Below the pieces are notes generated by a model. It was not told the origin of the DNA. It ran no database searches and saw only the letters and a list, made by a program, of their open reading frames with translations. From Henckelia pumila (lineage: Eukaryota > Streptophyta > Magnoliopsida > Lamiales > Gesneriaceae), in the NCBI RefSeq assembly GCF_033568475.1, contig NW_027331840.1, positions 372,001-436,000 of the forward strand: a stretch of DNA of 64,000 nt. Direction: 5' to 3'. Shown here in pieces: positions 1-64,000 of this stretch (its first letter is position 1; each line of letters begins with the position of its first letter). A program made the position numbers and the translations under genes.

Positions 1-93
1 TGGTTTTTATCTCACTGGGTTTTTTCTAATAAGGTTTTTAACGATGCAGTATACAAACACGTAATATCACGATCATCATCACAAGGGGGAGTA
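1..93 (+). mobile_element. 3' end fragment of a Copia-type LTR retrotransposon
   Basis: The first bases match the stretch between RNase H and the 3' LTR of Copia elements, with the words CACTGGGTTTTTT, TAAGGTTTTTAACGA and CACGTAATA, and end in a purine tract (AAGGGGGAG) at about 82-90. The same stretch can be read on the opposite strand at 56578-56695, next to the 3' LTR of the Copia element there. It is a fossil fragment cut by the window edge; whether any LTR sequence follows is unclear. Confidence 0.75.
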
Positions 94-326
94 TTGGAAA
101 TTATATATTAAAATTAGATTAAAAATTATTGTGATGGTGATGTGATGATATTTTAATTTTTGATTATGTCTCGATTCTCGAACCAAATAACGGGTCAAAT
201 GCCCCGCCCGCCCATTCATTCTTTCCAAACCCATTTTCCTGTCGCCAGGTTTCTTGTGCAGAAAGAAGAGCATCCTTCCAAATTCTTCTATAGAAAAGTA
301 TTCACGCAAAATTTTGAAGAAATTAG

Positions 327-2876
327 ATGGATCCAAAGTTCACAGAGCTGTCACAAGTGTTTGAGCGATTCAAAGCCGCGTTCTTGCGGAAAGATTTCGA
401 TACTTGTACGAAATTCCTCTCGCAGCTCAAGGTGAAGCTTCAAATTTCTGAATTCATCCACCTTTTTTTTCTTAATTGAATACTGTGCTGGTGAAACGTT
501 GAAGTTTCTATTATTATGTAACTCGTTCGACCGGTATATTGGAATTTCTGGTAGAAATTATTACAAAAAAATTAGATCTTGATTTTTTTCTGTGTTGATT
601 ATTTTACGGTTCATTGATATGATATTCTGATGTTAATGTGAATCTGGAGGTGAATTTGGAGTCTTACGAACGTTAGCTCTTGCAATGGAAGATGATATGG
701 GTTCGATATGTCATGATAGGATATCTGGTTTTATGAAAGTTTTCACTAAGTGAAGGGAGCAGCCTCCTTCGTCCTCTCATAGGCTGATTTTCTATTCGAA
801 ACATAGGCGTAGAGGCTGCAATCAATGAACAAATTTACTAGATTCTGACTTTCTCCTAGTTGCTTTCAGCTCAAGTTTGGGCTCACGATAATATGCTCGG
901 TAATTTCAAAGTTGAAATGTGAGGAAGATAACTTTCTTTAGTTTTAACTTGGATGGAGGTGTTATAGTGCAATGAGAAGCATTGTTTCTTTGGAATTGAT
1001 TGAGTTTAACGTTGATCATGAACCTTGGGGCATATTTTATTTCAGGTTTCATTGATAGGATTCAAAAGTCTACCTCCGTTATTTGAAGCAACACCTAATG
1101 CAATTCATGAATTGACAATAGCAAGTAAGTATATCTTGTTTTACCTGCAAGGTTCCTTCTGAATGCCTTCAAGTTTGACCATTTTTAGGGGACATATATG
1201 AGCATGCTGTTGTCCTGAGCGTAAAGATGGAGGATCATGATGCTTTTGAGAGGGATTTTTTCCAACTGAAACCTTACTATACAGATGCCCGGTAACTGTT
1301 TTACCCATCTTTGCAGAAAAGTTTATTACATGTTAGATTGCTAGGTGAATAATGGGTGAGAAATCAGTTTTAAACTCGTCTGGCTATATTTTTTTACTCT
1401 AGTTTCGGTTTAGGAGTTCACGGATCATGAATAATTTAGCAAGCTCTTTATTAGCATGTTTGTTCTTCAATTTAAATTTTCATGAATGTGACTTTGTCAA
1501 AATGCAGATATTAATTACGTAAATTGAAGCGATCTCTGCTCTTACGAATCGATCCTGTGAATGATGGGTTTATTATATTTAAAGTTAACATTCGTTGGGC
1601 CAGAGTTTCATTGCACTTTTTGACTATAAACAATGTTGTGTGGTTAGCTTATGTCCGGGGAAACCGACCAGTTGTGTGCTTTCTTAATCTATTTTTTGTG
1701 AAATATATAGTATGAAGCACTTTGGAACAATTTTTTTTTTTATGGGATTGGCTATGACTTGTTTTTCTAATTGTTGAACAGTGGTCGTCTTCCGCCATCA
1801 CCTCAGGAGTATCCTATTTTAGGCCTCAACCTTTTGAGACTCCTTGTACAAAACCGTATAGCAGAATTCCATACTGAGTTGGAGTTGCTTTCTCCTGGTG
1901 CTCTAGAGAATCCTTGCGTCAAACATGCAGTTGAATTGGAGCAATCCTTCATGGAAGGAGCATACAACCGTGTTTTGAATGCTAGGCAGACAGTACCTCA
2001 TGAAACATATGTCTATTTCCTTGATTTACTGGCAAAGACAGTCAGGTGAGATTTCCTTGATTTATGGTCGTAGACTGCAATTAGATAGAACGGCTTTTTT
2101 ATTTAACACACTCGCTGAATCCTATTTTCCATGATTAGTCTCTACATCTCATCTTCTTGTGGCTGTAGGCTTTGTTTCCATTTCTCAATTTCACTAGTTA
2201 CTCCTTGTTCTAAATGTGCTTGTCCATCATGTTAAAATGAATCTCTTCATGGTTTTGGAACTTTAAACGTGGTTTTACTGGTAGGGATGAGATTGCTGGA
2301 TGTAGTGAAAAGGCTTATGAGTGCCTCTCAGTAAATGATGCACGGAAAATGCTGCTGTTTTCTTCAGATCAAGAGTTATTTGAATATGTAAAGGAGGTAA
2401 AGTTCTTGGTTCACTGTTTTCTCCCCACCCGAGGTTCTTTGAAATGTAAAATTGTAAATATATTGCAGCCAAGAGAATTGCAACTCTCCATCTGTTGTTT
2501 AAGTTCTTGATCTTTCAAGGTTTACGTGCTCAGGTCCTATTTGGGACAATTATTTTACGAACAGAAATTGGTGGAAACTAGTTTCTGCCTATTAGTTATT
2601 TATGTCTATTGGGAAAAGTTCCTTGTTTCATATACGGTGGAGAAGTGATTTTCCCGACAAACAACTGCTCCAGATTAGTCGAATTGCTTGTATATCTCAG
2701 GCACACGGATGATTATTTTGATATTGAAAATTCAGGAGCATCCGGAGTGGGAGATGAAGAATGGATTTGTGTACTTCCAAAAAACAAAGGACTCCACGCC
2801 TTGCAAGGAAATTCCGTCGTTGCAGCTTATAAACCAGACTCTAAGTTATGCTAGGGAATTGGAGCGGATTGTTTGA
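327..2876 (+). CDS. RPN12: 26S proteasome regulatory subunit RPN12 (lid, non-ATPase subunit 8)
   Basis: This gene encodes the RPN12 subunit of the proteasome lid, needed for assembly of the 19S regulatory particle that feeds ubiquitinated proteins to the core in nucleus and cytosol. Six exons fit: 327-431, 1046-1124, 1189-1291, 1782-2045, 2285-2396 and 2736-2876. They add up to 804 bases with continuous phase, giving 267 residues, the length I recall for Arabidopsis RPN12a. The start MDPKFTELSQVFERFKAAF, the middle AVELEQSFMEGAYNRVL and the end LINQTLSYARELERIV are hallmark stretches of the family; the CSN8/PSMD8 PCI-like helical domain covers most of the chain. All introns have GT-AG ends. 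No break is visible. The gene is convergent with the bZIP gene on the other strand; its start is only about 235 bases from a Copia fragment. Confidence 0.95.
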
Positions 2877-3722
2877 GAGTCGTGTTATTGTTGATTCCAT
2901 ATTTCCATAATCTACTTAGGGAATTGGTACTTTTTCATTGTTACAGAGGGTTTGAGCTTAAAAAAATTATATTTTGTTACAATTCCGTCGTGTGCTTGTT
3001 CCAGCCTGCTTGGCTTGTTACTTCAACTTTTTGTTGCTGCCTTGTTATCTTTTACTCATACATTAAAATTTCTGCATGTCAGAGAAACATGTAGAGTGGT
3101 CCGTGCTTTGTTTGATATGAGTTACGCTTGTCTAATCAGGTTTCGTTCTTACAACTTTGAAAACATCCGTTCAATGTAGATTGACTCATGATATGACTAT
3201 ATAACCGTAGCTAACCGGATTTGCATTGCATATAATTAGTTTTTATAATGAAATGGAACAAACAAGTGTTTGGTATGTTCAAACCACGGTAGCATTGACG
3301 ATGTTAAGGACAGGATCACTTTATTACCCCTCCAAGCCTTCTGTTTGAATGGGTGTGGTGTTCTGCTATTGTTGCATATATAAATGAATGGTACATCTGC
3401 TCAAAACATACTTTTTAAAATGCGAGAAGGAATATTTATCATTCATCTATACATACAGAGCAACAGAAATGTCGAATGGAATAAAAGATATGGACTCTAG
3501 AGAATCACCAGCTCTACCTACAGAGGACAACAAAAGACTGGCCAAATCAAGCATCAAAGTCATCTGATCACAGATGCAGGTTCCAAGACTAAATATGACC
3601 AGCTCTAGTATATTTATAACTACATGCAATCTCAAATCGGGGATTCACTCACTGGTATTAATAGGCCAAGCCACAGGTATTCAATCTGCAATAAGACAGC
3701 AACAAAATTTATTGTTGACTCT
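2877..3722. other. Spacer between two convergent genes
   Basis: This stretch holds the 3' untranslated regions of RPN12 (+ strand) and the bZIP gene (- strand). It is T-rich at its left side and has no open frame resembling a known protein. No repeat or structured element stands out. Confidence 0.6.
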
Positions 3723-6700
3723 TCATGAATCATGACCTGAATGTGTATCATCCTGTCTGCATCTCGGATCATCTTGATCTGGGAGTTCACCGAGTCTCTC
3801 CTGTAAGACCAAAATTTGATGACTCACAAGTAGAACATCGCGCACAACTGATCCTCAAAACTTGAGTAAATACAAGTGGAAAATTTTAAATTTTACAAGA
3901 ATATGAATACATTACTGTCAAACTACAACAAAAACGAGCCATATTCAAAAGTATCATGTGTGGCAGACTTCTACGGTGAAAGGCTGAGTGCTAACAAGAC
4001 AGCCCAGCCGTGGGAGCTTTCTTATTGTCGTTGCCCACACAGGTAAACAGAATATGGTAAGAATTGTATGATAGATGACTGGTCTACTAATAATACCTTC
4101 AGAGATGAATTCTGGGCAAATATTTGCTCGTACTCACTCCTTATACGAGCCAATTCTGCTCTAAGAGATGCATTTTCTTCGTTTAATGCTTCCGCTCGAC
4201 TCGCCAATTCATCACATTCTGCCTAAAATTTATGAATGAAAGCAAAAGACATCAATAAAATAAACCAGTGCCTGATTAATCAAGAACGGTAGGGGGATGC
4301 ACTGACTGCTTAATCAAGAATAGTTGGGGGTTAGTAACAATGAACCTGCTTTCGTAATCGGGATCGACGAGCAGATTCCCGGTTAGACTGCTTTCTTTTC
4401 TGTCTTTTGAGGTCCCTGTCATCCTGACTCACAAAAAACATGTAGATGATCAATATGCAGACGGAATCAAATCAGATGTAAAAGAACAGGAGGACAAGTG
4501 AACTCCAATAAAGAAGGAAGGGAAATGACAAAAAGGGGAGGAGAACCTGCTGCATCCAGAGCTGTGACTGGGAGTTGTCTCGTGATCCAGTATTGACTAC
4601 TCCTCCTGCAACTGGAGTTGTAAGAGTGTTTCCTCCAATTGCAGGAATAGGAGATGATGATGCCGCAGCAGCCCAATAATCCATTCCAATATTTAAGTTA
4701 GTGGTTGGAGCAGGAATACCACTCACAGCCCCTGCCGCTGGCACAATGGCCACAGGGCGAGGTGTACCCAGTCCCCCATTCTGAGAACTGTGAGCAGTAT
4801 TGCCGTTTTGTGGCAGTTCAGCTGTAGCATGACATCATGATAAGGATCGAAGTCAAAAATTCGAAACTAGAAATAGCCAGCGGTAGAAGTAAAAACTCCT
4901 AGGACAGAACCTGAATCTTGCTGGCCACTAATCTTCTCTCCGGAGTCCTGCAAAAGTAATGAAACAAGGCTCAGAAGAAGTTGTAAGTGGGAGGTATCAG
5001 ATATCTAATTGTTTGAGCATACTTTGCGCTTAAAAACTTTTTAGAGCACAAGGAGAGCTTTGCCAAGGAGAATGCACACAACTAATAGAACCCTTTCAGA
5101 GACAAAACATCTTTGCCATGTGAAATTTATACAAATGAAACTCTATTCATAAGCTTTTCAATATATCAATTTATTAGACCATGAGAGAGACAACATATCC
5201 CTACTATCTGCTTAATCTTGCTAGAGCCTAGATGGGATAAATCCTTCAGTAACGCAAAAACCATAGAACCTGATTGCTAAAAAAAATAATGAGGACCATT
5301 GGCAAGCTTTACCCTTACATTCAGAGCTAACATAGAGCCATGACTATAAATTTAGTCATCTATTTTCCTTCACCAAATCCAATTCAACAGTTAATAATGA
5401 GTGATTTTCTCAGAGTTCTAAAAAACAACTAGAATGTGAATGGGCAAAATGCTGAGTAACATTTGTAGACTTGTTTTTTTTCTTTCATGCTTTCTTGCTT
5501 TTCTTTTCGAAACAATAATGGGGTAAAACAAAGAAGATGGATGACTTCCTTAGCTTATAGAATCAACTACAATATTTCCAGTCATTATTCATTAGCTGTG
5601 TTATTTAAAATAAAAAATTACTCTTGTTTGATAAAATTCATATGATCTCGAATATCTGATCGTGAAGAATCTCAACCACATTTACCCAAGAAAATATGTG
5701 TATCGATCCCTCAACTTCTTAAGTAATGTCTATTAACAGCATTAATTTCAGGCGTGTGATTCATAATCATATAACATAGATGTTGTACGACGTGCAACTT
5801 ACAGTTTGAGAATTAGCATCACTCCCTTCACTTGAACCCTCACTAGCATTCTCAGGACTGCAAAGTTTTATCAGAGCAACAGTTTGAAAATCAAATAAGA
5901 AACAGCGTTCAACAGCAGACATGTACAATGCATGAAGATTTGCACACAACTCTGTGCTAATAAGAAAACAAAATGATATAGCATGTATAAGCAAACAAAG
6001 AGATTGAATAATGAGTAAAACATGAGAAATTATGCTGCATGGGATGACCCTTGAAGCCGAGAAAAAAAAAACTCTGCAGTACATCAACCATGAAAAAGTT
6101 GAGGAATTCACAAGAGCTCGTGTTAAATAGGACATTTAAACATAATATCGAAGTCTGTCTCCATGATCTACCCAATAATGAAAACAAATACAAATACAAA
6201 TTATTCCTTTCAAAAAAAAAGTACAAATACAAATTATTGATATTTGTGCTTTCATACTCCGCTAAATATATAATGAAATTTACATGGTACCTTAACCAAA
6301 TCCATTCATTCATTTTCCATACCTTTTAGAATGCAAACCGTTTACAGATGCACCAGCAGTTTTTCCAGGTTCATTGTTCTTCCCTGTAATCATATTTAAA
6401 CTGCCTAAGCTTCCCCTAGATCTTTTGATTGGCAGTTTCTCCTTTTCAAACGACTTGCCATCCACCTCGATGTTTCCAGTCGAGTTGCCCTTTAATGAAC
6501 ATTTGAAAATCATTCTTTGATAAGTTCAAAACTTGCTATTTACAAGTGTGAACAAAATGTAGGAAGGCCATAATAACTTACAGTGCCTTCGGCAACACCA
6601 TTTGGAGAAGGCATAGCAAAAGGACTGAATGGATATGATCCCTGAACAGGTTCAAATACAAGGGCAAGATTCAGGCAATCATGGAGAGAAATAGAATCTT

Positions 6701-8429
6701 AGCAATGAAACTGAAGGAAATTATGAGACTACCGGAGCCATAGATGGGTGCCCATATGGGTACATTGCAACATATGGATGAGGTGGAGTTCCATAGGGTG
6801 GCATGAATTGCTGCATATTGCCGAAGAGATATGAATGTCAAGCAAAATCTAATGAAGTACACAAAAATGGAAAACAAAAGTAACTAGAAGATTTATACAA
6901 GTTCAGATTCCAATAGCATCAGAGCTTTCACTCATTTAGGGTCAGCCAGGAAAAAAAAAAAAGGAAAATACAGACAGAATTAGGAAGATTCAGTTGAGGA
7001 AGGGATGTTAGTTCAGTGATGAACGAGCTTGTACACATCGAGCATGGGGTAACCTTGTTTAGGCTTAATATGTTGGGGTTCTACAAGTACATCATCGCGA
7101 AATCATCTAATTAAGCTTTAATGTTCTTTCAGTTTCAAATATGGGTCTTCATTCTCTCCTTTTCAACCTCATCCTGGTTCATAAATAATCTGGATCAAGA
7201 AATCATTCTCTAAAATTCAGTGGATCTTCTTCGAAAGATCTTTCTCAGGCTACTTGTAACACCTCTAAATCGTTCTAAATGGCGTCCGAGGCAGCGCCTA
7301 TGTGGAAGGAGGCCATCACTCGCACCGCCTTTGCCTTAGGCGGTCAAATGCGAGCCGGGGTGGGCAAGGCGGACGGGACAGTCAAAAGTCGCCAAAATTA
7401 AAAAAAAAATCAATTCATTAAAACATTTACACTTTCTAATAAAAAATAATAGTCAACCCAATCACCCACATTTATTTATGCATATATTACATGATTATAT
7501 AAAATTATGTATAAAACGTAGTAAATAAAAAATTCAACTGCCTAGGCGATATGCGGTCACTAACCGCCCCGCCACCGCCATTTACAACACTACTTATGTT
7601 CAACCATCAATCAATGCCCAAAACAAAAACCGTTTCTTAGAAGTTGATAATTAGCAAGAAAAAATATCCTTTTGTGGTTATGATACGGATTTACCTACCT
7701 ATGACAACTGGTTTCATTTCTCCTAAATTTCACAAGCTGTCCAGCCACAAGTGCTATAGTCTACTACAAGAACCATAAAAAGTCCTTTGTGTGCTGAAAC
7801 TAGCTGGAATCTCAAGAAATCATGGTAAAATTTCTTGATGGGATGTCACCATAAATCGAGTTCAGACTTCAGGGGTCGGAAAAATCAGATTTTGTTATCT
7901 TTTTTGTATTTGTTAAGTAAAAGTTACCTCATTTTCATCGCTAGTAAAATGTGGTGCATTTCTTGCAAGCTTGTTGATCCTCGCAATGACAGAATATCTA
8001 CTTCACTAGATTATCAAACCAAATAAAGTAAGAAATCTAATACCTGGACACCCCACATGTAAGGGTGCGGCTGTGGACTTGATGCCAAGAACCCGTGTGG
8101 AGGCATAGGGGAATATGCCTGCATAACCAAAACTCTTGCGCTATAACTACCGATATTAGTTTTATTGAGGGAAAACATGTGTATCTTGAAAAAAAATTGT
8201 AACCTGGAAGCCAGACCAATCTGCGGCAACCATGCCAGAGCCAGCTGAACTGTGCTCCTAGAAACTCAAAAAAAAGAAAAAAGATGAAAACTGATTTGGA
8301 TAATCAACGAGAAGTCCAGAATTGATGAAACCAAGAGCCCTAAACAAGACTACCCACCTGTAAATGAGTCGTTGGCTCCTTTGCTTCCTTCCCCTCCTTG
8401 GAGGACTTGTCTATCTCACCATTCCCCAT
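3723..8429 (-). CDS. G-box binding bZIP transcription factor, bZIP16/bZIP68/GBF1 group
   Basis: A nuclear group-G bZIP protein that binds G-box (CACGTG) promoters in light, hormone and stress responses. Twelve exons fit on the - strand: 8358-8429, 8204-8257, 8044-8118, 6733-6810, 6582-6641, 6323-6489, 5803-5857, 4911-4947, 4547-4821, 4346-4423, 4097-4222 and 3723-3800. They total 1155 bases in phase, giving 384 residues, close to the family size. The proline-rich N-terminal MFMR region has PHPYMWGVQ and [19 protein letters not shown]. The basic region at residues 292-317 carries [13 protein letters not shown], with the invariant Asn and Arg; the leucine zipper follows at 318-359 ([20 protein letters not shown]). 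Resemblance to bZIP16 and bZIP68 is stronger than to GBF1-3, but I cannot fix the orthologue. A small transposon sits in the third intron. Confidence 0.93.
7256..7590. mobile_element. Small non-autonomous transposon with GCCTAGGCG-type motifs in a bZIP intron
   Basis: The block lies in the long third intron of the bZIP gene. One end reads TCTAAATGGCG (in from about 7276) and the other end, reversed, GTTGTAAATGGCGG, forming a loose inverted repeat. GC-rich ends (GCCTTAGGCGG, CTGCCTAGGCG) enclose an AT-rich centre. The short word TACTT flanks both sides (7251-7255, 7591-7595). Such GCCTAGGCG repeats are common in plant introns; assignment to hAT is a guess. Confidence 0.55.
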
Positions 8430-9295
8430 GTTTAAGCCTCACGAATTCCTCCTATATCAACATATTGATCCGGTTTTCACACAATCAAACCATTATATAT
8501 CGTTGCCCGAAAAATTACAACAAATTATTTCGATAAAAAATAAAGTTAACATGCTGTCAGCGAAAATCTTCACATAACATGCTAGCGTGTATAGATGTAT
8601 TCCAGAAAGGATTAGTGTAGACGGAAATCATGTATCAGTATAACTCTAGCAATGGCAAAAGCTTATCTCGAATGTCCCGTGATTAACATCAAATCCTCAA
8701 GTGAAATAAATATCATGCATTTAAATCCTCGCTTTACAAACCCAAATCAGAACATCAACACAACAAACTCACGCATGCAGAGACGTATGAAAATATCCAC
8801 GCTTTAAAAAAAATGGCAACTCAAACACTCGTCAAATGAATCATCTAAGTAAGAAAACTGAAATAATTTTTAATAACAAAGATTACCGCTAAAAATGATC
8901 CACAAATCTGAATGACTGTGTCAACTCAGCTCGCAACAGCTCAAATTCCTGCGTTGCTTCAACTATAAACTGTGATTCGAACAGCTAATTGAAATAAATA
9001 ATAAAATTGATTTTTGTGAAAGAATGGAGGGGGGACTAAAATTTAATTGCAAGAAATTCCAAAAAATATGAGGGAAAATGGGAGGAAATTAGGGCTTCGT
9101 TCGTGAGATCGTCCACATGGCCGCGTCGTTTTCTGCCGATTTGCAGAGAGAATTTGCCGATGTGGTGTACACCGTGGATTGAATAGTGGAGCTCGTGGAC
9201 TGATTAACGGCTGCGATTGGGTCACGTGTTATGCTGCGTGATTTTACAGGTCGGGGCAATCTCAGACCCGTGACAGAATTTGTAGTTGGATAAAG
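8430..9295 (-). promoter_or_regulatory. 5' leader and promoter region of the bZIP gene
   Basis: No protein gene is visible here. Reading the - strand, a likely acceptor (TTGATATAG before GAGGAATTC, at about 8451) stands before the bZIP start codon, and a likely donor (GCG|GTAATC) at about 8886, which suggests a 5' UTR intron of about 435 bases. The region around 9100-9230 is less AT-rich and carries CACGTG (about 9222-9227), a G-box, the motif this protein family binds; self-regulation is therefore possible but unproven. Confidence 0.4.
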
Positions 9296-9299
9296 AGGT

Positions 9300-9657
9300 A
9301 AAATTTCATCCAACCCCATGGGTTTTACTCTATGTGATAGGTGGAAGCATAATATTAGTCAAATTATGCGAGCCCCATATGATTGATGTGGGGCCCCCAT
9401 AATTTGAACCAATGAAAGAGTTTCATCTACCCCATGAAGTAATGCCCATGGGATAGGATCTAACCATCCGATACAGAGGGGAAATTCGAACCTACCCATG
9501 GGTTTTACCCCATGTGATAGGTGGAAGCATTTTATTGATTCAAATCATGTAGACCCCACATAATTAAGTGTGCCCCACATAATTTGAACTAATCAGTAGG
9601 TTGATTAGATTCTACCCTATGGGTATTACCCATGGGATAGGTGGAATCATTTTATTG
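9300..9657. mobile_element. Cluster of palindromic MITEs, left part
   Basis: At least two and a half related units lie in a row. Each begins with a word of the type CCTACCCCATGGGTTTTAC or CTACCCTATGGGTATTACC followed by GATAGGTGGAA, and ends with its inverted form. The first unit spans about 9308-9455, a second about 9490-9610, and a third starts at 9611 and is interrupted by the MULE; it resumes at 26914. The stretch CCGATACAGAGGGG near 9468 recurs as CCGATACGAAG near 27260. The units look like short foldback DNA transposons. Confidence 0.65.
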
Positions 9658-9666
9658 GTTCTTATC

Positions 9667-9793
9667 GGATGCGTCGATGCTGGCCTCAGGGCACTGCCCT
9701 GAGCCAGTCATCGACTGACACGTGGCGCTACTTTATAAATTTTTTTTTTAAATTTTCGTCCCTCTTTTGACTCACCACCCAACCATGGTTAAC
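9667..9793 (+). repeat. Left terminal inverted repeat of the MULE
   Basis: About 60 bases match the right end well (GGATGCGTCGATGCT, then a hairpin, then TCATCGACTGACACGTGGC). Similarity continues more weakly to the shared word CCAACCATGGTTA near 9779-9792. The hairpin has arms GGCCTCAGGG and CCCTGAGCC around the loop CACTG. Confidence 0.85.
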
Positions 9794-10035
9794 TTACACA
9801 TGGGTTTTTTATTTTGAAAATCATCAAAAAATCCCAAATATCTCATTTTGGAAAATCTACGCCCTACTCGCTCAAACCTTTTCTCTCTGAAACTTGAGAA
9901 CCCTAAAATTATTTTGAATCCCCAGTCTTGAGCTCTCCATATTAAGCCTTTCCAAGCAACAGCGACGTTCCTTCCGGTTAGTGCTTATGCAGCATTTGGT
10001 CCTTTTCGATTGAAGGTAAAAAAATTTCGATTTCA

Positions 10036-10276
10036 ATTTTTTTTTTGGAAGGAAGACGATGTGCTCGTACCTTTTGCTTTGACTGGGATGGGCTTTATAA
10101 CAATTTTTTTTTAAAGGAGGAAGATGTACGCTTACCTCTTTCTTTGAGACTAGGGTGGGCTTTATATCATTTTTTTTTGGGAGGAAGATGTACGCTAACC
10201 TTTTTCTTTTTTTTTTTTGGAAGGAAGAAGATGTACGTTTTACCTCTTTCTTCGACTAGGTGGGCTTTATATCATT
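10036..10276 (+). repeat. Degenerate tandem repeat in the leader of the small MULE gene
   Basis: Three to four copies of a unit of about 60-80 bases, each with a T-run, GGAAGGAAGA or GGAGGAAGATGTACG, CTTACCTCTTTC and GGGCTTTATATCATTTT. The copies differ in T-run length and small changes. The block lies upstream of the start codon and is probably within a 5' UTR intron; an open frame crossing it is judged to be chance. Confidence 0.7.
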
Positions 10277-10754
10277 TTCGTGTCATCTTAAATTTCTTCT
10301 TCTTTCAAAATTTTGATGTGCAGGGACAGTACTTGGTTTGTTCTTCAATCGAAAACAAATATAGTTGACATAACCCGGAGCCGAAACAGGTTGAAGTTAT
10401 GCACATGGAAAATTAAACTCAGGCCAAGTATTATATTTGGGATCAATTGTTTTTGAATTTAACATGAATCTGTGTTAATTGTCCACTAGATTTCATTGTA
10501 TTTGACCACTGGATTGATGTGAATATTGAAAAATCTTAGATTATATATGTGCATAATATCTCTAGAGGAATCATTGTATCAGTATTATATGGTCACATCT
10601 ATCTACAATAGTAAAGATCTTAGCTGAGATTTCATTTAGAGGAAGTCTAGAGTTCTTGTATTTCGTAGTAGTTGTTATGTATGGTGATTATGAGATTGAA
10701 ATTTCCTTTTTACAGGAGCACTCATCTATCTCACCAGGTTTTGATATTATTTAG

Positions 10755-11193
10755 ATGGTGAGTCACAGACAGTTAATTGATTTATTTTATTATAATATGA
10801 TTTTTTGAATATGGAATCTTGAATTTTGTTTAGGGAAAAGCCTACGTTGTCTTTGAAAGAAAGAATCCAGGTGTTTATGGATCTTGGGTAGAAACACACG
10901 CTGAAGTCAAAGATTACGAAAATCTTTTATACGAGAAGTTTTCTAGTAGGGCAGAGGCGATAAAAGCGTTTGAGAACTATGTGAAAAAACGTCCAACTAA
11001 TTCATTCACGACAAAGAGCAAGGAAAGTTCATGTGGTGCTTCTAGTTCACAACGAAATTCTCGTCAAGCAGAAAAAATTGTTGAATTGGAAGATGCTCTG
11101 TCAAATTTGCAAAATGATGTTTTGCAAATCATGAAAAAAATGGACGACATGAAACAAAAGTTAGAAGAGATGAGATTGAATGGCAGTGGTTAG
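10755..11193 (+). CDS. Small MULE gene: RNase H1 N-terminal (viroplasmin-like) domain plus coiled coil
   Basis: Two exons are proposed: 10755-10757 (only ATG, followed by the donor GTGAGT) and 10834-11193 (after the acceptor TTTAG), making 120 residues. Residues 2-50 (GKAYVVFERKNPGVYGSWVE, then FSSRAEAIKAFENYV) match the fold seen in caulimovirus viroplasmin and the N-terminal hybrid-binding domain of eukaryotic RNase H1, with the usual YVV, GVY-SW and A--AF positions. A serine-rich linker follows and then a coiled coil at about 80-117. There is no RNase H catalytic domain. The likely role is binding of RNA-DNA hybrid or double-stranded RNA and self-association. It lies inside the MULE, divergent to the transposase by position, so it may be a second element gene or a captured host fragment. 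The ATG-only exon is an inference; the second exon frame is clear. Confidence 0.7.
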
Positions 11194-11247
11194 TTTGTGC
11201 TAGAAACTGTGATGTAATGTAATTCTAGATCAATTAGTGTGATTGTA

Positions 11248-13908
11248 TGAAACAACCCTAACTCTATAATAAATAAATATGCGGAAAATTTTTTTTTTTT
11301 TTATACTACTAAATAAAATATGTACATATATGCCCATACATATATGCACAGAATAAAATATTTAAAATAAATACATGACTAAATAAATAAACAATTAAAT
11401 ACTTAAGTAAAATGCATTCTTTAAAATAAATAAATATCTGAGTCAGCCCTATAATTAAAAATATACTGCATAAATAAAATGAATAAAAAGTGTGCATGCA
11501 CTAAAAATATTTAATAAAATATTCAAAAACCTCAACCCTCGAAAATATTTAAAATGTATCATAAAACAACATGTATGGTGACTCAGAAGCTGTCACGGTC
11601 ACGGGGCCACTGCTACATGTCTGCTCATACGTCCTCGCCTCCGGTGGGTACAATGCCATCCTCAGCGTACTCACCTGCACCATACCAGTGTAGTGAGCCT
11701 AGAGGCCCAACATGCTAACATAGCAAGGGTTTAAAATAATTTAAATCAATTTAATACTAATACATACATATACATGAATGAGCATGCTTAAAAATTTCAT
11801 AACATAACTTACTTAAATAAACATAAATAACATAATACATAACATTATTGAGCAATTCATTTTCTAACATAGCATGGTTGTATCCGTAGTGTAACCTTAA
11901 ATCATACATTAAATACTGATCAGCGTGGAAACCTACGTACGTGGCCGGTGACGAATCACCTCTTAAATTGGCAGTAAACTGCCCTTCAATCATATGGGGA
12001 CAAGTCCCCCTTAAATTGTCACACTACTTCAACTTCCAACATAAAATATTTTTATTGCTCAACTTAAACATTAAATCATGCATAAAATATTATTTCATGA
12101 ATGCATGTACTTGAATAAAATGTGTGTCCTTCATATATATTTAATTTAATTTTTCTTACTAACATATAAATATTAAAATAACTTAAATGCATAAAAAAAT
12201 AATTAAATATATATTCAGGACACATGCATATTTTCTCATGGATGGTTCTGGACTGCTGGCTCTAATACTCAATCCCATTAACTTAAATCTGGTCCATTAA
12301 CATACTTAAGCCCAATATCTTAAACTTTAAGCCCAAATAATTATTCTAAGCCCAATTAAATTAATAAAGCCCATTAAAATACACTAAGCCCAATAACAAC
12401 TTAAACTGGCCCAATGGGCCCAAAAACCCAAAGACTGGCCCATTAACTTTTATGAGCCCAAAAGCCCATAAAATAAATGGACTAACTTAATTAAAATTTT
12501 AAAAGTCCAAATAAAATTATTTGGGAGTCCAAATAATTTTATTTTAATTTAATTGACTCAAAACCCATTAATTCATAAAATATTTTAAAAATAAAAAGAC
12601 TCGAGCCCGGCCCACCAAACCCGGACCCGGACCCACTTAAACCGACCCACTAACCTACTGACCCGACCCGGACCCCTCAGACCCGACCCGGACTACTCCT
12701 AACCCTAAAACCCGAACACCCCCTCTTCCCCTCCTTGGCCGCCGCGTGCAGCAGTCCTTTAGGGACTGCTGCCGCCTCACTCCGGCCACGATCGGCCGGA
12801 GCGCCGCCGGCAGGACCTTCCCAGGGTCCTGCCGGTTCGAACCATACCTTGGTTCGAGCCCCATGCACACTGCACGTCGAACCCGAAGCCTCAAATCCCG
12901 AAACCCTAGCCTGCGACCTCCATGAGCCCGACTGCACCCTCTTGCTTTCTGGGCTCTTTTGGCTTGATTCGACCGAGCCAATTGAGCCTAGGTTCACCCT
13001 AGACGCCCTAGAGACCCCAACCAGCAGTCATCCAAGCCATGGTTAGCCAAAAACGTGAGCATGCTTATGAAATCAAAGAACAATGCGCCTACAACCAACA
13101 TTCAAATCGATTTTCTGAAAAAGTCTTAATGATTTTCGATGCATACACAACACACACATTAATATAACTGATAGGCACGAAAAGTATAGAAGGAAATCAT
13201 GCCTTTCACCGTAGGTATTGATTTAACACGCACGTAGGACGTTTCCGGGACGACGGGGCGAACACACCTTCGAAGCTTTAAAAGATTTGAGCTATGGAAC
13301 CTCCTAGGCTTGAGGAAGAAGATGAAGATGGAGAATGGAGGCGGCTAAGGGGGTGAACGATCGGCTAAGGGGTTTGGGGTAGATTAGGTTTAGGTTTTTA
13401 GGTTAAATAGAATTTAATTAGGATAATAACTTAATTAGAATTATATTATACCATAAAACACTTATTTAAAAATCCCTAATAATAAAAATAATCTGATGGA
13501 AAAATTAAATCCCGAAATATTAGAGTAGGGAATTTTTAAAAATACCAAAAAGTCAATATTTTGGCTAATTTTGAATAAAAAAGGACTCCTAAAATTATAT
13601 AAAATTAAATACTTAAAATTTTGAGATAATAAAACTCAAAATAATATTTTAAGGCTCTAAAAAGGCTCATAAAATAATTTGGCTAGAAAGTTGTCATCTC
13701 GTCCGTCCACGGTCCCGCCTACGCGATCAAATAATTAAAATACTACAAATCATAAAAATCACTAATTATGGGTTAAATGCTTAAAAATAAATTAAATCAT
13801 GCACAAATAATTCACATAATTATTTAACCCATAAATCTAAAATTTAGAATAATTAAATATCCTAATTATGCAGGCGGATTTACGTAATTAAAAATACCGG
13901 GTGTTACA
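11248..13908 (-). repeat. 3' LTR of the Gypsy element
   Basis: The 2661-bp copy begins TGAAACAACCC and ends GGGTGTTACA on the + strand. It contains AT-rich parts, a region dense in GCCCA words and a GC-rich block near 12600-13050 that produces overlapping chance frames. It is nearly identical to the copy at 18764-21422. Confidence 0.95.
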
Positions 13909-13953
13909 ATTCTCCCCCCCTTAAATTGAATTTCGTCCTCGAAATTAAAGTAC

Positions 13954-15162
13954 TTACCCGAACAACTCCGGGTAACGAGTCCTCATGTCAGCCTCGGTCT
14001 CCCAAGTAGCTTCCTCCTCCGAGTGATTCAGCCACTGGACTCTGACCATCGGTATGACCCGCGTCCTAAGCCTCCGCTCCTCTCTAGCCAAGATCCGCAC
14101 TGGTCTCTCCTCGTAAACAAGATCTGGTGGCAACTGTAAGGGCTCGAAATCCAACACATGCGACGGGTTGGAGACATATCTCCGAAGCATGGATACATGG
14201 AAAACGTTGTGCACTGCCGCTAGCCCTGGAGGTAGAGCTAAACGATAGGCCAACGTGCCAACTCGCTCCAAGATCTCGAATGGCCCTATATACCTCGGAT
14301 TAAGCTTGCCTCTTCGGCCAAAACGCACTACTCCCTTCATAGGTGACACCTTCAGAAATACGTGATCACCTACAGCAAACTCCAAATCTCGTCGTCTGGC
14401 ATCTGCATAACTCTTCTGCCGACTCTGAGCAGTCCTCATCCTATCTCGAATCTGAGTCACAATGTCAGCTGACTGCTGCACAATCTCAGGACCCAACAAA
14501 ATCCTCTCACCAACCTCATCCCAATGCACCGGAGATCTGCATCTCCTCCCATAAAGTGCTGCATATGGAGCCATACCTATAGACGACTGAAAGCTGTTGT
14601 TATAGGTAAACTCCACTAATGGCAGTCTAGTCTCCCAAGATCCTCGAAAATCAATGACACAAGCTCTCAGAAGATCCTCGAGAACCTGGATCACTCTCTC
14701 GGACTGGCCATCTGTCTGGGGATGAAATGCTGTACTGAACAAAAGCCTAGTCCCCAAAGCTGTGTGCAGACTCTTCCAAAATGCTGAGGTGAATCTCGGA
14801 TCTCTGTCTGACACAATAGACACTGGTATGCCATGCAGTCTAACAATCTCTCTGATGTAAAGCTCTGCATACTGTGTCAAAGTGTAGTTAATCCTTACCG
14901 GCAAGAAATGAGCTGACTTGGTGAGTCTATCCACAATCACCCAAATCGCTGTACACCCTCTGGTACTCCTCGGTAAGCCAACTACAAAGTCCATCGTAAT
15001 ATTCTCCCATTTCCATTCCGGAATAGGGAGAGGTCTAAGAAGTCCCGCTGGACGCTGATGCTCTGCTTTGACTTGCTGACAAGTCAAGCACTCTGACACC
15101 ACTCTCCCGATGTCACTCTTCATCCCGGGCCACCAATACAATAACTGTAAGTCTCGGTACAT
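13954..15162 (-). CDS. Gypsy integrase region with chromodomain-like C-terminus
   Basis: A long open frame of the retrotransposon. It shows the integrase core ([49 protein letters not shown]) with the D, D, E pattern, the GPF-like module [17 protein letters not shown] and, at the end, a chromodomain-like stretch ([16 protein letters not shown]). The latter places it among the chromoviruses and suggests targeting to heterochromatin. Confidence 0.9.
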
Positions 15163-17389
15163 CTTCGTACTTCCGGGGTGAATGGAGTACGGAGATGCAT
15201 GAGCCTCTGCTAGAAATCTCGGCTCTCAACTGATCAACGTTCGGTACCCACATCCTCCCACGGTATTGAACGATGCCATCCTCCACTGTATACAAGAGAC
15301 TACCTCTGGCCTCATCTCTCTGTCTCCATCGCTGTAGCTCCTCATCAGTGGACTGTCCCTCTCTAATCCGATCTCTCAAAACTGGCTGCACCGTCAATAC
15401 TGACAAGCTCGGTGCATGACCGCTCGGATAGCACTCCAACCCAAACCTCTGAATCTCGGTCTGTAGTGGTAACTGCACAGTCAAACATGTTACCACTGAT
15501 GACTTCCGACTCAAAGCATCGGCCACTACATTAGCTTTACCCGGATGGTAGCTAATGTCACAATCATAGTCCTTCACCAACTCCAACCATCTGCGCTGTC
15601 TCATGTTCAACTCCTTCTGTGTGAAGAAGTACTTGAGACTCTTGTGATCGGTGAAAATCTTGCACTTCTCGCCGTAAAGATAGTGCCTCCAGATTTTCAA
15701 AGCGAAGACCACTGCTGCCAACTCCAAGTCATGCGTCGGGTAGTTCTGCTCATGAATCTTCAACTGTCTCGACGCATACGCAATAGCCTTACCACACTGC
15801 ATAAGCACTGCGCCTAAACCAAGTTTAGACGCATCGGTGTAAACCACTAACTCCTCGTGTGGTACTGTCATCGCTAACACTGGTGCTGTAGTGAGTGCTT
15901 CCTTCAGCTGATCGAAGCTCCTCTGACAGTCTGAACTCCATATAAACTTCGCATTCTTCTTGGTCAAGGAAGTCAAGGGTACTGCAATAGAGGAAAAACC
16001 CTTGATGAACTTCCTGTAGTATCCGGCCAAACCCAAGAAACTGCGAATCTCTGAAGCATTCTTCGGAATGCCCCAATTCTGCACTGCCTCTACCTTAGAC
16101 TGATCGACTGCAACTCCATCTCTCGAAATAATGTGGCCAAGAAATGCCACCTGCTCAAGCCAAAACTCGCACTTGCTGAACTTGGCATACAACCGATGCT
16201 CCCTCAAAGTCTGCAATGCGGTCTGAAGGTGCTGTCTATGCTCCTCGATGCTCCTAGAATAGATCAAAATATCATCAATAAAGACTATGATGAACTGATC
16301 CAGATATGGCTGAAAGACTCGGTTCATGAGATCCATGAAAACCGCTGGAGCATTGGTCAACCCAAATGGCATCACCAAGAACTCGTAATGCCCATATCGT
16401 GTCCGGAAAGCAGTCTTGGACACATCTGCATCCCTAACACGCAACTGATGGTAACCAGATCGCAGATCGATCTTGGAGAACACTGAAGCTCCCTGCAACT
16501 GGTCAAACAAGTCCTCTATCCTCGGCAGTGGATACTTGTTCTTCACTGTGACTCTGTTAAGCTCTCGGTAATCGATGCACAGTCTCATACTGCCATCCTT
16601 CTTCTTCACAAACAACACCGGAGCTCCCCAAGGAGAAAAGCTAGGTCGAACGAAGCCTTTCTCTAACAACTCCTGTATCTGCTCCTTCAACTCTTTCATC
16701 TCGGTAGGAGCAAGCCTGTACGGTGCCTTAGAGATAGGCACGGTGTCTGGCACTAAGTCAATACTGAACTCCACCTCTCTCACTGGTGGAATTCCTGCCA
16801 CATCCTCCGGAAAGACATCCGGAAAGTCACGAACCACCTCTAACTCTGATAATGATCTGCTAGATGGCTCTGAAGTCGTGACAATACTCGCTAGAAACCC
16901 CTGGCAACCCCATCTCAACAACTTCCTCGCCTGAATATAGGATATCACCTGAGGAATATCACTGCTCTGAGATGCATAAAAAGTGAACGGGTCGCCCCCT
17001 GTAGGTCTCACTGACACTGATCTCCGACGAAAATCAATCGAAGCTCCATTGACTGTCAACCAGTCCATACCCAAAATAAGATCAAAACCACTCAAAGGCA
17101 AGACTACTACATCTGCTCGAATGGAGTGTCCCTGCAGCTCTAACTCCAGTCCTCGAATAACCTTCGAGGTAGACATAATCTGCCCTGACGGCATAGTAAC
17201 ATCATACCCGCTGTCACTACTCTCAGGTGTGATGCCTACCCGTCTGATAAACTCCAGGGAGATAAACGAATGCGTAGCTCCTGAATCTAGCAACGCAAAC
17301 GTGGAGTTGCCTCCAACTAGAATTCTCCCTGCACGCAGAAAAATTCCCAACAGATTCATACCACTTCTAATTTTTCCCAAACGAGTCAC
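15113..17389 (-). CDS. Gypsy protease, reverse transcriptase and RNase H region
   Basis: A long open frame of the retrotransposon. The aspartic protease shows [13 protein letters not shown]; the reverse transcriptase shows [20 protein letters not shown] and the catalytic FIDDILIYS; RNase H begins near [17 protein letters not shown] and continues to [16 protein letters not shown]. The order protease, reverse transcriptase, RNase H, integrase defines it as Gypsy rather than Copia. Confidence 0.93.
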
Positions 17390-17726
17390 TACAAGTTCTT
17401 AATTCTAATCACAAGTAAAACATGCTTCCTATTCTAACATGCAGTTAAATGACCCAAATAACAAGAATTTCAAATTAAATAATAAATCTTTAACCAAAGG
17501 AGAATTTATTAAAATACTAGGGATAGGATGTACCGGTGATCAAGGAGGTGTCTGGATCGACCTCCTCAGCCTGCATCACGAACACCCTACCAGCGGTGTT
17601 CTTCTTCCTGGGGCAGTTAGCAATCTGATGCCCCGGCTCTCTGCAGTGGAAGCAAACTCCTGCTCCCAATAGGCAAGGTCCCGAATGCATCTTCTGGCAC
17701 TTCGGGCAAATGGATGAGCTATGGCA

Positions 17727-18593
17727 TTAGGGGCCCCGCCCCTGCTGCTGCTGCGGCCTCTGCTGCTGTGGCCTCTGCTGCTGATTCGGGCCCTTAGCCG
17801 GCCCTGTATACTGCTTCTTCGCAGGTGGCTGCGAAGATGGTCGCTGATACCCTGTCTGCACAAACTGCCTCTTACCCTGCTGCTCTCTCTGGATCGCTCT
17901 CCGACCCTCCTCAGAACGCAAAGCCCTGCTGACTGCCGACTCATATGTAAACACGTCTGCCATGCGCACGTCATGCCTGATCTCAGCCTTCAGGCCCTCA
18001 ACAAACTGTCGCAGCTTCTCCTGCGGACTATCAGCAATCATGGGCACAAAACGACAGCCCCTCTCAAACTGGCTTATGTACTCCACCACAGATCTGTCCC
18101 CCTGACGGAGACTCATGAACTCTCGGATCATGCGACTGCGCACATCCTCAGTGAAATATTTGGCGTAGAAGATACGCCTGAACTCAGCCCATGTCAGAGT
18201 AGGTAGATGGACTCCTCGTACTGCACCCTCCCACCATGAGGCTGCATCGCCTCGCATCATGTATGTAGCACAGCTCACCCTGTCGGCGTCTGTGATCCCC
18301 ATATAGTCAAAGATGGACTCAAGTGAGCGAATCCATCCCTCAGCCACCAACGGATCGGTGGTCCCCAAGAACTCCTTAGGCCCCTTCTTCTGGAACCTCT
18401 CAGCCACGTCCTCCTCATGGGATAGTCTGGGACGTGCAGCCTGCTGCTCCAACAGAGCAGTAATCCCCGCCATCATCGTAGCACTGGCCTGCTCCAATGC
18501 TGTCATAGGGTTCTGCGGAGGTGGCGGTGGAGGTGGAGGTGGAGGTCCCCCACGTCTATTCACTGGTCTGGGAGGCATTCTGCACCACCACAT
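17727..18593 (-). CDS. Gypsy gag region
   Basis: A frame of 288 codons next to the 5' LTR. It contains the retrotransposon gag core (AASWWEGAVRG, TWAEFRRIFYAKYF, MSLRQGDRSVVEYISQFERG) followed by a glutamine-rich basic tail. A CCHC zinc-knuckle type stretch lies just downstream toward the pol region. Confidence 0.9.
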   Translation of the reverse strand: MWWCRMPPRPVNRRGGPPPPPPPPPPQNPMTALEQASATMMAGITALLEQQAARPRLSHEEDVAERFQKKGPKEFLGTTDPLVAEGWIRSLESIFDYMGITDADRVSCATYMMRGDAASWWEGAVRGVHLPTLTWAEFRRIFYAKYFTEDVRSRMIREFMSLRQGDRSVVEYISQFERGCRFVPMIADSPQEKLRQFVEGLKAEIRHDVRMADVFTYESAVSRALRSEEGRRAIQREQQGKRQFVQTGYQRPSSQPPAKKQYTGPAKGPNQQQRPQQQRPQQQQGRGP

Positions 18594-18763
18594 ATTTATT
18601 TACGTAAATCGCCATGCATAACTAAGTGTTTAAAATTAATGCTAACTTAAATTCTAGAAATTAAATCATGCTATAAACATTTAAAACTTACAGACCGGTA
18701 GCGTGGATTTCTGAGCTCGCATAGCAGTAATGACCCCTCCGAGGACCGGGCTCTGATACCAAC

Positions 18764-21422
18764 TGAAACAACCCTAACTCTATAATAAATAAATATGCGG
18801 AAAATTTTTTTTTTTTTTATACTACTAAATAAAATATGTACATATATGCCCATACATATATGCACAGAATAAAATATTTAAAATAAATACATGACTAAAT
18901 AAATAAACAATTAAATACTTAAGTAAAATGCATTCTTTAAAATAAATAAATATCTGAGTCAGCCCTATAATTAAAAATATACTGCATAAATAAAATGAAT
19001 AAAAAGTGTGCATGCACTAAAAATATTTAATAAAATATTCAAAAACCTCAACCCTCGAAAATATTTAAAATGTATCATAAAACAACATGTATGGTGACTC
19101 AGAAGCTGTCACGGTCACGGGGCCACTGCTACATGTCTGCTCATACGTCCTCGCCTCCGGTGGGTACAATGTCATCCTCAGCGTACTCACCTGCACCATA
19201 CCAGTGTAGTGAGCCTAGAGGCCCAACATGCTAACATAGCAAGGGTTTAAAATAATTTAAATCAATTTAATACTAATACATACATATACATGAATGAGCA
19301 TGCTTAAAAATTTCATAACATAACTTACTTAAATAAACATAAATAACATAATACATAACATTATTGAGCAATTCATTTTCTAACATAGCATGGTTGTATC
19401 CGTAGTGTAACCTTAAATCATACATTAAATACTGATCAGCGTGGAAACCTACGTACGTGGCCGTGACGAATCACCTCTTAAATTGGCAGTAAACTGCCCT
19501 TCAATCATATGGGGACAAGTCCCCCTTAAATTGTCACACTACTTCAACTTCCAACATAAAATATTTTTATTGCTCAACTTAAACATTAAATCATGCATAA
19601 AATATTATTTCATGAATGCATGTACTTGAATAAAATGTGTGTCCTTCATATATATTTAATTTAATTTTTCTTACTAACATATAAATATTAAAATAACTTA
19701 AATGCATAAAAAAATAATTAAATATATATTCAGGACACATGCATATTTTCTCATGGATGGTTCTGGACTGCTGGCTCTAATACTCAATCCCATTAACTTA
19801 AATCTGGTCCATTAACATACTTAAGCCCAATATCTTAAACTTTAAGCCCAAATAATTATTCTAAGCCCAATTAAATTAATAAAGCCCATTAAAATACACT
19901 AAGCCCAATAACAACTTAAACTGGCCCAATGGGCCCAAAAACCCAAAGACTGGCCCATTAACTTTTATGAGCCCAAAAGCCCATAAAATAAATGGACTAA
20001 CTTAATTAAAATTTTAAAAGTCCAAATAAAATTATTTGGGAGTCCAAATAATTTTATTTTAATTTAATTGACTCAAAACCCATTAATTCATAAAATATTT
20101 TAAAAATAAAAAGACTCGAGCCCGGCCCACCAAACCCGGACCCGGACCCACTTAAACCGACCCACTAACCTACTGACCCGACCCGGACCCCTCAGACCCG
20201 ACCCGGACTACTCCTAACCCTAAAACCCGAACACCCCCTCTTCCCCTCCTTGGCCGCCGCGTGCAGCAGTCCTTTAGGGACTGCTGCCGCCTCACTCCGG
20301 CCACGATCGGCCGGAGCGCCGCCGGCAGGACCTTCCCAGGGTCCTGCCGGTTCGAACCATACCTTGGTTCGAGCCCCATGCACACTGCACGTCGAACCCG
20401 AAGCCTCAAATCCCGAAACCCTAGCCTGCGACCTCCATGAGCCCGACTGCACCCTCTTGCTTTCTGGGCTCTTTTGGCTTGATTCGACCGAGCCAATTGA
20501 GCCTAGGTTCACCCTAGACGCCCTAGAGACCCCAACCAGCAGTCATCCAAGCCATGGTTAGCCAAAAACGTGAGCATGCTTATGAAATCAAAGAACAATG
20601 CGCCTACAACCAACATTCAAATCGATTTTCTGAAAAAGTCTTAATGATTTTCGATGCATACACAACACACACATTAATATAACTGATAGGCACGAAAAGT
20701 ATAGAAGGAAATCATGCCTTTCACCGTAGGTATTGATTTAACACGCACGTAGGACGTTTCCGGGACGACGGGGCGAACACACCTTCGAAGCTTTAAAAGA
20801 TTTGAGCTATGGAACCTCCTAGGCTTGAGGAAGAAGATGAAGATGGAGAATGGAGGCGGCTAAGGGGGTGAACGATCGGCTAAGGGGTTTGGGGTAGATT
20901 AGGTTTAGGTTTTTAGGTTAAATAGAATTTAATTAGGATAATAACTTAATTAGAATTATATTATACCATAAAACACTTATTTAAAAATCCCTAATAATAA
21001 AAATAATCTGATGGAAAAATTAAATCCCGAAATATTAGAGTAGGGAATTTTAAAAATACCAAAAAGTCAATATTTTGGCTAATTTTGAATAAAAAAGGAC
21101 TCCTAAAATTATATAAAATTAAATACTTAAAATTTTGAGATAATAAAACTCAAAATAATATTTTAAGGCTCTAAAAAGGCTCATAAAATAATTTGGCTAG
21201 AAAGTTGTCATCTCGTCCGTCCACGGTCCCGCCTACGCGATCAAATAATTAAAATACTACAAATCATAAAAATCACTAATTATGGGTTAAATGCTTAAAA
21301 ATAAATTAAATCATGCACAAATAATTCACATAATTATTTAACCCATAAATCTAAAATTTAGAATAATTAAATATCCTAATTATGCAGGCGGATTTACGTA
21401 ATTAAAAATACCGGGTGTTACA
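18764..21422 (-). repeat. 5' LTR of the Gypsy element
   Basis: A 2659-bp copy of the LTR, the promoter-bearing one for the - strand element. Its inner edge is followed by a two-base gap and the tRNA-Met primer site at 18750-18761. It is nearly identical to the other LTR. Confidence 0.95.
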
Positions 21423-21678
21423 TTGTATTTTGAAAATATTTCGTGATCGTAAACGTTGTTATCATTGTTCTGTTCTATGGATGAATTAAAATAGACTGTC
21501 CCTTTATGTCAATTTTAAGTCCCTTTATGTCAATTTTAAGTCGAAAGATGTTTAATATATATAAGATGTTTTTGACCCAAAAGTTAAAGTCGATGCTTGA
21601 AGTTTAAACTTGTTGTATATAAAATTTAACCACACTTAAAAGGCCAAATAAACGTTTTCATTGTTCCGTTTTATGGTT

Positions 21679-21832
21679 TAAGAATTTAGCTTTTAAATAG
21701 CATGAACTTTTAGGTTAATTTTAAGTCAAAAAACTTTTAATATATAGAAGATATATGTAAGAATTTAGCTTTTAAATAGCATGAACTTTTAGGTTAATTT
21801 TAAGTCAAAAAACTTTTAATATATAGAAGATG
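21679..21832 (+). repeat. Tandem duplication of about 76 bases inside the MULE
   Basis: The stretch beginning TAAGAATTTAGCTTTTAAAT occurs twice in a row with almost no change. Just before it, at about 21497-21541, a 22-base unit (GTCCCTTTATGTCAATTTTA) is also doubled. Both lie downstream of the small MULE gene, in non-coding DNA. Confidence 0.8.
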
Positions 21833-21965
21833 TTTTTGATCCGAACATTAAAGTCGATGCTTGAAGTTTGAACTTGTTAATAAAATTTTAACCATAATCA
21901 AAAGACCCAATTAAATCATTAAAATCATTTAAACCCTTAAAATTGATGCTTCCTGCGCTGCTCAT

Positions 21966-22112
21966 ATGCGCTTCTGCGCTGCTGGTTAGCGCAGAAGCGC
22001 ATGCCCTTTGCGCGTCTGCGTTAACAGGGTCGCAGACGCGCAAGAATGCAGTGCACTCATAAGAGTGCACTGCAATTTTGCGCAGCTGCGCGTCTTGGAC
22101 CCGCAGCTGCGC
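21966..22112. repeat. Array of four different perfect hairpins
   Basis: Four stem-loops follow one another in 147 bases. Stem 1 is ATGCGCTTCTGCGCT (21966-21980) with its complement at 21988-22002. Stem 2 is TTGCGCGTCTGCG (22008-22020) with 22031-22043. Stem 3 is TGCAGTGCACTC (22047-22058) with 22063-22074 and a four-base loop. Stem 4 is GCGCAGCTGCG (22080-22090) with 22102-22112. The stems are GC-rich in otherwise AT-rich DNA of the MULE. No function is known to me. Confidence 0.85.
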
Positions 22113-22844
22113 CCCGAAATCCCATTCCAGATTTTTGTTGCGCCTTGAATCTGTGTTAATATCATTTCTATCCTTCTAAATTGATCAAAACATCAAAACA
22201 CTTCAAAATGACCATATTATGAGCGAGTATAGGGGATTTTGGACCAAGGGGTAACTCGTTTCATTCCAAAAATTGAAGCAATACAAGATAGTCAAGAATA
22301 CAAGCTATGTAACTTGCCAGAAACAATACGAGATTCAACCATTTGAAGTCTAAGAACCCTCCAAATTCCATAAAAGAAAGCAAAAAAATGCCAGAACATA
22401 AAGTAAAATTCATAACATATACTGAAAAATGTTGTGCTAGTAGTTATAATTCAATCAAGCAAAAGCATCCTCCTCCCCTTCAACTTTGTTTCACTGAACT
22501 TTACTATCATAAGCTTTTTACCTCGTCACCGCCAGAGATCTCAATAACAATAGCATACACATGTTCTTCCTTTATCTACTGATGGCTTCAATTTCAGTGC
22601 ACCAAAACAAGAAACAAGAACTCAATATAAACAACTGACAAACAATAACAACTACCGCAACTTAAACAACTATCAAAAAATGCAAACGATCTACCTCAAA
22701 AAGTTAAGACAACTCATCTGTTATATTGAGCTATCTAGTGTTATCAGCATCATTACCCTGAAAAAATTAAGAAAGATGAAAAATATCATTTTGTAACAAG
22801 TTATGCATCTACCAAATTTTCTTACTTGGAATGTTTGAGGATTT
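22113..22844. other. Non-coding MULE interior between the two genes
   Basis: No gene is recognisable. It probably contains the 3' untranslated part of the transposase gene, which reads on the - strand. Some short open frames occur by chance. Confidence 0.5.
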
Positions 22845-23150
22845 TCAAACTGATATGAGAATATATTCATTTGACCACGTGGATACAAGTTTGTATTGCT
22901 TTCCTACAACCAAATACACAAATAAATAAGATTCCATAGAACTACTGTATTCATTAACTAAGAGTAGAAAAATTATAACAACCAAATGATGTGGTTCACT
23001 TTCAAATTGAGATCCGATTGATGCAGGTTCAAATGGATGAAATGGTTGGACAACAGTAGGATTTTGATGTGGGAGATAAATTGATTCTTGGCTATTCGGG
23101 CATTGAGACTGATGAGAGCTTTGTCTTTTGGTTTTTGTTTTTTTTTGCAT

Positions 23151-25412
23151 CTATACACATGAAAAGGAAAAAATAAAATTTATTGGAAAAATAACAATAC
23201 TAGTTTGAGAAATAAACTTACTTGATCGATCAGCTTTCCCTTTTCCTTTCTTTTTCTTACTTTTATCATTCCAATGGCGTTGGATATTTTTATTCGTAAT
23301 TTCTCTCGACTTCACTTGAGGAGGATTACACACAAGCATGTCATCCAATAGGTTATTGTCTTCATGAACCCAGTTGTCACAAATTTTTGGGTCTTCCAAC
23401 TTAAGTTTTTCAAACAAATCATCTATTTGTTCCCTCGCATCATTAAGAATTTCTGTCAACTTGTTTCTTGCAATATCATGAACTTTACATCTCATGCTAA
23501 GAGCATGCGTCGATATCATTATATGATTCACAAAGACCATCTCAGATTCACAAACACTTCCAATTCTAACTCCACTTCCATCCAAAACAAAATTTTGATG
23601 AATTCTGTTTCTGCACTTTTTCATCCAGCATTCTTTCAAGTATGGTTTGGGCAGATAATTCAGATTCAAAAAACTAAAGATCATCAGAATATGCTTGCAA
23701 AGTATTCCCATTTTTTCAAATTTTTTACAGGTGCATTTTACTTCAAGTATCTCCTTGTTGAATAACACCTGTCTAACCCTTGAATTCTCATCATGAGATT
23801 TTACTTTGAACTCCATAGAGAAAACACTGAAATCTGAGGGCATCTGAATGAACCGCATATTCAAAGAATTGATTGGTTCTAATTCAAATAGCTTGTACAC
23901 GGTGTGAGTATAAAAATCAGCTGCAAACTTCAACAATGGATTATTTTTCAGCATCATTGGTGTTGTTGTATGATGACACCGTGTATCCTCAGCCTTCTCT
24001 TTATCACGCCACCCTTTTATGATTTTTTCATAATTTAGCACAAAATCATACAACGAAATGGCATTGTTTCCTAATCTCTTCAACACTGCATTTGTCACCT
24101 CACTTCTAGAAGTTGCTAAAAGCCCAAAACTAAACATGTGATTACTGAATGCAGTAGCCCATTTGTATCTCAATGCATACATATTATTTAGCCATTTATG
24201 ACCATTCAAATTGTATTCCTCTATCATAATCCTCCACGTGTCTTCAAATTCTTCTTCAGATTCGCAATGACTCATGCATTTATTCCACAATCTTTTAAAT
24301 CTTGTATCACCATTCAAACTCCCTAAGTGTGACGGAGCATTTTGGTTAATATGCCACTGACATAACCGATGGTGTGAATACGGAAATACCGTCTCAATTG
24401 CATTCATCATGGCTTGACATTGGTCAGTGAAAATTGTTTCAGGCTGTTTTCCATTCATAGACTCAAGAAAAGTTCTGAACAACCATTCAAATGAACTCTC
24501 AGTTTCATCCGACATGAATGCCAAACCAAACATTACATTTTGCTTATGATGATTAATTCCAACGAAAGGAGTACATATCAAATTGTAACGATTGGTTTGA
24601 TAAGTCGTGTCAACTGACATAACATCACCGAAGTACTCATAATCAACTAAACATCTCGAATCCCTAAAAAAAAAATTCATGACCCTATTGTCATCATCTA
24701 GTTGAACGTTCCAATAAAAATGCGACTCCTTATTTGCCTTGTTTATAAAATGATGAAGTAAGGCAGAAGCATCCCCATTCTCAACTTTCGTATGCTTTTT
24801 TATACGACCAATGTGATCGTATACATCTTTTCTAATAAAGCTCAAATTATGTGACCATTGTGCATCATTTTCCATATAAGCTACAGCATTAGCCACAGAA
24901 ATCCCAGCATTTACCATTGCTTCTAAAGTGGATTTTTGAGCATGAGAAATATTCCGTGATGATCTTAACAAATGTCTTTGATCAACCGCAACCATGTCAT
25001 GATTATGCTCAACGACAAACCTACCAACCTTCCATTCCCCACCCATTTGCCTACTAATTTTGAGCTTCGCTTTACATTTTGTTCTACTAGTCGGCTTCAA
25101 GTAAATAGGAATTTTTTCAAAAGAGTGTTTTTCATCTTTACTACCTTCACATGAACACTCAAACTCTTTAGATTGTAAATCAGTAGTGCCAGGAAAGTAG
25201 CATTGATCACCTTTTTTGACGCTGAACCTTTTAGCATGCGCATAATTGCAATAAAGTAAATACGCATCTTCAACGCTTTTGACTACTTGACCAACAAGTA
25301 GTTTACTCTCCAATTGATCTACAATAGAGCTGGTAGATAATACCTCAATGTCTTCAGGAATCGAATATTCTGAATTTACAACTTCAACCTCTTCAATGTT
25401 GTCTCCCATCAA
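23151..25412 (-). CDS. MULE transposase with FAR1, MULE and SWIM domains
   Basis: A single open frame of 753 codons that would cut and rejoin the element ends. Residues about 45-140 form a FAR1-type zinc DNA-binding domain (ECSCEG ... EHNHD). The MULE catalytic domain spans roughly 260-400, with the first Asp in VMSVDTTYQ (D268) and the second in ETIFTDQCQAM (D330); the third acidic residue is not assigned. A SWIM zinc finger lies at 560-574 (CTCKKFEKMGILCKH). The tail is lysine-rich. A donor (GTAAGT) sits at about 23221, and an open stretch at 22845-23150 (for example PHQNPTVVQPFHPFEP) looks like a further C-terminal exon, although the simplest splice does not keep that frame, so the real C-terminus is uncertain. 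It resembles the Jittery/FAR1-FHY3 branch of Mutator transposases. No break is visible in the main frame. Confidence 0.92.
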   Translation of the reverse strand: MMGDNIEEVEVVNSEYSIPEDIEVLSTSSIVDQLESKLLVGQVVKSVEDAYLLYCNYAHAKRFSVKKGDQCYFPGTTDLQSKEFECSCEGSKDEKHSFEKIPIYLKPTSRTKCKAKLKISRQMGGEWKVGRFVVEHNHDMVAVDQRHLLRSSRNISHAQKSTLEAMVNAGISVANAVAYMENDAQWSHNLSFIRKDVYDHIGRIKKHTKVENGDASALLHHFINKANKESHFYWNVQLDDDNRVMNFFFRDSRCLVDYEYFGDVMSVDTTYQTNRYNLICTPFVGINHHKQNVMFGLAFMSDETESSFEWLFRTFLESMNGKQPETIFTDQCQAMMNAIETVFPYSHHRLCQWHINQNAPSHLGSLNGDTRFKRLWNKCMSHCESEEEFEDTWRIMIEEYNLNGHKWLNNMYALRYKWATAFSNHMFSFGLLATSRSEVTNAVLKRLGNNAISLYDFVLNYEKIIKGWRDKEKAEDTRCHHTTTPMMLKNNPLLKFAADFYTHTVYKLFELEPINSLNMRFIQMPSDFSVFSMEFKVKSHDENSRVRQVLFNKEILEVKCTCKKFEKMGILCKHILMIFSFLNLNYLPKPYLKECWMKKCRNRIHQNFVLDGSGVRIGSVCESEMVFVNHIMISTHALSMRCKVHDIARNKLTEILNDAREQIDDLFEKLKLEDPKICDNWVHEDNNLLDDMLVCNPPQVKSREITNKNIQRHWNDKSKKKKGKGKADRSSKFISQTSIVIFPINFIFSFSCV

Positions 25413-26767
25413 GTCTATAATTAAAAGAAAAAAGATTAAAATGTAAATAAATCTAATAATGATTAAAAGTAAAGAAAGAGAGATAATTTGACCAAAAATC
25501 GAGGTTCTAAGAATTTACTGTATTTGAAATAAAAAGTGTCATAATTACCTTTTCTCCAAACTTAATAAGTCAAGTGTATGTATCAAGTCTAATAGTTGTA
25601 AAGAAACTGTTAGATAGATCAAGTCAGGGGAGGAAAGATTTTTAAAATGAGGCAAACTTGTTGGGCTACTGTTCGATGGGTGCAGAAAATCTTTCTACTT
25701 CTTGTTTATGAATATGTTGCTAATGAGAGCCTTGACAAGCTTTTGCTCAGTAAATACTTATTGTTAACGCGTTTTGTATCCTCAATTGGATATATGATTA
25801 TCAATGTATGTTCAAAGAATGAAGTTTAACAAATTATACGAACATGTTGTGGAACCAAGCTTATATATGAACCATAATAATCCTAATTAAAAAAATCACC
25901 ATTCTTCAAGATTATGTATCCTCAATTGGATATATGATTATCAATGTATTAATCATATCTTTGAACCAAATCAGAGAACAAAATCACCATTCTTCAAGAT
26001 TAATAGTTGAACAGAGGCTCTGGAATGAATGAGGGCAATTCAATACAAATTTATTCGCATTAACGTCACTTTCAAATTCAAAATATACTTCCATATCAAA
26101 TGATTATTACTGAAAGAGGGCAAAAGAATTTTATATACCATATACATAAATTAGTTCATACCGTGATGGAGGGGGATCACTATGTAGCAGCGTGAGCGGA
26201 TCGATTAATATTGTTCCCTTCTTGTTTCTCCAAATCTGAAATCCCTCAAGCGGGCAATGATTTTTGAAAATCTGGGAACACAACAAACAAGCTTTCAAAT
26301 TTTGGGATCTGACCATTACTTTTAGGATAATCTAACAACATTAAATAAGGAATCTCCCATTAGAAATCAAGAAAACAAGATTTTTTTAACTTCTGCACTT
26401 CAATCCAAAGTCTCCAATTGAAATATTTTCTACACCAACTCACTATCCCTCACGCCCATTGCCCAAAAAAATCAACTTCAGACTTCAGAAATTTTACTTC
26501 CACAATCCATAGAAAATACAATATTTTAACATACATACCTTGAGGATTGCAAACCAGAGGATCTTCAAACAAAATATCCCGTCGAAATGCACTTTCGATG
26601 AGTTTGGGCTCGAACTCGGCGATGCACAGGCTATCAAAATAAATTTGCAGAATCTCGTCTTCACCAAGGTTGTAATCTTCGTAAGATTACGAGAGAGGAG
26701 AAAGCCGCCGAACTTGTAAGATTACAAGAGGAAAAGTCCCGCGGATTTCAGATTATAATTTCAAAAG
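25413..26767 (-). promoter_or_regulatory. Leader and promoter side of the MULE transposase
   Basis: No protein gene is seen. A word of about 33 bases (from ATCCTCAATTGGATATATGA) occurs twice, at about 25777-25809 and 25918-25950, and AAAATCACCATTCTTCAAGA also occurs twice (about 25890 and 25980), so there was a small local duplication. Transcription of the transposase must start here. Confidence 0.45.
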
Positions 26768-26904
26768 TAACCATGGTTGGAGATCTCGCTCCAATTAATC
26801 ATAATTCCGATTTTTATGTTTTAAAAAAATATTTTAAAATAACTGCCACGTGTCAGTCGATGATAGGCTGAGGGCACTACCCTCAGCCTAGCATCGACGC
26901 ATCC
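26768..26904 (-). repeat. Right terminal inverted repeat of the MULE
   Basis: Mirror of the left end. It holds the hairpin GGCTGAGGG / CCCTCAGCC and ends CATCGACGCATCC at 26904. The inner limit is set by the word GTAACCATGGTTGG (26767-26780), which also occurs in inverted form at the left end. Confidence 0.85.
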
Positions 26905-26913
26905 GTTCTTATC

Positions 26914-27270
26914 ATAAGGGTCTCACTCAATCATGTGATGCTCAAATGATATTAACCAATTAAATTATTCCACTTGTCCCATGGGGGTAATACTGGTTTT
27001 GTCTATGCTACCCCATTCGGGTAGTGCCCGAATGGAGATCCAACGGTCCATGTTTTTTTGGACTTGATATGATCTCATTTAAAATGAGATCAAATCAAAT
27101 CCAAAAAAATATGGGTCATTGGATGCAGCACATGGGCAGTGCCCATGTGCTAGCATAGACAAAGCCGGGTAATACTCATGGGATATGATGAAATTTTCCT
27201 AATTAGTGAGTGTCATCTACCCCATGGGGTAATACTTATGGGGGTAGGATCGACCCTCCCGATACGAAGT
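26914..27270. mobile_element. Cluster of palindromic MITEs, right part
   Basis: Continuation of the MITE unit interrupted by the MULE, together with the end of an outer unit (CTACCCCATGGGGTAATAC near 27218). The outer stretch CCCTCCCGATACGAAG resembles the left flank near 9468. A different 172-bp MITE is inserted at 26995. Confidence 0.6.
26995..27166. mobile_element. 172-bp Mutator-type MITE
   Basis: The ends are GGTTTTGTCTATGCTA and, inverted, GGCTTTGTCTATGCTA. The flanks share GGGTAATACT (26985-26994 and 27167-27176), consistent with a 9- or 10-bp target duplication. Both ends carry a hairpin (CCATTCGGG / CCCGAATGG on the left, AGCACATGGG / CCCATGTGCT on the right), and the centre (ATGATCTCATTTAAAATGAG) is itself nearly palindromic. 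Spacing and the GGGCACTGCCC core agree with the ends of the nearby MULE, so it may be mobilised by the same transposase family. Confidence 0.85.
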
Positions 27271-29546
27271 TTGGAGTTTGTACGCACTAATTATTAGTTG
27301 ATGAATTTTTTGTTTAAAAAATATTAATTGATTATATAAAAATATATGTAACTCAAACAATATATATACACATCTAACACGAACGAAGCCCAAATTTCTT
27401 GTTTGCGACTTTGCACGATCCATATTCAGATCTTGTTGCTCAAGATTGTATAATCCTTGTTAAAATATATCATCGTGTACTTTTGGTTTCAAAACGATTA
27501 CGAATCAAGTTATCTACTATCCATGCTCTTATTCGGAGGCTATTTTTAGGCGTGGTTTAGTGAAATATATAAATCATTCTTCCACTTTAATTTCTTATAT
27601 AAATTCTCCGGTCTAATAAAAGTGTCTTGTTTTATTTAAAAAAAAGACATCAATTTAATAGTCAATATAATATAATAATTACAATACTATCACTTATAGG
27701 TTGCGTTTACTTTATGAGATGTGATTATATGTGAATAAATCATACTAGGATTATTAAAATGATTTTGAAGAATGTTGAATAATGATGGATACACAGTAAC
27801 ATGTTTACTTTGAGTTATTAATTTTGGGATTGAAATAATGATTAATGGACGAATTACAGTTTTACCCTCCACATATGATAAATAATATTATGTTTAATTT
27901 TGTATTCATATAATTTGGATTGAATTATTGTTGAATATTATAAATTATTATTGATTCAAATGTGATTCATTTTCACTTATTGAAATTATTGAGTATAAAA
28001 TTATGTATTTTTTAAAAATAGATAAAATTGATAAAATGATTCATAAAAAATATGAGAAATTGGGAGGAAAACAAAAAAATTAAAAAGGGTATATTAGGAT
28101 TTATATAGAATTTTTTTCATAAATATTGTGAAGGATATGTTATACCTCATGTAATTAAGAATGAAAAATCCCATGAAATCAATGTATAATTACGAGAATG
28201 AGAAATCCTATGAAATCAATGTATAATTACGGACCTTGAGATTTGAAGAAAAATGATTTTTTTTGTAAGTAAACAATGGATTAGATTGAATTAATAAACT
28301 CATAATATATATAATGATATATATAATGATATGTCCTAATATTTCGAAGATAAAAAACAAAAACAAAAAAACTTAGCCGAATATACATATCGTATCTTCT
28401 TTAATGAGTACATAACATATTATACCGTCAGCTTAATCATTTATTCGAAATTGTGTTATGATAAAAATGTGAAGTGATAAATGTATGTTTTAACAGTAAT
28501 TCTATCAAATCATGTGGTGTATATTGGATTGGTTCATCATATATAAAAAAATCAAATTATATCTAATATTTATACGAAAGATATATGACAAGATTGAAGA
28601 TACATTTACAATTTGATTATTTTCCCTTTTCTTTTTTCCACTTAGTTTTATTGAAACATATATAATATATATGTATGTATATATATATGTATGTATATAT
28701 ATATTTAGCATTTTATAATATGATAGGTATCGAGCTAAGTTAATTATATTATTACATATATAAGCATAGCAACAACCGATTTCATTTGAAATTGGATTTC
28801 CACCGAATTCCATCAAGTCGCATGCGGCATGCTATCAAAGACACACTGACAATTTTTTCATATGTAAATATGCTCCTATTATTATTATACTTTATAAACA
28901 TGAAACTCGTTAATTTCTTAATTCCGTAAACTCATTCATTTGTTTCCTTTTGGATTTCCCTTGGAATTCGGACGGCATGAGCTCCATATATAAACCAATT
29001 TTCATGTGATTTTTACCCCTTTCATGCATCATCATACTACTTTTGAACTCAAAAAATGGCCACTAATTAAATATCCTCGAAACAGATCATAATCACAAGT
29101 CACAACATTCACAATAACTTTGATCTGACAATGATTTTCCGTTGCGTGTATCGATTCCCCGTCAATCCAACCAATCGAATTTCCCTCGGTTGCATATATT
29201 GATCTCGGTCTCAAACCTTAACAATCTCTCTCTTTTTCCTCTGGATTCAATTCAGTTTCTTTATAGATTGATAAATCATAAATAAATGATAAATCTGTTG
29301 CAAAAATGATCGTTAAATGAGAGAGACGTGCTTCGGTAGAATCGAGAATATGCATCAATGCATGTATATATATTTTTGAATATGTATATTGTAAGACGGT
29401 TTCATGGATATTTATCGATTAGATGAGTCAATTCTATTTATATTTACAATAAAACGTATTATTATTTTGATAAAAAAATATTTTATCATGGATGACCCAA
29501 ATAGGAAATTCTTATCGTAAAATTGACCGTTAGATCATCTCACATG

Positions 29547-29549
<3 letters not shown>
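27271..29549. other. AT-rich spacer, no gene seen
   Basis: About 2.3 kb of AT-rich DNA without a recognisable frame. There are short TA and TATG runs (near 28661-28702) and small local duplications such as CCTATGAAATCAATGTATAA near 28170-28227. Nothing else is supported. Confidence 0.55.

Positions 29550-29613
<64 letters not shown>
29550..29613. repeat. TA dinucleotide microsatellite
   Basis: About 31 uninterrupted TA units. Likely length-polymorphic. Confidence 0.95.
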
Positions 29614-29615
<2 letters not shown>

Positions 29616-29618
29616 AAT

Positions 29619-30287
29619 TAAGAATTTCATCAGACTCAGTAAGACAAATGACATCAGAAATAGCCGAAGGCGACATGTGTAATCCTGCTTTAACAACTAG
29701 GTATAAAACCAACCGTTTTAGCTATAACTTTAGCAACATGATTTGCTGATATACGACAAAAGTAAAACACACGAGATTGTAGTTCTGCAACTATGACTCG
29801 GAAACCTACCAAAATCAAATCAAGACTACAAACATCTCCGTTGGAGTAAGAATTTCATCACTCAGAAATAGCCGAATGCGACGTGTGTAATCCTACTTTA
29901 ACAACTAGATATAAAATCATCCGTCTTAGCTAAAACCCGTGCTATTTGATTTGCTGATCTACGAACAAAAGTAAAACACACGAGATTGTGGTTCTGAAGC
30001 TATGACTCGGAAGCCTACCAAAATCAAATCAAGACTACAAACATCTCCGGTGGAAGTAAAAATTTCATCACAATTAGTCAGACAAAATGACATCAGAAAT
30101 AACCGAATGCGACATGTGTAATCCTGATTTAACAACCAAATATAAAACCAACCGTCTTAGCTAAAACATGAGCTACTTAATTTGCTGATCTACAAACAAA
30201 AATAAAACACACGGGATTGTAATTCTGACACTATAACTCTAAAGCCTATCAAAATCAAATCAAGACTAGAAACATCTCCATTAAAAA
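29619..30287 (-). repeat. Three tandem copies of an RNase H fragment
   Basis: Three direct repeats of about 210-230 bases (approximately 29619-29846, 29847-30055 and 30056-30287). On the - strand each can be read as the end of a plant RNase H-like (RVT_3) domain, for example VCFTFVRRSANQIARVLAKT in the middle copy, a stretch typical of the C-terminus of LINE ORF2 and its host relatives. The middle copy lacks about 20 bases near its start. The copies have drifted visibly, so the amplification is not fresh. They lie 0.4 kb upstream of IWS1. Confidence 0.75.
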
Positions 30288-30702
30288 ACTTCACAAGAAC
30301 ATTCAACTCCACAAAAAACGTTTGAGAGATTCAGATCCTTGAGTCAACTCAAAACCTCCGAGATGCACAAAGCTTCAAGGTGGAGAAAAAAATCAAGAAG
30401 AAGAAATCTATCATAATGCAAAAAAAAAAATAGTTTTATTTATTTTTATCACATGAGTAAAAAACAATAAAATAAAACATTCTAAACATTGATGAAGAGA
30501 TTCCTTTCTTTTTAGTTTTTCACGCCTATATATATACGAGGAACCAGCTTACATTCACAGAAAAACCGCAGGTATTCATTCACTCCCAAGGCATTTTTAT
30601 ACAACCACCGAACGCTTATGTGTATCTCGCCTGTATGTATATCGATACAACACATTGACGCAGTTTCTCTGTTGAAGGGGGGAGTGTTTTTCTCAATCAA
30701 TC

Positions 30703-33700
30703 ATGGCAATTGAAAACGATCCGTAAGTCGCCTTCCCCAATCAGGAATATCTTAAAATTAGGGTTTTTTCACCATATATCGTCTGCATTTTTATGTGTAC
30801 ATTTTTTAAAAAGATTTGGGTTTTTATTTATAATAATTGGGGTTTTAAGAAGTTGATCGCCCCACCTTCCGTGTCGTCGCGTGTATGTGTATATGTTTGT
30901 GGAAGTTTACTTTTTTTACGTTGAATTATTATTTATTTTTTAATGGATCGATTTTGTGTATGTGTATGTGTTTTGAGTTCAGTTACCGTGATGAAGATGG
31001 TGAGCCATTGATGGATTTCGACGAGGATATCCAATCCGATCGTGATGAGCCTCAGCAAGACGAAGGGGTATGGGGCTATGATGATAGACGCCAGCGATCT
31101 CCAACTCCGGTGTACAGCGACTCGAAAGCAAAGCCCCGGAAGCGATTGATAAAAAATCTGCACCTGAGAAAGATCTGGGTCCTTCGGATTTTGGATTGAC
31201 TGATGATGTGGGGGATTATGGTGGGGATGATGATATTCAGGAGGTGGCTGGATTTGTGAGAGAGGATTATTTGGATGATGGAAAGAGGAAGAGGGAGAAA
31301 GGGGTGAAGAGGAAAATTGTTGAGAAAAAGAGAATGGGGGAGAAAGGGGATAAAAAGTTTAAGGTGACGAGGAGCGTAGGAGGGAAAATGAAGGATAAAG
31401 AGGTTGATCCTGAGATGAAGGAGATGTGGGCCACCATAGCTGGTGGTGATTCGGAGGTTTAACGCATTTACGTGATACTTGATTTCTGCTTTTCATTTAC
31501 GATCATTGAAAATTTTGTGTTTTGTGAAGTGGAGTATTTTTCTCATGCTTTATTTTTGCATTTACCCGGTTTACGTGGTATGTTCAATCTGGTTTTGGAA
31601 TTATGCTGAATTCAGTGAATTTTTTGGTATGATTTGTTTATGATTTGTGGATACGTTAATGAAAATATGGTGAAACACTAGTAGTAACGAATATTGTTAA
31701 ACTTCTACCACGTGTAACTGACTAGTAGTAACGAATATCGGTAAACTTCTACCACGTGTAAGAGACACTTTTTTGTTTTAATGATTACATTTTGTTCATC
31801 AGTGATTTAGTAACTTTCTGCAATTTTATTTTATTTTAAATTATTTGATAAAGGTTTGGCATCGCATAACTGAATTATTTAACTGGTGGATACTAGTCTA
31901 GTATAGTGAGAATGACAATTATGACTTTCTGACCATGGCTGTGAACTCATTTCTGGAAGGAAAAAAGGTCTATGACCTGATTTCATAAAGGGAAGAGGAA
32001 CCATTTCTAGTAGTTGCATTATTACTTCTTCACACGGATTACTTTAAGTGGTACTGGTATTGGAGTACTTTTTGCTTACCCTTGCTCTTGCCAGGCTTTG
32101 GAAATATCAATTTTTGTTCTGCTTGCTCTCACGATGCATTGTTTGCCCCCCCTCCAGTTTGTTCATAGCATGCACCATGTATTAGTTTTGTTGGCTTTAT
32201 TGATTTGTGTTGTTTCAAAATGGTATAGGATGATCAAGAAGGTGCTAGGACTGTGGATGATGATAACTTCATAGATGACACCGGCGTGGATCCTGCTGAC
32301 CGGTATGGAAGTGATAATGGACATTCACCAAGTCGTGCTCCCCAGGTTAGAACAGATCTTACGTAGATTATGTGAGTTTATTGACGTGAACGCCGCATGC
32401 TGCCTGCGAATCGATTGTCGTTCCTTATGCGGAAACTAGACAGATGAAATAACCATAGTCCCCTATATGTTGCGACTGGCAGTCACATTAGCATTTACTT
32501 GAATAAGGCTGTTGAACCATTAACCTAGTGTTATGAGTCAACGGGAGTCATGAGTGCTGAATCACTTGCTTGTTTTTGGTTTCCGACAAATTCACCAGGT
32601 AAAGATATTTAGGTTTTTTATTATGATAATGCCGAAATATTTCAGTAATGCCTTGAACTACATTTATTATTGTTCATTAAGAATGTTTTTCTCCCGGTTT
32701 TTATTTAATGACCTGCTTAATATGGTCAGATCGTTCCTAATTCTTCTGCCGTAGGTTTTTGTTGGAAAAGTCATGATAGTTGACATGTTTGATTCCAAGG
32801 TCACCATATATGTCCGAATTGATTGTGTTCTCTTGCATTCATGATCTCTATTTCCAGCTTTCTTTACACATATCCACTGCAGGATCAATATCCCTTTTTC
32901 TGTTCTGTAATTTGGTTTGTGTTGACGAATGTCATGGTAATTGAACTTGAAGCACTTGCAAAAAAAAGACTTTGATACATGTTTCTCTCTCATAGTTTCT
33001 GATAATTAATTTCGCCTCTCGTTTTTCTGTATAAGAATTAAGTTAGAACAAATCAAACTATATTACAATGTGTTTTCAATTGTTGCATGAGATTTTATGC
33101 AGATACAGCAGCCATAAAACAATATCAATATTAATGACGTTGATATTAATTTTTTTGTTTTTCATTTTGTTCTTTTACCAGGTTTTATCATCCTTACTTT
33201 AGGGAGTTAACTGGTCTTTGAACTGTATCATTTTGTAGGCAGAAGAGGGAGAAGATGAAGATGAAATTAATCAGCTTTTCAAGATAGGAAAGAAAAAAAA
33301 GAAAACTGAAAAGAGTCCTGCAGAAACTGCACTACTTGTAGAGAAGATAATGGCTGAGCTTGAAGTTGTTGCAGAAGAAGATGCAGACCTTAATAGACAG
33401 TCAAAGCCTGCTGTAAATAAATTAAAGAAGCTCCCTCTTCTCATGGATGTCCTTGCTAAGTTGGTCATTCGTTCATCTTGTTTTCAACATTTCCATTTGT
33501 ATCTCTGGAATTGTTTGAATAACCTTTCCGGATGCTCTTTTGTTTTTTTTGGGTAGAAAACAACTTCAGCAAGAGTTTCTTGATCATGGAGTTTTAAATC
33601 TTTTAAAGAATTGGCTTGAGCCACTACCAGATGGAAGCTTGCCAAATATTAACATCCGTGCTGCAGTTTTAAAGATCCTGCATGATGTATGGACCACATA

Positions 33701-35685
33701 AATTTTACAAGTGTTCTTGTTAAATTTGAAATTTGTTTGGACACTAATAGTATCCTTGCATTGCAGTTGCCAATTGATTTAGAGCAGCTTGATAGAAGAG
33801 AACAACTAAAGAAGAGTGGCCTTGGAAAGGTAGAGTTTGCATAACTTAAAGTTTTTTTTATTATTTTTGGTGATAATACTTTCTTTTCTACTGCTATGGG
33901 TTAAGTTGAAAACTTGTAGTGATGGCCATATCATATTTTGACAGGTCATCATGTTTTTTTCCAAATCTGACGAGGAGACTACTGCCAACAGAAAACTCGC
34001 TAAAGAGTTGGTTGATAAATGGGTAAAGTATAACCTTTAATCCTATGTAATTGAAGAATTTGATACTTCCATTCTGCTTTCTCCTGCTCGAGTGTTATAG
34101 TTATTATATAGTGTATCACGACATTGAATTTAGTAATTTACTGGTTTTATTATGATAGGAACTATGGAGGGGTTCTAATTCTATTTCTAGGTCTAGAAAT
34201 GTGGAATTCTTGTGATATCTAATAAATTTACTCTTTTCTGATTTTATAATTATAATTTTTAATTCTAGCAATTTGAAATGTTAGTGAGAATCTTAATCAT
34301 TTTTTAACATTGGTTTCTTGAATCCGCTCAACTTTTTGAATGTTATTCACACAGAGCCGACCAATATTCAACAAAAGCACAAGGTTTGAAGATATGAAAA
34401 ACTTCGAGCAAGAACGGGTTTTCAGGAGCCCCCCCTCTGTTAAGAAGTATGTATCATATTTTCAGCAGCAGAAAATTTGTACGATAAATACATTGATAGA
34501 TGCATATTAAAATAATGGCTATTTTAAACCTCTGTAGGGTGATGAATAAAGCAGGAGCCATGGCATCCCGCGATGATGACCTTGATTTAGCTGAATTTTC
34601 ACAGTGAGTTCCTGTCTGAACGTGATTGTTTTTTAATCTGCTGGTTCTGTTTTTTAGAGTACACACCTAAGCTTCAGTGTTTCTCATAATTTGAAGGGGG
34701 GCAAAATCTGGTTCGTCATCCTCTAGGCAACATGCCTCGAGGCCTGAAGCAATGTCAATGGATTTTTTGGTGCGCCCTCAATCCAAGGTGGATCCAGATG
34801 AAGTTCGAGCTCGAGCTAAACTAGTGGTTCAGGATCAGCGTCGGGCAAAGGTTAGCCTTCTTTCTCCTTCGATACAATCTCATACAGAAAACCCACGTTT
34901 AGCATCCTGGAGTTGTCAGGAAGTATAAGCATTTAGATTCCCATTGTCAGAGTAGGTTGTTTGTCCAAAGAGAGAAACAGCTAAACCTTTCTTGGTTTTC
35001 TTGCATTTCTGATCATATACCATTTGAAGAACTATTTCATCCCTCTTTCATTTTTAACAGTGTGGTACCTTTTAGGTGGTTATTACTTATTTGTGGCTTT
35101 TCTATGAAAATATTAAAGTTGGATTTGAATCAACAGCAAATCCAAATATCTACTTTTTCAATGAGCCAAACTCCAATGTTAAATATTAAAGGCTTCTTAA
35201 TGTGGTCAAACAAGAGCCAAACTCCAAGGAAGCAATCGCTTACTGTGTGGTTCTATCATATGGACTGCTTTCTTTTTTGCGCGCTGGCTGAAGTTGAATC
35301 ACATTGTTTTCTTTCTTGCCTAGTTACTCAAACATTACTTCGTTAAATTTGATTTCACCATGTATTGAGAGATTGAGCACATTTTCCTTCTGTTTGCATT
35401 AATAAAATCCGTGATGTATGATTTCCGTCTGTTATGCACATCAGACCAGGTTTATGATATTTGATGGCCGTGGTCCTCACTCCTAAGTCCTAACCTATAA
35501 GACTGTGTCTGTGCTCATTCTCGTCTTAACTTTTTGGTTGTTCGATCACAAAGTTTACATGCTCAAATTTTTTTTAATGCCGACAGATGAACAAGAAGCT
35601 GCAACAACTGAAAGCACCAAAGCGGAAGCAGCTACAGGCAACCAAACTCAGTGTGGAGGGTCGTGGCATGGTGAAATACCTGTAG
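30703..35685 (+). CDS. IWS1: Transcription elongation factor IWS1 homologue, one apparent phase break
   Basis: IWS1 binds SPT6 and travels with RNA polymerase II in the nucleus; in Arabidopsis it acts in brassinosteroid-regulated transcription. Eleven exons fit: 30703-30722, 30983-31456, 32229-32345, 33239-33459, 33557-33686, 33767-33829, 33945-34022, 34355-34446, 34538-34603, 34697-34850 and 35587-35685. The N-terminal third is acidic and unstructured (YRDEDGEPLMDFDEDI); the TFIIS N-terminal domain follows in exons 4-8 (LPLLMDVLA, GVLNLLKNWLEPLPDGSLPN, LKKSGLGKVIMFFSKS); the basic tail ends GRGMVKYL. The exons sum to 1514 bases, one short of a whole number of codons. The loss lies at the A6 run 31151-31156, where RKRLIKKSAPEKD would be expected. 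It is either an assembly error or a real frameshift that would leave only a short N-terminal peptide. Confidence 0.88.
31668..31762 (+). repeat. Two-copy 46-bp tandem repeat in an IWS1 intron
   Basis: The unit ACTAGTAGTAACGAATAT ... CTTCTACCACGTGTAA occurs twice in a row in the second intron, with one or two differences. Each copy contains CACGTG. Confidence 0.85.
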
Positions 35686-35734
35686 TGCTCGACTGCTTGT
35701 TCAGAAATATATTTAAAACTATTGCAGTACAGGA

Positions 35735-35905
35735 GTGATGTATGGTAAACTACATTCCTTAGCAGTATGATGTTTGGTAAACTACATTCCTTTACAGTAG
35801 TGTTCGTGTGTGATGTATGGTAAACTACATTCCTTTACAGTAATATGGTAAACTACATTCCTTTACAGTAATATGGTAAACTACAGTCCTTAGCAGTGTG
35901 AGTTT
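35735..35905 (+). repeat. Short tandem repeat after the IWS1 stop codon
   Basis: Five copies of a 28-43 base unit with the core GGTAAACTACATTCCTT and TAGCAG or TACAGTA. They begin 50 bases after the stop codon and so probably lie in the 3' untranslated region or at the transcript end. Confidence 0.85.
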
Positions 35906-36679
35906 GGATACATGGATTCTGTTCTAGTAATCGTTTCAAAATCTCTGTTTTGGGATGAATGCCCTTTTTTTAAAGAACTAAAAAAAATTAAGATAAGTAC
36001 TTGACATGATTAAGAGGCGAATCCTTCCATCTTAATCAGAATTAGAGGCAGATCCTGCAAGAGCGACCGGTGTAGTTGCCCACAAATTATAAAATTCTTG
36101 ATATCGTTTTTATGAAAACCTGCATTTTTAACCGAATAGATAAAAATTTCTGATCCTAATTGGGGATTTAGCGGGTGTTTTTGATTATTTCATCTCTCAA
36201 GAGGTTTCTGTTTAAATTGGAAGCTAAATGATTAAATACGAATTTCTGCTCCCAGGAGGTGTGCGCGTGACATGGTATGATTTAATGAATTCACAAATCT
36301 TAATGTTAGCTCAATTACATGCTTACATTGTTAAAGATTAAAGATCAGATGAGTGATATAATAACTTTTAAAATTTTAAAACATCGATATTTGTTAGTGC
36401 GTAGATCAATCACAAGGTAAAAATTATGCAAATGCAACCCATTTTTCTTCGCCACGAGTACCAACTAAAACTCACTTGACGAGGTATCATCATCACTCCA
36501 TGTTATTCCCGTTTAACCCGCAAGACAAAACCTTTGGAATAGCTGAAGTTTTGATGGAACTTGCACCGTGACATTGTTGAAATTATTCTGTAAATACAAA
36601 AATCTTGGAACTCTCATACACGAGTCTGTTGAAAAGGAAGGGCCATCTGGAGCTTGTCTTTGATGGAAGGCGGATAAAT
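35906..36679. other. Spacer between the convergent IWS1 and VPS25 genes
   Basis: No gene or repeat is recognisable apart from the 3' ends of the two flanking genes. Confidence 0.5.
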
Positions 36680-39597
36680 TTACAGTGAAAATTTAACACC
36701 CTCGTCATCTGCTGAGGTTCCTTTGAAGATGGCAAGCTTCCCCTTATGCTCTAGCTGTTTCAAGGCTCGCATTAGAATTGTCCGGTCCATTCCATGAAGC
36801 TCTGGTTTCCACAGACAAACAAGACTGAGAATTCGTCCCAGTTGCAGCAATCATTAGAAAACAGATAAAAGGGAAAATAAAGGTCGTGTACCTGTCCCTC
36901 GAGACTCGACCCCCGAACGTATTTCCTCGACTGTCATGACACTATCCTCAAATCCATTATCCTTCACCTGATAAAACACAAGAGACTTCCTACATTGAGC
37001 AAAGATTTGAGGAAATCAGGACTTCAATGGAAAATTAGATTGATACTCACAAAGCGCAATATCAGGTCTGCCCAATCTTGGATCCGATGCCAAAGGATTA
37101 AACATTTTCTGTGACCTTTATCTAACCATTCTGCACGTCCTGTCGATTTTAATTAATAATATAAGCGATGGAACTTTTTATAAAGTTTCTATCAACTTAA
37201 TAATTCGGTATAACATGTACATACCTTCGGAAACCAAGGCTGACAGAAATGCCTCCCTAGCTTCATGACTTAAGGATCCTGAAGTATCATGACCGAACAT
37301 TTAAGCAACCACCAAAATCACAAATGTTTTGCTAAGATAGTCATAACCGAAATATAATAACAGGTCAATAGGACCCGATTACCAAGGTTTTCCCCCATGA
37401 AGACAATGATACAGTTGTCCAATCACCATGTCTAATTGGCACGAAGTAGCCATTTGCAAAGTGTCCAATATCCCAACTTTTAATGTTAGACAGGACTTGC
37501 GATGAGTTATGAAGGTATTAATCACTCCTTTTTAATTTGCATAATTTCCCTTGAAGGTCACTCCTGTGTTATAGCACTATTACATAGGCAATGCTATCCT
37601 ATAAGCATTTGAATGCTCTTCTATTCAAACGATATTTTCACCTACCCTACCACACAGATTATGTTATGCTCTATTTCAAAGGGTAAAGTTGTGATTATCC
37701 AACAAATGAAACCCAAAACAGGCATTATTTTTTGGGTGGATGCCGGCAGTTCAAATTTTGAGCAATAAATATGAAGTCTGATCACTATCCTGCTTAAAAA
37801 CAATCACAACCAATTTCCAAAACATCAATTTAGAAAGTAGAAAGCAAGAACCACTATTTACAGGTTGCGAGTCCAGTTCAATGTTAGTAAAGGACTTTGT
37901 TCAGCTGGTCGAAACTGAGTCAATTATTCTGTAAGTAGCGAGATACATTAAGTTAATTCCACAGAGACAGATGTCAAAGAATCGAAAGAGAGGAACAAAT
38001 AAAAAAAAACAGACAGATATATATCTCTTTGAAAGAAGAACTTAAACAGGGAGACTTACTTTCAATACTAGGATTACTGAACAATGGGAAATCTTCTTCC
38101 AGTCCAATGGTAAAGATTTTCTGAGTTCTGCAGAAATCAAGTATCAGCTCCTTCCAGAGTTGTATCTGTTTCTCTCTAGTTTCTCTAACCGGCTGCAAAC
38201 TATAGAATAAAAAAAAGTTATCATGTCAAAAGGACAAAGGTTTCACTTTGAAAGAGCCTGCATAACAGAATAAATGAAAAAATAATGTTTCAGCTCCAGA
38301 ACAACCCCATCCATAAATTTCGAAGAAAATCTAGCACGACTGCAACCAATTTCCATGGAAAAACATAAGATTTCACAGAAGTTGCTCATCTATCATATAC
38401 TTAAGGGAAATACAATACTAATGAATGGCATCCAACTTGGTAAAGTAGGCACCAGGCACTGAAATATCCGAAATTTGAAGCCAACCAGAAAAGATGAAAG
38501 ATTATGGATTTATGGTCATTGTTGAGAATTGAGATGCAATCACGAAAAGACTAGAAAAAACTCTAGTCACAGCGCCTGGGCCATGTAAGCCGACGTTCGT
38601 GGACATTGTCCTCAGAAAATCAAATCGTGTTTAAAGGCATTATCTCTCCAACATAACATCACAACTCCATGTACTCAATTCTAAATGTTACCGAAGGAGT
38701 AAACATCATATAAACCAACATCATCTGGCACACACGAAGTACGGCCCGACATATTCATTAATAAAGGAAGTCCACTAAGATAAGGAGTTCCTTTCATATT
38801 ATACGAAAACGACAAGGCAAAAGGTATTGCTTGATTCCAGACCTACTTCTTCGCCTAGCTTGAGTCAGCATGGTTCATCTATTCCAGTGTAAGCGCTCAA
38901 TCCCTACCTCAAGTTGCCTAAAAAGAAAAATCAACCACCACACTAACTCAACCACTGAGATTTGAGATGCTTGAAATGGTTAACATATCAACTCATCAAA
39001 AGTTGTGGCAAAGGCCAATGAATCAAAACAAGCAGGTTCAAGAAGCCTCGTAACTTGAGCACCTACAGGATATACTTGAATATAAACTGTGCGACCATAT
39101 CAAGGAAAAAAGGCGACCACTAGAGACTAAAATAAATTCAAGAAAACAACATAAGATTCTCATTGTTTCTAAAAAATTCCACTCAAAGAACACAGCAAAT
39201 TCCAATTTGGGGTGAAAATAAGCACAACATTTAAATGCTTCTTCATTATATCCTATCAATTCACAACCTTTTCCTTTTTGTGTATCCTTCAGTAATAAGA
39301 TACTTAATGAATTTCTCAAAATCCCCTCCTCAGCAAATTTGATCCAACCACTAATTTTTCGTTCACATCCTAAAATAAAGAAATAAGCCGAGGTTCTTAC
39401 AGCTTCAAACTGATAATCCATCAATAATGCCTACTTCATAGCAACAAAAAAAAATCCCAATATACACACCAAATTCAAGCGATAAAAATTATATTAAAAA
39501 AATTACAAAATGATAAACATGGGGAAGAGAGGTTTACGTGAAATAAGGAGGGTAGTTAAAGAAGTGGGGAAGCTTGAATTCACCCAACGTCCTGCAT
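36680..39597 (-). CDS. VPS25: ESCRT-II subunit VPS25, phase break in the first codons
   Basis: VPS25 is a small subunit of ESCRT-II, which sorts ubiquitinated membrane proteins into multivesicular bodies on endosomes. Six exons fit on the - strand: 39538-39597, 38060-38199, 37225-37278, 37051-37139, 36892-36967 and 36680-36801. The product has the two winged-helix domains (KLPHFFNYPPYFT, QPVRETREKQIQLWKELIL, GRAEWLDKGHRKCLILWH, GMDRTILMRALKQLEHKGKL) and ends TSADDEGVKFSL. The exons sum to 541 bases, one more than the 179-residue family length. The extra base lies between the ATG at 39597 and the conserved LGEFKLP, so the visible ATG runs into a stop after five codons. All other junctions are in phase. 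A sequence error, an alternative start or recent loss are all possible. A hAT element starts 230 bases upstream. Confidence 0.87.
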
Positions 39598-39826
39598 ATC
39601 TTCTTCTTTGCTCCGGATCAGATCTTCAAAGTCAGAAAATTTACAGAAAAATTAATTATGTAACGCAATAATTTTATTATTAAACCAAATCAGAATTCGA
39701 GGTGAGAATAGGAGTATTCCATCTTCCTATATCAATCGGGTCCCACCTCTTTTTCCTTTCTTTCTTTTGATGACGTGGAATTTGGGTGTTTTTTTCGGAT
39801 GTTCGTTGTTTCAAGCTAATTGTAAT

Positions 39827-41031
39827 CAGGGGCGGAGCCAGGATTCAAAAATACCTGGGGCTGGTTCCATCCCGTGCTAGACTGTACTGACAAATAAATA
39901 ATTAACTAAAAAATATGTAAATATTAACTTCATGAAAACATGAAGCAAAAGTAATTAATATTTAATTCCTTCAAAATCACGGAGCTAAAACACTACTGAA
40001 GTTGCGCTCTTCGATTCTTCTGATAATCAAACTTATTAATGATTAAATCGTTTTTAATTTTTTCTACCAAATCACATTCAATGTAGATTATCATAGAATC
40101 TGCGAAAAACTCTGCTTCCATGTTGTTACGAAGAGCTGTTTTAACGAGTTTCAATGCTGAAAATGATCGTTCTGTTGTAAATAATGAGAAATAATTTAAT
40201 ACATGATTATACAATATATTCGATTAGTACAAACAAATGTTAGAAAAAAAATGATTAACTGAGCATTTCAAAAATCCTAATTTCGATAATTGGAAAAATA
40301 GCCAATTAATTTGTTTAAAACTTTATATTCCAATAATTTGATCCTCTCATTAGTATGTAAATATGTGAAAATAATTTAATTAATCTTTCCAACAAACAAC
40401 ATGATTATAGTTGAAAATGCAAAATTTATTATGGTGCTTGTCTGCTTGCTCGGTTTTTGCACTTTTAATATAAAAAATATGGTGCACAGTGGGCACATTT
40501 CCCTCACATTCATTTTGGACTGAAGCTCGACACCAGCGGCAAACAACCAACAAATTACCCTCAAATCTCAATCTAACAAATAAGCCCCACCCTTAACTTT
40601 TGTCATCTAATGCAATCAGATCACGAAAGAATTACAACATAAAATAACACATTCAATTCTTGGAATTGAAGAACCAAAATAGAACAAATTAAACCAACAT
40701 TTGGCTCACCTCCTCTGAAAGTCGAGCTAGGGCAGGTAATAATTATTCACAAAAGTAGTGCCGACAATAGATTGCGATGAAAGCTTTTCAAATATGTGAT
40801 CAATTATAAATTTCAGCAACCAAAGATGGTGAATCGGTGGATTAAAGAGTGGAAGGCAAGAAGGGTTTCTGAAAATCTTCAGGGGAAAAAATCAAGAGAA
40901 GGGAGAGGGAGAAAGGGTGGAACCTTGTGGGGGCTACAAACACATTATAAAAATAAAACACTATTAATAATTTTTATAAAAAAATCAAGTGGAGTTGGAG
41001 CCCACAAAAGCCTAGGATGACTCCGCCCCTA
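39827..41031 (-). mobile_element. Internally deleted hAT DNA transposon
   Basis: The ends are CAGGGGCGGAGCC and, inverted, TAGGGGCGGAGTC, standard hAT termini. The flanks ATTGTAAT (39819-39826) and ATCGTAAT (41032-41039) form an 8-bp target duplication with one difference. On the - strand at 39993-40214 a frame contains TTERSFSALKLVKTALRNNM and ADSMIIYIE, the hAT C-terminal dimerisation region of the zinc-finger (TTF-type) transposases. At 1.2 kb it lacks most of the transposase and must depend on an intact relative. Confidence 0.9.
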
Positions 41032-41054
41032 ATCGTAATAGTTTGTAAATCAAG

Positions 41055-41206
41055 GATCAGTTCATGCTGTCCTTAGGGCTTACTATCTCAAGGCAGCATG
41101 AATGATCCAATCAATCTGCAGATCAAATGATTTGATCTAAAGATTGATTCTAGTCATTCGATCTGTCTTTGGATAGCAATCTTAAGGGCAGCATCGATCA
41201 AACCGT
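41055..41206. mobile_element. Foldback MITE-like palindrome
   Basis: The left half (TCATGCTGTCCTTAGGGCTTA, CAGATCAAATGATTTGATCT) pairs loosely with the right half (CTTAAGGGCAGCATCGATCA) when inverted, with the centre AGATCAAATGATTTGATCT being a perfect palindrome. No clear target duplication was found. Confidence 0.5.
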
Positions 41207-41293
41207 AAATCACATTGATCATCGAATAATGCTTTCGAGATGATAGGATCAAGTAGTAATTTCAACTTAATAACGTGGGTAATTAAATAAGAT

Positions 41294-41502
41294 TAGAGGT
41301 GAGTTTTCACTATATCGTATCAAAAATATTGGTATGAAAAAAATTCATATTGATATCGATATTGAAATTTTGATATTAAAAAAATTCATACTAATACCGT
41401 ATAGATATCCCAAAAAAAATTCAATGAACCAAGAAAATATCTGATAAAATTTCGATACGATATCTCGAAAAGTCGATATTTTGGTTCGGTATCACAACCC
41501 TA
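41294..41502. mobile_element. 209-bp hAT-like non-autonomous element
   Basis: It begins TAGAGGTGAG and ends CACAACCCTA, a loose inverted pair, with flanks AATAAGAT (41286-41293) and ACTAAGAT (41503-41510), an 8-bp duplication with one difference. The interior is rich in GATAT and ATACCG words typical of a common plant repeat class. Confidence 0.65.
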
Positions 41503-41510
41503 ACTAAGAT

Positions 41511-42274
41511 AGCCTGACAAACTTTTTTTCAATTGATAATTGCTCGTTGAAACAAAACTATATTGCCAAAGCCAATAGCTGTTCTTTAGGTGGAATTTTA
41601 AGGTACTGACTCAACAAATATAATGTCGATATTTAATAATACATATAATGTCTATTAAAAAAATCAATTATCTCATCTGAATTAACAAACTTTCATTTTT
41701 GAAGAGGAAATCATGTGTACTAATTTACAATCAGAAAATAAAATCATTTAGCTATTGCATGATTCCATTTTTGTGTTGTTTGTTAGATATGTCTCCCAAA
41801 ATTAGTACACTAACTACCCTATATGAATATCCACCAAAGCCATTACAAACTAAAACAGTTAGTAGATAACTAAACCAAAAAATAAAATTTTGGCATAAAT
41901 TCCTGGTTAGTGTCACAAAATGAAATAAAAAAAAAATTGGGGGTTGGGTAGTAGTGTACTAGTAGGCCTCACCTCAATAATGCAACTTCACCATCAAGGT
42001 TTTATTGATTGTCTGGTTTGGTATCATCCAATCTAAGTTCTCAGTTGACATTAATTATGTGGTCCTCCACATGTTTTTTCCTTTTACTTTATTATTGGGA
42101 AAAACAAAAAATTTAAATGTGTCACACGAGCTAACCTAACAATTCCCATACGTATGGAATTATACTGAAATATTACAAAACAAAAGTTACATTAAAAATC
42201 AAGAATAATTATTTTTAAAATAACCATCTAATATGCTTGTTGGCCCATATTTATAACTACTGAAACAAGAGTAT
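41511..42274. other. AT-rich spacer, nothing recognised
   Basis: No open frame with known motifs and no repeat structure stands out. The right edge includes the left copy of the LINE target duplication. Confidence 0.5.
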
Positions 42275-42919
42275 TTACATGGTGATCGACGGGGTCAAAT
42301 GTTAGAGGATTTGGGGTGGAGCTTATATCTTTTTTCTGATTTTCGAAAAGCAAAATCCCTTGACAATAGGTGCTTAGACTTTGTGAGGGATAAACGTGAG
42401 ATTAAGTGGTTAGCGCCACCAACAAATGCTTTGAAATTTAATATCGATGTAGCTATCCATCCTACTTTGAATCAAGCAAGTATTGGAGGTGTTGTGAGAG
42501 ATTGTCAAGATCGTTTACTGTTAGTTTTTGGAAAGCAAATTACTCAATCTCTGTCAGTTGTGCATGGTGAGCTATTGACAATCAGGGAAGGAGTTAATCT
42601 TCTTTACGAAAAGGATTTTCAAAAGGTGCAAATTGAATCAGATTTCTTATTGGCAGTGCAAGCAGTAACTATCAAACAGAACATTTGGGATATATCGGTG
42701 TCTGTGCTGAGAAATTATTGTCATTGTTGAAAGAGCCAGTGGTTTCTAGAATTCGACATATTCGTAGAGAAGCTAATAATGTAGCGCATCAATTGGCTCA
42801 ATTTGTTATTTCTTCCCAGTTACTTTTTTTTGGTAAATGATGAATTTTCTTCTTGGTTTGTTAGACTTGTAATGAATGATTATTCTCAATAAAATTGCGA
42901 GCTTTTCAGTAAAAAAAAA
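42275..42919 (+). mobile_element. 5'-truncated LINE with RNase H and poly-A tail
   Basis: The 645-bp piece is the 3' end of a plant LINE. It encodes the RNase H (RVT_3) domain at 42299-42730 with the active acidic positions in KFNIDVAIH, HGELLTIREG and QIESDFLLAVQ. A one-base shift follows, after which the domain end continues in another frame (RIRHIRREANNVAHQLAQF). The end is AATAAAATTGCGAGC and a run of A. The flanks AACAAGAGTAT (42264-42274) and AACGAGAGTAT (42920-42930) look like the target duplication. It is dead on arrival as a truncated copy. Confidence 0.85.
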
Positions 42920-42930
42920 AACGAGAGTAT

Positions 42931-44469
42931 AATATAATATATGAAAAAAAGATGTCGGAGCTATTTATTTATTATTATTATTTTTTTAAAAAACCTTTTT
43001 TTAAAAGTAGTTTTCATTTGTTCTGAATAATTTTTGAATGGAATAAATAATTGTAAATAAATAAAAATTAACATTATAGTTGAAAAGTTTGGGGGATCGT
43101 ACCAAGATAATTGATTTACTATGTTTCTTTTTTATAATATAGAGTATACGTTGCAAATATGTAACCATGAAGAGGCGAAAATTTAATTTTTAGAAGAAGA
43201 ATAAATAATTGTGGAACCATAAAGTAACTTGAATAAATTTACTTATCCATCAGGATTCGGGAATTTAATTATAATTTTTTTAACGGTGGAATTTCATTCT
43301 CAATCATGCTACGGAAGGCCAATATATATTACCAAATTTTAATGTATCCTTTTGTTTGTTTGAAAGGTCAACATTGGACTTTTCAAATGAACATGGCAGT
43401 AACAAATTTTCACTCCATCATCATTATCATTATCAAAGCCGAACATTACCCAGTCCAAACCGTGCACTCACATGGACCCCACTGTCTCTATTCAGCAAAT
43501 CATCTCTCCAGTTTCTAATCTCCAATTTTACGTGTACTCTTGTTTGTCTCTCTGTAAAAAGAAATTTTTTTTTAAGTAATCCATGTTTTGTGCAATAATC
43601 TTTGTTTTGCTGTCTTCTTCAAAAGGTTAGATTCCTTCATAGATTAGAATTTACTGCTTTTGATTTTTCAGAGCTTTAAAGCCCAAGAAAGCAGCCTTTA
43701 GTATTGGTAATTTACCCTTTTCCTCTCATTGATCCATTCACCTTCTTTGCCTGTCTTTTTAATAGGTACATGTATGCTTGAAAGGCTCTTTATTTTTCAC
43801 TCATCGCTCTTTCGTGCATAAAGTTTGTCCTTTTTTTGTAAAGTTGAATTTTTTTACTCTTTTTCTTGGGATTTCTAGATGCTCATTTTTGGATTTGTAA
43901 TTCGATGAAAGTTGAAAATTTGGATGAAGTGAGATGCAATTGAGCTGATTTGGAAGTTGGTACTTGATTTTGTGATGGTTCGGATTTTGTGCCTTCTCGA
44001 AAGCATGACTCCGAATTTTCAACTTTCAGAATCTTGAAGCATTTGTTTTCAAGTTGGCAACTTTGATCTGAAAGTTCATGGATGATTGGTTTTTATGCGC
44101 CGGCTTGTTGAATTAGCTTTTCAGTGGAAAAGTGGTGCGCTTGGGCCGTTGATTTTTTGGGTTTTTAGTTTTTGATTTGGATTTTTTCAATTATGAACGC
44201 TTTTGCAGAATTGACCATATTGCAGGCAGTTTTAACTGGTTGTGTAGGGAAAGAGTGCCTCTTGATTGTGCAAATTACTTCACAAGTTTTTATTTTTTTA
44301 TTTGAAAGAACTGTAAACTCTCCATTTTTTTGCTTTTCAATTTTATAGATCTCACATTTCACTTGTTTCTGAAGTGTATTTATTGAATTTTTAGGACATT
44401 GTAACTTATAGTATTGTGAATAACCGTGCCGTGCTTGATAGATAAGGGGGCAGATTGGTGTGAGGAATC
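42931..44469 (+). promoter_or_regulatory. Upstream region and leader of the XLG3 pseudogene
   Basis: The DNA is AT-rich without coding motifs. A change in texture near 43540-43700, with CT-rich stretches, suggests the ancient transcript start, and the T-rich 43700-44460 part looks like a leader intron. This is an inference from composition only. Confidence 0.35.
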
Positions 44470-47400
44470 ATGGATAAAATGGGTCTGAGGATTGGAGGGA
44501 TATGGTGAGAAAAATGCTTCCTGCAGGGGCACCCATTCCTGATGAGGATAACCTGGATTATTCAATAGCATTAGAGTATGATGGCCCTCCATTTTTTATG
44601 AAATTCCCCGGGCCGAACCCCTTGATATGAATACAGATGCAATTCCAATTGCTGAACCAGTTTCCCAATCTCGAAGATCAGTGACTCACGATATGGCCCC
44701 AGTTGTAGAACCAATCCCTTTGCCCATGTCACGTATTGTGAATGTTGCAAATCATTCTAATCACAGTCCTAGGATGTCTGGAAGTTCGGAATCCGAAGTG
44801 TCAGTTTTGCAGAATGCTGATTTTTCTTCGCCATCCCCTTCGGCTTCCCCCGGTTCATTGCACAGTCGCCGAAGTAACGTTCCAAAAGACTCCTCCAATG
44901 ACGGAAGGAGAGCACAGTGGTCACCTTTAATACAGTTGATGGATCTGACAGGAGAGTGTGGATACGAGAAACAAGTGTTTCCTGAATATGTTTGGTGTCA
45001 CCAAAGAAAAGAAAAGAGAAAGAAATCGAGAGTTTGTTATAGGTGTGGAAAAGGAAAGTGGGAGACCAAGGAATCATGCCTGGTTTGTGATGCTAAATAT
45101 TGCAGCAATTGTGTGCTTAGAGCAATGGTTCGATGCCAGAAGGGCCAAATGTGTTACTTGCATCAGTGAGCCGATTGAACGAGTCAAATAGGATCTAAAT
45201 TGGGCAAACATTCTAAGGCTTTTAATCACGGTTAACTTAATCCATTGGAAGTCAAACAAATAATAAAAAAAGGCCGACAACAGAGTTGTTCAGCGAACTC
45301 AAACTTCGACCAGAGCATTTTAATGTTAATGGGTATCCCTCTGAAACCATAAGAGATGGCGGAAACTTTTTGGGTGGCCCTTTGCCTCCTCGGAAGATGA
45401 AGCCAGGCCGCTAGTGGTATGATAAGGAGGTCAGGTCTTTTTGGGAAAGGTGATGCCTTTTTCATTATTCATCTAATGCTAGAAATCTTGTCTTGGGAAT
45501 TGAAAATGCTCATATGGTTTTTGATTTCCTTTTGACAGGGAAGGAGAAAAGCCAGAGAAGAGTTATTGGGAGTTCAAACTTGAATTTCACAGGAAAAACT
45601 TAGTCCCTCATGCCTGAGCAAATGGGAATACAGTTGTATACATCCCATATGGTCGAAGAAATAACAAAACTTGAGCAGAGAAATACGTAAAGGTTTTTGT
45701 CTTTCTAGTGCCAGATGTGAATGTGAGAATCTTTTTATCTTTTGTAGAGACCCACGATGTATTTAGGAGAGTTTTGGTGTAATGTTTTCATTGTTAGTTA
45801 CTTATGCAAATCCTCATTATTATCAATGTACTTAAAGGTCACAAACTCACAACTCACAACTCGTAACTACTTTACATAAATCTATATTCTGTTAGTAATA
45901 TGCAAAAGAATATTCGGAGAAAAGGAAGTTAATGATCTTTTGCCATGTTATAGCACTTTTGTAGAAACTTCTGATCAATATTTCATACCTTTGTGTATTA
46001 ATGTTTATGTTAGAGTTTTGAGACACCATAATTTATGAATAAATCCAACTATTGTTAACTTTTAAGCGAGTTAACAGGCTGTGATTGACCTGCCAAATTA
46101 GGGGCTAGAAGAGTAATAAACTAAAAAAATGCATAAATTTAAGAATTAGGAATGGAAAAGGTGATGTTTTTTGGCTTTTTATAAAACCACTAGTCTTTGA
46201 CTTTTTATTTCAAGTGATTCAATCCTGTGGGCCTTCAGCTTTATGTTTAATCTGTATAATTACCTATGGTGTTGTGCTGAAATCTTGGTTTCACTTTGTG
46301 AAGAAGTAGTTTTAATTTGTTGTTTTGTTTTGATGCAGTTGGCAAATGTGCAATTGTCCCTCGTGATAACCCATTTTTGGGTATATTTAATGATGGCCGT
46401 TACGAGGAGGAAGGACCAAAATAATATGTAGAGGAAATATATGGGAAAAGGTATGTTCCAGGAAAATATTGAAAATTACGATTCCAAATACCGTAGCATG
46501 TCCAGTGAATCGTTTCCCCAACGTGTAATTCTTCCAGGCATCAACCAGAATTTTGTCTGCTCCTTGTATCTCTTTACCTGTACCACAGGTTCAGCCTCAT
46601 GAGCAAAAAGGATGAACCTAGCAATTATACTAACCGTACCAAATTTTCTAGAGCATAAAAAAGGCCATAAGCCTCTGGCTACTTGGACTCCCAAGCTCTG
46701 GGACCAGTAACTATTTTCAAGCAGGTAACCTCATAATGAAAGCGATCAAGTAAAATTGTTGCTAGGAACTTGCAACAGCTAATTTGGTTAAAATTTCACC
46801 TTAAATAATTGACTCGTGCAAATGTTTTACTCGAGCAATTGCTAGGAAAAATTTGTTATTCTTCGAAGCATTTTGTTTTGACTACAAAAATGAAGTATTA
46901 TTCATTGAAGTTTTCACCTACAACCCATTTCAACTTTTCTCTTTGTGGTCTTCAAGATTTAGCTGAGATACTTTTTGATTAAGGTTTATTTGGGTGTTGA
47001 CCCTTAAATTTTTTAGCGTGGATATTGAAATAATTTCGTCGTGTAAAGAGATTTACTTCTCTCCTATCCCATTCTTTCCATAAGTTCCGCTAATATTTAT
47101 CTTCCTTTTACTCAATCAAAATTAATAACTAAAAAATATATAAACGAAATCAGATTGATTACTGCAGAAATTGCCTTCATCACGAAGTATGAAAGAGTAT
47201 AAAACCGAACGTATAAAATTAGTAGTATATTAATCCCTTACACCCTTTGTAACTAAAAATGCTCCACACATTATTTACCCCAATATATAAGGGGTGTTTT
47301 ACACCTGATTTTTGAAACATAGGTTTTTAAAAGATTATTGATTTTGTAGAAGGTTTACATGTTTTTTTTTTCGGTTTTTCATAATAGGCCATATGCCATT

Positions 47401-50400
47401 TGCCCAATTACTACTATACATTTAATTTTTTGTTTTTTTAAAGAAAATATTCCATAAAATTTTACCATACATTAAATTTTTTTTATATCGTTTCCATCGA
47501 TTTTGTGTAATTGTTGTATATACATTTTTAATTAAGTGATAACAGAATGTTTATGCTTAAAAAAGTGATAACAGATTCAAGTGGTGAGTTCGGATTGAGT
47601 GGCTTTTAAGATTCTCTGTTAATTTTCATGGATCACATTAATCATGTTTGTTAAAAATTCATAATTTCTATGTGATATCACCTTGAGTCAAACAATATAA
47701 ACAATGTGAATCTCTGTGATGGGGTAGTTTGACCACGGTTTGGCTAATTTATATACTATTATTTTCTTTGATGTGGCGGTGTATTGTCTTGACTTAGCAT
47801 TTATGTAATTAATCTAATCGACTACCCTTTTCTCATGAAACAGGCAAACATTTTTGTATGGAAGCAAGTTTACATATGTAAGAAACTGCAGGATATCAAG
47901 TCTTTTCTGATGGATCCAGTGTGCAATACATTTATAAGTTATTCTCAGCATTCCTCTCGTGATTACGGTCAGAGAACGATTTCAGACGGATGGAAGCTTG
48001 TATCAAAATCCAGATCGGCAAGGTTCTGATGAAGCAGGTGATGAAAAGAATAACTATGCTAAATTACCTTTTTTCTCCCCCTGTTTCCTTGTTCATTTTG
48101 TCTTGCATTTATTGATCTTGTGTCTCAGTCTACGCAATTAACAAAATATGTTGGTAGATTGACAGGAAAAGTATGATATGACAGGAAAACTCTTTTAATC
48201 AACAGTGCAGTTGTTTTTTTTTTTTGTAACCTTTTTTGGATTCGAGTAGTTTTATATGTGATATTTGCGTAACATTGTTCCGACTCTTTTTCCATAGGTT
48301 GGTCCAAATCAGTGAACCTGTAAAAAAGTTTAATCTAGTTGAGCTATGTTCCATGTTTTTATTTATATGGTCTTTTCAGAAAATGTGTTGTTGAAAATTG
48401 CATGTTAAAAATTGAGCTAGATGCTGTGATTGTGTGTCTGGTGTTTTGTTTGCGGGAAAGAAAATATTTGCTACTGGTTTTTGGTTTAAATAATTACTTA
48501 ATAATGTGCGGGGTCATAAGAAATTTTAAGAATATATTATAAACGAGATGATATAATATAATTGTTGTTTGGATTTAGTGATGAAAATTTAAAAAAAAAA
48601 AGTATACAAAATAGTGATGTGTTATTGGGAGAAAATTGTCTTAGGGTGGAAGAACTGAATTTTTCGGGTAAATAAAGGTGGAATCTGTTGGTTTTAATGT
48701 CTAGTGACGTGAAATGTTTTCCATAATGGATAAAACGCAAACGTTGACAATGTTTGTCTTCTTTTTCTTCATTGATTGTCATAAAAGTTTGCGTGATGGT
48801 AATGAATCTCCTCTAGCGCACTGGTGCTCGCTCTCCTGGTTTTTAAGGTTGAGAAAATCGACTTTATGTTTTTTTGATTCTAATCAGGGATAGTGGGAAA
48901 GATTTCGAAAATAACTTGAGTGGTTGATTCTTTGATCGATGGGATTTGATTTGGGGAAGGATCTGAGAGTTGAATTGGCTAATTTTACCTATCTTTTGGG
49001 TGTATTTTTAGTTATTTTTAAAATTACAATGTGCCTCTGTTGTCCTATGACTAATGAAAATTCTAGTGGTACCTTAACTTTCTTAGTGTAAGTTGTAGTG
49101 CAGTATCCTACAGGGAAGGATGTCGGAATCCATTGAACACCGAATCATTGCATATATTCCCGTCAATCCGGAATATTGAAGCATTTCTCTGATTGGCTCC
49201 CTGGGTAATCATATGCCACTGGAGATTTAGTATGCATTCATTTCCGGCTGCCAACACGTGAGTATGCTCCGGTCTTGTTGAGAGAAGTGTGGCGGGATTC
49301 TGCCATAGCAGGAAACTACATAGAGAAAGAACTGAGACTTCTCTTAGATCTCCGAAGCTATTAGACCTGATGAGGATCCTCTGAGTTGAACTTCTGATGC
49401 AGGGTATTGTATTTTGACTATGGGTCACATAGTAAGTAAACTTAGTTGTGACTATGAGAGATTCATTTCAGTGAACAGCTAATTATAGAGAATAGACAGC
49501 AAGTGAGATTCGAGTAGGCTAAACCCACATAGTATTTTAATAAAAATCAGTTGCATTTCTGTCATGGACATTGAGTCGAACTTTTGTTTTCCCTGACAGG
49601 CTGTTGAGATATCAAGCAATGAGTATGATCCTTCAGACCGTGATATACTGTACGCGGAAGGGGTGACTCAAGGAATGGTTTGGCCTTCATGGAGTTCACC
49701 CTGGATGATCGTAGCCCAATGTCGGAAACCTACACTGAAAATCTTGATGCCGTGCCCCCTCAGACAAAGTAAGTAATATTAGTCTTAGATTTCTTTAGTA
49801 AAACAATATGGTTCAAGGAGATTTGATATTATGAACATCATGATATATGTTTAATATGATGTATTTTGACTTAGATATTGTAAAGATTGTATAAAACCAA
49901 TATTTGTCTCAAGATTAGCTAGTTCTATAAGTGAAGAAAACGTTAACCTTAATAATTTGATACCAGGTATCAACTTATTAGAGTGAACGCAAAGGGGATG
50001 AATGAAGGATGCAAGTGGGTCGAAATGTTTGAAGACGTTAGCGTGGTCGTCTTCTGTGTGTCCCTGAGCGATTATGATCAGGTGAGTGTTTCTCCAGACG
50101 TTGGTGGTAGCAAAAATGTCGTCCTTCAAAACAAGATGATTCAAAGTCGAGATCTCTTCGAGACAACAATCAGACATCCATGTTTCAAGGACACCCCCTT
50201 TGTCTTGATTTTGAACAAGTACGACCTTTTCGAGGAAAAAATCAACCGGGCTTCCATTGGTTCCTGTGAATGGTTCACCGATTTCAGTCCAGTTCGTCCC
50301 AACAACAACAATCAGTCGCTAGCACACCAAGCTTACTTCTACATAGCAATGAAATTCAAGGATCTTTACGCCACCCTCACTGGACGAAAGCTCTTTGTTT

Positions 50401-50567
50401 GGCAGTCGAGGGCAAGAGACCGACCCACAGTGGATGAAGCTTTCAAGTATATTAGAGAAGTAGTTAGATGGGATGATGAGAAAGAAGATAACTATTTTGG
50501 GGGTGGAGAAGACTCGTTTTACAGTACCACAGAAGTGAGCGGCTCGCCATTTATCCCGCACGAGTAA
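44470..50567 (+). pseudogene. XLG3: Decayed extra-large G protein gene, XLG3-like
   Basis: XLG proteins are plant G-alpha-like proteins with a long N-terminus and a cysteine-rich region; they couple to the G-beta-gamma dimer in defence and growth signalling. Ordered remnants are readable: MLPAGAPIPDEDNLDYSIALEYDGPP-like start (44500), EPIPLPMSRI (44710), the cysteine-rich RVCYRCGKGKWETKESCLVCDAK (two pieces, 45028-45100), PLPPRKMKPGR (45380), LANVQ (46340), FVCSLYL (46555), KFTY (47865), [20 protein letters not shown] (49618-49670), then the well-kept [20 protein letters not shown] and the last exon to 50567 ([32 protein letters not shown]). Earlier exons contain many length changes, and at least two stop codons caused by substitution (in the place of Glu near 45350 and of Tyr near 45414). 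The start MLPAGAP points to XLG3 rather than XLG1 or XLG2. The last exon stays open for over 190 codons. Confidence 0.85.
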
Positions 50568-52256
50568 GACTGTGTGTGACTCTTGAGAAAAAAGCATTTG
50601 GGATTTATGTATAGATAGTGAAGAAACTGAGATGAGATCAATAAACTTCAATCATAAATATGTTATTTTTTTGCACCTTTCGGGGTATTATGTAATCAAT
50701 TGGTCCAAGGAATCAGTTTAGGGCTGCCAAGTGTGTTTTTTGATTTGAGTTGCTTGTAGAAATATTACATGTAATGCTAAAGATTGAACATCGGAGACAA
50801 GAAAAGAAACAAATCGACATCATGTGATCGAATCTCTTATGCTTCACATCTTAATTTTTGAACAATATTAGTTTCAAACTTCATCACTAGCCCACTTTAC
50901 TGTTTGTATTAATCCAATCAGATTACTTGAAGAAAGGATAATATATCATTTTTTTTTTGGAAGCAGTGACATAATAAATAACGATTTAATTTCGCAGAAG
51001 GAGACCAAGATCATATAAGAGAAATTTTATAAGGTGTTATCTCTATTCGTACAGGTACGTATTACGTTTTCATGTATTTATCTTCGTGAGATGAATCGAT
51101 GATTTGATCTATATTTAAAATGAAAAATAATAGTTTTAATATAAAAAAAATATTTTTTTCATGAGGTAGGTCAAATAAAAGATTTGTATAATAAAATTAA
51201 TACGATTTTATTAGAGTTTTTCAAAAAAAATAATTTTATCGATTACGATATTACTATAATCTCCTCGTCAATAATGTAATGATGGCCATTGCGCTGGAAA
51301 GCAGCCACTAACGAAATCTGAGGATTAGTAGATGTTCTCAACAATGCATGGTTTTCATGTATTAACTCAAAAATATATACACAGAGCAATTTATATATGA
51401 AGAATTAGTTACATTTTAGTTGAGTAGTATATATTAGACCAATTTAGTCCCATGCAAAAAGTGTGCAAATTAAATATATCAAACGTGAAGCAGAAAAAAA
51501 AGTATCTTTTGCATGCAAGTATTAAATTATTGACATAATGAAATATTAAAAAACATTGAAGCCGCATGGTTTGAAACTTATTTTCCGACATTATATTAGC
51601 CCATATTTAGCTTAAAGACAAAAAAATATAATATTTTAAATTACGAAATACCTTTTTTTTTTTTTTTTTTTAAATTGAATCACGAAATACTTGCCAGAGC
51701 CGTATAGTGTTTGTCTTGTGTAAATGGAAAGTTGATCATTAACTTGCACAAATTAAAGGTCAGAGAAAATCAGCTGCTCGATCCCAATTCTCTTGGATAT
51801 CTTAGTAACTTTCTACAATGACAGCCTGCTTATCTAATTATTTATGTGGATGGATGATGATATACTTACATATATAAATACACGTACTGCGGAAGTGTAC
51901 GTTACTGTGTGTATATTACTCACACAAAATACACTCACAAGAATGTGCAAATGCATGCTCCACTAATTGAACTTTATGACATGAGAGATATATATAACCC
52001 AATTGCAGCACTGATATGCAACTAAAAAGATCATTTTTATGCGTTTCCTACTTGATATTTGATAAGTCTTTTAGAAATTCATGAAGCTTTAACGAACTTA
52101 TCTCATTATTTTAATAATGCATGCATGCATGTAACCACAAATGGTCGCCTCCGGAATTGACCCTTGGGTCACTTCGAAGATCACAATGAAATTGACTCGT
52201 GGGCTAGCTAGCTTAATCTCTTTCCTCTACAAAAACCCTCTTCACCTCCAAGAAAA
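50568..52256. other. AT-rich spacer, no gene seen
   Basis: About 1.7 kb without coding motifs. It includes a T-run near 51651-51671 and a TGCATGCATGCATG run near 52118-52131. The last 100 bases probably belong to the promoter and leader of the next gene (CTCTTTCCTCTACAAAAACCC). Confidence 0.5.
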
Positions 52257-55053
52257 TGCATCAAGCTCTAACACTTAACCTAAAAAATATAGGAAGTTCA
52301 CGAATGGTATATATGGTGACGTCGCAAATTTTATCCGGTCGTGCTGCAGCGATGTGGCGGCGCTGCCTGGCTTTCGGCCTTCCGCGCCGCCTTTGCATGC
52401 TCGATTGTTGGAAGTGTCACCCTTTACTGTCCGGAATCAATCACCCGACTAATAGCATTCCCCGCGTTTTCATACGCGACGGTGATTATTATAGTCACTG
52501 ATGCCACCTTAGGCGACACTTTACGCAGCTGCTGGCTGGCGTTTTACGGCACGGTGTTAGGGGTATGTCCGGCAGTCCTCTGCCTGTCGCTTGATGGGTC
52601 CGGGGAAGCTGAATGCAGGCACCACGGCTGCCGTGGTGGGTATCAGTGGTTTCGTGGTGGCGTTGCCGGAGATTAATACTCACTGATATCGAAGCGTATA
52701 GCACTTGGACAGATTGTTCTTGTGTATGTTATAGCTTTTAGTAAAGGTGCGGTGACGGAGGTTATTATGCATCCCGTCCGTGTGGCGGCGAGCACCGCCG
52801 TTGGGGTGGTGGCTTGTGTGTTGGCCTTGCTGTTTCCTTTCCCACGTCTGGCCTTTTTCGAGGTAATTAAATGCAAGTATAGTAAGGACAAATCATGGTA
52901 TAAAAAATCAATGGATCTCACGTAAATTGATAATTGTATGCATCCTTACGATATTACCATAAATAGCATCTCATTAACCGACAAATGACGTCTTATTTTG
53001 CACCATGCATGAAGCATGTAAATAATTAATCGTACAAATCGTATCCATGCATGCATATATTTAATGAGAAATAACGGCGAACAATTTTCAGGTGAAAGAG
53101 AATTTCAAACTCTACTTGGAAAATGCTTCCGAAAGATTGAAACTTCTTACGAAGGCGTTCTCCTCCGAAGACGACAAAGTTCCGAACGGATTGATCTCTC
53201 AAGCCAAGTTCTTGAATATCACTGCCACCAAACTTATCCGAAACATCGAGTCGAAGCAAGTAAGCCTAGCTTGCTAAAAAATACTTCTACATTTTACTTT
53301 TTAACATATATCAATGATAAGGAGTGGGAAATTCTGAAAATTAACAAGTTATATGGAATTGTTGTGAACAGGATAGCATGAAATGGGAGCCAACCATGTT
53401 ATTTAAACCCTTCCAAAAGAATCATTGGGAAAAAATGAGAAATCTCGAAACAGCCTTGAAGGGAATGGAAATATCTTTAACAAATTGCACTGAATTTCCT
53501 GTCAAGAAATTGAGCTCTGAACTCAAGAATGATGTAGCTTTAACGGAGAAGGAATTCCTGAATCAAGTTAAGATCATGGCTGTCGAAAAAACCAGTCAAA
53601 ACATGGTCACGGATTCAAACTTTCTTCAAGCACTTCAAGCCAGTGCTGTCCCATTCACAAGCAAAGATTTACCCTCGTTGTTCTTTATATTCTGCTTAAA
53701 ACTCATTCATTTCAAACAGCGCAGCCCGTTTCACCATATGTTCCATCCAAACAAGGATCATTAACTGAATCAGAGAAAAAGAAAGAAAGTTTCTTCACAA
53801 AGATGAAGGATAAAATTCTCATTACAGTTAGCAAAAGGAGACTGATGCAAGCTTCGAGATGCTCGTTTTCTTTAGGATTGGCGGTTCTGTTCGGATCGAT
53901 TTATAGCAGAGACAATGGATACTGGGCGGGGCTAATAGTGGCGATAAGCTATGCAGCAGAAAGAGAAGCAACATTTAGAGTTTCAAATGTGAAATATCAA
54001 GGGACTGCACTGGGGACAGTATATGGACTAATGGGATGTTTTCTTTTCGACCAAGCGAAGCTAAGGTTTGTTTCTCTCATCCCATGGTTCATTTTCTGCA
54101 GTTTTCTGCGCACAGCAAAATGTATGGAAATGCTGGTGCAATCTCTGCTGTGATAGGGGCGGTTCTTATATTGGGAAGGGATATTTCGGGTCCCCGAGTG
54201 AATTCGCAGTAGCAAGAATCGTGGGAGACTTTCATTGGTTTATCTTGTTCTATAATGGTGGATATGATGTTGCAGCCTACAAGAGCTGCTGTTCTTGCTA
54301 AAGTTCACCTCTCGGAGGAGTCTCCAAATGTTGCACGAATCTGTGGGATCCATAAGCCTTACTTCCACAAGCGAATCTAGAATGGAAGAAATGCAAAAGA
54401 GACTGATAATTCATGTAAACGAGCTCGGAAAGTTCATCGAAGAAGCTGAAGTGGAGCCCAACTTTTGGTTCTTGCCTTTTCATGGTGCTTGCTACGGGAA
54501 GTTAAAAAGGGTCCTTGTCAAAAATGGTGGATTTCTTGCTTTTCGAGAGCTATGCAATTGAAGTAATAAAACAAGAGTCAAGAAAAGTGGACAACAAAAT
54601 CTTGAAAGAGGTAGGCGTGAAGTTAGAAGCCGATTCTAAAGCTATTGAAGCATGCAATTTGCTCTAGAGTAAAGGTTCTTAAGGAGGTTAGTTTGGTAAA
54701 ATCAGTCACGAAAACTAGAAAATGAATATGGCAAGAAGAAGAGTTCCCTCGATCTTGAGTTGGGAAAATCGTCGATTGCGAGTGAGATCCAATGTTGGTC
54801 AAGATTTGATGATAATGAGATGAAGAGAAGTGCAAATTCTTTTCTTCAACATTTGGATGAAATTAAGAATATAATGGGAGTGGATAAAGATGGGGAGAAA
54901 ATCAAGAAAGAAGTTGTGTTGAGTTTGGGTGCTTTGTTTTTCTGCATGAATTGTGTTTTTAAAGAGACTATAGAGATAGAGAAGGGAATTGAAGAACTTG
55001 TGCAATGGGAGAATCCCTCTAGCCAAGTTGATTTGCATGGCATTTTACGTTAA
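52257..55053 (+). pseudogene. FUSC-family (aromatic acid exporter-like) membrane protein gene with many phase shifts
   Basis: The pieces match the plant family of Arabidopsis At2g28780, proteins with two sets of membrane helices related to bacterial fusaric acid resistance and AaeB exporters; substrates in plants are not established. Readable parts in order are ACSIVGSVTLYCPESITRLI and FSYATVIIIVTDATLGDTLR (52380-52520), KRIALGQIVLVYVIAFSKGA (52692-52750), HPVRVAASTAVGVVACVLAL (52770-52830), an intact second exon (53092-53259), KWEPTMLFKPFQKNHWEKM (53380), FSLGLAVLFGSIYSRDNGYW (53868-53928), NELGKFIEEAEVEPNFWFLP (54418-54478) and a C-terminal piece ending at 55053. Between them the frame changes about eight or more times, mostly by single bases, but no stop by substitution was noticed. 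It is either a young pseudogene or a gene with uncorrected sequence indels. Confidence 0.8.
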
Positions 55054-56313
55054 TTAAAGTTCATGCATTAGGAAAAAGTCTAACAATTTCAATATCACAC
55101 TAATATTTTTCATTTTTTCTTGTTAGATGTTGTAGTCCACCAATTCTTTCGACTATTTAATAAAAGTGTTATAATGTATGTATAATTGAGTTAATTTACA
55201 AAAACTATAACACTTTAATTTATTTATGATCATTTAATTAATAAATTAAACAGTTTGACACGTTCTAATTATTATGGGTTTATAAATTAATGGATATGGT
55301 TTTTTTTTTTTTAAACTAATGGATATGGTTCTTCAAAAAAAAAAAATGGATATGTGGCATCTTATAATTTATATTAGTTGATATATCGTTTATTGGATAG
55401 CCCTGAGTTTACTTTTTTGATGTACTAAATTATTGCAAAAAATATTATAGAAATGCATTTTGCAAGATTGCGTTTAAAAACTGTTGTGAGATAATGAAAA
55501 CTAAATTTTTTTTATCATATTAGTTTAGTGTTATTACATTTTACATATTATTTCAAAACAATAACTTTTTGGAGAAAAATAAAATAATATATTGATTGAA
55601 AGCATTTATTAGAACCACAGATTTTGTCCAAGAAAAAAGAAATAAAAGAAAGGAATGACAATTTGTTGATAGCAAACAAATGAAACACTTCGATTAAAAA
55701 AAATAATAAAATAAATAAACATATGAAAACACTGAAACGTCAAATCAATGGCTATAGACATCAATTGTTTAAATGCAGCTGGAAACAATAATTAAATGAA
55801 ACTCTCGGGGATATATAACTTGTGATTACGTCCTGTATTTTTCCATTATCTTAATTTCATCAATTAAATCAAACAAATTATTATATATTAATTAAATTAA
55901 AAAATATTTTAATTATAATTTATTATTTATTTTTATTAAATTATATTACTTATATCTTTATTATTTATTTTATCATTCAAACCAAACGATAATATTTTAA
56001 TTTAACGGTGGTTTAACAATGTCGCTCTACTTGTTACAGGTATATAAAGAAATGGATATATGTCAGCTTATAATCTATATATATTAGTTAATGTATATAT
56101 CGTTTATTGGATCGCCCGAGTTGAAATTATTTTATAGGTAGCTATTAAATTATTATATGAAAATGAAAACTAAAAATACTCACGGTTTCTTCTAATTACA
56201 TATATATTTTATTATTAATAAATAATATTTTTCAATTTAGATGACAAAAATATTGCATGATGACCCATTTACATATGTTAATAATTGAATTATTGATTTA
56301 ATAAATAGGTTTT
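55054..56313. other. AT-rich spacer with a dispersed 65-base duplication
   Basis: No gene is visible. A stretch at 55347-55410 (GGATATGTGGCATCTTATAA, then TATATCGTTTATTGGATAGC) recurs in drifted form at 56052-56122 in the same direction, which suggests an old short repeat or duplication. Confidence 0.55.
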
Positions 56314-56577
56314 TGTTGTGAAAAAGTAAAAATTTATGGTAAAAAAATAAAAACTCCAAAACTCAAAATATATCAAACTCTACACTTTATAATATTTTTC
56401 TCTCAACTCAATTGTGTTATTCATCACAAATTAAGACCTATTTATAGATCCACATTTGAGATTAGTCCAAAAATTAATATATCTTCATCTACATCATCAC
56501 ACACTAATTTTCAATATTTTACAACTCAATATTCAACATTCAATATTCAACAATAATAAAATAATATATTTTCAACA
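56314..56577 (-). repeat. 3' LTR of the Copia element
   Basis: 264-bp AT-rich LTR with TG and CA ends, flanked outside by GTTTT (56309-56313). About 95 percent like the other LTR by eye. Confidence 0.9.
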
Positions 56578-59500
56578 CCCCCATTATGATGATGATCGTC
56601 ATATGATGATTGTCTTTTATTACGTGTTTTAATTTATATTGTCTCATTAAAAACCTTACTAGAAAAAATCCAGTGGGATAAAAACCATAGCAAGAAAAAA
56701 AGAGTTCAGCCACGTAAACACCCCCTCATGTCAACACAAGTGATTCTTCACATATTCCGTAGATTGCGCATCTCAATGTTATATATATGCTTTCTGAATA
56801 TTGTCGTAGAAAGTGCCTTTGTGAAGAGATCTGATGAGTTCTCAATTGATTGAATGTAACAGATATCAATATCTTTGTTCTTCTCAAGTTCTTGAGTGTA
56901 GGCAAAGAACTTTGGGGGGATGTGTTTGGTTCTGTCACTTTTGATGTATCCTTCTTTCATTTGAGCAATACATGCAGCATTTATCTTTATACAGTGTCAC
57001 AGGCTTCTTGTCTACTGATAATCCACAAGAAATTTGGATATGTTGTGTCATTGATTTTAGACAAACATATTCATTGTTTGCTTCATGTAGCGCAATAATC
57101 TCAGCGTGATTTGATGAAGTTGTTACGAGTGTTTGGTTCTGTGAACGCCAAGAAATTGTGGTGCCTCCACGAGTAAATACATATCCGGTTTGGGAACGTG
57201 CCTTATGTGGATCAGATAAATATCCAGTATCAGCATAACCAATGATACTTTGATTGGTTTCTTTTGAGTACAAAAGTCTCAAATCTGTCGTTCCTCGTAG
57301 ATAGCGGAATATATGTTTAATTCCGTTTCAGTGCCTCTTTGTTGGATATGAAACTAAATGTTGCCAATAAATTTACAGCAAAAGATATATCAGGTTTAGT
57401 GCAATTTGCAAGATGCATAAGGGTATCAATGACACTTAGATATGGTACTTCTGGACCAAGAATAACTTCATCATCTTCACATGGACGGAATGGATCATTT
57501 TCTATGTTTAATGATCTTACAACCATTGGAGTACTTAATGGATTTGATTTATCCATATTAAAATGTTTAATGATCTTTTTTATATAATTTTCCTGATGAA
57601 CAAAAATTTCACATTCTTTTTGTTCGATTTGCAAACCCAGACAGTACAATTGGTTTTTTCCAAGATCCTTCATTTCGAATTCTTCCTTCAAGTATGTCAT
57701 AACTTCTTGAATTTCTTTATTCGTTCCAATGATGTTTAAATCATCAACATATACATCAATAATTACACATCCGGATGTTGTTTTCTTGATGAAAACACAA
57801 GGGCATATTGGATCATTTACATATCCCTTTTTCATCAAGTGCTCACTTAGCCGATTATACCACATTCGGCCGGATTGCTTCAACCCATAGAATGATCTTT
57901 GCAATTTTACAGAATAAAATTCTCTGGGTTTGGAACTTTGTGCTTTAGGCATCTTAAATCCTTCAGGGATTTTCATGTATATATCACTATCAAGTGATCC
58001 GTATAAGTAAGCTGTAACAACATCCATAAGACACATTTCCAAATTTTCAGACACTGCCAAACTAATCAAATATCGAAACGTAATTGCATCCATAACAGGA
58101 GAATACGTTTCTTCATAATCAATTCCAGGCCTTTGAAAAAAACCTTGTGCAACAAGCCTAGCTTTATATCTTACTATTTCATTTTTCTCATTTCGCTTTC
58201 GAATAAAAACTCATTTGTATCCAACAGGTTTTACACCTTCAGGTGTGAGGACTATAGGTCCAAAAACATTGCGTTTATTTATCGAATCCAATTCAACCTG
58301 GATGACATCTTTCCATTTGGCCCAATCATGACGAGTTTTACATTCACCAAAAGATTTTGATTCATGATCCTCATTTTTCATTTATGATGTCACATGCCAC
58401 ATTATAAGAAAATATCTCATCAATATCTTCTATATCTTTTCGGTTCCATATTTTTCCAGTATTAATATAATTGATAGAGATTTTCACGATTCTCGTCAGT
58501 TTGTGGTTCTGACAGAAAATTTTCATCATCAGGTTTTTTTTCTGGAACACCATTTTCTATTTTATGATCATCGTGTTTCTCTATGCCTTTTCTTTTCCGA
58601 AGATTTTTATCCTTGGAACCGACTGACCTTACACGCTTCAAGAATTTTTATGACATCATGAGTGTCTTCAATTTGTTTCTTTGGAATTTCAATTCGAGCA
58701 GGGGCATTTACAAATGTATATATGATTTTGTTACCCCTTTTGTGTCTGCAAATGCATCTGGAATTTGATTTGCAATTCTTTGCAAGTGCACAATTTGCTG
58801 TACATCTTTCTCACATTGTTTGGTCCTTGATCCAAATGTAACAATGATGGTACATATGTGATTTCTTTTTGATGTGTTTCTTTTCTCCCCCTAACATTGT
58901 GAAGATTTCTTCATTAAAATGACAAGCAGCAAAACGTGCTGTAAAGACATCGCATGTCTGAGGCTCAAGATATCGAATGATTTATGGGCTATCATAACCG
59001 ATATAAATACCGATTTTTCTTTGAGGATCCATTTTTTATCGTTGAGGTGGTGCAATAGGCACATACACTGTACATCCAAAAATTCTCAGATGAGAATATT
59101 TGGTTTTTTACCAAATGCAAGCTGCAATGGGGAGAATTTATGATATGCACTTGGTCTGATGCGAATTAATGCCTCAACAGGTAAAATTTCATGTCCCCAT
59201 ATAGAAATAGGGAGTTTTTCTCTCATAATCATTGGTCTAGCAATCAGTTGTAGACGTTTAATCAATGAGTCAGCTAATCCATTTTGTGTATGAACATGAG
59301 CAACAGGATGTTCAACAGTAATTCCCATTGACATACCATAATCATTGAAAGTTTGGGAAGTAAATTCTCCACCATTATCAAGTTTTATTTTCTTGATTGT
59401 ATAATCGGAAAATTGATTTCGTAATTTTATTATTTGAGCCATTAATTTTGCAAATGTCACATTTTGAGTTGACAATAAGCATACATGTGACCATCTGCTA

Positions 59501-61194
59501 GAAGCATCGATCAATACCATAAAATATCGAAATGATCCACATGGTGGATGAATTGGCCCACAAATATCATCCTGAATACATTCAAGAAATATGAGTGATT
59601 CTGTTTGGATTTTAGCTGGCGATGGTCTTATAATAAGTTTTTCAAGAGAACATGCTTTACATTGAAACTTATTATTCTAAAAGATCTTCTGGTATTTCAA
59701 TGGATAACCATGTGTTATTTTCAATAATTTTTCGCATCATTATTGAACCAAGATGTCCCAATCGATCATGTCAGTTGGTTAAAATTGAAGAACTATTAAC
59801 CACCATATTTGATTCGATTGGCCTTATATGTGTATAATGCAATCCAGTAGGGAGCATTGATAATTTTTCAACCACATATTTCTTTCTTGATTTATATGTG
59901 GTAAGACACATATATTTCTGATTTCCATCACTTATCGTCTCAGTATCATACCCATGAGAATATATGTCAATAAAACTCAACAAATTTCTTTTTGATACTG
60001 GTGAATATAAAACATAATTTATCAAAAATTTTGTACCATTAGGTAACAAAAAATATATTTTTCTACAACCTTCAATCAAGTCTACATGACCTGATATTGT
60101 ATTCACCATTATTTCTGTTGATTTTAATTCCAAGAAATATCTTTTATGTTGAAGAATGGTGTGCGTTGTACCACTATCGAGTATGCAAACTTCCATGGGT
60201 TTATCTTTGCTCATAGCATTTTCCATATTTATAAAAAATGCAATAATTAAAATCAAGGATAATTATATATATATGCAAAATATAGCATGTTTCTATAAGA
60301 ATGCAATGAAAAATATAGCATGTTACATTTCTGTCCCACCAATATATTAATCAGTGTTCTCGAAATCATTTGAAAAAAATCGGCAGCATTGAAATAAGTT
60401 GAACCACTTAAATGATTACTGTTTTCAACAAAATTGGTCTCTTTTTCTTTTCTCTTTATCGATACTTTAAAGAGCTTACATAAGTGCTCAGGGGTACGTG
60501 ACCAATGTCTTGGAGTGCCACATTTATAACAAGCACTCTCATATCTTTTTGAGTGATTTTTTTTTTCACTCATATTTTCATGCTGTCTTTTTGGGTGGTT
60601 CGTGACGTTCTTTTTAGATTAGGTATTGAAGTAACTATCTCGATTATTTTCATATTTCATCCCGTGACCACGACCGCGATCATTTCTACGTCCACGTTCA
60701 TGACCACATCCTCGACCTCAACCAAATCTAGTTTATGCCTTTGATTTTGATTTTCATTTTTACTTACGACATTTGCTTCTGGAAATGTCGTTGATACATT
60801 GGGTCGGGATTTATGATTTCTCATTAACAATTATTTGTTCTATTCTAGTGATATCGAGAGTAACGAATTTAAGATTTGCCAAATTTGACATGGTGGTACT
60901 AAAAAAATAACCAATTCATTTTATAAGTTAATTTTCATTAATATGACAATACAAAATAATGGATAAACGATGAGTACAAGTATGTTTAAAAATACATTAA
61001 AAGTGTGCGGTGGATAATCGCCGGTGAGTACAAGACTCGTGAGCATGATAATCATAATCGTTATGAAAAATAGCCTTAGAAATGTCATCATCTTCATCTT
61101 CGAAAAAAACCGAGGAGAAAATATTTTGAGAGAAAGAGTGAATTTTGGTGTGATTGAAAATGAGTTTGAGTGAACATATTTATAGGATAAAAAC

Positions 61195-61904
61195 TAGGGG
61201 TGGCAAATTTTATATAAATCCCGACCCGTCCCGATTCCCAACCCGATTCCGTCCCGAAATTTTTCCGATCCGAGTGGTCGGGATTTTTCCCGACCCGATT
61301 AATTTTGGGATCGGGATCGGGATAGGCTACTCTTCCTGACGGGATTCCCGACCCGACCCGAATATAAAAATAATATTTTTTTAATAATATTTTTTAATTA
61401 AAAAAATAATTTTTTTTAAAAATTTTATGTTTTAATATTAATATTTTTATTATTATATACCATATAATTTTTTTATATTTATCTTTTTTAATATTAAACA
61501 TTGAGTTATAAATTTTTATTTTGTTTTTTTTATTATGAATAATTATATATTTTTTATTAATTAAGTAGTTGTTTTAGTTTATTTGTAATGTACTAAAAAA
61601 AAGTTTTAGTTTTTTAATGGTTTATATATAAAGAAATTTTAATTTATTTGTAATGTATTAAAATTTTTTTTGATTTTTTTTCATAATTTTTTTAAAAAAA
61701 TATTTTCATATAATTTTTTTTATATATTATTCGAGATTACCCTCTCCCGACCCGACGAGATCCCGAATGTTCGGAATCCCGAACATTCGGGTCCCGATAC
61801 TTCTCGGGTGCGGAATCGAGAAAAAAAATAATATCTCAATTCCTATCGGGACGGGAATCGGGTAAGGGGGTTACGGGACGGGTCCCGACCCGATTCCATC
61901 CATA
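61195..61904. mobile_element. 710-bp hAT-like non-autonomous element with CCCGACCCG arms
   Basis: It begins TAGGGGTGGCAAA and ends TTCCATCCATA, a loose inverted pair. The flanks ATAAAAAC (61187-61194) and CTAAAAAC (61905-61912) fit an 8-bp duplication with one difference. Both arms are rich in CCCGACCCG and CGGGATCGGGAT words, and the centre is strongly AT-rich. It is inserted in the leader of the Copia element, so it is younger than that element. Confidence 0.7.
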
Positions 61905-62039
61905 CTAAAAACTAGCCGTTTTGTTACCGTTTGTGACCGTTGGAGGTAAGAAAAAAAATCGAGTATGTGTTGAATAAAAATTCGTGATAATCATGTGATG
62001 CATATAATGATAATCATAATTAAATAATTATGTATATCA

Positions 62040-62425
62040 TATCACATTATTATAAGTTCGGTGTCATAGACATCTTTTTATATAATAACATGAAATTATA
62101 TATTAATACAGTTAGTATATATACATAATAAATATATATCATCACGTTATTATAAGGTCAGTGTCATAGACAACCTTTTATATAATAACATGAAATTATA
62201 TATTAATACAGTTAGTATATATACATAATAAATATATATCATATCACATTATTATAAGCTCGGTGTCATAGACAACCTTTTATATAATAACATGAAATTA
62301 TATATTAATATAGTTAGTATATATACGTAATAAATATATATATATCACGTTATTATAAGGTCGGTGTCATAGACATCTTTTTATATAATAACATGAGATT
62401 ATATATTAATATATATACATAAAAA
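62040..62425. repeat. Four-copy tandem repeat of about 115 bases in the Copia leader
   Basis: The unit contains TTATTATAAG, TCGGTGTCATAGACA, CTTTTTATATAATAACATGA and TATATTAATACAGTTAGTAT. Copies differ at a few positions (for example CATC versus CAACC after GTCATAGA), and the last is cut short. The block lies between the 5' LTR and gag. Confidence 0.9.
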
Positions 62426-62536
62426 ATATATAAAGAATAAAATAAATATACTTACTTTTTGAATATTTTTTTCTTCTCTTTGTGTTTTGGAGCGTCGGAA
62501 ATTATAGAAAAGCTTCAAGCGATCGTGCTGATAACG

Positions 62537-62800
62537 TGTTGTGAAAAAATAAAAATTTATGGTAAAAAAGTAAAAACTCCAAAACTCAAAATATATCAAA
62601 CACAACACTTTATAATATTTTTCTCTCAACTCAATTGTGTTATTTATCACAAATGAAGACCTATTTATAGAACCACATTTGAGATTAGTTCAAAAATTAA
62701 TATATCATCATCTACATCATCACACACTAATTTTCAACATTTTACAACTTAATATTCAACATTCAATATTCAACAATAATAAAATAATATGTTTTCAACA
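62537..62800 (-). repeat. 5' LTR of the Copia element
   Basis: 264-bp LTR matching 56314-56577, followed on the outside by GTTTT (62801-62805). On the inner side the - strand reads TTATCAGCACGATCG two bases from the LTR, a probable primer site of a kind seen in other plant Copia elements; I cannot name the tRNA. Confidence 0.9.
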
Positions 62801-62805
62801 GTTTT

Positions 62806-63490
62806 TTTTTATCATGTGCTAACTTAATCCACTATATATATTTTTATTACATAAAAATGCCAACTTTTACCAAAATATTTTTATCATCTATGTCATATTG
62901 TAGCAAAAATAGTTGTCTTTGTCTTTTAAACAAAACGAAACAAGATCTACGAAAAATTAGTTTTATAGATGATGTCATATTACAGCTGGCAGTGATTATT
63001 ATATTTGTAAACAATAATATTGACCAAAACATTTGAAGGATGTATACATCGAATCGGCTATATATATATATATCTCATCAATATGCGATTCCACTACATG
63101 TGTTTTAATTATATATATATATAATTGCAATGATATTTTCTGTTCTTTCCTCTCCTAATCTCTCATTTATACGTTGATTTCGATTTTGACATCTCTTCTT
63201 GTTCTTGAAGCAAATAGAAAAGTCAATTAATCCAGGTTGGTCTTCTCCGGCGTTGCACAATGATTTATTACTCATTTTTTTTTTGTACAACGACTACTAA
63301 CTTAAGATCTACGAAATATTAGTGTTATACACCATTCAAATATATTGATTTATCGTCTTTATATTATGTATTATTCATTTTTTCATGCACCGTGCACGAA
63401 TGAGTCAAGCTGGAACTTTACTTGATCCTTTGATGTTCTTGTTGGATCATAAATCCAACGTCGAGCTTATATGTAAATAATTATATATTG
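62806..63490. other. AT-rich spacer, nothing recognised
   Basis: Short TATA runs occur near 63060 and 63110. No frame with known motifs is present. Confidence 0.5.
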
Positions 63491-63905
63491 TGGACTGTCA
63501 AATTAAGTTAGCCCATAAAAGTTATCTAAATAAAGTTTTGGTTTATTTGGGATTTAATGTATCTAATAGGATGTGGTCTTTAATGTGTAGATACTAGTGG
63601 ACTTTTCTATTTGATTGATGAGTTTAAATAGAATCCCTAAATATAAATAAAGGGTCATGGTCCCTAGATCGCACGACATGATGTCATTCTATTCTATTCT
63701 CATCGATAGTTAGAGAGCGTGAGAGAATTGAAAGAACTTTCAAGGCAAATCGTGTTGATATGGAAGGCTAGACTATGCAGATCTACATCGGTATCAATTG
63801 TTAAGAATTAAGATATGCTTTCGCTTCACTTTACAGTTTTATTTTTGATGATTTAACGTGATGATTCTGGATTTAAGTTTATAGAAAATTTTTCCTAATA
63901 GTTCT
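63491..63905 (+). mobile_element. Possible LTR fossil at the window edge
   Basis: The stretch has the general look of a plant LTR: it starts near TGTGGACTGTCAAATTAAG, has a possible TATA region (AATATAAATAAAGGG, about 63640) and a leader-like part (GAAAGAACTTTCAAGGC), and ends before TTCCTAATAGTTCTATCA, which resembles a drifted tRNA-Met primer site. No second copy or coding part is inside the window, so the call is weak. Confidence 0.3.
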
Positions 63906-64000
63906 ATCATTCATATATTTCATCCACAGATTAAAGTTTTATAACCTTTTCAACATACTTGTTGGATTTGACTTTTTGGAATTAAAGTAGTGTCTACAGT

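Follow-up and report, generated by a model that had tools for sequence, protein, structure and literature searches.

Ends that are recognised as folded DNA, with the shape outweighing the sequence of the arms, are known from the IS200/IS605 elements, from integron attC sites and from the 3' hairpin of Helitrons. These systems use HUH or tyrosine enzymes. Eukaryotic cut-and-paste transposases, to our knowledge, are generally thought to recognise the linear sequence of the ends. In the genome studied here, the nearest element with coding capacity encodes a MULE transposase, and a 9-bp target duplication arises on insertion. Because the MULE domain and the 9-bp TSD were found instead of a HUH enzyme without target duplication, any likeness to IS200/605 lies at most in the mode of action and not in membership.

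Closer in kind are the long-TIR MULEs including maize Mu, which share the MULE transposase domain, the long TIR and the 9-bp TSD. According to the accessible part of PMC3310237, the bound motif of the maize Mu TIRs comprises about 32 bp and is a linear sequence, whereas the subterminal hairpin reported here varies and yet stays paired. Muta1 of Aedes aegypti is likewise a MULE with a short palindromic TIR motif and TSDs of 8-9 bp, but its 10-bp imperfect palindrome is situated at the very terminus and covarying arms are not mentioned in the accessible text of PMC5225508. Foldback-type MULEs and MuTAnT have self-complementary ends and non-autonomous copies of the 200-bp class; as far as excerpts of PMC4486113 tell, one TIR folds onto the other over the entire element, while here the ends fold singly and many MITEs carry unlike arms at their two ends. 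Finally, matched multi-base changes of arms are also seen in hairpins kept by template switching. These were described for RNA genes in the accessible part of PMC8794818, whereas our hairpins lie in transposon ends, and the resident copies show no excess of matched changes.

The first-pass annotation knew of no such ends in Mutator elements, and we found no description in open papers either, subscription papers and repeat databases lying outside the search. Such a description was absent from the accessible parts of PMC3310237, PMC3169594, PMC5225508, PMC4486113, PMC12550479, PMC9569675 and PMC6446971. A literature search with literal motifs returned none on transposon ends by title among the matches listed.

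Hairpins at four transposon ends in the window

The window, i.e. the whole stretch of 64,000 nucleotides (C86:372001-436000), was analysed together with its host genome (885 Mb, 133 contigs), which the FAR1-type MULE marks as probably that of a plant. It contains a MULE and a MITE whose features are compiled in Table 1.

Table 1. Coordinates of the MULE, the MITE and their hairpins (window positions)
Feature	Position	Strand	Description
FAR1-type MULE	9667..26904	.	termini GGATGCGTCGATGCT, TSD, inverted repeat, transposase domains
MULE left outer stem	9673..9715	+	GTCGATG (9673-9679) pairs with CATCGAC (9709-9715)
MULE left hairpin	9682..9705	+	GGCCTCAGGG (9682-9691)-CACTG-CCCTGAGCC (9697-9705), one-base bulge
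MULE transposase frame	23151..25514	-	787 aa, stop to stop; FAR1, MULE and SWIM domains
MULE right outer stem	26856..26898	-	GTCGATG / CATCGAC (26856-26862 with 26892-26898)
MULE right hairpin	26864..26890	-	11 perfect pairs, TAGGCTGAGGG-TAGTG-CCCTCAGCCTA, read outside-in
Mutator-like MITE, 172 bp	26995..27166	+	TSD GGGTAATACT, 10 bp
MITE left hairpin	27013..27035	+	CCATTCGGG-TAGTG-CCCGAATGG
MITE right hairpin	27127..27151	-	AGCACATGGG-CACTG-CCCATGTGCT, read outside-in

The MULE is flanked on both sides by the 9-bp TSD GTTCTTATC, and its TIRs form an end-to-end inverted repeat of 82% over 87 nt, i.e. a long TIR. As expected of Mutator, the element encodes the MULE transposase domain PF10551 (E 9e-31) with FAR1 and SWIM alongside. 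The TSDs of 9 bp in the MULE, 10 bp in the MITE and mostly 9 bp elsewhere are within the 8-10 bp of Mutator elements. A phmmer search of the transposase against the sequences of solved structures in the PDB gave no match at E 0.01.

The first-pass annotation had proposed a stem-loop in both ends of the MULE and of the MITE, and all four were found in place. Folding of the four 60-base ends as single-stranded DNA yielded z = -5.0, -6.1, -2.9 and -4.6, with 0 of 200 shuffles folding as well as the real end in each case. The MULE stems were longer than annotated due to a second, outer stem at both ends. As a general feature the outer stem was rejected, as the best match was 4.8 of 9 compared with 4.3 after shuffling (98 ends); it is strong in the MULE. 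The MITE is self-complementary end to end at about 78%, as judged by the minus-strand rows of a similarity search, and the hairpin arms of its two ends are unlike. From the TSD length and the common box and core (see below) only, we would guess that the MITEs may be moved by enzymes of the FAR1-MULE group.

The MULE is interrupted by an LTR retrotransposon that spans at least 11248-21342 and whose LTR stretches are 99-100% identical over the three 300-nt stretches compared. In what appears to be the same locus on C131 (305186-312246) the MULE ends are 7.06 kb apart, thus this copy is without the insert. Both observations make the insertion look recent. Upstream of the insert and within the MULE, a 119-codon frame on the plus strand (10834-11193) has a Pfam hit to Cauli_VI (RNase H1 N-terminal domain) with E 2e-10. 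The nest is flanked by another motif in six or more diverged copies (window 9311, 9427, 9493, 9625, 26975 and 27217). It reads roughly ACCCCATGGG-TNNTA-C(C/T)CATGGGAT, again with five bases separating the G and C runs, and the MITE target GGGTAATACT falls inside one copy.

A common plan of ends throughout the genome

Of the 26 rows that a similarity search retrieved with the MULE end, three were reverse matches on the same palindrome; the search with the MITE gave at least 95 rows, from 40 scored of 315 candidates. The ends follow one plan: a six-base terminus, the box GTC[G/T]ATGCT, a variable arm of 6-9 nt in most ends, the core GGG-YANTG-CCC, the complementary arm and the inner TIR. In box and core the sequence itself is preserved. 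In the arms, like in the folded-end systems, it is the pairing that is conserved and not the letters. The loop side GGG-NANTG-CCC, which the first-pass annotation had described in the four window hairpins, recurs genome-wide behind the box. The pattern GTCGATGCT (or GTCTATGCT) followed by 3-14 bases and GGGNANTGCCC occurred at 78 and 161 places, respectively, while the reversed-pattern controls gave 0.

Only ends with an intact box and GGG...CCC core, not all 239 places, entered the arm analyses. Places were picked for variety of the 5' arm with the 3' arm still unseen, and were drawn from the 78 and from the first 100 of the 161 listed. Also included were both ends of one MITE copy and ten further copies and, later, known partner ends and flanks. 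The first set, from 93 flanked loci and 52 short loci, had 103 distinct ends with box and core; the later set, with a shorter key and later loci added, had 101. The 103 ends fell into 22 clusters. Their arms include ACCCGCA/TGCGGGT, ACCCACA/TGTGGGT, ACCCCACCC/GGGTGGGGT, ACCCCATTC/GAATGGGG, AGCACAT/ATGTGCT, GGCTTCA/TGAAGCC, ACCCCAA/TTGGGGT and AGGCTGA/TCAGCCT. Later loci added ACCTCAACC/GGTTGAGGT and, within the 172-bp MITE family, ACCCTATTC/GAATAGGG. Ten different fully paired 7-bp arms were present with a mean mutual difference of 4.4 of 7 pairs.

A perfect 9-bp TSD was found in 11 of 25 end-pair rows when end shifts of up to 2 were allowed; some of these rows pair ends of different elements and some are without flank. 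Further TSDs were CCCGAAAAG, CCACTAGAT, GTTGAGAAG and TTGATCGCA, and none was seen for element C3:26242. A homology search of the genome with the transposase gave at least 60 matching rows, with 57 of 1101 candidates scored. One relative frame is free of stops (C3:193869079-193871340, 81%). It sits in an element (C3:193868330-193874437) which has CCCGAAAAG on both flanks and the end arms GGCTCAAGGG and GGCTCAAGGC facing CCCTGAGCC. Thus the hairpin is present in a second MULE that bears a transposase.

We then compared the two ends of six elements from five families. The identity between ends was 0.87-1.00 for the outer box, 0.82-0.91 for the core and 0.58-0.91 for the inner TIR. For the arms, the raw values were 0.16-0.42 in the MITEs of four families and about 0.6 in the MULE. 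Unlike arms at the two ends were seen in the window MITE, L072/L093, L103, L091, L116/L117 and C3:33545, like arms in L119/L120, C3:26242, L077 and the second MULE; in L077 one 3' arm no longer pairs.

The bare core pattern occurs at 2642 places in the whole genome compared with 631 for its reversed version. The strings GGGGAGTGCCC and GGGGACTGCCC account for many of the 100 places listed; they often lie a few kb or some 100 bases from one another and apparently belong to other repeat families.

Covariation of the arms and decay of resident copies

Pairing of the arms was examined in 60 ends, one per distinct 5' arm, in which 4.53 of 7 positions pair. Redealing the 3' arms among these ends gave a mean of 2.48 and a maximum of 3.05, and 0 of 2000 redealings reached the observed value (z 11.8). 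With the later ends (63 arms) the values were 4.65 compared with 2.49 after redealing (0 of 5000). In a slide control, a shift of the partner by 1 to 4 positions lowered the pairing from 0.66 to 0.18-0.40.

The first-pass annotation had proposed to test the covariation against a phylogenetic null. This was done with our own script in the manner of R-scape, in which Fitch changes were scattered over a FastTree tree, each column independently. The summed G of 675 was above all 300 simulations on either tree, the maxima being 454 with the tree of the whole alignment and 402 with a tree built without the arms. Pairs 4, 5 and 6 individually exceeded all 300 simulations with both trees. Pairs 7, 9 and 10 were reached in 14, 19 and 9 of 300 (1, 4 and 1 with the second tree), and for pairs 8, 11, 12 and 13 G was not above the tree null in the ungapped register. 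The values of pair 8 and beyond were lowered by the one-base bulge in the MULE left arms in combination with the ungapped count. Neither of the outcomes named beforehand as speaking against covariation, i.e. most arms unpaired or paired changes at chance level, occurred. The covariation of the arms is real and statistically strong in this MULE lineage. Redealing and tree null both support the covariation proposed in the annotation, which had taken it to suggest selection on the folded form.

In 9 of the 10 clusters with at least four members the consensus arms are fully paired, with a single bulge in some of them. The tenth, ACTCCATTG, deviates by a single mismatch and a single wobble pair. 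Poorly pairing ends do exist, e.g. the cluster ACCCAACCC with 5 of 9. For the 13 clusters with at least two members, 91 of 100 positions pair compared with 59.4 (maximum 76) after arm swap with the same gapped fit. For all 22 clusters it was 141 pairing positions compared with 86.8 (maximum 106).

Resident copies gave a different picture from the consensus arms. In 39 MITE copies with 773 cells, 674 were unchanged, 95 were changed on one side, 3 on both sides with pairing and 1 on both sides without pairing; L035, a second copy of the window locus (1 of 40), and 46 gapped cells were left out. The one-sided changes are not all independent events because variants common to subfamilies are included. 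About 3.4 doubles are expected under independence, thus there is no visible re-matching of the arms after insertion. Two of the three paired doubles were G-C to A-T, which is what two deaminations would give, and one was A-T to G-C. Matched changes within the 172-bp MITE family were seen in L137 and C3:87464.

On terminal branches of the tree, changes breaking a pair outnumbered those restoring one by 73 to 9 (88 to 16 with the second tree), while internal branches had 27 to 27 (17 to 25). This contrast is predicted by selection on source copies, and re-matching tied to transposition would give the same. The MULE ends had 14 one-sided cells, 4 with both sides changed and paired and 1 with both sides changed and unpaired, after omission of duplicate rows and of the right-end rows L015, L016 and L030. 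The four paired doubles are two neighbouring left-arm pairs in L022 and L025, which belong to one lineage, and the bulge was kept. This argues against copying of the whole arm, which would not leave the bulge.

What keeps the arms paired

Base pairing that is kept while the letters change would point to folded DNA in end recognition or to a copying process that rewrites the arm at each move. We lean slightly towards the view that selection during mobilisation maintains the self-complementarity of this subterminal stretch. Mobilisation, that is binding of the transposase or bringing the ends together, would need a self-complementary subterminal segment, be it as duplex or as extruded hairpin or cruciform. 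The arms may drift via single changes or template switching, and copies with mismatched arms would no longer give rise to new ones. We infer selection at the stage of mobilisation from the paired consensuses of the families as opposed to the decaying copies. The data suggest that the folded shape matters for jumping; that the transposase meets the folded form itself would be a guess from sequence.

The foremost alternative, arm rewriting, holds that template switching or hairpin-primed repair copying after excision renews an arm from its partner with each move and that the pairing is functionless. Template switching can make and maintain hairpins, as reported in the accessible part of PMC8794818. 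It would also account for arms that are often perfect yet very different between families and for the isolated matched changes in single MITE copies. When linked to transposition, it predicts much of what selection predicts. Such a link would be required, since paired doubles in resident copies are not above chance. Moreover, adjacent pairs of the MULE left arm change without loss of its bulge. Loop inversion was also considered as a sign of template switching and discarded. With the GTCG box, the loop is TANTG in 63 of the 78 places by a count by eye, and a genome search with the mirror loop CANTA gave 3 places. With the GTCT box the result was less clear, with TANTG in 19 of the first 100 of the 161 places listed, likewise counted by eye, and 8 places found with CANTA. 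All these places are copies and not independent events. It therefore appears that the hairpin is directional, at least in families with the GTCG box. Yet the argument from loop inversion is weak because switching within a strand keeps the loop, according to the same part of PMC8794818, and the contrast is smaller with the GTCT box. On balance we regard arm rewriting without function as rather unlikely.

Improbable in our opinion is a duplex site for a transposase dimer, in which the palindrome represents two half-sites that follow the changing specificity of the transposase in each family. The core GGGCANTGCCC, which is palindromic around a free centre and common to several families, would fit such a site, and binding of transposases to MULE TIRs is on record in the accessible part of PMC3310237. 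However, four MITE families have unlike arms (0.16-0.42) at two ends that are presumably served by one enzyme; the MULE arm identity of about 0.6 is less telling.

Selection on RNA, i.e. local end hairpins with unlike arms in read-through transcripts that compete with long TIR-TIR dsRNA and so weaken silencing by siRNA, is very improbable: fold-back of TIR transcripts has been linked to MULE silencing (accessible part of PMC6446971) and MITE ends often have unlike arms, but in several elements the two ends have like arms and G.T, as a mark of one RNA strand, was not in excess of A.C (42 to 37 in MITE copies, 40 to 45 in 87 distinct arms), so that no single RNA strand is favoured, with transcription from both sides still compatible. 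Rfam gave no match in window positions 9000-28000.

Returning to selection at mobilisation, a more specific version is that a folded mark, be it hairpin or cruciform, is recognised by a DDE-type MULE transposase and that the arms provide shape only, with unlike hairpin classes at the ends serving as an end code; we consider this doubtful. The unlike classes at the two ends of many MITEs might be a structural end code that favors pairing of unlike ends, which is a lead only. With arm classes set by simple text rules, 41 distinct arm/loop combinations had ACCC-type arms, 36 of them with G as loop centre, and 21 had GGC-type arms, 13 of them with C; 12 combinations fit neither type.

The conserved plan is a handle for finding such ends in other plants. 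Among the places listed, hairpin ends are tandem or nested within 600 bases at C3:129339908-129340479 and C3:134995936-134996506, as if such MITEs had repeatedly inserted into one another.
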